DNA of 43,099 nucleotides from Gemmatimonadota bacterium (GTDB lineage: Bacteria; Gemmatimonadota; Gemmatimonadetes; Gemmatimonadales; Gemmatimonadaceae). The number at the start of each line of letters is the position of its first letter. The first letter of the stretch is position 1. The notes under the pieces were generated by a model. That model saw only the letters and a program-made list of their open reading frames with translations, was not told the origin of the DNA and searched no databases. The position numbers and the translations under genes are program-made. The stretch lies in NCBI GenBank assembly GCA_003223455.1, contig QHVE01000061.1, forward strand, positions 1 through 43,099, read 5' to 3'. Of this stretch, positions 1 to 43,099 are shown one piece after another.

Positions 1-3000
1 CGGCACCCGAACGTCGTGTTCATCGGTGGGATCGTCCTGTTCACGCTGGCCGCCCTCGCGGCGGTGTTCTGGCTCGCCGACGTGGACATCGCCGACGGAT
101 GGCACAACTGGCTCCTCGTGCTGCTCTTCGCCTTCATCCCGGCGAACTCGATCGCCATCGGCGCGGTGCACCAGGTCATCACGGCATTGCTGCCGCCGAG
201 GACCCTCCCGAAGCTCGAGCTCCACGGGCGCGCCGGTATCCCGCCCGAGTTCCGCACGGTCGTCGTGGTGCCGACGCTGTTCGGCAGCGTCGAGGCGGTG
301 CACGAGACGCTCGAGCGCATCGAGGTCCGCTTCCTCGCCAACCGCGAGCCGAACCTGCACTTCGCCGTGCTGAGCGACTTCGCCGACGCCGACACGGAGA
401 CGCGGCCCGAGGACGAGGCGATCGTCGAGGCCGCGGTGGAGGGCGTGCGCGCGCTCAATGCGCGCTACGCCGAGGGGCGTGAGGACGAGTTCTACCTGTT
501 CCATCGCCCGCGTCGCTGGAATCCGCGCGAGGGCGTGTGGATGGGATGGGAGCGCAAGCGCGGCAAGCTCGCGGAGTTCAACCGATTCGTCCGAAGCGGC
601 GAGTCGGACGCGTTCTCGACCGTCATCGGCGACGTGACCGTGCTGCGCAGCGTGAAGTACGCCATCACGCTGGACGACGACACCGTGCTGCCTCCCGACT
701 CGGCGCCGCTGCTCGTCGGTGCGATCGCGCATCCGCTGAATCGAGCGGTCTACGACGCCGCGCGCGGTCGCGTCGTGCGCGGCTTCGGTATCATGCAGCC
801 GCGCGTGGGCGTCTCGCTGCCGAGCGCGTTCCGGTCGCGCTTCGCCGCGATCCACTCGGGGCACCCGGGGGTGGATCCCTACACGACGGCGGTATCGGAC
901 CTGTACCAGGACCTCTATGGCGAGGGGAGCTTCACCGGCAAGGGCATCTACGACATCGTCGCGTTCGAGGAGTCGACGCGCGGCCGGTTCCCCGCCGACA
1001 CGCTGCTCTCGCACGACCTGATCGAGGGCAACTACGCGCGCGCCGCGCTCGCCACGGACATCCAGGTCTTCGACGACTATCCGACGCGCTATCTGACGTA
1101 CGCGCGGCGCAAGCACCGGTGGATCCGCGGCGACTGGCAGCTGCTCCCATGGCTGGGCCGCGTCGTGCCGGGCCCCGACGGGTTCGAGCGCAATCGGCTC
1201 TCGCTGCTGTCACGGTGGAAGCTGTTCGACAACCTGCGCCGCAGCGTCGTCGAGCTGGCGATGCTGCTGTTCATCGTCGCGGGATGGACGGTGCTGCCGG
1301 GCTCACCGCTCCGCTGGACGGTGCTCGGCCTGCTCGCCATCGCCGCGCCGTGGATCATCGCGCTGGTGCACGCGGCGCTCCTGCCGCCGCTCGACAAATC
1401 GTGGCGCGCGTACTACGTGACCGTCGGCCACGACGCGGGGACGAGCCTGCGCCAGATCGGTGTGGCCATCACGGTGCTGGCGAACGAGGCCTGGCTCTCG
1501 GTCGACGCGATCGCGCGCACGCTCTGGCGCACGTTCGTGTCGGGACGTCATCTGCTGCAGTGGCAATCGGCGTCGCAGGTGGAACGCGCGGCGACGGGAC
1601 GTGCCGCGGACGTCTGGCGCCAGATGTGGCCCTCGGTCGCGACGGGCGCCGTGGCACTCGTCGCCGCGTGGTGGCGACTCCAGCGGACGGCACCCGCCGG
1701 TGAATGGCCGCTCGTGATGGCCGTCATCCCGCTCGCCGGCCTCTGGATCATCGCGCCGGCGATCGCGCACGCGCTCGGCGCGCCGGTCGCGCGTCCCGAT
1801 CGGCGCCTCGCGTCGGCGCGCCGCGCCGACGCGGCGCGATTCGCGCGCGCCCACTGGCAGTTCTTCGAGAAGTTCGTCACGGCCGACACGAACTGGCTCG
1901 CGCCCGACAACTTCCAGGAGGATCCCGCGCCGATCGTGGCGATGCGGACGTCGCCGACGAACATCGGCCTCCAGCTCCTCGCGACGGTGAGCGCGCACGA
2001 TCTCGGCTTCATCACGCTGGGGGCGATGATCGAGCAGCTCGAGCGGGTGTTCCGGTCGCTCGAGAAGATGCGCCGCTTCCGGGGACACTTCTACAACTGG
2101 TACGACCTGCACGACCTGCGCGTCCTCGATCCGGCGTACGTCTCGACCGTGGACAGCGGCAACCTGGCGGGACACCTGATCGCGCTGCGCCAGGCGTGCC
2201 GCGGGCTTCGTGAACAGGCGGGGGTGCAGTCCGAGCTCGCCATGCGGCTCGACTCGATCGCGCACCTGGCCGGCACGTACGCCGAGTCGATGGACTTCCG
2301 CTTCCTGTTCGACACCGATCGGGAGCTGTTCGCGATCGGCTACTCGGTGGCCACGCGCACGCTCGATCCGTCGTCGTACGACCTGCTGGCCTCGGAGGCG
2401 CGGCTGGCGAGCTTCGTGGCGATCGCGCTGAAGCAGGTGCCGGTGGACCACTGGTTCCGGCTGGGCCGCACGCTGACGCACGTCGGCGGCGAGGCGGCGC
2501 TGGTGTCGTGGAGCGGCAGCATGTTCGAGTACCTCATGCCGGCGCTCGTGATGCGCGCCTTCCCGCAGACGGTGATCGACCAGACGTATCGGGCCGCGGT
2601 GCGGCGGCACATCGCGTACGCGTCGGGCTTCGACGTGCCGTGGGGCGTGAGCGAGAGCGCGTACAACCTTCGAGACCGCCATCAGACCTACCAGTACCGC
2701 GCCTTCGGAGTCCCCGATCTGGCGCTCAAGCGCGGCCTCGCTCGGGATCTGGTGATCGCGCCGTACGCGGCCGCGCTCGCGGCGCTCGTCGATCCGAACG
2801 CGGCGCTCGACAACCTCGTCGTGCTCGAGCGCCTCGGCGCGTTCGGCCCCTACGGCTTCCACGACTCGCTCGACTTCACGCGTCCGGACCCGGGCTCGCG
2901 CTACGCCGTGGTGAAGAACTACATGGCGCATCACGTCGGCATGAGCCTCATCGCACTCACCAACGTGCTCGCGACGAGCGTGTGGCAGCGGCGCTTCCAC

Positions 3001-6000
3001 GCCGATCCGCTCGTCCGCGCGGTGGAGCTGCTGCTGCACGAGCGAATCCCCCGGCGTCTCGTCTTCCAGCCCACGCAGCGCGACGACATCGACGTACCCC
3101 TGCCGGCACCGGAGCTCGAGCGGCCGGCGGTGCGCGAGTACGACACCGCGGACACGCCGCAGCCGCGCGTCGCGCTGCTCGGCTATCTGCCGTACACCAT
3201 CATGGTGGACAATCGGGGCGCGGGGTACAGCCGCTACGAGTCGCTCGCCGTCACCCGCTGGCGCGCCGACTCGACGACGGACGACACGGGCCAGTTCTGT
3301 TACGTGAAGGACCTCACGAGCGGACGACTGTGGAGTGCGGCGCATCAGCCGGTGTGCGCGCCGGCCGATGCCTATCGCGTGAACTTCGCGACGGACCGCG
3401 TCACCTTCCACCGTCTCGACGGAGCGATCGAGACACGCACGGAGATCACCGTCGTTCCCGCGGACGCCGCCGAGGTGCGGCGCATCACGCTGACGAATCA
3501 CGACTCGTCGACGCGCGACGTCGAGGTCACGAGCTACGCCGAGATCGTGCTCACGACCCCCGACGCGGATCGCGCGCACCCGGCGTTCGCCAACCTGTTC
3601 GTCGAGACGGAGTGGCACGACTGGTGTCATGCGCTGTTCGCGGCGCGGCGTCCGCGCGCGGCGGACGAGCCGCGCGTCTGGGGCGCTCACGTCGCCGCCG
3701 TCGAAGGCATGCTCATCGGACCGCTGAGCTACGAGACGGACCGTGCCCGGTTCATCGGCCGAGGGCGATCGGTGCGACACCCCGCTGCACTCAGCCCGAG
3801 CGCCGACGGGCCGCTGTCGGGCACGACGGGCGCGGTGCTCGATCCGATCGTCTCGCTGCGCGCGCGCCTGCGCCTCGAGCCCGGCGCATCGGCCACGATC
3901 GCCTTCACCACGTTCGTTGCGACGACGCGTGAGCGCGCCTTCGAGCTCGCCGACCGGTACGACGATCCGCACGCGGCCCAGCGCGCGCTCGACCTGGCGT
4001 GGACCACCGCGCAGGTCGAGCTGCGCGAGCTGGACATCACGCCATCCGATGCCGCGGTGTTCCAGGATTTCGCCGGCCATCTCTTCCACGCCGAACGCTC
4101 GCTCGGCCCGAGCCTCGAGGACCGCCTCCGGTGCCGCGGCTCGCAGCCGCTGCTCTGGTCGATCGGCATCTCTGGCGACTGGCCGATCCTGCTCGCCAGC
4201 ATCGACTCCGTCGACGGGCTCCCGACCTTGCGCCAGCTCCTCGCCGCGCACCGCTACTGGCGCCGGCGCGGCATGCTCGTGGACCTCGTCGTGCTCGACA
4301 CGCATCCACCCAGCTACAACCAGCAGGGCAGCGACCGCATCATGGCCGCTGTGCTCGACTCGGGAGAGGCCGGGGTGCGCGACCAGCCCGGCGGCATCTA
4401 CGTTCGCCGCGCCGACATCATGGCGGCGGACGCGCTGCTCATGCTGCGCGCCACCGCGCGGGTCCACGTGAACTGCGACGGCCAGTCGCTCGGCCGCACG
4501 CTCGAACCTTCCACGGACGTGGAGGACGACGAGACCGAGCGCGGCAGCGCCTCGACCCCTCGCCTGTCCGAGCGCAGCACGCCGCAAGTCGTACGCGCGC
4601 TGCAGCGCATCACCTCGCTGCTGCTCGAGCCGTCGCGATCCGGCGACGGCAACGGCACGAAGCCATCCGACCCACCCGCGACCGCGACCGCGGTGGAGGA
4701 CGCGCCGCCGCTGCCGGCGCCGGACACCACGTCGCTCCTGCTCGGCAATGGACTGGGCGGACTCGCCACGAGTGGCGAATACGAGATCCGCCTCATCGGC
4801 GGCGATCTCCCGCCCGCGCCGTGGTGCAACGTGATCGCCAACCCGCGCGGGGGCTTCGTGGTCTCGGAGCGCGGCGCCGGCTTCACGTGGGCGGAGAACA
4901 GCTACTTCTACCGGCTCACGCCCTGGCACAACGACCCGGTGAGCGATCCGGCGAGCGACGTGCTCTATCTCCGCGACGAGGAGTCGGGCGAGCTGTGGAG
5001 CGCGACACCGGCCCCGATCCGACACGCGAGCCCGTACACCGTGCGCCATGGTGCGGGCACCTCGACGTTCGAGCACGAGCATGTGGGGATCGCGACGCAT
5101 CTCACGCTCGGGATCGCACCCGACGATCCGGTGAAGCTGTCGCTGCTGCGCATCACGAACGTGGACTCGCGGCCGCGCCGGCTCACGGTGACGGCGTACG
5201 TCGAGTGGACGCTCGGTGCGCTGCGCGAGCACACGCGCCACCACGTGCAGACGTCGTACGACGAGACGCGAAGCGCGATCGTGGCGCGCAACACCTTCGA
5301 GCCGACGTTCGCCGAGCGGCTGGCGTTCTGCGCGATGAGCGAGCCGGTGAGCGCGCACACCGCCGACCGTCGCGAGTTCCTCGGCCGCAACGGTACCACG
5401 GCGGCACCGATCGCGCTGCGATCGAGTGACTCGCTCGCGGGCCGCGTCGGCGCCGGCCTGGATCCGTGCGCCGCGCTCCAGTGCACGATCGAGCTCGCAC
5501 CGGGCGAGACGCGCGAGCTGGTCGTGGCGCTCGGCGCGGGCCCGACGGACGCCGACGCGCGCCGGCTCGCCGAGACGTACGGCGACGCGTCGCACGCGCG
5601 CGAGTGTGTCGAGCAGACGGCGGACGCCTGGCAGAGGCGATTGTCGGCCGTCCACGTGCGCACCCCCGATGCGTCGTTCGACGCGATGGTCAACGACTGG
5701 TCCCTCTACCAGGCGCTCGCGTGCCGCATGTGGGCCCGCTCCGCGCTCTACCAGTCGAGCGGCGCGTACGGCTTCCGCGACCAGCTCCAGGACGTGATGG
5801 CGTTCGTCTACGCCGAGCCCGCGGTCGCGCGCGAGCACATCCTCCGCGCCACGGCTCGGCAGTTCGTCGAGGGCGACGTGCAGCACTGGTGGCATCCGCA
5901 CAGCGGTCGCGGCGTGCGCACCAAATTCTCCGACGATCTGGCGTGGCTGCCGTACGTCGTCGACCACTACGTGCGCGTGACGGGTGACGCGACCGTGCTG

Positions 6001-7143
6001 GAGGAAGTCGTGCCGTTCCTCACGATGCGCGCGCTCGGGCCGGACGAGCACGAGCTGTACGATCTCCCGCAGGTGAGCGACGAGCGCGCGACCGTGTACG
6101 AGCACTGCCTGCGCGCGATCCGTCATGCGAGCACCACGGGCAGTCACGGCCTTCCGCTCATCGGCATCGGCGACTGGAACGACGGCATGAACCGCGTCGG
6201 CGTGCAGGGGCTCGGCGAGAGCGTGTGGCTGGCGTGGTTCCTCGTCGCCACCATCCGCCGCTTCGTCGAGCACGTGGAGCGGAAGGGCGACGCGGCGATG
6301 GCCACCGGGCTCCGCGCGCGGGCCGACGCGTACGCGGCGGCCGTGGAGCGCGATGCGTGGGACGGGGCCTGGTACCGGCGCGCGTACTTCGACGACGGTA
6401 CGCCGCTCGGCTCCGCACAGAACGACGAGTGCAGGATCGACGCGATCGCCCAGAGCTGGAGCGTGATCTCGCGTGCGGGCGATCCCGAGCGACAGCGCCA
6501 GGCGATGCGCTCGCTCGAGGAATGGCTCGTCCGCGAGGACGCCCGTCTCCTCATGCTGCTCACGCCTCCGTTCGACCACACCCCGCACGATCCCGGCTAC
6601 ATCAAGGGCTATCTGCCCGGCGTGCGCGAGAACGGCGCACAGTACACGCACGCCGCGCTCTGGTCGGTGCTGGCCACGGCGCTCCTTGGCGACGGCGACC
6701 GCACGTTCGAGCTGTTCCAGATGATCAACCCGCTCACCCACGCCCGCTCTCGCGATGAGATCGGCGTGTACCGCGTGGAGCCCTACGTCGTGGCGGCGGA
6801 CGTCTACACCGCGGACGGGAAGCTCGGCCGCGGCGGGTGGACGTGGTACACAGGCTCGGCGAGCTGGTTCTACCGCATCGCCGTGGAGACGATCCTCGGC
6901 TTCACGAAGCGCGGCGACGTGCTGACCGTGCAGCCGTGCGTGCCGCGCGGATGGCCAGGGTTCACGATCGACTATCGGTTCGGCGGCAGCACGTATCACA
7001 TCGAGGTCGAGCAGACGGACGGCGCCGAAGCGAAGAGCGCCGAGGTCACGCTCGACGGGCGTCGGCTCGAGTCCGGTGAGATTCCACTGCGCGACGACGG
7101 TGTCGCGCACCAGGTGCGGATCCGCGTTGGCCGAGCTCGGTGA
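1..7143 (+). CDS. ndvB: Cyclic beta-1,2-glucan synthase (NdvB-like), 5'-truncated by window edge
   Basis: Large inner-membrane enzyme that polymerises UDP-glucose into beta-1,2-glucan, cyclises it and trims chain length. The frame is open to base 1; the first GTG at 16 is not a real start. Counting from base 16: membrane segments near residues 1-21 and 32-55; a GT84/GT2-like domain with the DDD triad at 220-222, an HDLIEG motif near 333 and a (Q/R)xxRW-type HRWIRG motif at 367; further membrane helices near 410-455 and 540-590; a glycoamylase-like domain (about 610-1000, SGSMFEYLMP and PWGVSES motifs); two GH94-type beta-sandwich domains; and a C-terminal GH94 (alpha/alpha)6 domain with the DWNDG catalytic-acid motif at 2053-2057. 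Family members run to about 2800 residues, so roughly 400 N-terminal residues should lie to the left. The periplasmic glucan is usually tied to osmoadaptation or host interaction. Family call is very secure; the role here is inferred. Confidence 0.95.
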   Translation, partial: RHPNVVFIGGIVLFTLAALAAVFWLADVDIADGWHNWLLVLLFAFIPANSIAIGAVHQVITALLPPRTLPKLELHGRAGIPPEFRTVVVVPTLFGSVEAVHETLERIEVRFLANREPNLHFAVLSDFADADTETRPEDEAIVEAAVEGVRALNARYAEGREDEFYLFHRPRRWNPREGVWMGWERKRGKLAEFNRFVRSGESDAFSTVIGDVTVLRSVKYAITLDDDTVLPPDSAPLLVGAIAHPLNRAVYDAARGRVVRGFGIMQPRVGVSLPSAFRSRFAAIHSGHPGVDPYTTAVSDLYQDLYGEGSFTGKGIYDIVAFEESTRGRFPADTLLSHDLIEGNYARAALATDIQVFDDYPTRYLTYARRKHRWIRGDWQLLPWLGRVVPGPDGFERNRLSLLSRWKLFDNLRRSVVELAMLLFIVAGWTVLPGSPLRWTVLGLLAIAAPWIIALVHAALLPPLDKSWRAYYVTVGHDAGTSLRQIGVAITVLANEAWLSVDAIARTLWRTFVSGRHLLQWQSASQVERAATGRAADVWRQMWPSVATGAVALVAAWWRLQRTAPAGEWPLVMAVIPLAGLWIIAPAIAHALGAPVARPDRRLASARRADAARFARAHWQFFEKFVTADTNWLAPDNFQEDPAPIVAMRTSPTNIGLQLLATVSAHDLGFITLGAMIEQLERVFRSLEKMRRFRGHFYNWYDLHDLRVLDPAYVSTVDSGNLAGHLIALRQACRGLREQAGVQSELAMRLDSIAHLAGTYAESMDFRFLFDTDRELFAIGYSVATRTLDPSSYDLLASEARLASFVAIALKQVPVDHWFRLGRTLTHVGGEAALVSWSGSMFEYLMPALVMRAFPQTVIDQTYRAAVRRHIAYASGFDVPWGVSESAYNLRDRHQTYQYRAFGVPDLALKRGLARDLVIAPYAAALAALVDPNAALDNLVVLERLGAFGPYGFHDSLDFTRPDPGSRYAVVKNYMAHHVGMSLIALTNVLATSVWQRRFHADPLVRAVELLLHERIPRRLVFQPTQRDDIDVPLPAPELERPAVREYDTADTPQPRVALLGYLPYTIMVDNRGAGYSRYESLAVTRWRADSTTDDTGQFCYVKDLTSGRLWSAAHQPVCAPADAYRVNFATDRVTFHRLDGAIETRTEITVVPADAAEVRRITLTNHDSSTRDVEVTSYAEIVLTTPDADRAHPAFANLFVETEWHDWCHALFAARRPRAADEPRVWGAHVAAVEGMLIGPLSYETDRARFIGRGRSVRHPAALSPSADGPLSGTTGAVLDPIVSLRARLRLEPGASATIAFTTFVATTRERAFELADRYDDPHAAQRALDLAWTTAQVELRELDITPSDAAVFQDFAGHLFHAERSLGPSLEDRLRCRGSQPLLWSIGISGDWPILLASIDSVDGLPTLRQLLAAHRYWRRRGMLVDLVVLDTHPPSYNQQGSDRIMAAVLDSGEAGVRDQPGGIYVRRADIMAADALLMLRATARVHVNCDGQSLGRTLEPSTDVEDDETERGSASTPRLSERSTPQVVRALQRITSLLLEPSRSGDGNGTKPSDPPATATAVEDAPPLPAPDTTSLLLGNGLGGLATSGEYEIRLIGGDLPPAPWCNVIANPRGGFVVSERGAGFTWAENSYFYRLTPWHNDPVSDPASDVLYLRDEESGELWSATPAPIRHASPYTVRHGAGTSTFEHEHVGIATHLTLGIAPDDPVKLSLLRITNVDSRPRRLTVTAYVEWTLGALREHTRHHVQTSYDETRSAIVARNTFEPTFAERLAFCAMSEPVSAHTADRREFLGRNGTTAAPIALRSSDSLAGRVGAGLDPCAALQCTIELAPGETRELVVALGAGPTDADARRLAETYGDASHARECVEQTADAWQRRLSAVHVRTPDASFDAMVNDWSLYQALACRMWARSALYQSSGAYGFRDQLQDVMAFVYAEPAVAREHILRATARQFVEGDVQHWWHPHSGRGVRTKFSDDLAWLPYVVDHYVRVTGDATVLEEVVPFLTMRALGPDEHELYDLPQVSDERATVYEHCLRAIRHASTTGSHGLPLIGIGDWNDGMNRVGVQGLGESVWLAWFLVATIRRFVEHVERKGDAAMATGLRARADAYAAAVERDAWDGAWYRRAYFDDGTPLGSAQNDECRIDAIAQSWSVISRAGDPERQRQAMRSLEEWLVREDARLLMLLTPPFDHTPHDPGYIKGYLPGVRENGAQYTHAALWSVLATALLGDGDRTFELFQMINPLTHARSRDEIGVYRVEPYVVAADVYTADGKLGRGGWTWYTGSASWFYRIAVETILGFTKRGDVLTVQPCVPRGWPGFTIDYRFGGSTYHIEVEQTDGAEAKSAEVTLDGRRLESGEIPLRDDGVAHQVRIRVGRAR

Positions 7144-7228
7144 GCCATCGACCGTCGGAATTCGGCCAGACTCTTGCGGACCGCCTTCCAGGTGCACGAC
7201 CCACCGTCAGTCTCTCTGGAGGGATGTC

Positions 7229-7645
7229 ATGCGTAGAATGCTCGCTACCGTCTGCACCATCGCGACGGTCGTACTGGCCGGTTGCGGCTCGGACAGCAGC
7301 ACGGCTCCCACGCAAGCTTCCCTCGCCGGGACCTGGAATCTCACGACGGTCAATGGCGCGGCCCTTCCGTTCGCCGTTCAACTGAATCCGCTGGTCGAGA
7401 TCCTGAGCGATCAACTCGTCCTCGCGACGAACGGGACGTTCACCCAGTCGACGCAGGCTCGATTCACGGATGGCGCCACCGTCACGACGCAGGTCATCCC
7501 GGACGGCGGCACATATACGTTGAGCGGCACGGCGGCGACGTTCAGGTTCACGGATGGCTCCTCGGGAACCGCAACCCTGTCGAGTGCGGGGAATACGTTC
7601 ACCGTCGGCGAGGTCGGCTTCTCCTTCGTCTACACCAAGCAGTAA
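7229..7645 (+). CDS. Small secreted lipoprotein, lipocalin-like beta-rich domain
   Basis: 138-residue protein starting at ATG 7229, chosen because GGAGGG at 7218-7223 sits 5 nt upstream and a lipoprotein signal peptide starts exactly there. A longer in-frame upstream extension overlaps the glucan synthase gene and looks non-coding. The signal ends in the lipobox VLAGC, so Cys should be lipidated and the protein envelope-anchored. The mature part begins with a Ser/Thr-rich linker, then LAGTWNLTTVNG, a strand pattern typical of lipocalin-like or META-like small domains (start of a beta-barrel with a GTW motif), and continues with alternating beta strands to the C-terminus. No catalytic motif is seen. 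It lies 85 nt after the glucan synthase on the same strand and could be co-transcribed, though its strong RBS allows independent expression. Specific function unknown. Confidence 0.85.
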   Translation: MRRMLATVCTIATVVLAGCGSDSSTAPTQASLAGTWNLTTVNGAALPFAVQLNPLVEILSDQLVLATNGTFTQSTQARFTDGATVTTQVIPDGGTYTLSGTAATFRFTDGSSGTATLSSAGNTFTVGEVGFSFVYTKQ

Positions 7646-7694
7646 GAGAAGCAGTCGATTCTCGGCGCCCGATCAAGGCGCTGCATCCTCAGAC

Positions 7695-7728
7695 GAGCCA
7701 CGAAGCGCTTCACGGCGCTTGGTGGCTC
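7695..7728 (+). terminator. Hairpin after the lipoprotein gene, possible terminator
   Basis: Inverted repeat with 14-bp arms (7695-7708 and 7715-7728), one mismatch and a 6-nt loop TTCACG, 50 nt downstream of the lipoprotein stop. There is no T-run after it, so intrinsic termination is plausible but not assured. The rest of 7646-7871 shows no other gene. Confidence 0.45.
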
Positions 7729-7871
7729 TCTGCGTTCGATGGACCACCCGCGCACACGTGATTGCGACGGAGGATTGACCGTGCGCCGCGCGCGACGCCA
7801 ATTCTCCCGGCGACCGCGTCGCCCGATCGTGCGTCGCGGAGCCCTTCGCTCGCGCTCTCCTCCCATTCGTC

Positions 7872-9423
7872 ATGTCGCCAACACGCCGTGAGGCACTCGC
7901 ACAGCTCGCCGCGCTCGTCGCGCTCCCGCGTGCGGCGCGGGTGTCGTTCGCGCCCGATCCGCTCACCGGCACGATCGCCGAGTACCAGGCGGGACGCCGT
8001 CGCGGCCAGTGGACCGCGGCCGAGGTGACGGCGCGCGCGCTCGAGCGATGCCGGAGTGAGGGGGCGAAGTGGCGCGCGATCGACACGCTCTCGACCACCG
8101 CGATCGCCGACGCCCGCGCGGCCGACGCACGCCTCCGTGCGCGTCGTACGCGCGGTCCGCGACGGTGTCCCCGTGTTTGCGAAAGCGATCTACGACATGA
8201 TCGGCCTGCCGACCACCGCATCGAACGCGGAATGGGCGCGGCTCTTTCCGGGGCCGGTGCGGCGCGATGCGATCGAGGTGGCGCGGCTTCGCGCCGCCGG
8301 CGCCATCGTGCTCGGCAAGACGGCGGCCGACGACTTCGCCTATCACGGCAACGGCACGAGCAGCCACACCGGGCAGGTGTTGAATCCGCACGATCCGACG
8401 AGCACGCGTACGCCGGGCGGATCGAGTGCGGGTTCGGCCGTCGCCGTGGCGACCGGGATGGCGTTCGCTGCGCTCGGCACGGACGACGGCGGTTCGAACC
8501 GCATCCCCGCGCAGTTCACCGGCGTCGTCGGCATGAAGCCGACGTTCGGCCTCGTACCGCGCACCGGCGTGATCCCGACCTGGCCGTATCTCGACACGCA
8601 CGGTCCGCTGGCGCGCCGAGCCGCGGATGCCGCGCTGCTCCTCGCCGTCGTCGCCGGCGCCGACGTCTCGGACCCACTCGCGCTCACGAGCGCGTGGCGT
8701 GGCGCGTCACTCTCGAGGCTCGACGAGGGCGCGCTGCGCGGTGCGCGGCTGGGGCTCGTCGAGGTTCACGCGCCGCGCGAGCAGATGACCGCCGAGGCGC
8801 TCGCGGCGTGGGACCGCGCCGTGAGTCGCCTGCGCGACGCTGGCGCGGTGATCGAGCCGTTCGCGCCCGCCGTCACACGCGTCGACTACCGCGATGCCTT
8901 CGCGGCGGCGGCGACCGCCCGCGGCGACGCCGCCGTCGATCCGAAGTCGCCCGCGCCGACCGCGAACGCGCTGCTGCGCTACTTCGCGCGGCGCACCGAC
9001 GACCCACGCGCCGCACTGCGGCGAGGCTACGCGGCCTATCGCGCGTTCTACGACGTGCTGCCCGCGACGTACGACGAGTGCGAGGTACTGCTCGAGCGGC
9101 CGATGACGGACGATCCCGCGGGACGTTCGTTCGCGCGGTCGCGCACCGAGGTCGTCGCCAAGCTCGCCGGGTCGATGCGCGCGGCGCGTGTCGTGGCGAT
9201 GGTGTATCCGACGATGCCGTTCAACGCGCCACGGGCCGTCGATCCATGGCCCGATGTCCGCACCCCGCTCGGCTACGGCAACTGGCTCGGTCTGCCGGAG
9301 GTGTCGGTTCCGGCGGGGGTGGGCGCCGATGGGATGCCGGCGATGAACGTCTCGTTCGTCGGACTCCCAGGTGAGGACGCACACATGCTGGCGCTGGCGC
9401 ACGGGTTCGAGGGGAGCCGGTAG
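7872..9423 (+). pseudogene. Amidase-signature family hydrolase, interrupted by a frameshift at about 8160
   Basis: Amidase-signature (GatA/FAAH-type) enzyme of the Ser-cisSer-Lys triad class that hydrolyses amide bonds. The N-terminal part (7872-8159) ends ARLRARRTRGP. The conserved DGVPVFAKAIYDMIGLPTT block then appears in the next frame from 8161, with one odd base at 8160; deleting one base or adding two would restore a normal GP-x-DGVPV junction. After the shift the protein is intact: catalytic Lys in FAKAIYD, the signature GGSSAGSAVAVATGM with the cis-Ser, and the nucleophile Ser in GTDDGGSNRIP. The full protein would be about 516 residues, normal for the family. The N-terminus (TRREALAQLAALVAL) is weakly Tat-like. 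The start ATG 7872 lacks a clear RBS. The FAD dehydrogenase follows after 51 nt on the same strand. It is a genuine frameshift or a base-call error. Substrate unknown. Confidence 0.88.
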
Positions 9424-9474
9424 TACGGGTGCGAGCGAGTCGCGCGCCACGAGCACGACCCTGTCCCCGATCCC

Positions 9475-11103
9475 ATGCCCCACCCCGCCGCTGACGTCAT
9501 CGTAGTTGGCGCCGGCCTCGCCGGTCTCGTCGCGGCGGCGGAGGCGGCGGACGCTGGACGTCGCGTGCTGCTGCTCGATCAGGAGGGCGAGCAGAGTCTC
9601 GGCGGGCAGGCGTTCTGGTCGCTCGGCGGATTGTTCTTCGTCGACTCGCCCGAGCAGCGGCGGCTCGGCATCCGCGACTCGCGCGAGCTCGCACATCGCG
9701 ACTGGATGGCGACCGCCGGATTCGATCGTGCGGAGGACAAGTGGCCGCGGCGATGGGCCGAAGCGTATCTCGATTTCGCGGCAGGGGAGAAGCGCGCCTG
9801 GCTGCACGCGCAGGGAATGCGCTGGTTCCCCGCGGTGGGATGGGCTGAGCGGGGCGCGGCTGGCGCGAGTGGGCCGGGGAACAGCGTGCCGCGCTTCCAC
9901 GTCACCTGGGGCACGGGGCCCGGCGTGATGGCGCCGTTCGAGCGTCGCGTGCGCGCGCATGCTCGGTCCGGTCGCGTGCAGTTTCACTTCCGGCATCGCG
10001 TGCGCGGACTCGTCGTCACGAACGGGGTGGTGCACGGCGTTCACGGCGACGTCCTCGAACCCACGAGTGTCGCGCGCGGCGTGAGCAGCTCGCGCGTCGC
10101 GATCGGCGAGTTCGTGTTGGACGCCGCCGCGGTGATCGTCACGTCTGGCGGCATCGGCGGGAACTTCGACCTCGTACGCCGGCCACCTGCGTTCATGCTC
10201 TGCGGCGTGCCGGAGCACGTCGACGGCCTGCTCCAGCAGCGCGTACACGAGGCGGGCGCGCGACTGATCAATCCCGACCGGATGTGGCACTACACGGAAG
10301 GGGTTCGGAACTGGGCGGCGATCTGGCCCGCACACGGCATCCGCATCCTGCCCGGTCCGAGCAGCCTGTGGCTCGACCCGGATGGCGAGCGTCTGCCGTA
10401 TCCGAACATTCCCGGTGCGGACACGCTCGGCGCGCTGCGGCACATCACGACCCACGGCCACGCGCACACATGGTTCGTGCTCAACCGCGCGATCGTCAAG
10501 CGCGAGTTCGCGCTCTCGGGCAGCGAGCAGAACCCCGACCTCACGGGCAAGAGCCTGCGCCTCACCCTGCGACGCATCGGCAAGGCGGTGCAGCCGCCAG
10601 TGCAGGCGTTCCTGGATCACGGCGCAGATTTCATCGTGCGCCCCTCGCTCCGGCAGCTCGTCGACGGGATGAACGAGCTCGTCGCGGGTTCGGGGACGGT
10701 GCGCGTCGACTACGACACCGTCGAGCGCGTGGTGCGCGACCGCGACCTGCAGATCGACAACGCGGCCGGCAAGGATCCACAGCTCGCTATCGTGCGTGGG
10801 GCGCGGCGCATCGTCAGCGAACGACTGGTGCGCGTCGCCAGGCCGGCGCGCATCCTCGATCCGGCAGACGGTCCACTCATCGCCGTTCGCCTCAGCGTGC
10901 TCACGCGCAAGTCACTCGGCGGACTGGAGACCGACTCGAGTGCGCGCGTGCTCGGCGTCGACGGCGAACCGATCCCGGGCCTGTACGCCGCTGGCGAAGT
11001 CGCAGGATTCGGTGGCGGCGGGATGCACGGATATCGCTCGCTCGAGGGGACCTTCCTTGGAGGCTGCCTCTACAGCGGCCGCGTAGCTGGAAGAGCTGTT
11101 TGA
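9475..11103 (+). CDS. FAD-binding dehydrogenase, 3-ketosteroid dehydrogenase/fumarate reductase flavoprotein family
   Basis: 542-residue flavoprotein. The dinucleotide-binding GAGLAG motif at residues 12-17 follows a short beta strand (DVIVVGAG), with the acidic end of strand 2 in LLLDQE. An FAD-contacting GGQAFWSLGG stretch sits near 43-52. The C-terminal fold returns to a second FAD site, PGLYAAGEVAGFGGGGMHGY, typical of the fumarate reductase/KstD group annotated as FAD-binding dehydrogenase. These enzymes remove or add hydrogens at an alpha,beta C-C bond; the electron acceptor and substrate cannot be read here. There is no signal peptide, so it is cytoplasmic. Start ATG 9475 has no obvious Shine-Dalgarno, but the Rossmann strand begins only a few residues after it. 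It lies 51 nt behind the amidase on the same strand, so an operon is likely. The stop faces the TPR kinase across a 27-nt gap carrying a REP-like palindrome. Confidence 0.88.
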   Translation: MPHPAADVIVVGAGLAGLVAAAEAADAGRRVLLLDQEGEQSLGGQAFWSLGGLFFVDSPEQRRLGIRDSRELAHRDWMATAGFDRAEDKWPRRWAEAYLDFAAGEKRAWLHAQGMRWFPAVGWAERGAAGASGPGNSVPRFHVTWGTGPGVMAPFERRVRAHARSGRVQFHFRHRVRGLVVTNGVVHGVHGDVLEPTSVARGVSSSRVAIGEFVLDAAAVIVTSGGIGGNFDLVRRPPAFMLCGVPEHVDGLLQQRVHEAGARLINPDRMWHYTEGVRNWAAIWPAHGIRILPGPSSLWLDPDGERLPYPNIPGADTLGALRHITTHGHAHTWFVLNRAIVKREFALSGSEQNPDLTGKSLRLTLRRIGKAVQPPVQAFLDHGADFIVRPSLRQLVDGMNELVAGSGTVRVDYDTVERVVRDRDLQIDNAAGKDPQLAIVRGARRIVSERLVRVARPARILDPADGPLIAVRLSVLTRKSLGGLETDSSARVLGVDGEPIPGLYAAGEVAGFGGGGMHGYRSLEGTFLGGCLYSGRVAGRAV

Positions 11104-11106
11104 GCG

Positions 11107-11130
11107 TGGGGTCGGACTCCTTGACCCCCT
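11107..11130. repeat. Solitary REP-like element between convergent genes
   Basis: GGGGTCGGACTCCTTGACCCC at 11108-11128 is a one-mismatch relative of the GGGGTCAGACTCCTT repeat seen beside the RAYT transposase at 26970-28000. Here its ends pair (GGGGTC with GACCCC, 9-nt loop). It fills nearly the whole gap between the stop codons of the FAD dehydrogenase and the TPR kinase and may act as a bidirectional transcript end. Confidence 0.7.
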
Positions 11131-13578
11131 TTAGGACTTCGGATGCGCGAACGGCCACGGGCGCGCCAGCGGGCACGGAGCCACTGACAGCGCTCGCATC
11201 GCCGCGACGAATCGCGCGTCGGCCCACAGTGGATCGAGCAGTGGGTCGCAGCCGAAGAACGATCCCGATCCTACGTAGCGATGCTGTCCCTCGCTCGACG
11301 TGAGAATACGGAGCAGCGGCTCGCGATTGCCGAACACCAACTCGGCGAATGCCGGACTGGCAATGCCCGTCGCGTCACCCTGGGCGCGCAGCCGCGCGCG
11401 AACCCGATCCGCATCCGCCCATCGGCCGGCGGCGGCATCCGCGAAGAGGAGGGCCAAAAAGAGCCGAGAGTCGCCCGGATGCAGACGGACACCGCGTTGC
11501 GCCGTGGCGATCCCGCTGTCGGACGCGCCGGACAGCGATTGCGTCATACTCAGCGTGTAGATCGCGAACGCCGCGGTGGAGTCCAGCGCGAGCGTGTGCC
11601 GCGTCTGAGCCTCCGCCTCGGGGAAGCGGCGCGCGAGGAGGAGCGCGGTCGACAGCGCAAAGTTGGGGGGTAACGCGAGCGGGTCGAGCTGCGTCCCATG
11701 GCGCAGCTCCGCGATGGCCTCGTCGGTCCGGCCGAGATTGAGCAGGCTCATGGCAAGCCAGTGGCGACCGGTGACGGACGACGGGTCGAGCGCGACCCCC
11801 TTCCGGTAGTGCGCGAGCGCGTCGGCGAATCGCAGGCGGAAATCCAGGGCGACGCCGAGCGCGAGCTGGCCGTCCGCGACGGTAGAGTCGAGTGCCACCG
11901 CGAGATTCGCGCTCTCCTCCGTGAGCGTCAGCGCACGATCGATCTCCAGCACCGGCTTGCCCGAGCCGTCGTCCCTCACGAACACGGGCGCCACGGCATA
12001 GGCTTGCGCCAACGCGGCATGCGCACGGGCGAATGACGGATCGCGTGCGACAGCGGCGCGGAGATTCTCGATCGCCCGCTCGATGTTCGTCGCGCCACGC
12101 CGCATCCAGTAGTAGCGCCCCTTGAGATACAGGTCGTACGCTTCCTGATCGCTCGTGCCGCGCGAGCGATCGGCCAGTTGTGCGTCGATGCCGGAGCCCA
12201 GCATCGGCGCGAGCGAGCGCACGATGGCGCGCGTGAGCGAATCCTGAACGGCGAACACGTCGCCAGTGCGGCTCTCGTACACGCTGTCCCACATCACCTT
12301 GCCGTCTGCCGTGCTCACGAGCTGCGCGACGACACGGAGGCGGTCGCCGGCCCGACGCATCGTGCCGTTCACGAGCGCGCCGACGTCGAGCACGCGCCCG
12401 ATCTCCTGCGCCGCCACCGACTTCCCCTTGAACGTGTAGCTCGACGTGCGGCCGGCGATCCGCAGTCCCGGCACACGCGACAGCGCGTGCGCCAGCTCGT
12501 CGGTGAGCCCGTCGCTGAAATACTCGTCGTCCGACGAGCCGCTCGAGTTCACGAATGGGAGCACCGCCACGGTGCGGATCTTCGCTGAGGCGATCTCGAC
12601 GCCCGGTGCGACCCACGTTGCACGCCACCGCCACGCCCCGAATGCTCCGCTCAGGAGCACGAGCGCGCCCGCGGCGACGGCCATCCCGAGGCGCCGCGGC
12701 CGGCGCGCCGGCCGCCACTCCGCCGTCGCCGCATCGAGTGCGCGCAGCACGGCATCGGCGCTCTCGGGACGGTCGGCGGGATCCTTCGCCAGCAGCCGCA
12801 TCACCAGCGCGTCGAGCGGCGCGGGCGAGTCGGTTCGCCGCAGCGACAGCCGCTCCGGCGTCTCCGTCAGGTGCGCCGCCATGAGCGCCTGCGCGGTGCG
12901 CCCCGCGAAGGGATGCGCACCCGTGAGCATCTCGTACGCGATCAGACCCAGCGCGTAGAGGTCGGCCCGCTGATCGACGGCGGCATCGGCGACCGCCTGC
13001 TCGGGCGCCATGTACGCCGGCGTCCCGATCGCCACGCCCGCCGTGGTCAGCCCCGTCGGGTACGCGGCACCGTTGTGCGTCGCGGCGACCAGCGCCTTCG
13101 CGATGCCGAAGTCGGCGACGACCGCGGTCCCCTCGCTGAGCAGGATGTTCTCGGGCTTGATGTCCCGATGCACGATCCCCGCGCGATGCGCGTACGCCAG
13201 CGCCTTCGCGACGTCGCGCAGCACACTGATCGCCTCGGGAATCGGTATCGGTCCGCGGCCCATCCGCTCCCGCAGCGACGCGCCCGCCACGAACGGCATG
13301 ACGTAGTACGGGGTGCCGTCGGTCGTGACGCCGTCGCTGATGACGGGCACGATGTGCGGCTCCTGGAGCGCGGCCGCCACCCTGATCTCCCGCGCGAACC
13401 GCTCGGCGCTGATCCCCGCCGCCAGCTCCGGCGAGAGCGCCTTCACCACGACGGATCGCTCGAGGCGCTGATCGCGCACGAGGAACACGCGCGACATCCC
13501 TCCGCCGCCGAGCTCGCGCTCGATGACGTAGCTGTCGCCGAGCGAGGCGTGCAGTTGTTCGCGCATCAGGTCGGCCAT
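11131..13578 (-). CDS. Membrane Ser/Thr protein kinase with extracytoplasmic TolB-like and TPR regions
   Basis: 815-residue Hanks-type kinase, counted from ATG 13578 (MADLMREQL), which matches how such kinases usually begin; longer in-frame starts add a non-conserved Arg-rich leader. Kinase domain about 17-280: glycine loop GGGGMSRVF at 24-32, ATP-anchoring Lys46, HRDIKPEN from 137, DFG 156-158, APE 191-193, all intact, so it should be active. One transmembrane helix at about 298-317 separates the kinase from an extracytoplasmic TolB-like N-terminal-type domain (about 336-450, TVAVLPFVNSSG) and a TPR array to about 800, probably for protein or ligand sensing. The same TM-TolB-TPR plan is seen in the BTAD regulator at 20610-23369. 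It lies downstream of the HxlR/monooxygenase pair on the same strand, 114 nt away. Targets unknown. Confidence 0.92.
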   Translation of the reverse strand: MADLMREQLHASLGDSYVIERELGGGGMSRVFLVRDQRLERSVVVKALSPELAAGISAERFAREIRVAAALQEPHIVPVISDGVTTDGTPYYVMPFVAGASLRERMGRGPIPIPEAISVLRDVAKALAYAHRAGIVHRDIKPENILLSEGTAVVADFGIAKALVAATHNGAAYPTGLTTAGVAIGTPAYMAPEQAVADAAVDQRADLYALGLIAYEMLTGAHPFAGRTAQALMAAHLTETPERLSLRRTDSPAPLDALVMRLLAKDPADRPESADAVLRALDAATAEWRPARRPRRLGMAVAAGALVLLSGAFGAWRWRATWVAPGVEIASAKIRTVAVLPFVNSSGSSDDEYFSDGLTDELAHALSRVPGLRIAGRTSSYTFKGKSVAAQEIGRVLDVGALVNGTMRRAGDRLRVVAQLVSTADGKVMWDSVYESRTGDVFAVQDSLTRAIVRSLAPMLGSGIDAQLADRSRGTSDQEAYDLYLKGRYYWMRRGATNIERAIENLRAAVARDPSFARAHAALAQAYAVAPVFVRDDGSGKPVLEIDRALTLTEESANLAVALDSTVADGQLALGVALDFRLRFADALAHYRKGVALDPSSVTGRHWLAMSLLNLGRTDEAIAELRHGTQLDPLALPPNFALSTALLLARRFPEAEAQTRHTLALDSTAAFAIYTLSMTQSLSGASDSGIATAQRGVRLHPGDSRLFLALLFADAAAGRWADADRVRARLRAQGDATGIASPAFAELVFGNREPLLRILTSSEGQHRYVGSGSFFGCDPLLDPLWADARFVAAMRALSVAPCPLARPWPFAHPKS

Positions 13579-13640
13579 GCGGGCGGGTGGGTCGTGCGAA
13601 CATAGCCGCCGCCCGGACGATCGCCAGTAAAACGAGGAGC

Positions 13641-13663
13641 GCGGTCCGTCACATCGGGACCGC
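13641..13663 (-). terminator. Possible terminator of the monooxygenase transcript
   Basis: Perfect 7-bp arms GCGGTCC and GGACCGC with a 9-nt loop lie about 30 nt past the monooxygenase stop. Read leftward, a TTTT run follows after about 8 nt. The stem is short and the T-run distant, so this is tentative. Confidence 0.35.
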
Positions 13664-13692
13664 CGCACCCCCGACTTCCGGACCCGGCCCGT

Positions 13693-14790
13693 TCAGCGAA
13701 GCCCGAGGTACGCCATCAACTCGCTCGCCGCCGCCGCTCCGGCGCGGTTCGCACCGATCGTCGACGCTGATGGTCCGTACCCGACGAGATGGATGCGCGG
13801 GTCCTTCGCGACCTGCGTCGCCAGACGTCCGGTCATCACGATGCCGCCGTTCGCCTCGCGCAAGCCGAGTGGTGCGAGATGATCGAGCGCGCTGCGGAAC
13901 CCCGTGCACCAGAGGATGACGTCGGCGCCGAGCGTCGTGCCGTCGTCCCACCGCACGCCGTTCTCCGTGATCTCGCTGAACATCGGTCGACGTTCGAGCA
14001 CGCCGCGCGCGCGCATGGCCTCGATGGCCGGCGTGACGGGAAGGCCGGTCACGGAGACGACGGACCGCGGCGGCAGCCCCGCGCGCACACGCTCCTCGAC
14101 GAGCTTCACCGCGGCGCGGCCCGCCGCCTCGTCGAACGGCCCGGTGCGGAACTCCGGGGGACGCCGCGTCACCCACGTCGTCGTCGTCACGCGCGAGACC
14201 TCGTCGAGCAGCTGGATCGCCGAGATGCCGGCGCCGACGATGATCACGTGCCGGTCGACGAACTCCGACGCGGTGCGATAGTCCTTCGTGTGCAGCTGCC
14301 GACCGGTGAAGCGCTCCGCGCCCGGCACCTCGGGGATGTACGGCCGCTCCCACGTACCGGTCGCGTTGATGATCCCGCGCGCCGCGACTTCGCCGCGGTC
14401 CGTCTCGACGACGAGCCGATCACCGCGGTCGCAGACGACCGTCACGTGCACCGGACGATAGACGGGCAGTGCGAACTCGCGCTCGTACGCCGCGAAGTAG
14501 CGCGGCACCGCCTCCGCCGCCTTCACCTCGGCCGTCGTCGCTTCCACCGCGTCGGCGAAGCGCATCCCCGGGAGATCGTGGATGCGATTGACGGTGCTCA
14601 GCGTGAGCGACGGCCAGCGGTACTGCCAGGCGCCGCCCGGCGCCGGCGCCTGATCGAGCACGACGAAGCCGCGCACGGGCGCCAGCCCTCGCTGCTCGAG
14701 GTGATACGCCGACGAAAGTCCCGCCTGCCCCGCCCCGATGACGACGACGTCGGTGCGCAGTCGAAGCGGCGGATCGGCGTGGTCGCTCAC
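13693..14790 (-). CDS. Flavin-dependent monooxygenase-like NAD(P)/FAD oxidoreductase (CzcO/FMO type)
   Basis: 365-residue two-dinucleotide-binding-domain flavoprotein. FAD motif GAGQAG at residues 19-24, an FAD-contacting GGAWQYRWPSL at 52-62, and the NAD(P)H motif GAGIS from 187. A conserved ATG motif (NATGTW, 142-147) joins the domains, as in flavin monooxygenases of the CzcO/K+-transport-associated group. It probably oxygenates a small lipophilic or heteroatom substrate with NADPH and O2; the substrate is not predictable. The start is GTG 14790, whose GTGA overlaps the TGA of the upstream HxlR gene, a classic translational coupling arrangement. Longer starts read through the regulator in another frame and are rejected. 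Coupling suggests the HxlR protein controls its own oxidoreductase, possibly in response to electrophile or redox stress. Confidence 0.9.
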   Translation of the reverse strand: MSDHADPPLRLRTDVVVIGAGQAGLSSAYHLEQRGLAPVRGFVVLDQAPAPGGAWQYRWPSLTLSTVNRIHDLPGMRFADAVEATTAEVKAAEAVPRYFAAYEREFALPVYRPVHVTVVCDRGDRLVVETDRGEVAARGIINATGTWERPYIPEVPGAERFTGRQLHTKDYRTASEFVDRHVIIVGAGISAIQLLDEVSRVTTTTWVTRRPPEFRTGPFDEAAGRAAVKLVEERVRAGLPPRSVVSVTGLPVTPAIEAMRARGVLERRPMFSEITENGVRWDDGTTLGADVILWCTGFRSALDHLAPLGLREANGGIVMTGRLATQVAKDPRIHLVGYGPSASTIGANRAGAAAASELMAYLGLR

Positions 14791-15239
14791 ATGTCGCTCG
14801 TCGCCCACTGCGGCTGCTTCGCTCGCGCGTCGTAGCGCGCGCGCGCCGCGTCGACCTCGGCGAGGTGCGCGCCCGACCACGTGATGAGCTCACCGACGAT
14901 CTCGCGCAGCGTCGCGCCGAGCGGGGTGAGCGAGTACTCGACGCGCGGCGGCACTTCGGGGTGCATCGTGCGACGAACGAGACCGTCGCGCTCGAGGCCG
15001 CGCAGCGTCACGGTGAGCATGCGCTGACTCACGCCGTCGACGCGACGCCGTAGCTCGCTGAACCGTACCGTGCCCGCTTCGGCGAGCACGTGGATGACGT
15101 ACATCGACCATTTGTCGGCGACCCGCGAGATCATCTCGCGCGCGCGGCAGTTGGCGGGCGTGTGCTCCATCTCGGCCGGGGGCGGGGGCGGCGCCGCCTT
15201 GCGGGATCGAGTGGATGTCGCGGTTCGGATCACTGGCAC
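14787..15239 (-). CDS. HxlR-family winged-helix transcriptional regulator
   Basis: 150-residue MarR-related regulator of the HxlR type. Winged helix about 36-115: RFSELRRRVDGVSQRMLTV is the recognition region and EYSLTPLG the wing. Cys31 just before the helix bundle (ANCRAREM) is where YodB/HypR-type members place their redox-sensing cysteine, so thiol sensing is plausible. The GTG start at 15239 is chosen because GGAG lies 5 nt upstream; an internal ATG at 15170 would give 127 residues and lacks an RBS. It is divergent from DoxX (184-nt gap with a dyad at 15312-15326) and overlaps the monooxygenase gene by 4 nt. Regulator, DoxX and oxidoreductase therefore form a probable small stress regulon. 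The effector is not known. Confidence 0.92.
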   Translation of the reverse strand: MPVIRTATSTRSRKAAPPPPPAEMEHTPANCRAREMISRVADKWSMYVIHVLAEAGTVRFSELRRRVDGVSQRMLTVTLRGLERDGLVRRTMHPEVPPRVEYSLTPLGATLREIVGELITWSGAHLAEVDAARARYDARAKQPQWATSDM

Positions 15240-15311
15240 GGTTACTCCGAAGTCACTGGGGCACGTCGATGTGCCGTCTTCTCGCCGGGATCGAGCACTT
15301 TTACAGTTCTA

Positions 15312-15326
15312 GTTACGAAACGTAAC
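15312..15326. promoter_or_regulatory. Dyad operator candidate for the HxlR regulator
   Basis: Perfect inverted repeat GTTACG-AAA-CGTAAC in the divergent HxlR/DoxX intergenic region. Length and spacing suit a winged-helix dimer, and the AT-rich centre stands out from its surroundings. It lies 98 nt before the DoxX start and 73 nt before the regulator start, so one site could control both directions. Confidence 0.5.
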
Positions 15327-15423
15327 CTGGTCCACGAACGGAACCAAGTCACGAAAGAGGCCGGTGGAGCTCCGTGGAGCCGCCGCGCCCGCTCGACACC
15401 ACACGGACGGAGGAACCACCACC

Positions 15424-15969
15424 ATGCTCACGAACTACGCGACTGACCCAGAGATGCTCGGCCTCGGTCTCCTCGTCGGACGGCTCGTGCTCGGCCTGCT
15501 CATGGCAGCGCACGGCGCGCAGAAGCTGTTCGGCTGGTTCGGCGGCTACGGACTCAACGCGACGGGCGAGTTCATGGTGCAGCTCGGATTCCCCTCGGGC
15601 CGCCTCTTCGCCTCCACCGCTGCCGTCACCGAGGTGGTGAGCGGACTGCTCGTCGCGCTCGGACTGTTCGGACCGATCGGGCCGGCGCTCATGCTGTCCG
15701 TCATGATCGTCGCGGCGATCAGCGTGCACTGGCAGAACGGCGTCTTCGCCATGCAGAACGGCATCGAGGTTCCACTGCTCTACGCCGCCGGCGCGCTCGC
15801 CATCGCGCTGACGGGCCCGGGTCTCTTCTCGCTCGATGCGCTGCTCGGCATCACGTCGCTCTGGTCGCCGCGGGTCACGGCGCTCGCACTGGCGGTCGGT
15901 GTCGTCGGCGGCATCGCCAACCTCATGGTGCGACGTCCTCCGATGGCGGCGGGTGGCGCGAGCCGGTAG
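15424..15969 (+). CDS. DoxX-family membrane protein
   Basis: 181-residue integral membrane protein with four predicted helices. The first holds the DoxX signature (LGRLVLGLLMAAHGAQKLFGWFGG-type; key residues R, H, G, K, F, G near 16-38). Start ATG 15424 is supported by GGAGGAA 8 nt upstream; an in-frame ATG at 15364 lacks one. DoxX proteins are linked to quinone/thiosulfate oxidation in archaea and to membrane thiol/oxidative-stress complexes in actinobacteria; which applies here is unknown. Its divergent pairing with an HxlR regulator is common in bacteria and suggests induction by electrophiles, quinones or oxidants. It converges on the next kinase gene with only 14 nt between stops and a hairpin in the gap. 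Confidence 0.93.
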   Translation: MLTNYATDPEMLGLGLLVGRLVLGLLMAAHGAQKLFGWFGGYGLNATGEFMVQLGFPSGRLFASTAAVTEVVSGLLVALGLFGPIGPALMLSVMIVAAISVHWQNGVFAMQNGIEVPLLYAAGALAIALTGPGLFSLDALLGITSLWSPRVTALALAVGVVGGIANLMVRRPPMAAGGASR

Positions 15970-15995
15970 CAGGCTCGCGCCGCTCAGCGCGGCGC
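15955..15995. terminator. Bidirectional terminator-like double hairpin
   Basis: GGCGCGAGCC (15955-15964) and GGCTCGCGCC (15972-15981) form a perfect 10-bp stem whose 7-nt loop contains the DoxX stop. An overlapping alternative stem pairs 15977-15983 with 15989-15995. It sits between convergent DoxX and the PD40 kinase. No T-run, so it may act by transcript end stabilisation rather than intrinsic termination. Confidence 0.5.
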
Positions 15996-18671
15996 GACCT
16001 CCATCACCCACACGTCGCTCTGGCGGTCCTCGATCTCGAAGAACAGTCGGTCGCGCCCGAGCGCCCACTGCGGACGGTAGGACGGGCGCGTCGGATCGTC
16101 GAAGTGCACGCGCAGGCGCGGTGCCCCGCCCTCGGCGGCGACGGACCAGATCGACGCGAGGCCGCGCGCGTCGTGACTCTTGAAGAAGATGTTGCGCCCG
16201 TCGGCGCTCCAGCGCGGACGCTCGATCTCCGGCATGCCTGGCTTCGTCCCGTCCAGGACGGTGCGCGACGGGCCGGAGTCCGCGGGTGCGACCATGAGCG
16301 AGGCGTTGACGAGGCTCGACAGGTACGTCAGGCTACGTCCGTCGGGCGACCAGTCCGGCGAGTTCCCCGCCGCGAACCGTTCAACTGGCGCTCCCCACGC
16401 CCCATCGGCGCCGCGCCGTACGACCCAGAGCGAACGGCTGTCCAAGCCATCGCCGGAGAGGTAGATCAGCGCACGACCGTCGCGCGACCACTCGGGCGTC
16501 CACTCTTGCGCGGGGCTCGTCGTGACGTGCTGAAGCGGCCTGCCGTCGAGCGGCTGCACCCAGAGATCCCGTGAGCCCGAGCGCCACGAGTGAAAGGCGA
16601 TCTCCGAGTTGTCCGGTGAGAGCACGGCGGCGAAGTCGTCCGCGGGATCGGTCGTGAGACGCTCCGGTTCCCCGCCCGCGACGGGCATTCGATAGCTGTC
16701 GGAGTTCCCGGCGACGTTCGAGTCGAAGACGAGCCAGCGGCCATCGTACGACACCGACACGTTCTCGATGAGCTGATTCCCGCTCGTGAGCGGCGTCGCA
16801 CCCGTCGCGGAGACCGGCGCGCCATCCGGGATCGGCAGCGACCAGAGGTTCGACGTCGCCGACAGGAGTGCGTACGCGAGCCGCGAGCCGTCCGCCGAGA
16901 GCGAGATCGACTGCGCGCCCAGGCCGGTCGTCAACCGTAGCGGCGCTCCCTCGGCACCTCCCTCACGCGTCATGCGTTGGGCGTACACGTCGCCCTTGCC
17001 GTCGCGCGTGGAGACGTAGTAGAGCCATCGGCCGTCGCGCGACCACACCGGGCTCACGTTGATCGACCGGCTGTCGCTCACGGGGACGACGGTGCCGTCG
17101 CGCACGCGAACGACCGCGATGCGGTTGGGCGACAGGTTGCCGAACCACCGTCCGAGCGTGAGGTAGCGGGCGTTGCCCGACGTGCACGCGACGAGCGCCG
17201 CATCGGGCGACCAGGCACACATCGTCGGCTCCAGCAGACGCGCTACGATCCGCGTCGCTCCGTCGGGACCGCGGATCCGCAGCGAGTGCGCGACGGCGAA
17301 GGCGATGCTCCGTCCGTCGGGCGACCACGCTGCCGCCATGATGGGACCGTCGGGAGCAGCCGAGATCTCCTGTCGCTGCGGCCCGCCCGACGATGACGCG
17401 CTGAACACCGCGCCGCGCGCGATGAACAGCACTCGGGTCCCGTCGGGCGACCAGCTCGGCGCTGCCTGCGCGTCGGTGGTGTCGTCGCTCACGCGGACGG
17501 CGCGTCCGCCGGCGATCTGTCGCACGTAGATTCGCGTATCGGTCGACGTGCCGGCCGCGTACGCGACCGCGCGTCCGTCGGGGGAGATGGACGGATGCAC
17601 CTCGAGTCCCGGCTCCCACGTCACCCGCGACGCACGACCGAAGACGAGCGGTGCCGACGAGCTCGCGCGGCGTTGTTCGCCGAGCCAGAAAGAGCCGGCG
17701 CCGACGGCTGCAATTGCGAGCACGGCGACGCCGATCGGCAACAGCCGCGATACAGGGCGCCGATCACGCGGCGTGCGCCCGCCGGTGTGATATGCCGCGC
17801 CCTTCGACGACGCAGTGATCACTAACGCCGCCGCGAATTCCGCCGCGCCGGCGAAGCGGTCGGCGGGCAGCTTGGCGAGCGCGGTGTGCACCGCCTCCGC
17901 GACGTTCGGCGGCACGCTGCGTCGCACCTCGTCGAGCGGCGTGGGCTCGGCCGTGAGCACGCGCGCGATCACCGCTTGTGTGGTCGGTCCGGTGAACGGC
18001 GGCTCGCCGGCGAGCATCTCGTACGTCACGGCACCCAGCGCATACACGTCGGCGCGCGCGTCCACCGACTTCTCTCCTGCCGCCTGTTCCGGTGCCATGT
18101 ATTGCGGCGTGCCGAGCGACAGACCCGTCTGGGTGATGCGCTGGCCGCCTGCCGACTGCACCGCGAGCGCGATGCCGAAATCGGCCACCAACGCGTGCCC
18201 GCCGTGCAGGAGGATGTTCTCCGGCTTCACGTCGCGGTGGATCACGCCCCGCGCGTGGGCGTAGCCGAGTGCATCGGCGACCTCCGTCGCGATGCGCACC
18301 GCGTCGGCCACGGGCAGCTGGCGCTCGCGCTCGAGCCGCGCACGCAGCGTCTCTCCCTCGACGAACGGCATCACGTAGAACAGCCGCCCGTCCGCGCTGC
18401 CGCTGTCGAACAGCGGCAGGATGTGCGGGTGCTGCAGCCCCGCCGTGGTCTTGATCTCGGCGAGGAAGCGCTCGGAGCCGAGCACGGCGGACAACTCCGG
18501 GTGCAACAGCTTCAACGCCACATTGCGGTGATGTCGCACGTCCTCCGCGAGCAGCACCGTCGCCATTCCGCCTGCACCGATCTCGCGGATGACGCGGTAT
18601 CGTTCGGCGAGCGCCGCGGTCAGCCGGTAGTCCGGAGAGACGGCGTCGCCGGCTGTGGGATCGATTGCCAC
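15984..18671 (-). CDS. Membrane Ser/Thr protein kinase with PD40 beta-propeller sensor
   Basis: 895-residue kinase. Cytoplasmic Hanks-type domain about 24-285: GAGGMATV glycine loop at 32-39, Lys54, HRDVKPEN from 145, DFG 164-166, APE 193-195, all present. One membrane helix near 310-330, then an extracytoplasmic region (345-895) of TolB/PD40-type blades marked by repeated SPDGR/SRDGR motifs, each preceded by an aromatic-Ser turn. The architecture predicts signal detection by the propeller and phosphorylation inside. The start is GTG 18671; no RBS is seen, but the next in-frame candidate would cut into the kinase fold. It is a close architectural paralogue of the kinase at 24172-26853 (shared RLTAALAERYRV-like N-terminus and GTPQYM motif). 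Divergent from the secreted hydrolase at 18834. Substrates not determinable. Confidence 0.93.
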   Translation of the reverse strand: MAIDPTAGDAVSPDYRLTAALAERYRVIREIGAGGMATVLLAEDVRHHRNVALKLLHPELSAVLGSERFLAEIKTTAGLQHPHILPLFDSGSADGRLFYVMPFVEGETLRARLERERQLPVADAVRIATEVADALGYAHARGVIHRDVKPENILLHGGHALVADFGIALAVQSAGGQRITQTGLSLGTPQYMAPEQAAGEKSVDARADVYALGAVTYEMLAGEPPFTGPTTQAVIARVLTAEPTPLDEVRRSVPPNVAEAVHTALAKLPADRFAGAAEFAAALVITASSKGAAYHTGGRTPRDRRPVSRLLPIGVAVLAIAAVGAGSFWLGEQRRASSSAPLVFGRASRVTWEPGLEVHPSISPDGRAVAYAAGTSTDTRIYVRQIAGGRAVRVSDDTTDAQAAPSWSPDGTRVLFIARGAVFSASSSGGPQRQEISAAPDGPIMAAAWSPDGRSIAFAVAHSLRIRGPDGATRIVARLLEPTMCAWSPDAALVACTSGNARYLTLGRWFGNLSPNRIAVVRVRDGTVVPVSDSRSINVSPVWSRDGRWLYYVSTRDGKGDVYAQRMTREGGAEGAPLRLTTGLGAQSISLSADGSRLAYALLSATSNLWSLPIPDGAPVSATGATPLTSGNQLIENVSVSYDGRWLVFDSNVAGNSDSYRMPVAGGEPERLTTDPADDFAAVLSPDNSEIAFHSWRSGSRDLWVQPLDGRPLQHVTTSPAQEWTPEWSRDGRALIYLSGDGLDSRSLWVVRRGADGAWGAPVERFAAGNSPDWSPDGRSLTYLSSLVNASLMVAPADSGPSRTVLDGTKPGMPEIERPRWSADGRNIFFKSHDARGLASIWSVAAEGGAPRLRVHFDDPTRPSYRPQWALGRDRLFFEIEDRQSDVWVMEVAPR

Positions 18672-18833
18672 GGCGATGGGGAGGCGGGAGAGGACGCGAC
18701 GACGGCGAATATGACGCTCTCGACCCTCAAAGTCACGCGCTGCGCCCGCGCGGTTGCGGCGTCACTCGAGGTAGCGCGGCTCCGTGTCGTCGAATGGGTA
18801 CCAAGTTCGGCCGTGCCATATAGCTTTGCGAGC

Positions 18834-19949
18834 ATGCTGCGGCTCTCGTCCTTTCCCCTGGCACTCGCACTCGCGACTTCCTCCGCCGCGGCGCAGACGC
18901 CGACGCTTCCTGCACTCCCTCCTCCGCTCGGCATCCCCAAGCCGGGCCCGGTCAGTGACGCGCCCTACGCGCCGCAGCCGATCCTCCCGGGTGGTGTGGT
19001 CGTCACGCTGTACGCACCCGGCTCGCCCTTCCTCAAGGCCGCTCGCGTGCGCGAGGCCGAGGTCTACAACCTGAGCCAGACGGTGCCGGGCCGGATCAAC
19101 AGCATCGTCAACATCCATAACCCGTCGATCGAGTTCCATCCGGTCGACCGATACCTGAACACCGGCGCGGTGGTGATCCTCGTCGCCGGCGGCGGCCACA
19201 ACTCACTCAACGTCGGCAGCGAGAGCGCGGACTTCGTTCCGTTCTTCTACCAGTACGGCGTGAACACCGTCATCCTCCGCAATCGACTGCGCCGCGACGG
19301 CTACGACGCGCAGACCGACGCCGTGTTCGACGCACAGCAGGCGATCAGAGTCGTCCGCGCGTACGCGAAGGAGTGGAACGTCGATCCGAACAGGATCGGC
19401 ATCATCGGCTTCTCGGCCGGGGCCGAGCTGGCCGCACCGTCGGCGCTGTCGTTCGACGAGTTCGATCGGAAGCATGCCGGAGCGAACGATCCATTCGCCG
19501 GCGTGAGCTCACGTCCGGACTTCGTCGGAATCATCTACCCTGGGCCGACGCCGTTCTCCGTTCGCAATGCCGCGGGACCGTCGACCAGCGCGGCCCGCAA
19601 CCCGACGCCGCCGCCGATCCCGCGCAATGCGCCTCCGGCGTTCATGGCCACCGCCGGCTCGGGCGATCGCATCCACGCCCTGTGGGCGATGGACTACGCC
19701 TACGCGATGCTCGATGCCGGGGTGCCCAACGTCGAGATCCACGTCTACGGCAACGGCCGGCACCCCGGCGATTCGCTGTCCGATGGCGGCCGCATGACCG
19801 GCGGACTCTCGGCGGCGAACACCAGGCCGATGAGCACCTGGCAGTACCGCTTCATCGACTGGTTCCGCGATCTCGGCTTCCTGCAGAAGCCGGGGGTGGA
19901 GACGAAGGCGGCGCGGGACGTCGCCGCCTTCGCCCGTCAGCCACGTTGA
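18834..19949 (+). CDS. Secreted alpha/beta hydrolase (acetylesterase-like)
   Basis: 371-residue protein with a Sec signal peptide (hydrophobic core residues 4-19, cleavage after SSAAA-Q near 21). Alpha/beta-hydrolase core: an oxyanion-region AGGGH at 118-122, nucleophile elbow GFSAG with Ser194, and a likely catalytic His in GNGRHPGD near the C-terminus. The arrangement resembles BD-FAE/acetylxylan-esterase-type enzymes that deacylate carbohydrates in the periplasm. Start ATG 18834 is chosen by the signal peptide; the frame is open far upstream, but that part is antisense to the kinase and not coding. No strong RBS. Its stop lies 4 nt from the stop of the convergent membrane protein, with a 5-bp hairpin (19948-19962) over both stops. 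Substrate unknown; a role in polysaccharide breakdown is inferred. Confidence 0.88.
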   Translation: MLRLSSFPLALALATSSAAAQTPTLPALPPPLGIPKPGPVSDAPYAPQPILPGGVVVTLYAPGSPFLKAARVREAEVYNLSQTVPGRINSIVNIHNPSIEFHPVDRYLNTGAVVILVAGGGHNSLNVGSESADFVPFFYQYGVNTVILRNRLRRDGYDAQTDAVFDAQQAIRVVRAYAKEWNVDPNRIGIIGFSAGAELAAPSALSFDEFDRKHAGANDPFAGVSSRPDFVGIIYPGPTPFSVRNAAGPSTSAARNPTPPPIPRNAPPAFMATAGSGDRIHALWAMDYAYAMLDAGVPNVEIHVYGNGRHPGDSLSDGGRMTGGLSAANTRPMSTWQYRFIDWFRDLGFLQKPGVETKAARDVAAFARQPR

Positions 19950-19953
19950 GGCG

Positions 19954-20529
19954 TCAAGCCTCCGGCACGGCTACCGGCTGAGCGGCCATCGCCGCAGGAC
20001 GTTTCGGCGCGCTGAGGGCGCCGAGCACGACGCCGACTGCGACGATGCCGAGTGCGATCGGAATGCTCGTCGGCTTCGCCACCATGTCGAGCGCGACGGC
20101 GAGCGCGACACCCGTATTGATCGTCGGCAGCAACACGACCGCCGCCGGGGGCGCCATCTTCGGCACCGGTTGGTCCGCACCCTTCGCGGCCATTCCCTCG
20201 AGCGCGCGTTTGAGGGCACCGCCCTTGATCCCCAGAAACGCACCGCTCGCGAAGAGCCACACGATGGCGAGCACGCCGGCCACGACGAACCCCGAGGACA
20301 TGCTCACGTGAACGACGCTGAGCATGTACCCGCCGGTGATGGCGAGGACGAGGAGGCAGATTGGAAACAGCTTCGCCGCCGACATCAGCGTGTTGTGCCA
20401 GTCGAGCGCCTCGCCGACGGTGCGCGCGCGCATGCGTCGGCCGGCGGCAAGCTTGGTCACGGCCGTGACGCCGGCGGCGACGAACAGCGCGACGAGATGG
20501 GCGTATTTCGCGAGAGGGTACAGATCCAT
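19954..20529 (-). CDS. Four-helix integral membrane protein, DUF2269-like
   Basis: 191-residue protein starting at ATG 20529 (MDLYPLAKYAHLVALF). About four transmembrane helices: 8-24, 52-70, 80-100 and, after a Gly/Ala/Lys/Pro-rich cytoplasmic loop, one or two near 128-175. A His and Arg/Lys residues at the first helix ends recall DUF2269 or copper-resistance-like small membrane proteins, but no metal motif is clear, so the family name is tentative. The frame stays open for more than 1.2 kb upstream of this start, but that stretch is Arg-rich and antisense-like and lies over the BTAD regulator. A GGTGGA sequence close to the start is a weak RBS. It follows the BTAD regulator on the same strand by 80 nt and may be co-transcribed. 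Function unknown. Confidence 0.75.
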   Translation of the reverse strand: MDLYPLAKYAHLVALFVAAGVTAVTKLAAGRRMRARTVGEALDWHNTLMSAAKLFPICLLVLAITGGYMLSVVHVSMSSGFVVAGVLAIVWLFASGAFLGIKGGALKRALEGMAAKGADQPVPKMAPPAAVVLLPTINTGVALAVALDMVAKPTSIPIALGIVAVGVVLGALSAPKRPAAMAAQPVAVPEA

Positions 20530-20609
20530 GGGTCCACCGGGAAGGAAGGAGAAGTCGGAGCGAATTTCGAACGGCGGGCCGGGGCGCGGAAGGGGCGACG
20601 AGTCGCGAA

Positions 20610-23369
20610 TCAGCGAGGATCCAGCCTCTGGTGCGCACGCGCGACCGCGGCTGCGTACGACGCGGCGTCCTCGTCCTGCTCCGACACGTCGTACCAGGCG
20701 AGCGCTTCCTTGGGGCGATGGAGCGCCTCGAGGATCTGTCCGCGCAAATAGCGCAGTGGCGGCCCGGGCAAGGAACCAGCAGGCGAGAGCAGCACCGCCA
20801 GCGCCTCGTCCGGCTTGCCGATGGTGAGGAGGCGCCGCGCCGACAGTTCGACGGCGAGGTCGTGGACGTAATCGTCGGTCCTGGCAATCGCGACGGCTCG
20901 CGGAAGTGCGATGGCGGCGGGAAGGGTATCGCCGAGCCGCAACGCGAGCATCGCCGCGAACGGATCGGCCCACCGGCGATCGATCGGCGTCGATATCGCC
21001 AGCGCGTGGAGGTCGGCGATCGCACTGCGCATCATCGCGGGCGGCGGATCGAGCGACGGAAGCGAGAGAACCCGCCCCCTCACGAACGTCGCGTCCTCGA
21101 ACTTCGCCGCCGCGGCGAGACCGAACAGCGAATCCGCCGCGCGCCAGTCGCCGTCGGTTCCTGCCAGTGTTGCCCGGACGAAGAGCACCGCCCCGCGCTC
21201 GTTGGCCTGGTGTGGGGTGGGGAGTGACACGAGGAGGTTCGCCACCGCGACGTGGTTTGCCCGTCCCGTCGCGACCGAGGCGACGACGCCGAGGACGCGC
21301 AGCGCAGCGCGTGTGCTCATTTCTCCCAGCTCGCGCCGTGCGACCCCAAGTCCCCTCGAGTCGCGATGCGCCACGGCGACGAACGTCCGGACGATGGGCG
21401 CGAGATCGCTCTCCGGGTCCAGCGCGAGGAAGAGCGTCGAGAGGGAATCGACGTCGCGCTGACGCCGATCGTACGCAGCAAGCTGGATCAGGTTGAACAG
21501 CGCGTCTCCGCTGCGCGCCGGCGCCAGCACCGACGCGCGCTCCAGCGGTATTCGCGCTTCCCCGATCGGCCGCCCGCGAGGTGGATTCTCGTGGAACAAC
21601 AAGACTCCGAGCCAGAGGTTGGCGTCGAAGTCGTCGGGATGCCGCTCGGTCACCTCGACGAGCGTCCGCACGCCGCGGTCGAAGTCGCCCTGCCCCACCG
21701 CCTGCAGCGCGGCAAGCGTGTGCCGGATGCGCTCGGGCAATCGCGCCCCGTGGCGCGCCGCCAGCTCGAGCGTGGACAGTTCGAGCCCGCGCCCGGACGT
21801 CCAGCTTCTCGCCCACGCCAGTCGATAGTAACCGAGCGCGAACGTGCTGTCCGCGACCGTCGCGCGCTCGTACCGCTCGGCAGCCGCCTCGTGCTGTCCC
21901 GCCCGCGAGAACGACTCTCCCTCGATGAACAGCTTGAGCGCGGGCAGAGAGCTCGTCGTGAGCGACGCCAGACGCTCGAGCTGCGGCGCAGGCTCGCCAT
22001 GTCGCTCCACGAGCAGTCGGAGCGTCAGGGAATCGACGAGCTCGAGGAAGCCGGAGCTCGCGCCCTGCACGCCGATGCGCGCGTCGAGCCGCTTGCCATC
22101 GATGGCATCGTACATCGCCGCGCCGAGATACAGCCGGCCGGAGATCTGCATCGCGTCGCCGAGCACGAAGTACCGCGCGCCGAGGTTCCGCGCGAGTCGC
22201 GCGGCCTCCACTGGATGGAGATGCTCCGTTCCAGCCCGATAGCGGGCCAAGATCGCGTCGGGGTCGATGCTGCGCATCCCGGCGCCACCGTCCAACTTGG
22301 TCGCGATGAGCGCGGCGAGCGCGTCACCCGTGAATGCGCTCGAATCGGTACCCCGCACTGTGAACGGGAACACGGCGACGCCGGGCACGACACTCGCCGT
22401 CGTGCTGTCCCTTTCGCTCGTCAGCGATCCGTCGAATCTCGCGGCGGCAGGAAGCTTCCTCGCGACTGCGAGCGCCACGGCCGTCGCCGCGACTGCTCCT
22501 GCGCCGAACAGGAGCCTCACACGCCGTGAAGTCGCGCGCTGCGGCGCGGGAGTCACCGGCGCGCGATCCGGTTCCGGGTCCGGCATCGCGGTATCCTCCG
22601 CGACCACTGTCACCGCTGCGACTGGTTCGACCGTCATGCCGGCTGCCGTCGCTCGGTCGAGTCGCGCAACGAGCGCGTCCTCCGCCGCCCTCACCGCTGG
22701 ATCCTCGCCGAGTCCAAGCTCCGTCTGTCGCACCGTCTGATGTACGCGCGCATGACGCAGCGCAACGGCGCCGTTGCCCGCGCGCTCGAGCATCTCCATC
22801 AGGTGGAGCACGACCCGCGAGTCGAACGGGTCGAGTGCCGACAGGCGCTGGAGATGCTCAGCGGCGGCGACATGCTCGCCACGCCGCTCGGCCACGGAGG
22901 CCATCATGCGCAGCGCCTGCGCGTATCGGCCGGCAAGGCGGCGGCGCTCCTGCTCCATCCAGTGGTCGAAGTTGCCCCCGCCCCCGAGGTGGAAGCCGTC
23001 GAGCAGCGGACCGCCGTACTGCGCGATCGCGAGCGCCGTCTCGCCCGCGTCGAGCGCGCGCTCGAACGCGCCCACGTCCACGCCGACATGCTCTTCGTTC
23101 AGGCGCAGGTCGTCGCCCACCGTCACGATCGCGTCGTCGCCGAGCGCACGCCGGACGACGTAAAGGGAATCGGAGAGGCGATGCCGCGCGCCCTCGGCAT
23201 CGAGCTCGGGCCAGAGGAGCGCGACGAGCCGATCGCGAGTGACCGTCGCGCGCGGCGACGCACCGAGAATCGCCAGGAACGCGAGACGGCGCCGTTGCGT
23301 GATCTGTCCGGTGACCGGCCCGTTGGAATCCGCTAACGACAGGCGGCCCAACAGCTTGAGCGTGACCAT
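20610..23369 (-). CDS. Membrane-anchored SARP/BTAD-type transcriptional regulator with TPR region
   Basis: 919-residue protein. Residues 1-95 form an OmpR-like winged helix (LKLLGRLSL opening, RDRLVALLWPE recognition region, the GARHRLSDSLYVVRRALG helix typical of SARP/BTAD proteins). The bacterial transcriptional activator domain, a TPR bundle, covers about 97-240. After a Pro-rich linker there is a single transmembrane helix (about 284-303), then a TolB-like region (VPGVAVFPFTVRG, near 325-430) and degenerate TPRs to the end. A DNA-binding head anchored to the membrane with an extracytoplasmic sensor recalls the CadC/ToxR plan. ATG 23369 is preferred; a GTG immediately before it is equally possible, and neither has a clear RBS. 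Divergent from the broken lipoprotein gene, with a 131-nt shared promoter region. Target genes not known. Confidence 0.9.
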   Translation of the reverse strand: MVTLKLLGRLSLADSNGPVTGQITQRRRLAFLAILGASPRATVTRDRLVALLWPELDAEGARHRLSDSLYVVRRALGDDAIVTVGDDLRLNEEHVGVDVGAFERALDAGETALAIAQYGGPLLDGFHLGGGGNFDHWMEQERRRLAGRYAQALRMMASVAERRGEHVAAAEHLQRLSALDPFDSRVVLHLMEMLERAGNGAVALRHARVHQTVRQTELGLGEDPAVRAAEDALVARLDRATAAGMTVEPVAAVTVVAEDTAMPDPEPDRAPVTPAPQRATSRRVRLLFGAGAVAATAVALAVARKLPAAARFDGSLTSERDSTTASVVPGVAVFPFTVRGTDSSAFTGDALAALIATKLDGGAGMRSIDPDAILARYRAGTEHLHPVEAARLARNLGARYFVLGDAMQISGRLYLGAAMYDAIDGKRLDARIGVQGASSGFLELVDSLTLRLLVERHGEPAPQLERLASLTTSSLPALKLFIEGESFSRAGQHEAAAERYERATVADSTFALGYYRLAWARSWTSGRGLELSTLELAARHGARLPERIRHTLAALQAVGQGDFDRGVRTLVEVTERHPDDFDANLWLGVLLFHENPPRGRPIGEARIPLERASVLAPARSGDALFNLIQLAAYDRRQRDVDSLSTLFLALDPESDLAPIVRTFVAVAHRDSRGLGVARRELGEMSTRAALRVLGVVASVATGRANHVAVANLLVSLPTPHQANERGAVLFVRATLAGTDGDWRAADSLFGLAAAAKFEDATFVRGRVLSLPSLDPPPAMMRSAIADLHALAISTPIDRRWADPFAAMLALRLGDTLPAAIALPRAVAIARTDDYVHDLAVELSARRLLTIGKPDEALAVLLSPAGSLPGPPLRYLRGQILEALHRPKEALAWYDVSEQDEDAASYAAAVARAHQRLDPR

Positions 23370-23500
23370 CACCGACTCGGGGCGGGGAGGCCTCTGCCGG
23401 AGGACGCCGGAGGAGAGTCAGAGGATGGTGCGCGCCGAACATACGCTCGTGCCCGCCAGCTGGCAAGGCACTGGACCACCTCTCTCGATCAGGAGCCACC

Positions 23501-24006
23501 ATGCGTCAGCTACTCCTACTTCTTCCCTTGGCTCTGGTCGCGTGCAGCACGCCGACCATGACCGACGCGCCCGCGATGGCGCCATCCGTCAGCGCCGCGC
23601 TCAGCTCGAGCCGCGGAGTAGAGCACAGCGTCACCGGCAGTGGTCTCCAGGCCATCGCCCCAGGATTCGCGTATGCGCTCGAGGTCTCCGTTCACTCGGA
23701 TGCGAGCGGCAAAGTCTCCGGGCAGATCCATGTCCGCGTCCTCGACCTGACGCTCTTCGGCCTCCCCGCCGGCACGTCCGAGATTTGGGAAGAGCCGACT
23801 TGTATGCGCGTCGTCGGCAACACGGCTCTTCCCAAATCTCGGACGTGCCGGCGGGGAGGCCGAAGAGCGGCGGGGCGAACGGCGCGGACGTCGGTCATTC
23901 CGGCCCGTCCTGGGGCTTCGACACCGAGGGTAAGATCTGCACCGACACGCCGCCGGCTGGACTTCCGGCCGACCCGATCACGCACGGGAACTTCGTCGTC
24001 CGCTGA
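23501..24006 (+). pseudogene. Secreted lipoprotein gene disrupted by a 47-bp inverted repeat and frameshift
   Basis: Begins well: AGGAG 5 nt before ATG 23501, a lipoprotein signal (LLLLPLALVACS, lipid Cys at 15) and a secreted domain with a GSG and a VSGQIHVRVLDL strand. The reading frame then passes PTCMRVVGNTA (the CLRVVGNTA-like core of a small secreted bacterial family, recognised from memory) and becomes nonsense. The expected C-terminus (GGANGADVGHSG ... ITHGNFVVR, stop 24004-24006) is in another frame. The break is an exact inverted copy of 23751-23797 at 23823-23869, which replaces the segment that should join the two halves. It is therefore a broken gene or a misassembly. No enzyme motif; function unknown. 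Confidence 0.72.
23751..23869. repeat. Perfect 47-bp inverted repeat with 25-nt loop inside a gene
   Basis: Arm 1 is 23751-23797 and arm 2, its exact reverse complement, 23823-23869; the loop is 23798-23822. Pairing stops sharply at both ends. Arm 1 encodes the normal LFGLPAGTSEIWEEP stretch of the lipoprotein, so arm 2 is the added copy. It resembles a fold-back (template-switch) duplication rather than a REP element; no GGGGTCAGA motif is present. Confidence 0.95.
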
Positions 24007-24015
24007 GCCCCAATC

Positions 24016-24132
24016 GGGGTCAGACTGCTTCTGGGGTCAGGCTCCTTTTTTCAGCAAGTGGGGTCAGAGTCAACGGGGTCAGAGTCAAACGACTCTGACC
24101 CCGTTGACTCTGACCCCAACGACTCTGACCTC
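24016..24132. repeat. Cluster of seven REP-like units with a perfect 28-bp-arm palindrome
   Basis: Four forward units (GGGGTCAGACTGCTT 24016-24030, GGGGTCAGGCTCCTT 24033-24047, GGGGTCAGAGTC 24060-24071 and 24075-24086) are followed by three reverse units (GACTCTGACCCC 24091-24102 and 24106-24117, then a degenerate one at 24121-24132). Bases 24059-24086 and 24091-24118 are exact reverse complements around an AAAC loop. The cluster fills the gap between the broken lipoprotein gene and the convergent PD40 kinase. The units match those around the RAYT gene 3 kb away, which is the likely mobilising enzyme. Confidence 0.9.
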
Positions 24133-24171
24133 GACTCGTTCCGTGAACGACGAGGGGAAGTCGGTGCATCG

Positions 24172-26853
24172 TCAGCCGCCAGGCTTCCCCGTCATCCGCG
24201 CCCGCAACGACGCGCCCCAGTTCGACACGGCGATCATCTCGCTCCGCCCGACGGGCTTGAGCAGCAGAAGGTGAGCGCCATCGGGCGCGGCGTCGAAGTT
24301 CGCGTGCGGATTCGTGGAAGGCACGAACACATCGGTGAACAGCGTATCGCGCCCGATCATGCCCAGCGTCGGCTCGGTGCGAAGTCGCGCCGCCATCAAC
24401 ATCCCCTCGCCACGGTAGAACACGCGCGTGCCATCGCGCGACCACACCGGCTCGGCGCCCCCCGAGGTCGAGAGCTGGATGCGCCGACCGGGCCCCGGAA
24501 ATGGCTGCACGACCACCTGATTCGTTCCGGATTCGTCCGTCACGTAGGCGATCCACTTTCCGTCCGGTGAGAAGCGCGGCATCGTCTCGATCGCGTTGCT
24601 GGTGGCGATGACGTGCTGCGTGGTGTCGCCCTGAAGCCCGCGGTAATAGAGGTCGGCGCCCGCGGTGTCGAGCTGATACGCGATGTTGCGTCCGTCGGGA
24701 GAAACGACCGCCTCGAAGTAGAGCACGTTCGCTGTCGTGAGCACCGGCTGGCCATCGGTGCTGAGGTCGGCCGGTCGCCACCAGATCGACGACGGACCGC
24801 CGCGATCCGTTCGATAGAGCACGCGCTTCCCATCGGGCGTCCACTCCGGACGCTCGTTCACTGCGCTCTGCGTCGTCAGTCGAGTCGATGCGCCGGTGGA
24901 GAGCTCGTACAGCCAGATGTCGCGCTGGTCGGCGCTTCCCACGGCCATCGCGAGTTGTGAGCCGTCGGGCGAGTACCGTGGAAATGAGTACTCGCGCGGC
25001 TCGGCCAGAGCCAACCGCGTCGCACCGTGCATGTCCGCGACGACGACCTGCGACGCATGTGAGCCATTCTCGTAGAACAGCGTCCCCGTGCGTGACAGGG
25101 CGGCACGCGCCACTCCCGACACGCTGTTGATCGCGATGTCGCTCGCGACCTGGACGGGTGTTCCCGTCAATCGTCGCCTCGCTACGTCGACCGGAACGGC
25201 CATCAGTCCACCGCCAATGGTGACGTAGATCAGCGTCCCATCGATCACGCCGACGGGGTAGAGACCGAGGAGGTCCGTGATCGTCGTCTCGCCCGACTCG
25301 AGTGACACGAACGCCATTTTCGCCGTCGCCGGACTGCTGCTCGGCCAGGCCGAATAGAGCGCGGTCTTTCCATCGTCCAACATCACCGGCGTGTCCTGGA
25401 AGTACTCACCCTTGCTACGGTCTGCCTTCGTCAGCGCGCGCGGCGCGCCGCCCGCTTCGGGGATCAGCCAGAGTCCGAGATTTCCCGAGACGAGGATCGA
25501 TCCGCTCGACGACCAGCCCGCCCCCGTGAACGTGCCCGGCGCGGTGGCGAGGAGTTGCGGCACGCCTCCTTCGACGGCCGTCTTGTAGATCTGATTCCCT
25601 CTGATGTACGCGACCCATCTGTCGTCGGGAGAGAAGATCGGGTTGTCGGCGCCCTCGGTCCCCGGCAGCTCCCGCGCGCGGATGTCGTCCATCGGCCGGA
25701 TGATCAGGGCGTCGCGGCCGTTGGCGTTCCGGGCGATGTACACGAGCAACCGTCCGTCGTGCGAGACCGCCAGGTCCGACAGCCCGAGCGTTGCGCCGCT
25801 GCCATTGCGCGCCGACGGAATGGCGAACCGCACTTCGCGCTGCTCCACCGTCGCCGTCGGCGTGGAGCGCCACGCCCAGGCGGCGAGGAGCGACGTCACC
25901 AGCGCGATCGCTCCGAGCGCCACGACGACGGGATCGCGAAGGCGACTTCCCCACGGCTCCGCGCGCCGTTCAGCGCGTGCGTATCGCGGCGGCATCGCAC
26001 CATGCGCCGTCGAGCTTCCGGACGTTCCCTCCAGCGTGTCGGCAAACTCGCGTGCCGTCGCCCATCGATCGGCCGGCAGCTTCTCGAGCGCGCGCAGCAC
26101 CGCGTACTCGACCGGCTCGGGGATCGCCTTCCGCTGGGTGTGCAGGCTCCTCGGCTCTTCCGACAGCAGCCGCGCGACGATGGCCTGCACGCTCGGCCCG
26201 GTGAACGGCGGCTCGCCGACGAGCATCTCGTACGTGACCGCGCCGAGCGCGTAGATGTCGGAGCGCGCGTCGATCGTGCGCTCCCCCATCGCCTGCTCGG
26301 GACTCATGTACTGGGGCGTGCCGAGCGACAACCCGGTCTGCGTCATGCGCGCACCGCCCGCGCTCTGCACCGCCAGCGCGATGCCGAAGTCCGCCACGAG
26401 CGCGTGCCCGTTCTGCAGCAGGATGTTCTCGGGCTTGATGTCGCGGTGGATCACGCCGAGGCCGTGCGCGTAGCCAAGGGCGTCGCCCACCTCGCGCGCG
26501 ACGCGCACCGCGTCCTGGATGGGCAGCAGCCGCTCGCGCTCGAGCCGCGCGCGTAGCGTCTCGCCGGTCACGAGCGGCATCACGTAGTAGAGGAGTCCAC
26601 CTGCCTCGCCGCTGTCGAGCAGCGGCAGGATGTGCGGGTGCTGCAGCCGCGCCGTCGTGCGGATCTCGGTGAGGAATCGCTCACCGCCGAGTGCAGCCCC
26701 GAGGTCGGGGTGCAGCACCTTGATCGCGACGTCGCGGTCGTGCTTGAGATCGTGGGCGAGGTAGACGGTCGCCATCCCGCCCGCGCCGAGCTCCCGCACG
26801 ACGCGGTAGTGCGCTGCGAGCTGCTCGGTGAGCGTCGAGACGATGTCGGTCAT
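24172..26853 (-). CDS. Membrane Ser/Thr protein kinase with PD40 beta-propeller sensor (second copy)
   Basis: 893-residue kinase, start ATG 26853 (MTDIVSTLTEQLAAHYRVVREL). Kinase domain about 17-275: glycine loop GAGGMATV from 23, Lys45, HRDIKPEN from 136, DFG 155-157, SPE 184-186; all catalytic residues are present. Membrane helix about 309-328, then an extracytoplasmic propeller (about 340-893) with repeating SPDGR/SPDDR turns and a GWSSSGSILVSG blade. The N-terminal two-thirds of the kinase domain is nearly identical in pattern to the kinase at 15984-18671, indicating duplication, while the propellers differ more, as expected if they sense different ligands. No clear RBS. The stop lies 40 nt from the REP cluster. 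Upstream, 26854-27102 holds two REP units and the RAYT gene in divergent orientation. Substrate unknown. Confidence 0.93.
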   Translation of the reverse strand: MTDIVSTLTEQLAAHYRVVRELGAGGMATVYLAHDLKHDRDVAIKVLHPDLGAALGGERFLTEIRTTARLQHPHILPLLDSGEAGGLLYYVMPLVTGETLRARLERERLLPIQDAVRVAREVGDALGYAHGLGVIHRDIKPENILLQNGHALVADFGIALAVQSAGGARMTQTGLSLGTPQYMSPEQAMGERTIDARSDIYALGAVTYEMLVGEPPFTGPSVQAIVARLLSEEPRSLHTQRKAIPEPVEYAVLRALEKLPADRWATAREFADTLEGTSGSSTAHGAMPPRYARAERRAEPWGSRLRDPVVVALGAIALVTSLLAAWAWRSTPTATVEQREVRFAIPSARNGSGATLGLSDLAVSHDGRLLVYIARNANGRDALIIRPMDDIRARELPGTEGADNPIFSPDDRWVAYIRGNQIYKTAVEGGVPQLLATAPGTFTGAGWSSSGSILVSGNLGLWLIPEAGGAPRALTKADRSKGEYFQDTPVMLDDGKTALYSAWPSSSPATAKMAFVSLESGETTITDLLGLYPVGVIDGTLIYVTIGGGLMAVPVDVARRRLTGTPVQVASDIAINSVSGVARAALSRTGTLFYENGSHASQVVVADMHGATRLALAEPREYSFPRYSPDGSQLAMAVGSADQRDIWLYELSTGASTRLTTQSAVNERPEWTPDGKRVLYRTDRGGPSSIWWRPADLSTDGQPVLTTANVLYFEAVVSPDGRNIAYQLDTAGADLYYRGLQGDTTQHVIATSNAIETMPRFSPDGKWIAYVTDESGTNQVVVQPFPGPGRRIQLSTSGGAEPVWSRDGTRVFYRGEGMLMAARLRTEPTLGMIGRDTLFTDVFVPSTNPHANFDAAPDGAHLLLLKPVGRSEMIAVSNWGASLRARMTGKPGG

Positions 26854-26969
26854 GGCGCGAGGGAGGGGACGGCCGCGGCAGCCGGTCTCCGCGGGCAGGA
26901 TCGCGAGACCAGGGGTATGGAGTGCCGCGTAGAAGCTACCGCCCGCGCGCGCTCGCGGCGAATCCCGAC

Positions 26970-27041
26970 GGGGTCAGACTCCTTGAAAACCGATCCGGTT
27001 CGCATCCGTTCGACACCAAGGGGGTCAGACTCCTTGAAAAC
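26970..27041 (+). repeat. Two direct REP-like units upstream of the RAYT gene
   Basis: GGGGTCAGACTCCTTGAAAAC occurs at 26970-26990 and again at 27021-27041, 51 bp apart, both in the transposase's orientation. The second copy has an extra AAG before it, so CAAGG pairs with CCTTG as an imperfect palindrome. Apart from these, the 249-nt stretch 26854-27102 shows no gene. Confidence 0.9.
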
Positions 27042-27102
27042 AGCCACGACGCGCGACCGTTCGATGTCGCAGCCGCGTCGGCGCCGTCGCATCGATCCCC
27101 GC

Positions 27103-27792
27103 ATGCCACGTCCTCCGCGCACCGTGCTTCCCGGACACACACTCCATCTCATCCAGCGCGGCAACAACCGCAGCTCCTGTTTCGTCGACGACCAGGACCG
27201 CGCGTGCTACCTGGCGACGCTTCATCACTCCAGCGAGCGCGCGCGCTGTCCGATTCACGCGTACGTGCTGATGACGAACCACGTCCACCTGCTCGTCACC
27301 GCCAACGAGGCACGCGCGCCCGCCCGGATGATGCAGGCGCTGGGGCGAAATTACGTGCGCTATTTCAACGAGCGACATGGGCGCACCGGAACACTGTGGG
27401 AAGGTCGGTACCGCTCTGCGCTCATCGATTCGGAGCGCTACTTCCTGCAGTGCAGCCGATACGTCGAGACGAACCCGGTTCGCGCCGGACTGGTGCGCCG
27501 ACCCGGGGAGTACGCGTGGTCCAGCTTCAGGAGCAACGCGGCGGGTCGGCCGGACGAGCTCCTCCGCCGGCATCCCGCGTACCTGGCGCTCGGACGCCGG
27601 GAGTCGACTCGGCACGAAGCCTATCGCGCGCTCTTCGAGACTCCGCTCGATTCCCCCCTGCTCGACGCGATTCGCTGCGCGACCAACAAGGGGATGCCGC
27701 TCGGCTTCGACGACAGGCGGTTGGACCTGGAGCGCGCGTTGGGCCGGCCGCTGTCGCGAGGGAAGCACGGCGGGGACCGTCGCGGGGCGTGA
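27103..27792 (+). CDS. rayT: REP-associated tyrosine transposase (RAYT), Y1/HUH family
   Basis: 229-residue single-strand transposase of the IS200-like Y1 superfamily. Diagnostic features: PGHTLHLIQRGNNR N-terminal strand (9-23), the HUH metal motif HVH at 60-62 within YVLMTNHVHLLVT, the ALGRNYVRYFNERHGRTGTLWEGRYRS block (80-105), the catalytic Tyr120 in RYVETNPVRAGLV, and EYAWSSFRS (136-144). Such proteins nick and rejoin single-stranded hairpins and are thought to spread REP sequences without moving themselves. ATG 27103 best fits the conserved start; ATG 27064 adds a basic 13-residue extension. Flanking matches the REPtron pattern: two direct units upstream and an inverted pair downstream. 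The stop overlaps the first codon of a nuclease remnant by 2 nt (GTGATA), so the element abuts that relic directly. All visible catalytic residues are intact. Confidence 0.93.
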   Translation: MPRPPRTVLPGHTLHLIQRGNNRSSCFVDDQDRACYLATLHHSSERARCPIHAYVLMTNHVHLLVTANEARAPARMMQALGRNYVRYFNERHGRTGTLWEGRYRSALIDSERYFLQCSRYVETNPVRAGLVRRPGEYAWSSFRSNAAGRPDELLRRHPAYLALGRRESTRHEAYRALFETPLDSPLLDAIRCATNKGMPLGFDDRRLDLERALGRPLSRGKHGGDRRGA

Positions 27793-27954
27793 TATTCCGC
27801 GCGATCGAGCCCGGACGACGCATCGACTACGAGTTCGTCTTCGCACCGGTCACCGTGCTGTCACACGGCATGCTGCCCGACAGCTGAGACGGCCGGTTCC
27901 CGTCCGATCACCTGCCGGTGCTGGCCTCGCTGGAGACCTGCCGTCAGGCTCCTT
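27789..27954 (+). pseudogene. C-terminal remnant of an endonuclease/exonuclease/phosphatase (EEP) family gene
   Basis: Reading 27789 onward in one frame gives IFRAIEPGRRIDYEFVFAPVTVL, then MLPDS, a TGA at 27885-27887, then in the same frame DGRFPSDHLPVLASLE. The RIDY-F-V strand and the SDH(L)PV motif are the two final signatures of the EEP superfamily (DNase I/exonuclease III/sphingomyelinase-like; metal ligand Asp and catalytic His in SDH). The N-terminal catalytic part is absent, and a stop interrupts the fragment. The frame ends at TGA in the REP hairpin (27952-27954). This is a dead gene tail caught between the RAYT gene and its downstream repeat, pointing to an insertion or deletion at this spot. 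Confidence 0.75.
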
Positions 27955-27996
27955 GAAAAACGCTACATGCCATGAGCGTTTTTCAAGGAGTCTGAC
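27943..27996. repeat. Inverted REP pair (hairpin) downstream of the RAYT gene
   Basis: GTCAGGCTCCTTGAAAAACGCT (27943-27964) and its near-exact reverse complement (27975-27996, one mismatch) flank a 10-nt loop ACATGCCATG. The right arm extends into GACCCCCTTGAA, like the unit at 27020. It lies between the EEP remnant and the stop of the HhH lipoprotein gene and could end both convergent transcripts. Confidence 0.9.
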
Positions 27997-28024
27997 CCCC
28001 TTGAACCAGAAGAAGCTTGAAGCA

Positions 28025-28645
28025 TCACCGAATCGTCACGTACTGCTCCAGCCGCGCGACCTCGTTCTTGTCCACGTACTTCCCGATCTCGCGACGGAAC
28101 TGCTCGATGTTCTTGTACGGGCGGTATTCCTCGAACTCGTGGCGCATGCGTGGGCCGACGCCGGGGATGAGGAGGATCTCCTCCCCCTTCGCCGTATTGA
28201 GGTCGATCGGTTTCCACACCTTGGCGTACACCGTCTTGCGCGCATCGGCCGCGGGGATCGACTTCGCCAGCACCTTGTCGACGGCGACCATGTCCTGATA
28301 CGGGCGTCCCGCGACGAGCGCGTCGGCGGCGGCGGCCGTCATCCCGGGCACCGCGGCGAGCTGCTCCTTCGTCGCGGAGTTGGGGTCGACCATCGCCCCA
28401 GACTGCGCCGGTGCGGCCGTCGCGCCTGATGGCGTCGTGCCCGGTGTGGTGCCTGCGGTGTCGGTGGCGGCGCCCGGGTTCGGCGACGGGACGCTCGCAC
28501 CCGACTGCGCCGGTGTCGCCGTCGCGGCGACGGTATCGGTGCGCGCGGCGTCCTTCGATCCGCTCGAGCACGCGGCCACGAGCAGGAGCAGTGAGGCCGC
28601 GCCGGTGGCGCGACGGGTGATGAGTGAGCTGCGTGTGCGCATCAT
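28025..28645 (-). CDS. Lipoprotein with two ComEA-type helix-hairpin-helix motifs
   Basis: 206-residue predicted lipoprotein: signal peptide residues 1-25 ending VAAC (lipidated Cys26), a long Ala/Thr/Pro/Ser-rich linker (about 30-90), then two HhH units. One lies around VDPNSATKEQLAAVPGMT, the other around IDLNTAKGEEILLIPGVG; each has the NTAxxEEL...IPGxG pattern of ComEA-like DNA-binding modules, followed by a compact C-terminal helix. ComEA proteins hold double-stranded DNA at the envelope during uptake; a lipid-anchored version with a long tether would reach DNA outside the membrane. ATG 28645 is preceded by AGGAG (revcomp of 28651-28655) and overlaps the TGA of the upstream 4-TM gene as ATGA. 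It is the last gene of the kinase-4TM-HhH operon. DNA uptake or adhesion is an inference. Confidence 0.85.
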   Translation of the reverse strand: MMRTRSSLITRRATGAASLLLLVAACSSGSKDAARTDTVAATATPAQSGASVPSPNPGAATDTAGTTPGTTPSGATAAPAQSGAMVDPNSATKEQLAAVPGMTAAAADALVAGRPYQDMVAVDKVLAKSIPAADARKTVYAKVWKPIDLNTAKGEEILLIPGVGPRMRHEFEEYRPYKNIEQFRREIGKYVDKNEVARLEQYVTIR

Positions 28646-29130
28646 GTCCTCTCCTGGTGCTCGATGATGGTGCCCGGAGTCTGCACGGGCGGATCGCGGC
28701 GAAGCGCCGGGTGACGATAGCTATACACCAACCCGAGCAGGCCCAGTTGGGTCATCGCGCCGGGCGCCAGCGCGGGAGTCGCCCCGCGGATCGCCTCCCA
28801 GAAGAGTCGCAGCCCGTGAAGCGGCTCCCGCTCCAGCTCGAACTCCACGTTGCCGCGGTAGTGCAGGAAGATGCCGACCACCCCGGCGGCCACGCAGAGC
28901 AGCATCACCGCTTGGAAGAACCGTACCGTGGACGGGCTCGGTCGCCGCCACACCAGTGCCGCGCCCACCAGGACGACGCCCAGCAGCACGAGTGGCGTGA
29001 ACTGCCACGCCGATTCGAAATGCTCCAACAGGAGCAGCTCCACCTCGAGTCCCGCTGCGCCGAGCGCGACCAGCGCGAGCAGCAGAGGGCGCAGCGCAAC
29101 GCCGTCGGTCAGCGTGCGGCCAGATGTCAT
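28642..29130 (-). CDS. Four-helix membrane protein coupled to a Ser/Thr kinase and an HhH lipoprotein
   Basis: 162-residue integral membrane protein, ATG 29130 (MTSGRTLTDG). Helices near 13-32, 43-60, 68-88 and 125-140, with a polar loop between the third and fourth (RGNVEFELEREPLHG, about 90-110) that probably faces the periplasm. I recognise no family. Its start overlaps the kinase stop (ATGA at 29127-29130), and its stop overlaps the start of the HhH lipoprotein (ATGA at 28642-28645), so the three are very likely made in fixed proportion. An in-frame extension beyond 29130 runs Arg-rich inside the kinase and is rejected. Possible roles are a membrane partner or export platform for the DNA-binding lipoprotein; no sequence feature proves either. 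Confidence 0.8.
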   Translation of the reverse strand: MTSGRTLTDGVALRPLLLALVALGAAGLEVELLLLEHFESAWQFTPLVLLGVVLVGAALVWRRPSPSTVRFFQAVMLLCVAAGVVGIFLHYRGNVEFELEREPLHGLRLFWEAIRGATPALAPGAMTQLGLLGLVYSYRHPALRRDPPVQTPGTIIEHQERT

Positions 29131-31103
29131 GTCCGCCGGGCGGGCACCGGTTGCGACGCGTGAAGCGACGTCGCGCCGGAAGAGCCGTGGTCCTGATCCA
29201 CCAGCGCGCGAAGCGCCGCGACTTCTTCCCGCATGTCGTCCGCGCCGCCGACGCCGGCGCCGATCCGCAGGAGCTGGATGCGCACGTTCTCGAGCGCCGC
29301 GGCGATCGTCGCGCGCCGCGCGCGTGTCGACTGGAGTGCATCGCGCATCTCGTCGAGCAGCGACACGCGCCTCTCCTCCAGCACGAGCTCGTTCGGCGTC
29401 CTGAAGCCGCCGGACGTGGTCGCCGACGATTGCTCGTCGAGCCGATGCGCCGAGAGCCGTCCGCCACCCGACTCCGTGAGCGCGCGCGCCACTTCCGCCT
29501 CGCGGAGACGCAGCCCTGCCTGCGTGGTGTCCAGCCGTCGCAGCAGCTCGGGCAGGTCCGGATAGGTCGCCTTGACCGCCGCTGGCGCGAGATCGATCAG
29601 CCGATACGACGGCGTATCGGCGTTGAGCGTGCGTCCGCGCTTCTCCGGCCGTGCTCGGCCGATCCCGGCCAGCCAGAAGAAGCCGCGCGCGAAACGGCTC
29701 TGCCACATCCACGCGGCGAGCCGGAACATTCGCCGCTCCGCCCGCGGCGATGCGTTCAGCCCGGTGACCAGGCTCACGGTATTCGAGATGTCGGCGGCGA
29801 TCATGAGCAGGATCAGCCACCTCCAGTAGGCCCGATCCGTGTAGCGGAAAGCGAACTGCAACGCCACGCGCGCGACGACGCCCACCGCGAACACTATCCA
29901 CGCGCGCCGCCCCAGACGCCGGCGGGCGTCGGTGCGTCGAGCATCGAACAGGCGACGCATCTCCTCGGCGTGCGCCTGCTTCTCGGTGCGGAACCCGCGG
30001 CGTACGTCACTCGCGTCGAAGCCCTCGCCGAGCAGCTCCCGCGCGCGACGGAAGAGATCGATCGACACGATCACGATGCCCAGTGCGATGCCGACGAGCA
30101 TCGGCGCGAAGCGTCGTCCCGTCGGAAGCCCGTAAACGATCGTGAACACGACGATGAGTGAGGCCAGCCACAGCGTCTGCTCCGCCGCGCGCAGGAAGCT
30201 GCGGACCGGCGGCGCGACTTCCTGTGTACCGGCGATACCCGTGCCCTCCGACAACGCCTCGGCGACGGCCTCCCCCGACGCGAACCGGTCGTGCGGCTCA
30301 CGCGCGAGGCAGCGATCGATCGTTGCCGCGAGCGCGGACGGCACGTCGGGCCGGATCGAGGCGACAGCTGGCGCGGCGCGCGTGAACCGCGCCACGAGGA
30401 CCGCCTCGAGCGTGGTGGCTTCGAACGGCGCGCGCCCCGTGAGCGCGTAGAAGCCGACGCCGCCGAGCGAGTACAGATCGCTGCGTCCGTCGACGTGCTC
30501 GCCCGCGCCTTGTTCAGGGCTCATGAAGGCGGCCGTTCCGAGAAGCTGCCCTTCCAGCGTGAGCCGGTCGGTCACGCCAGGAGCACTTCTCGCCTGTGCG
30601 ATGCCGAAGTCGGTCACCATCGCGCGGCCGCTCCCCCGCTCGATGAGGATGTTGTCGGGCTTGACGTCGCGGTGCACGATGCCGCGACCGTGCGCATAGG
30701 CGAGCGCCCACGCGACCTCGCGCAGGATGCGTGCGACTTCGTGCGGCGGCAGCGGTCCCGTGCGCCGCACGCGATCGGCCAGTGTCTCGCCGTCGACGAA
30801 CGCCATCGCGATGAACGCGATCCCCTCGTGCTCCTCGACCGCGTGGATCGGGACGATGTGCGGATGCGAGAGCCCCGCCGCGGTGCGCGCCTCGCGCAGG
30901 AACCGCTCGCGCAGCAGCGGCTGCGATGCGAGCAGCGCCGGCAGCATCTTGAGCGCCACCGGACGATCGAGCGAGAGATCGCGAGCGAGCAGCACGATCC
31001 CCATCCCTCCGCGCCCGAGCTCGCGCTCCAGCGCGTAGCGGCCCGCGACGGCGCGCTCGAGCATCAGGACGTCCGCGCTGGTGTCGGTCGAGAGCTGTGG
31101 CAT
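29127..31103 (-). CDS. Multi-span membrane Ser/Thr protein kinase with C-terminal coiled coil
   Basis: 658 residues, ATG 31103 (MPQLSTDTSAD). Kinase domain about 23-285: glycine loop GRGGMGIV from 30, Lys52, HRDVKPDN from 144, DFG 165-167, SPE 195-197; complete. Unlike the other three kinases here it has no extracytoplasmic sensor; instead there are four transmembrane helices (about 311-327, 334-350, 401-419, 428-446) with a charged cytoplasmic loop (350-400). A cytoplasmic C-terminal half follows with a helical, Arg/Glu-rich stretch (about 520-645) likely to form a coiled coil. It starts 12 nt after the GH106-type gene stop and overlaps the 4-TM gene by 4 nt. The design suggests sensing within the membrane or by partner proteins. 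No RBS is visible, consistent with reinitiation from the upstream gene. Targets unknown. Confidence 0.92.
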   Translation of the reverse strand: MPQLSTDTSADVLMLERAVAGRYALERELGRGGMGIVLLARDLSLDRPVALKMLPALLASQPLLRERFLREARTAAGLSHPHIVPIHAVEEHEGIAFIAMAFVDGETLADRVRRTGPLPPHEVARILREVAWALAYAHGRGIVHRDVKPDNILIERGSGRAMVTDFGIAQARSAPGVTDRLTLEGQLLGTAAFMSPEQGAGEHVDGRSDLYSLGGVGFYALTGRAPFEATTLEAVLVARFTRAAPAVASIRPDVPSALAATIDRCLAREPHDRFASGEAVAEALSEGTGIAGTQEVAPPVRSFLRAAEQTLWLASLIVVFTIVYGLPTGRRFAPMLVGIALGIVIVSIDLFRRARELLGEGFDASDVRRGFRTEKQAHAEEMRRLFDARRTDARRRLGRRAWIVFAVGVVARVALQFAFRYTDRAYWRWLILLMIAADISNTVSLVTGLNASPRAERRMFRLAAWMWQSRFARGFFWLAGIGRARPEKRGRTLNADTPSYRLIDLAPAAVKATYPDLPELLRRLDTTQAGLRLREAEVARALTESGGGRLSAHRLDEQSSATTSGGFRTPNELVLEERRVSLLDEMRDALQSTRARRATIAAALENVRIQLLRIGAGVGGADDMREEVAALRALVDQDHGSSGATSLHASQPVPARRT

Positions 31104-31115
31104 GGGGCCGCGCCG

Positions 31116-34100
31116 CTAAGGCTCGGCGCGCTGCACGACGTCCAGCTTCATCGGTCCGAGCAGCCCCGACTCGAGCAGCGGCGAGTCCTTGGTGAATGGG
31201 CGGAAGTCGGTGAAGGTGTACGTCTGCGTCACACCCGGCTGCAGATCACCGATCATCCGGTTGGGCCAGAGGTTGGTGACGAGCACTTCGACCCTATTGG
31301 TGCCTCGCACGAGCGCGTCGGTGATGTCGGCGCGGTACGGCGGCTTCCACAGCACGCCCCCGATCGCCTCGCCGTTCACCCGCACCTCGGCGATCTCTTT
31401 CACGCCGCCGAGGTCGAGCTCGATGCGATTACCGGGCCGGAACGCTTCGGCCGGCGCGTCGATCTCGAACGCATACGTCGCCGTACCGGAGAAGTAGCGC
31501 ACTCCCGCGTCCGACGATTTCGACCACGACGTCAGCGCGTCGAAGCGCACCGGCTCCGTCGGCGCGCCGCGGCCGGGCTGGAACGTCACCGTCCACGGCC
31601 CGGGCAGCGTCGCGAGAGTCGCACGCGTCTCGGGCGGGATCGTGCGCTCCGTCGCCGTGGTCCCGCGCCGGAAGACGACGAAGATCGAGCCGTACGGGTC
31701 GAGCGCGATCGGCACCTCGGTACGGCCGTTCGCCGAGGTATACGTCGCGGGAGTCGTTGCTCCCGTCGATGCGTCCCACAGCTCGGCGATCTTGGCGGCG
31801 AGGCGGAAGCTCGCCGTCACCTGCTCCGGTCGCTCCTGCTGATTGGCGACGAACCAGATGTCGGCGTCCGGCGTACGCCGATGGATCCACGCCAGCTTCG
31901 CGTCGCTCGCGCCGCGGAACGAGACGTCCGGGGCGACGTCCGCCGCGGCGAGCACGTCGGCCACGGGGCGCCCCCAGTACACCTTGCCGAGCCCGAACTC
32001 GTGCGAGGTGACGTTCTTCCCGTCGATGTCGCCCCACACGATGCTCGCGATGGCCTGCACGCTGTCGTCGCCCGCGGCGCCGTCGCTCAGGCTCGGCGTC
32101 CCGACGGGGGGCGGCGCGATCAGCGTCGCGCCCGCGTACACCAGATCGCGCAGCTTGCGCACCATCGGCAGCGTGAGCTGCGTGACGTCCGCCGGCAGCA
32201 CCAGCGCACGGTAGCGCATCCCGCCCGGCAGTTGCAATGCACCTCCCTCGTACTTCATGCGGCCGAGGATCACCTCGGCGTTCACCCAGTCGTAGTCGTA
32301 GCCCGCCGGCGGCACCGGGTCGACCTTCTTCCAGTACGGCACGGCGTTCGGCGCGCCCTCGCCGTAGAAGTAGGCGAGGTCGGCGACGAAGCGGCCCTGC
32401 TGCAGCAGGTGCGACGCGCGCGCGAGATACGTCGTCCACCCCACCGCTTGCTCGGCCCACGTGGTGTTGCGCGTGAAGTGCTGGCCGAAGAAGCCGAGCG
32501 TCATGCCGGGCTTGTGCTCGTCGTCGACGAACGGCTGATGGACGGAGGTGTGGATGACGAAGCGGTTGATGCCGTTGACGAGCGCGCGGTCGGCGAGCCG
32601 CTTGAGATAGTAGGGCGACTGCGAGAACGCCGGCACCATCGGTGGCGGCATCGTCGTGAACGATTCCGCGGCGACGATCGGCTTGCCGTAGATGTGCCCG
32701 GCCGACGCCGCCTCGCGCATGTCGGCGATGTGATTGGGTCCGTCGTCCTGGCCGGGGCCCGGCGTCCAGAACTCCGCCATGGGGATGCCGACACGCCCCT
32801 TGTCCTGCAGTCCCTCGCCGTGCGTCGGGAAGTCGGCGCCCATCGCCTCGGCGTAGAGCCCGAGCCCCTGCTTGCGCAGCGCGTCGGCGATCGTGCCGTA
32901 GTGGTTGTCCGCGAAGAGGTCGGCGATCGTCCGGCGATAGTCCCACAGGAACTTGTCGCTCTCCGCCGCGGTGCCGACGACACGGCCGGTGAGCACGGGG
33001 AGATAGCGCGTCGGATCGTAGCCGCGACGCGTCTTGAACTGGGCGATCATGTCGTCCGTCCAGTTCTCCATCCCCGCTTCGTAGCTGTCGAGCAGGAGAT
33101 AGCGAAAGCTCTTGCCGTAGAGTGGACCGAGCGCGCTCTTGATCTGGCTCGTATAGCGGTCGATGTACGACGACACGTGGAGGCGATTGAGCTTGTCCAC
33201 CTCGTAGCCCGTCGCCTCGGGCGACGCGGGATGGTTCTTCGTCCCCTCGAGCGAGTAGCCGAGGCGAAGCACGGCCCACCGGCCGGCGGGCACCGTCCAG
33301 TCGAGCGTGCCGTTGGGACGCAGGCGCGCCGTGAGATCGACGACGCCGGAGACGGGAATCGCCGGATCGGTCTCCAGCGTGGCGAGCGCGGGCCCGTACT
33401 CGTTGAGGATGCCGTACAGTGCCTTCTCCTGCCAGCGGTTCACGCGCGGCGCACTGCTGAGCTCCAGCTCGGAGATCGTGATCGCCTTGGCCTGCGGCAC
33501 ACCCATCGCGGCGCCGAACGGATTGGGCGGGTGCGGCTTCATCACGACCCTGTAGAAGCGCGCCGTCGCCGGCTCGAAGTTGTAGGTGCGCGCCGGGAAC
33601 ATCGCGCTCGTCGCTTCGTCGCCGGGCAGCGTGACGAGCGTGGCCCACTCCTTTCCGTCGTCGCTCCATTCCAGCCGTCCCTGTGGAATCGGCGGCGCGC
33701 CGACGAACTGCAGCGCGGGCGCGCCGGCGAAGGTGAACGCCTCGGCGTGGAACGGCGTCGGGAACTCGAACTGCACCCACGTCTCCTGCGCGCCGTCGGG
33801 GATCGCGAGAGAGAGCGTCTCGCCGAAGTCGCCGTCCATCAGCAGCGCGGCATTCACCTCGCCCGACGCCGTGGTCACGCGCGGATTCGCGTCGCGCATC
33901 GTCACGTTGGAGTCCGGCAGGCGATACGCCAGCACTTTCGTGTCGGCGTAGAACGTCGGATCGGGCGCGGCCTCCGGCGCCTCGGCGATCGGCTTCGCGC
34001 CGGGGAGATCCTTCTCCGTCGGGAAGTCGAGGCCGGGCGAATTCCGCATCCCCTGGAACGGCCCGTTGTTCGACGGCGGCCTGGGGAGCGTACCGGTGAA

Positions 34101-34601
34101 GCGCCGCGGTCCCTCGAGTGTCGTGTCGCTCCACACCACCTTCTTCATCGCCTGCGTGGGCTTCACCCACGGACCGCCCGTCTCGCTCCAGCCGCCGCTC
34201 GCCGCCATCGTCATCTCGAGGCCGAGCCGGTTCGCCTCGGCGGCAGCGTGCCGGAACGCCGCCTTCCACGCCGGCGTCATCCACACGAGCCGGTTCTCGA
34301 CGAACTGCGGCGTGCCGAGCGAGCCGTCGAACATCTGCATCCCGCCGATGCCGACGCGCTTCATCCACTCGAGATCCGCCGTGATCCCCTCGCGCGTGAC
34401 GTTGCCGTTCATCCAGTGCCACCACACGCGTGGTTTCGCGTCGTCGGGCGGCGTGCGGAACGACCGGTCGAGGGGCAAGCGGGCGGCCGTGTCGACGCGC
34501 GCTGTCGCGGCGCGCGGCGTCGCGGTGCGCTGCGCGTCGGCGTGGCTCGTCCCGACGGCGAGCGCCGTCACGACGAAGATCAGGAAGGATCGAATCGACA
34601 T
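31116..34601 (-). CDS. Secreted GH106-type alpha-L-rhamnosidase-like glycoside hydrolase
   Basis: 1161 residues from ATG 34601. Sec signal peptide (MSIRSFLIFVVTALAVGTSHADAQ region, cleavage near 23). The mature N-terminus carries the GH106 hallmark KPRVWWHWMNGNVTREGI (about 57-73) and GIGGMQMFDGSLG. Then come a TIM-barrel-like domain, a discoidin-like insert (VQFEFPTPFHAEAFTF), the DSYEAGMENWTDDM region and FHARGVPNAEFWTPG-type segments, and C-terminal jelly-roll domains ending with a galactose-binding-type fold (ELDLGGVKEIAEVRVNGEAIGG). GH106 enzymes release alpha-L-rhamnose from plant or bacterial polysaccharides by inversion. Catalytic Glu pair not assigned with certainty. 12 nt before the multi-span kinase, same strand; 128 nt after the methyltransferase. 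Likely exported scavenging enzyme. Confidence 0.88.
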   Translation of the reverse strand: MSIRSFLIFVVTALAVGTSHADAQRTATPRAATARVDTAARLPLDRSFRTPPDDAKPRVWWHWMNGNVTREGITADLEWMKRVGIGGMQMFDGSLGTPQFVENRLVWMTPAWKAAFRHAAAEANRLGLEMTMAASGGWSETGGPWVKPTQAMKKVVWSDTTLEGPRRFTGTLPRPPSNNGPFQGMRNSPGLDFPTEKDLPGAKPIAEAPEAAPDPTFYADTKVLAYRLPDSNVTMRDANPRVTTASGEVNAALLMDGDFGETLSLAIPDGAQETWVQFEFPTPFHAEAFTFAGAPALQFVGAPPIPQGRLEWSDDGKEWATLVTLPGDEATSAMFPARTYNFEPATARFYRVVMKPHPPNPFGAAMGVPQAKAITISELELSSAPRVNRWQEKALYGILNEYGPALATLETDPAIPVSGVVDLTARLRPNGTLDWTVPAGRWAVLRLGYSLEGTKNHPASPEATGYEVDKLNRLHVSSYIDRYTSQIKSALGPLYGKSFRYLLLDSYEAGMENWTDDMIAQFKTRRGYDPTRYLPVLTGRVVGTAAESDKFLWDYRRTIADLFADNHYGTIADALRKQGLGLYAEAMGADFPTHGEGLQDKGRVGIPMAEFWTPGPGQDDGPNHIADMREAASAGHIYGKPIVAAESFTTMPPPMVPAFSQSPYYLKRLADRALVNGINRFVIHTSVHQPFVDDEHKPGMTLGFFGQHFTRNTTWAEQAVGWTTYLARASHLLQQGRFVADLAYFYGEGAPNAVPYWKKVDPVPPAGYDYDWVNAEVILGRMKYEGGALQLPGGMRYRALVLPADVTQLTLPMVRKLRDLVYAGATLIAPPPVGTPSLSDGAAGDDSVQAIASIVWGDIDGKNVTSHEFGLGKVYWGRPVADVLAAADVAPDVSFRGASDAKLAWIHRRTPDADIWFVANQQERPEQVTASFRLAAKIAELWDASTGATTPATYTSANGRTEVPIALDPYGSIFVVFRRGTTATERTIPPETRATLATLPGPWTVTFQPGRGAPTEPVRFDALTSWSKSSDAGVRYFSGTATYAFEIDAPAEAFRPGNRIELDLGGVKEIAEVRVNGEAIGGVLWKPPYRADITDALVRGTNRVEVLVTNLWPNRMIGDLQPGVTQTYTFTDFRPFTKDSPLLESGLLGPMKLDVVQRAEP

Positions 34602-34729
34602 CACACTGGTATCGGCGGAGAAGCGCGCGGCGTCGACGCCGCGCGCGAACATCCTCGCGCCGGCGACTACGCGTCAGCGCGGCAGAATATAGGCGCGCGA
34701 TCGCCTCGCGGTGCCCAAGCCGAGTCCGG

Positions 34730-35401
34730 TTACCGGCGCGGCGTCGCGACGTACAGAGTGTGCATGGGGCCCGTCGTGTCGTGGGCCCGGACGGGCAGCG
34801 CCTTCACCGTGAGGCCCGCGCCGCGCAGCGCACCCGCGAACTTCGGGTCGTCGCCCACGGACCAGTACACGATCGACCCACCGGAGCGCAGCGCGGCCAC
34901 CGTGAGCGCGACGCCACGCTTCGCGTAGAGTGGCGCATTCTCCGACAGCAACATTCCATCGGGGCCGTTGTCGGTGTCGAGCATGATCGCGTCGAAGCCG
35001 CCGGCGTTCGTCCGGAGCACGTTCGTGACGTCGTCGTGCACCACGCGGACACGGGGATCGCGCATCGCCTCGTCCGAGAGTCCGTACGCCGGCTCCCGGT
35101 TCCACGCGATCACCTCGGCCAGCAGCTCCGCCACGACGATCTCGGCGTCGTCGCGCAGGTCGCGGAGCGCGGCTCGCAGCGTGAACCCCAGCCCGAGCCC
35201 GCCGATCAGCACCCGGGCCCGTGGGACATCGCGGAGCGGAGCGCACGCGACTTCGGCCAACCGATCCTCGGACAGGTGTCGGCGGGTGGACATGAGCTCG
35301 ACCCCATCCGCGCGGATGAGATAGGCGCCGTCGTGCCGATGCAGCGTGATCAGCGTCCCGTTCGGCGTCCGTGCTTCCCCGAGTCGCTCGTGAGGTTTCA
35401 T
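34730..35401 (-). CDS. SAM-dependent methyltransferase / spermidine-synthase-like protein
   Basis: 223-residue Rossmann-fold protein. A nucleotide-binding strand-loop-helix ARVLIGGLGLGFTLRAAL lies at 62-79 (GLGLG as in spermidine synthases), an acidic AEL at 91-93 binds the SAM or decarboxy-SAM ribose, and the FDAIMLDTDNGPDG motif around 135-150 matches the catalytic Asp loop of the polyamine-synthase group. The N-terminal beta domain of true spermidine synthases is short, so it may be a homologue of unknown substrate. ATG 35401 has TAGGAG directly adjacent, too close for a standard RBS, so the start is uncertain by a few codons. It sits between the serine hydrolase (64-nt gap) and the GH106-type gene on the same strand. 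No signal peptide; cytoplasmic. Confidence 0.82.
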   Translation of the reverse strand: MKPHERLGEARTPNGTLITLHRHDGAYLIRADGVELMSTRRHLSEDRLAEVACAPLRDVPRARVLIGGLGLGFTLRAALRDLRDDAEIVVAELLAEVIAWNREPAYGLSDEAMRDPRVRVVHDDVTNVLRTNAGGFDAIMLDTDNGPDGMLLSENAPLYAKRGVALTVAALRSGGSIVYWSVGDDPKFAGALRGAGLTVKALPVRAHDTTGPMHTLYVATPRR

Positions 35402-35465
35402 CTCCTAACGATACAGCAGGCACCGCTGCCGCATCCGGCATCACGACAGCGGTCGCCGCTGGACG

Positions 35466-36917
35466 CTAGACGCATCCTCCGGCACAGAACGGGCGCGTCC
35501 CGATCAACGCGTTCGCCAGTCGACGGATCGGATCACCCGTGACCACGTTTCCGAGCAGGACGAACACGTAGCCGCTGTCGCCGTACAGCTCGAGCTCGGA
35601 CTCGGCGCCCGGGATCGCGCCGCTGTGCCCCCACACGTTGTGTCCACGGAACAGGTCCACGCCGAATCCGTAATCGGTCGCTCCGAGCTCGCGGCGCGGC
35701 GTGCGCATCTGTTCGAGCGTCGTTTTCGACACGAGACGACCGGTGCGCAGCGCTTCGGCGAAGCGGAACAGATCCAGGCTCGTCGAGAAGAGTCCGCCGG
35801 CGCCCGTTGCCGCCGTCGTCTGCGCCAGCGGATTCGTCTCGAACCGAATGCCCGTCGAGTCGAACTCGACGTTGTAGGCGGGGGGAAGCGCGGGGTCGAC
35901 CTGCGTGAGCACGAGCCGCATCGTCGAGCGCATCTGCGCCGGCGCGAAGATCGCCGAGGCGAAGTGTTCGGCGAACGGCTTGCCGCTCACCTTCTCGATC
36001 ACCTGTCCCAGCAGGAAGTAGCCGTAGTTCACGTACGAGAACCGCGTCCCCGGCCTGAAGCTCAGCGAATCGGAATCGCGCGTCATGCCGTCGGTGTGCG
36101 ACAGGATGGTGCGGATCGGCACACCGGCGGCGCCAGCCGGTCGCTCACCTGGTCCGAGGAATTTTCCGAGCGTGTCGTCGAGCGAGAGTCTTCCCTGCTC
36201 GACGAGCTGCATGATCGCCGTCGCGGTGATCAGCTTTCCCGTCGAGGTGATGTTGAAGACGTCGCCGAGCTTTGCGGCTCGCATCGACGCTCGGTTCGCG
36301 GTGCCGACGGCTTCGTGATAGAGAATCCGACCGTCGTGCGCGAGCAGCACTTCGCCGGCGAAGGTGCCTGCGGCCGCCATGCGCCGCGTCAGCGCTCGAA
36401 GCGCCGATGCGCGCGCGGTGTCGGTCGCGGTGTCCTTCGCATCAGGCTGAACGTGAACGCCCTGCACCAGCGCGAAGCCACCGATCCTGTTCGCCGCCGG
36501 GATCATGACGAGATGCAGGCTGTCCTGCTCACCCGACTGTGCGTTCGCGAGGATCATGTAGGCGGATGCTCCGCTCGCGCAACGGCGCACTGGCGTCAGC
36601 ATCGTGCTCTGCCAGTGCCATCGGCCGAGCATGCTCCGCATCGCGACGCGACGCTCGGCGGGCATTCGCGTACCGTTCCAGAGTGAGTCGATCAGTCGAT
36701 CGATCGCGACGAAGGTGCCGACGTTCGTCGCGCTCACGATGCGTTGCAGCACGCTGTCCACGGCGGGAGCGGGCGCATCGCAGGGGCGCTCCTGCGCGTG
36801 CACGAGTGCGGGGCAGGACGCCACTGCGACCGCGCCACGCAGGTACGCGGCGAGCCGAAGGCGGCGGCCGATTGCTGTTGTGCAGACTCCTGTGGACGCG
36901 CGCCGGGAGAGCGACAT
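35466..36917 (-). CDS. Secreted serine hydrolase of the class C beta-lactamase / D-aminopeptidase fold
   Basis: 483 residues from ATG 36917 with GAGGG 5 nt upstream. Signal peptide near 20-41 (hydrophobic core LRGAVAVASCPALVHA). Residues 45-160 form an alpha/beta domain of unknown role. The C-terminal serine hydrolase has the three landmark motifs: SxxK as S225-T-G-K228 (nucleophile and base), YxN as Y295-V-N297, and HxG as H431-S-G433 in place of KTG. Family relatives include class C lactamases, esterases and DD-peptidases; the HxG variant and secretion suggest an esterase or peptidase rather than a lactamase. Divergent from the alpha/beta hydrolase at 37133 across a region holding a 26-bp perfect palindrome. 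Substrate unknown. Confidence 0.9.
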   Translation of the reverse strand: MSLSRRASTGVCTTAIGRRLRLAAYLRGAVAVASCPALVHAQERPCDAPAPAVDSVLQRIVSATNVGTFVAIDRLIDSLWNGTRMPAERRVAMRSMLGRWHWQSTMLTPVRRCASGASAYMILANAQSGEQDSLHLVMIPAANRIGGFALVQGVHVQPDAKDTATDTARASALRALTRRMAAAGTFAGEVLLAHDGRILYHEAVGTANRASMRAAKLGDVFNITSTGKLITATAIMQLVEQGRLSLDDTLGKFLGPGERPAGAAGVPIRTILSHTDGMTRDSDSLSFRPGTRFSYVNYGYFLLGQVIEKVSGKPFAEHFASAIFAPAQMRSTMRLVLTQVDPALPPAYNVEFDSTGIRFETNPLAQTTAATGAGGLFSTSLDLFRFAEALRTGRLVSKTTLEQMRTPRRELGATDYGFGVDLFRGHNVWGHSGAIPGAESELELYGDSGYVFVLLGNVVTGDPIRRLANALIGTRPFCAGGCV

Positions 36918-37026
36918 GGTTCCCTCGATCGATGGAGGAGACGACGGTGCAGCTCGCGCGTCCGGCCAGTCGCGGAGCGTCCGAGCGTCCGTTCGACACA
37001 CGATGTCCCGCCACCGTTTCCACCGG

Positions 37027-37052
37027 CGAGGCGCAGCGATCGCTGCGCCTCG
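37027..37052. promoter_or_regulatory. 26-bp perfect palindrome in a divergent promoter region
   Basis: CGAGGCGCAGCGA is followed without a gap by its reverse complement (37040-37052). It lies 80 nt before the alpha/beta hydrolase start at 37133 and 110 nt before the serine hydrolase start at 36917. A gapless dyad of this length in a shared promoter is more likely a dimeric regulator site or cruciform than a terminator. The rest of 36918-37132 shows no gene. Confidence 0.5.
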
Positions 37053-37132
37053 TCGTGTGTGGATTGCGCGCGACGGATAGAACGTTCATGCTTCCGCCGC
37101 GATCGCACGCGAACCGAGTGGAGGATTCGACC

Positions 37133-37807
37133 ATGAGCGCAGTCGAGTGGACGGTGGCGGTCGGCACGAGCGAGACGACCGCCGTCTACGAGCCGGGAGC
37201 CGCGACGAGTGCGGAGCTTCCGCTGTTCGTCTGCGCGCACGGCGCGGGGGGCAGCATGCTGGACCGCGGGATTCTTGCGACGGCCGATGCCTTCCATGAG
37301 CACGGGATCGGCGTCGTGCGCTTCAACTTCCTGTACAAAGAACGAGGCTCGGGCCGCCCGGATCCGATGCCCTTGCTCATGGAGACGACGGCGGCCGTCG
37401 TCACGCGAGCGCGCGAGGAGCTGTCGCCGAAGAAGCTCGTCATCGGCGGCCGATCGATGGGTGGACGCGCCGCGTCCATGCTTGCGGCGGATGGCTATGC
37501 GGCGGATGGACTGCTCCTCCTCGCGTACCCACTGCATCCGGCCGGTCAACCGGAGAAGCTGCGCGACGCGCACCTGCCGAAGATCCGGATGCCCGTGCTG
37601 GCATTCAGCGGAACTCGCGATCCGCTGTGCACGCGGGAGCTGATGGAGCGCGCGCTACGGACGGTGACGGCGCCGTGGGACATGCGCTGGATCGAGGGAG
37701 CCGATCACAGCTTCCACGTCCTCAAGTCGTCCGGGACGAACGATGCGGCGGTGATGGGTCTCATCGCCGCATCGAGTGCCGAGTGGCTGGCTGGCTTGTC
37801 CGCCTAG
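37133..37807 (+). CDS. Alpha/beta hydrolase, KANL3/Tex30-like small hydrolase
   Basis: 224-residue cytoplasmic hydrolase without signal peptide. Oxyanion region HGAGGSM at 36-42; nucleophile elbow GGRSMGG with Ser108; Asp163 in SGTRDPLC; His192 in GADHSFHV. The triad is complete and in the usual order. Length and the HGAGG...RSMGG pattern match the dienelactone-hydrolase-like group related to Tex30/KANL3, whose substrates are mostly unknown. ATG 37133 has GGAGGA (37120-37125) 7 nt upstream, deciding the start over an open upstream frame. It converges on the dienelactone hydrolase gene (19-nt gap). Confidence 0.88.
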   Translation: MSAVEWTVAVGTSETTAVYEPGAATSAELPLFVCAHGAGGSMLDRGILATADAFHEHGIGVVRFNFLYKERGSGRPDPMPLLMETTAAVVTRAREELSPKKLVIGGRSMGGRAASMLAADGYAADGLLLLAYPLHPAGQPEKLRDAHLPKIRMPVLAFSGTRDPLCTRELMERALRTVTAPWDMRWIEGADHSFHVLKSSGTNDAAVMGLIAASSAEWLAGLSA

Positions 37808-37826
37808 GACGGCGCGCCCACACGAC

Positions 37827-38714
37827 CTATCGAACGTTCTTGTTGAAGAACGCGACCGTCCGCTCCCACGCCAGCTTCGCCGCCTCGGCGTTGTAGCGCG
37901 GCGTCGTGTCGTTGTTGAAGCCGTGCTGCGTGCCCGGATAGAGGAAGCGCTCGTACCGGATGTTGGCCGCCTTGAGCGCCTGCTCGTACGCCGGCCAGCT
38001 TGCGTTGATCCGTTCGTCCACTTCGGCCGACTGGATCATGAGGGGCGCCTTGATCTTCGGGACGTCCTCGAGGTTCGGCGCAGAGCCGTAGAACGCGACG
38101 CCGGCCGCGAGATCGGGGAGCCTCGTCGCAAGGTAGTTCACCACGCCGCCGCCGTAGCAGAAGCCCACCGCGCCGACCTTGCCGGTCGTCTCCGGTCGCC
38201 CCTTGAGGAAGCCGACCGCCGCGACGAAATCCTCGCGCGTCTTCGTCTGGTCGAGCTTCGGAAACAGCTCGCGCGCCTTGTCTTCGTCACCGGGATATCC
38301 GCCGAGCGGAAAGAGCGCGTCCGGCGCGAAGGCGACGAAGTTCTCGAGCGCGAAGCGGCGCGCGACGTCCTCGATGTGCGGGTTGAGACCGCGGTTCTCG
38401 TGGATGACGAGGATCGCCGGCAGCTTGCCGGTCGCCTTCTCCGGACGCACGAGATACCCGCGCATCTTGCCGTAGCCGTTCGGCGAGTCGTACTCGACGT
38501 ACTCCGGGGCGATCCGCGCGTCGTCCCGCGGCACCACCTGCGCCTCGGCGAACTTCGGACTGAGCTGATCGAGCAGCATCGCGGCGGTCACGCCACCGAC
38601 GGCGAACCTGGACGCCTGGTCGAGAAACGCCCGCCGGTCGATCACGCCGTGGACGTAGGCGTCGAACAGGATCAGCAGATCCTGATCGAAGTCGTGCGCG
38701 GTCTTTCGTTCCAT
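37827..38714 (-). CDS. Dienelactone hydrolase family protein, Tat-exported
   Basis: 295 residues. Residues 25-50 read VIDRRAFLDQASRFAVGG..., a twin-arginine DRRAFL motif before a hydrophobic stretch, as in the YghX-type branch of the family; export by Tat is likely. Catalytic domain from about 72: oxyanion region HENRGL (105-110), nucleophile Cys186 in GFCYGG, Asp233 in AEVDERI, His264 in TQHGF, giving the Cys-Asp-His triad of dienelactone hydrolase. Known members open lactone rings of chlorocatechol derivatives; other relatives have unknown substrates, so the substrate here is unassigned. ATG 38714 gives a normal family start. Stop TAG 37827 faces the preceding alpha/beta hydrolase. Upstream gap to DUF4256 is 57 nt on the same strand, so the two may share a transcript. 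Confidence 0.9.
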   Translation of the reverse strand: MERKTAHDFDQDLLILFDAYVHGVIDRRAFLDQASRFAVGGVTAAMLLDQLSPKFAEAQVVPRDDARIAPEYVEYDSPNGYGKMRGYLVRPEKATGKLPAILVIHENRGLNPHIEDVARRFALENFVAFAPDALFPLGGYPGDEDKARELFPKLDQTKTREDFVAAVGFLKGRPETTGKVGAVGFCYGGGVVNYLATRLPDLAAGVAFYGSAPNLEDVPKIKAPLMIQSAEVDERINASWPAYEQALKAANIRYERFLYPGTQHGFNNDTTPRYNAEAAKLAWERTVAFFNKNVR

Positions 38715-38771
38715 GAGTGCGATCCTCCGAATGCGAGTCGTGGTGCCGAGCGAGATCCCGGGGCCGCGGTG

Positions 38772-39317
38772 TCACGCACGAAGCACTCCGCGGAATCCCC
38801 GTGCAGCGTAATACGACTCGGCGCCATTGTGATACACGAATACCTTGCCGTAGCGGCGGTCGCAGAACAGCGCCCCGCCCAGCGACCGGACATCCGCCGG
38901 CGTCTTGACCCAGCTGGACGTCTTGGTGTCGAACTCGCCGAGCTGCTGCAACTCTCGATACTCCGCTTCGGTCAACAGATCGATTCCCATCGCCGAAGCC
39001 ATGTCGACGGCGCTGTCCTTCGGCTTGTTCTCCTTCCGCGACTCCAGCGCTTCACGATCGTAGCATATGCTTCTGCGGCCGGCTGGACTCTGAGTCGAGC
39101 AATCGCAGAACACGACCTGCCCGGTCTTTTCGTCCCGGCCGATCACGTCCGGCTCGCCGCCGCTCGCCTCCATCGCGCGGAGCGCGTCGAGTGCATCGAT
39201 GTTGTCCACGACCCTGGCTTCCACATCGCCCCATGCGATCCCTTCGTGGCGATGCGTGTTCCGTACGAACCGCGCTTTCAATACGGCCAGGAGCTCGTCG
39301 CGCTCTGTCGACCTCAT
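38772..39317 (-). CDS. DUF4256 domain protein
   Basis: 181 residues from ATG 39317 (MRSTERDELLAVLKARF), which matches the usual family start; in-frame ATGs at 39428 and 39461 would add 37 or 48 poorly conserved residues. Family hallmarks are seen in order: a GEPDVIG strand, FCDCSTQSPAGRRSICYD, MGIDLLTEAEYRELQQLG, FDTKTSSWVKTP, LGGALFCDRR and VFVYHNGAESYYAARGFRG at the C-terminus. DUF4256 proteins are cytoplasmic, highly conserved in sequence and of unknown function; the conserved Cys, His, Tyr and Arg could form an active site, but no reaction is known. RBS weak. Downstream of the coiled-coil protein (176 nt) and upstream of the dienelactone hydrolase on the same strand. Confidence 0.85.
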   Translation of the reverse strand: MRSTERDELLAVLKARFVRNTHRHEGIAWGDVEARVVDNIDALDALRAMEASGGEPDVIGRDEKTGQVVFCDCSTQSPAGRRSICYDREALESRKENKPKDSAVDMASAMGIDLLTEAEYRELQQLGEFDTKTSSWVKTPADVRSLGGALFCDRRYGKVFVYHNGAESYYAARGFRGVLRA

Positions 39318-39493
39318 CGCTCTTTGCTCACCCGCGACACGTCGCCTTTCTTTCCCTGGAAAGTCTCCCGGTGCGAGGTGCACCGCATCGATCGTGTTCT
39401 TTGCTGGCTGCACGATGGCACTCTCCATTGAGATGAACCACACGAGACCCGAGCGGTACATGCCCCGAGTTCTTCAGACCCGGGCTACAGTCG

Positions 39494-40372
39494 CTACGCC
39501 TCGGGCAGCCGACTGAGCAACACGTCCACGCGTTCGCTGATCTTCGGATAACCCAGACCGCGGACCGACGCGGCGAAGGCACGGAGGGCGGGCGCGTGCG
39601 GTGCGAGACGGTTACGATTCAGGTGACTGAGAAGCACCAGCGTGTTGTAGAAGCCATTCTGTACCGCTCGATCGGACAGCTGCGCTCGACGCGCGTTGGC
39701 GTATGCGATGAGCGCGGGGACGAGATCCGGGTCGTCGGCGTATTGCCCGATCAGGATATCGTACGCGCGCCCGCGCGCGGCGGGGCTCTCGGCGAACAGT
39801 CCCGCGATGGCCTCCTGTCGGCGCGTGACGAGCTCCGCGGAGGTGCCGGGCGTGGTGGCAGCCACGGCACCGCTGGGCGCCGCCGAGAGCGCCCCGTTCC
39901 CTTGAGTCAGCGCTCGGCGCTCCCCCGCGGTGGCGATCTCCACGCTGTGCTGAAGGAGCGCGTTGTTGGCCACCAGTCGCGTCGAGTCATTGCGGAGACG
40001 CTGGATGTGCTGCTCGTATCTGCGGCGGTCGCGCTCCACACTGTCCTTCGCGGCCGAAGCACGCGACAGCTCGTAGGCTGCCTTGTCCGCCTTCCACGAT
40101 GATGTCGACCATTGGATCCACACTGTCGCGGTCGAGATCACCGCCACCGTTCCGGGGATCAGAACCGCCGCGCGGCGCCACTGCGGTCGCCCCAATTCGT
40201 TCGCTTCGAGACGGAGCTTGTCCGCCTCCAGCCGAAGCTTGTTCGTTTCGAGCCGGAGCTTCTCCACTTCCAGCTCCTGACGCGTGGGATCTGGGGACGC
40301 GCTGGACGGGACCGGAGCTGGAGGGGTGTGCTCGACGGACGGTCCGGCGGAAGGAGTGGTGGTAACGGACAT
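39494..40372 (-). CDS. Membrane-anchored coiled-coil protein with heptad repeats
   Basis: 292 residues, ATG 40372 with GGGAG 9 nt upstream. No signal peptide; N-terminal Pro/Ser/Thr-rich tail (1-30), then three and a half consecutive 7-residue repeats (EVEKLRL, ETNKLRL, EADKLRL, EANEL; residues 35-60) that should form a cytoplasmic coiled coil. A transmembrane helix (about 68-86) is followed by an extracytoplasmic helical region (92-165, RDRRRYEQHIQRLRNDSTRLV) and a C-terminal helical domain (185-292, NGFYNTLVLLSHLNRN). No enzyme motif. The repeats are also visible in the DNA as degenerate 21-bp units at 40193-40270. A scaffold or sensor role is possible; no family recognised. Upstream lies a 150-nt DUF4386 relic. 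Confidence 0.75.
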   Translation of the reverse strand: MSVTTTPSAGPSVEHTPPAPVPSSASPDPTRQELEVEKLRLETNKLRLEADKLRLEANELGRPQWRRAAVLIPGTVAVISTATVWIQWSTSSWKADKAAYELSRASAAKDSVERDRRRYEQHIQRLRNDSTRLVANNALLQHSVEIATAGERRALTQGNGALSAAPSGAVAATTPGTSAELVTRRQEAIAGLFAESPAARGRAYDILIGQYADDPDLVPALIAYANARRAQLSDRAVQNGFYNTLVLLSHLNRNRLAPHAPALRAFAASVRGLGYPKISERVDVLLSRLPEA

Positions 40373-40590
40373 GTCGTGATGCTCCCTGCCGGGTCGCGGC
40401 TGCGGTGGCGTTCGCGCCTACGGTACCGTTCACGCGAATCGCCGGCAAGACGTGCTCCGTCGCGCTCGCCAAGGCACTGGTCGACGCGAGGGCGCGGCGT
40501 CGCGAGCAGTGTGTCACGCCTGGTGACGCAGCGAACCACGGCGGTCGCGTGCGCGACGAAGCGTTCACATACCGGCGGTAATCGGGGTGA

Positions 40591-40742
40591 GGCCACGAAG
40601 CCCACCGCGCGTGCCTCGCCCTGTCGCTTGACGACCGGGTACAACGCCACCGCCGTTCCGATACCGGCGAGGGCGACGATCACACGAAGGTGAGCAGATA
40701 GAACACACCAGCGGCCAACGAATACTTCCGCAGTGAGCTCAT
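40591..40742 (-). pseudogene. DUF4386 membrane protein relic with internal deletion
   Basis: From ATG 40742 the frame gives MSSLRKYSLAAGVFYLLTFV then TGA, the typical DUF4386 N-terminus. The next frame, overlapping at 40683, gives IVALAGIGTAVALYPVVKRQ then GEARAVGFVA, a central motif of the same family that normally lies well downstream. Both pieces are recognisable, yet the intervening roughly 60 residues and everything after GFVA are gone. The join at the repeated GTG (40681-40685) fits a deletion between short repeats. Not functional. Confidence 0.72.
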
Positions 40743-40774
40743 GAGATCTCGCGTTGATCCGCCGCAGCGCCACC

Positions 40775-40909
40775 TCAGCTGGCAGGCGGTGCTGACGGCG
40801 GCTCGGGTGATCTTTTCGCCGACTTAGGCTTTTGTTCGGCGCCAAGGAATTCGGCGACGGCGGAGGCCAGCTCCAGTACCACGTCGATCGCGGCGCTCAG
40901 ATCCACCAC
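40775..40909 (-). CDS. Possible 44-residue small protein
   Basis: GTG 40909 (or GTG 40906) to TGA 40775. The product starts VVDLSAAIDVVLELASAVAEF (one amphipathic helix), followed by a basic Pro/Ser-rich tail ending SAPPAS. GGTGAG lies just before the start. Codons are less G+C-biased in the third position than neighbouring genes. Weak evidence; may be chance. The surrounding 40743-41061 shows nothing else. Confidence 0.2.
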   Translation of the reverse strand: MVDLSAAIDVVLELASAVAEFLGAEQKPKSAKRSPEPPSAPPAS

Positions 40910-41061
40910 GACTCACCAAAGAGAAGAAGCGACATCCGATAAGTACTGTCCCAGCGACGCCTGAGCTCGAGCTGCAAAGGCATACATCAAGAGTGCGCGC
41001 ACCGTGCTCACATCAAGTCTTACGCACCGGATAGCGCAGGTGTGTCAGGCCGACGCCGCGA

Positions 41062-41370
41062 TCACCGTCGGGTTGCCGTCGGCCGAGGGAGACCGTCGAC
41101 CACCTCGAAGAGCGAGAGCGTCGGCTCCGCGCCGGCCGCCCGGAACATCCGCACGCCCGCCGGTGTGCCCGCGCTCCGCATCGCCTCCAGCGCGTCGCGA
41201 CTCGCCCACCACGTCTGGATGCGCCAGCGCGTCGCGTCGCGCGCGTCGCGCAGCAGCTCCGTGCGCACGAGACCTGGCGGCAGCGCTTCGGCCCCCGCCG
41301 CAGCGTACGCCCCCTGCAGCGACTCCGCGCCACCGGGTGGTAGCTGCGCCTCGAGGATCGTCAGGATCAT
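41062..41370 (-). CDS. ABM-type (antibiotic biosynthesis monooxygenase fold) small protein
   Basis: 102-residue ferredoxin-like alpha/beta barrel half. It opens with the strand MILTILEAQLPP, has an LPPGLVRTELLRD strand and a TRWRIQTWWASRDALEAMRSAG helix-strand turn with conserved Trp and aromatic residues. The pattern fits the ABM/Dabb superfamily, which dimerises to oxidise or bind small aromatic or hydroxyquinone substrates; many members have no known substrate. The start is well decided: AGGAGGT lies 8 nt upstream of ATG 41370, the strongest RBS in this part of the window. Next to the selenium-binding-like gene on the same strand (88-nt gap). Confidence 0.8.
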   Translation of the reverse strand: MILTILEAQLPPGGAESLQGAYAAAGAEALPPGLVRTELLRDARDATRWRIQTWWASRDALEAMRSAGTPAGVRMFRAAGAEPTLSLFEVVDGLPRPTATRR

Positions 41371-41458
41371 CCGGGCTTACCTCCTGTGTGTGTGTGCAGG
41401 CCGACGCCGAAGCTGAGCGGCAAGGGGATGGATGCGAGCGAAGCGAGCGTCCACGGAT

Positions 41459-42756
41459 TCAACGCGAGAACACGGTACCGTGCGGTACCGCCGTACCAGT
41501 GAAGCCGTGCGGCCAGGTCCGACCGGTCATCGCGATCCCCGGTCGAGCGCTCCCCGGGTCCCTGAACAGTGAATCGATCGCCAGCATTCCGGTCGCCGGA
41601 TCGAAATTGATCACGAACAGCCGCGCTCCCTCCCTGCTCCACCAACCTCCGTCCAGCACGACGCGTCGTCCTGACGGGTCAATCGCGTCCAGTGCGGACC
41701 CACCTCGGCCCCAAGCGAGACAGACGAAACTTCTCGGGGATGTTCCGGGTCCGTGATGTCGAGCGCGAGCAGAGCGTGAGCCTCGGGCACCGGCTGTAGC
41801 CACCAGTGGCCCGTGAGGATCGGCACGCCGCAGTCTCTCCCCTGGAATCCCTTCACGAACGTCGCCGTCGGCGAAGCACTCTCCAGGCCGCGCACGAGGT
41901 ACATCCCGCAGTTGAATGTGTGTATGTAGAGGCTCTTTCCGTCTGGAAGGAGATGCGGTTCACCGGTGAACTTCTGCTCATCACCGCGGGGCCCGGGCTC
42001 GAGCGCGATGCTCTTCAACAATGTCAGATCCGACAGTCGCCAGATCTGCATCCACTCGGCGGTCGACGCCGTATCCTTCTCATCCATGTCCGTGGTGGTG
42101 GAGACCGCGCGATCCAGGACGCGAAGCTCGACCACGCTGTAAGGATAGATGCGTTTGTCGGCGATGGCGCCATCGGCCGCGCTCCCGCTGCGCACCACCG
42201 TGCCGCGTTCGTCCATCTCCACGAGTCCGCCGGTCGCGTGCTCGGCGCCCATCTTCATCCTCCCCATGTCATGCACGGCGGCTGACGAGTCCGACTTGTA
42301 CTGATACGTCGCCAGGACGTTGCCGTTCGAGAGACGCAGGAATGTGTGCGGATGACTGAATCCCGCGCGATTCCCGAATTCTGTCAGGATCTTCGGACGC
42401 GTCGGCACGGTGAGGTCGAACAGCCACGTCCGCCCCGCGTGGAAGCCGTTCGCGAGGAGGTGTCTGTCGGCGGGCATCTCGGCTTCGGTATGATGCGGAT
42501 GCGTACCGACCGCGCCGGTGGGAAGCGTCGTGACGACAGTTCCATACTTCGCGGATGCGGGATTCGCGTCGATCACCGCGAGGAAGTCGCTCGCCTTCTC
42601 GGCGGAGTCGCCAGCCCAGACGAAGAGGTAGTCGCCCTTGGCCGGAGGCGGCGTCGGGCGACACCCGGCGAGGGCAACGAGCGATGCGGCACAGACGAGA
42701 AGCTCGAGCCGGCGGTCGAGGAGATCGTGCAGGCTCTTGATGGGCAGAGTCGGCAT
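41459..42756 (-). pseudogene. Selenium-binding-protein (SBP56)-like lipoprotein, frameshifted near 41688
   Basis: Starts ATG 42756 with a lipoprotein signal (LASLVALAGCRP-like core, Cys near 32). The beta-propeller body shows SBP56-like landmarks: HPHHTEAEMP, FGNRAGFSHPHTFLRL, MQIWRLSDLTLLKSIAL, GEPHLLPDGKS, and CGVP-x-LTGHWWLQPV. At 41688 the frame breaks after EVGPHW; the next frame continues the expected AIDPSGRRVVLDGG and DPGSARPGIAMTGRTWPHG to the stop 41459-41461. Two extra bases sit between the codons, so a one-base change restores the gene (about 432 residues). SBP56 relatives include methanethiol oxidase; the lipidated version and Cu/His ligands here are unproven. Either a genuine mutation or a sequencing error. 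Confidence 0.75.
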
Positions 42757-42786
42757 GTGTGCCTGGTAGAAGATTCGGTCATGGTA

Positions 42787-43099
42787 TCAGACCGCTCGCA
42801 CTTCGGCGAGCCGCTTGATCGCGAACGCGTCGTCCCAGCAGACGGCGGCTTCCCACGCGGCTGACGCTTGCGCGGCGATGTCGTACGCCTCGTCGTCGAG
42901 TCCAGCGGCGTTGTGCGGCAGCACCAGGTCGAGTTCGGGGACGTCGACGTGTGACTCATCCCAGTCGATCAGCGCGACTCGATCCGCCGTCATGCGGACG
43001 TTGCCAAGGTTGTTGGGGTCGCCGTGGACGACGCATGTCCGACGTCCGACGAGCCGCGCCCACGCTGCTCGGCATCGAGCCACGCCCTCAGGCGGCATC
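42787..43099 (-). CDS. APH-type phosphotransferase, C-terminal part (5' end outside window)
   Basis: Only the last 103 or so codons are in view; the gene runs off the right edge, so the ATG near 43098 is not its start. The protein kinase-like fold is clear: VVHGDPNNLGNV is the Brenner catalytic loop (HGDxxxxN, catalytic Asp and metal-binding Asn) and ALIDWDESHVDVPELDL holds the DWD/E metal-binding Asp. Relatives phosphorylate aminoglycosides, homoserine, choline or other small molecules; resistance should not be assumed from this fragment. 30 nt upstream of the selenium-binding-like gene on the same strand. The catalytic centre is intact as far as visible. Confidence 0.85.
   Translation of the reverse strand, partial: MPPEGVARCRAAWARLVGRRTCVVHGDPNNLGNVRMTADRVALIDWDESHVDVPELDLVLPHNAAGLDDEAYDIAAQASAAWEAAVCWDDAFAIKRLAEVRAV

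Follow-up and report, generated by a model that had tools for sequence, protein, structure and literature searches.

The closest described relatives of the locus analyzed here are the TIRYT genes with their TIRtrons, whose flanks share the consensus GGGGWSAS (Di Nocera 2013, PMC3733652), and subclass 2.1 of the TnpAY1 transposases, which is equivalent to Bertels group 1 (Quentin 2018, PMC6006769). This subclass, one of the largest RAYT-like groups, is defined by a median length of 238 aa, the motifs NHVH, W[EQ] and Y[IV]xLNP-like, and a C-terminal extension (Table 1 of PMC6006769), and its link to REP-like repeats is missing in that study, where no REP-like structures were found for it. With regard to the classical pairs, TnpAREP has been shown to cleave single-stranded REPs beside a guide motif (PMC8266576). 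In the E. coli enzyme, the residues that read GTAG are Q95, E100, H101 and R104.

The stretch of DNA analyzed here (the window; 43,099 nucleotides) belongs to a Gemmatimonadota genome, G000, which comprises 4.96 Mb in 127 contigs and is 96% complete. A first-pass annotation had described within it a REP/RAYT locus with repeats of a distinct family. A RAYT-like HUH/Y1 enzyme amid amplified repeats was indeed found; the locus is, however, probably a TIRYT/TIRtron of TnpAY1 subclass 2.1 with an amplified tag population, and not a classical pair. The system is real, ordinary in kind and under-described, a widespread and little-studied cousin of REP/RAYT.

The transposase and its closest relatives

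The transposase is intact, as annotated, with catalytic residues and fold both kept. Its reading frame is uninterrupted up to a TGA at 27790-27792 and carries the catalytic motifs N59-H60-V61-H62 and Y120-V-E-T-N-P, of which the four residues of the first as well as Y120, N124 and P125 are invariant in a 96-row alignment of relatives. The protein was matched by Pfam Y1_Tnp (5.7e-14) and by NCBIfam NF047646 (REP_Tyr_transpos), the latter with 80.2 bits, barely over the cut-off of 80. An AlphaFold model built from 37 sequences (pLDDT 90.5) had 4er8, the TnpAREP-REP complex of E. coli, as its best PDB match (Z 16.1, rmsd 2.5 A over 158 residues), followed by IS608 as the second-ranked structural family (Z 9.4), and showed a C-terminal helical tail at 184-213. 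The gene is single-copy in G000.

The protein resembles subclass 2.1 in its length (229 aa vs the median of 238), in NHVH, W99-E100 and Y...NP (YVETNP, with T for L) and in its C-terminal extension. As in TIRYTs, the gene is flanked by inverted repeats that fit GGGGWSAS (GGGGTCAG at 26970 and 27021 on the plus strand and at 27987-27999 on the minus strand), and repeats elsewhere in the genome are likewise single, paired or grouped. Since this consensus has already been reported in such flanks (PMC3733652), repeats of this kind were known before, although the family is unlike the GTAG REPs and, to that extent, distinct as the first-pass annotation had claimed. The system differs from the described TIRYTs in a sharper tag (GGGGWCAGA, with 92 exact copies of GGGGTCAGA in G000), in the covarying hairpins that hold the GGGTCAGA type, and in compound elements with cargo. 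A search of the literature for the tag string gave a 10-base match in 57 papers; the 30 matches listed resembled chance hits (primers, plasmids etc.), none of them on RAYTs.

With the HUH motif and a single Tyr in Y...NP, the enzyme falls within TnpAY1 class 2, the RAYT superfamily. It shares with the classical RAYT/TnpAREP systems and their REPtrons and REPINs (E. coli, Stenotrophomonas, Pseudomonas) the fold, the arrangement of a single gene between inverted repeats, the dispersed paired repeats and their greater number in gene-bearing genomes. In contrast to classical REPs, the tag is longer, is conserved across phyla and occupies the loop of a variable stem or a position next to it, not the foot. 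The residues with which the E. coli enzyme reads GTAG are not kept: Q95, E100, H101 and R104 are aligned here with E100, S105, A106 and D109, respectively. A classical REPtron was ruled out, since the flanking repeats have no GT[AG]G foot. The HUH fold, the one catalytic Tyr and hairpin substrates in single-stranded DNA are shared with IS200/IS605 elements (IS608, ISDra2), from which the system differs by YxxxNP in place of YxxxQ, a single copy, the absence of TnpB and repeats dispersed without the gene; an IS200/IS605 insertion sequence was ruled out by the single gene copy together with Y...NP.

Tags in the window and across the genome

Features of the window are compiled in Table 1. Two direct repeats before the gene and an inverted pair with 22-bp arms behind it had been annotated; the former are exact copies of GGGGTCAGACTCC, and the latter is a hairpin with one mismatch (G.T) in its arms. 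In this hairpin, a degenerate plus-strand partner (GTCAGGCTCC), which has no GGGG head (GCCGTCAGGCTCC), and the minus-strand tag are linked by TTGAAAAACGCT/AGCGTTTTTCAA; it is placed between two convergent genes. The second upstream tag sits in a small CAAGG/CCTTG hairpin (27017-27036; -3.3 kcal/mol, z 0) that is unexceptional by itself, and the single tags 5' of the gene folded no better than shuffled sequence. The assignment of tags to hairpins relies on covariation between loci and not on folding energy. Neither Rfam matches nor terminator-like sites were found at the transposase locus (0 in both cases).

Table 1. Positions of the transposase gene, tags and hairpins in the window.
Feature	Position	Strand	Observation
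Single degenerate tag, GGGGTCGGACTCCTTGACCCC	11108..11128	+	One-mismatch match
Second tag cluster	24016..24132		4 plus tags then minus tags, directly 3' of kinase gene
Upstream tag 1, GGGGTCAGACTCC	26970..26982	+	Exact match; points to gene
Upstream tag 2, GGGGTCAGACTCC	27021..27033	+	Exact match; points to gene
Probable TIRYT/RAYT gene	27103..27792	+	229 aa, Y1 HUH transposase (H60, H62, Y120)
Downstream REPIN-like hairpin	27943..27996		Folded as DNA: -24.5 kcal/mol, z -9.2
Downstream tag, GGGGTCAGACTCC	27987..27999	-	Exact match; points to gene

When up to one mismatch was allowed, GGGGTCAGACTCC was found six times in the window against 0.09 expected, with one-mismatch copies at 24016, 24033 and 11108; both outlying places had been annotated as carrying the motif, and they are a cluster and one degenerate copy, respectively. 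The cluster mixes CTCC-type with GAGTCAAC-type tags, of which the latter are part of a long hairpin (24059-24118, z -11.6). The presence of both sub-types together (GGGGTCAGACTGC/GGGGTCAGGCTCC and GGGGTCAGAGTCAAC) suggests two copying waves, or two enzymes over time.

In G000 as a whole, the motif with at most one mismatch occurs at 84 sites, compared with 1 for the reversed pattern, so it is present elsewhere in the genome. By position, these sites group into about 33 clusters, in which head-to-tail tandem tags turn to minus-strand tags. The commonest period in these clusters is 19-20 bp, the tandem arrays of the genomes compared having periods of 12, 15 or 19-20 bp, and many arrays are degenerate. 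Nearest tags on opposite strands are arranged inward (plus then minus) in 17 cases and outward in 1. The repeat unit is an inverted pair resembling a REPIN, GGGGTCAGACTCCTTGAAAAACGC-N-GCGTTTTTCAAGGAGTCTGACCCC, represented both by the hairpin downstream of the gene and by the dispersed plus-then-minus pairs.

About 18 places in G000 (L174, L175, L176, L178, L183, L189 and others) carry an imperfect, MITE-like palindrome of 180 bp, GCATCAAGAACGGAGGGC...GCCCTCCGTTCTTGATGC. Around ten of them adjoin GGGGTCAGA tags, four with an identical junction, and at about five loci inward-facing tags on either side of the palindrome make a longer compound element. Since around eight copies are tagless, the palindrome is a separate element, caught by the tag system or landed in it.

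The tag beside related enzymes in other phyla

Named genomes were scanned with the family alignment and the best 80 loci were retained, so that the taxon range given here is a minimum. The matches listed were mostly from Gamma- and Betaproteobacteria, with others from Desulfobulbales, Mariprofundaceae, Nitrospirales and Gemmatimonadota. Among these matches, a motif-blind count of 8-mers in both flanks ranked GGGTCAGA first (present on both flanks in 31 of 78 loci; reversed control 0). GGGWCAGA within 400 bp of the gene and pointing to it was found at 68 of the same 78 listed loci, with a reversed control of 0; it faced the gene upstream in 61, downstream in 51 and on both sides in 44, and had the wrong orientation in only five upstream and five downstream cases. 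The conserved tag unit is GGG[T/A]CAGA, mostly preceded by G (the 9-base tag GGGGTCAGA), whereas CTCCTT is a right half specific to one lineage. The motif singled out in the first-pass annotation, GGGGTCAGACTCC, is amplified as a whole but conserved only in this 9-base part. That such a tag flanks relatives across phyla, nearly always gene-facing, is new here, as are the GGGTCAGA hairpins and the agreement of tag type with the protein tree described below.

The longest stem around GGGTCAGA had a mean of 4.20 over 60 distinct loci, compared with 3.09 (sd 0.14) when right flanks were permuted; none of 1000 permutations was as high, the z of this test being inflated because related loci share flanks. 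Examples of the paired arms are TTCAAGGG/CCCTTGAA, AAATCAAT/ATTGATTT and GAAAAGGG/CCCTTTTC, and the different stems in different lineages are compensating changes. In the same test, no flank pairing was observed for A-type tags (GGGGACAGACCACG; GGGACAGACCACG type, 26 loci), which indicates that structure is unnecessary in the family as a whole.

Mapped on a 96-protein tree, tag type requires 5 changes, compared with 22.3 when labels were shuffled, and the A-type enzymes form essentially one clade among the T types. Enzymes of the two types differ at residues 78, 82 and 196-198, with one main origin. As determinants of tag type these residues were dropped, because nearly all differences come from one clade, and they are a lead only on how the tag is read.

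Tag number, insertion sites and proposed mobilization

Among the 10 genomes of the genus, amplified tags were present only in G000 and G004, the only two with the enzyme: exact copies of GGGGTCAGA numbered 92 and 530, respectively, and 2-12 in the eight others. Across 179 family genomes, the enzyme was found in 22. Amplification, for which a genome had to hold 20 or more exact GGGGTCAGA copies and no fewer than twice as many as for the reversed control, was observed in 17 of these and in 8 of the 157 without the enzyme (Fisher p 9e-14, a value that overstates independence because the genomes are related); it was absent from five enzyme-bearing genomes. That amplification tracks the presence of the transposase is, together with the empty sites reported below for a REPIN pair and for the cassette, also new here. 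The eight amplified genomes without a detectable enzyme, which include the single-contig G043 and the 8-contig G054, gave no match to the family profile in a scan run without a positive control, although a separate protein search had recovered the same family; their tags are most likely relics after enzyme loss. As G043 is one contig, loss after amplification is likely there. In E. coli, REPINs are reported to occur, at lower numbers, in genomes without a RAYT gene as well (PMC8049555).

G004, which a matching contig identifies as the public MAG Gemmatimonadetes bacterium SH_69_11, holds the family maximum of tags, with 15-bp arrays (L052, L073); of its transposase copies, one has an in-frame TGA and the other is truncated by the contig end. 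In G054 (93% complete), where no family transposase was detected, 130 tags occur as compact pairs 16-17 bp apart and as 12-bp tandem arrays, possibly a relic population. The 52 tags of G082 (L205, L232), also without enzyme, are mostly single or unpaired and some have the form GGGGTCAGACCCCATTG; one copy seems to lie inside an ankyrin-like coding sequence, and these tags may belong to another repeat family.

Orthologous sites differ in tag content. An 85-bp REPIN segment lies between two genes in G043, and the same genes are about 7 bp apart and tagless in G063 and G064, which are 81-85% identical. The two tagless relatives favour gain rather than loss. No target-site duplication was seen at this insertion, which fits HUH enzymes yet gives no positive mark. 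Likewise, G065, G066 and G068 carry the enzyme cassette and its tags between two genes that adjoin in G043 without tags, about 23-30 bp separating the matches; this difference may be a gain or a loss, since REPINs of that family also occur in G043. These precise empty sites come from another genus of the family. For the C40 cluster of G000 (39195-39394), G006 and G007 have the flanking genes in the same order and lack GGGGTCAGA there, a comparison that is less precise because intergenic lengths differ. Around the transposase locus of the window, G002, G006 and G009 show no synteny 3' of the HHH gene, so that an empty site could not be read in them. Conservation of the copies at orthologous positions in all relatives, which the first-pass annotation had named as the case against itself, is contradicted by the empty sites; its suggestion that repeats may still be spreading thereby gains indirect support only.

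By analogy with TnpAREP, GGGGTCAGA is most likely bound in single-stranded DNA, with cleavage by Y120 next to it and joining of the freed end. The enzyme would recognise the strand-specific tag (GGGGTCAGACTCCTTGA in the G000 lineage), aided by a short hairpin that holds it in or beside the loop; Y120 would cut beside the tag and the freed end would be joined to a new site. In this way, the DNA between two inward-facing tags could be excised or copied and inserted at another single-stranded site. The smallest piece of this kind would be a REPIN-like inverted pair of about 40-85 bp; larger ones would carry cargo, either the transposase gene or the 180-bp palindrome. Against this reading stand the eight amplified genomes in which no enzyme was detected and the five enzyme-bearing genomes that lack amplification. 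G000 would then hold a single-copy enzyme with cognate ends, presumably still active, and genome-wide non-autonomous copies of those ends. More tentatively, and with rather less confidence than even, RAYT-like enzymes with GGGGWCAGA tags might form a third class by recognition. Such enzymes would read, in place of the GTAG foot, a fixed tag situated within or next to the loop of a stem that is free to vary, and would carry any DNA between inward tags (a bare REPIN, the gene, a MITE or a piece of a neighbouring gene), which would amount to general single-strand mobilisation over several phyla.

A domesticated state, in which the enzyme moves nothing and old tags are kept as hairpins with host roles (termination between convergent genes, DNA structure), would account for the one gene copy per genome, as in RAYTs in general, for the position of the downstream hairpin and for the many degenerate arrays. 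We consider it unlikely, given the presence and absence of tags at orthologous sites of relatives 81-90% identical, the lack of the family in 8 of the 10 genus genomes, the retention of all catalytic residues, and a locus with no terminator-like site and no Rfam family.

It is very improbable that the tags owe their spread to ordinary duplication, slippage during replication and recombination, with the transposase a passenger landed among them: head-to-tail arrays with the periods given above are typical of slippage, but the same gene-facing tag stands beside the enzyme family in Proteobacteria, Desulfobacterota, Nitrospirota and Gemmatimonadota, tag type tracks the enzyme tree, and the insertions of dispersed copies fall precisely between genes. 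Hardly credible is a reading of the tag clusters as ends of another MITE, the 180-bp palindrome, moved by another transposase. The shared junctions at palindrome places agree with it; most tag clusters, however, have no palindrome, the tagless palindrome copies speak against it, tag pairs alone suffice in G043 and G054, and the bare REPIN insertion in G043 represents a tag pair moved without the palindrome. With the 9-base tag, the rule for orientation and hairpin, the two tag types that follow the protein tree and the clean insertion sites, the substrate of subclass 2.1 becomes directly testable in vitro.

Finally, in G066 (L058, 1229-1313 and 3130-3224; also L163), a gene end of about 95 bp beside the left tag recurs 1.9 kb away. 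The duplicate, together with a tag, lies between outward-facing tags, which suggests that adjoining DNA was copied along with the tag, a possible case of host DNA capture.
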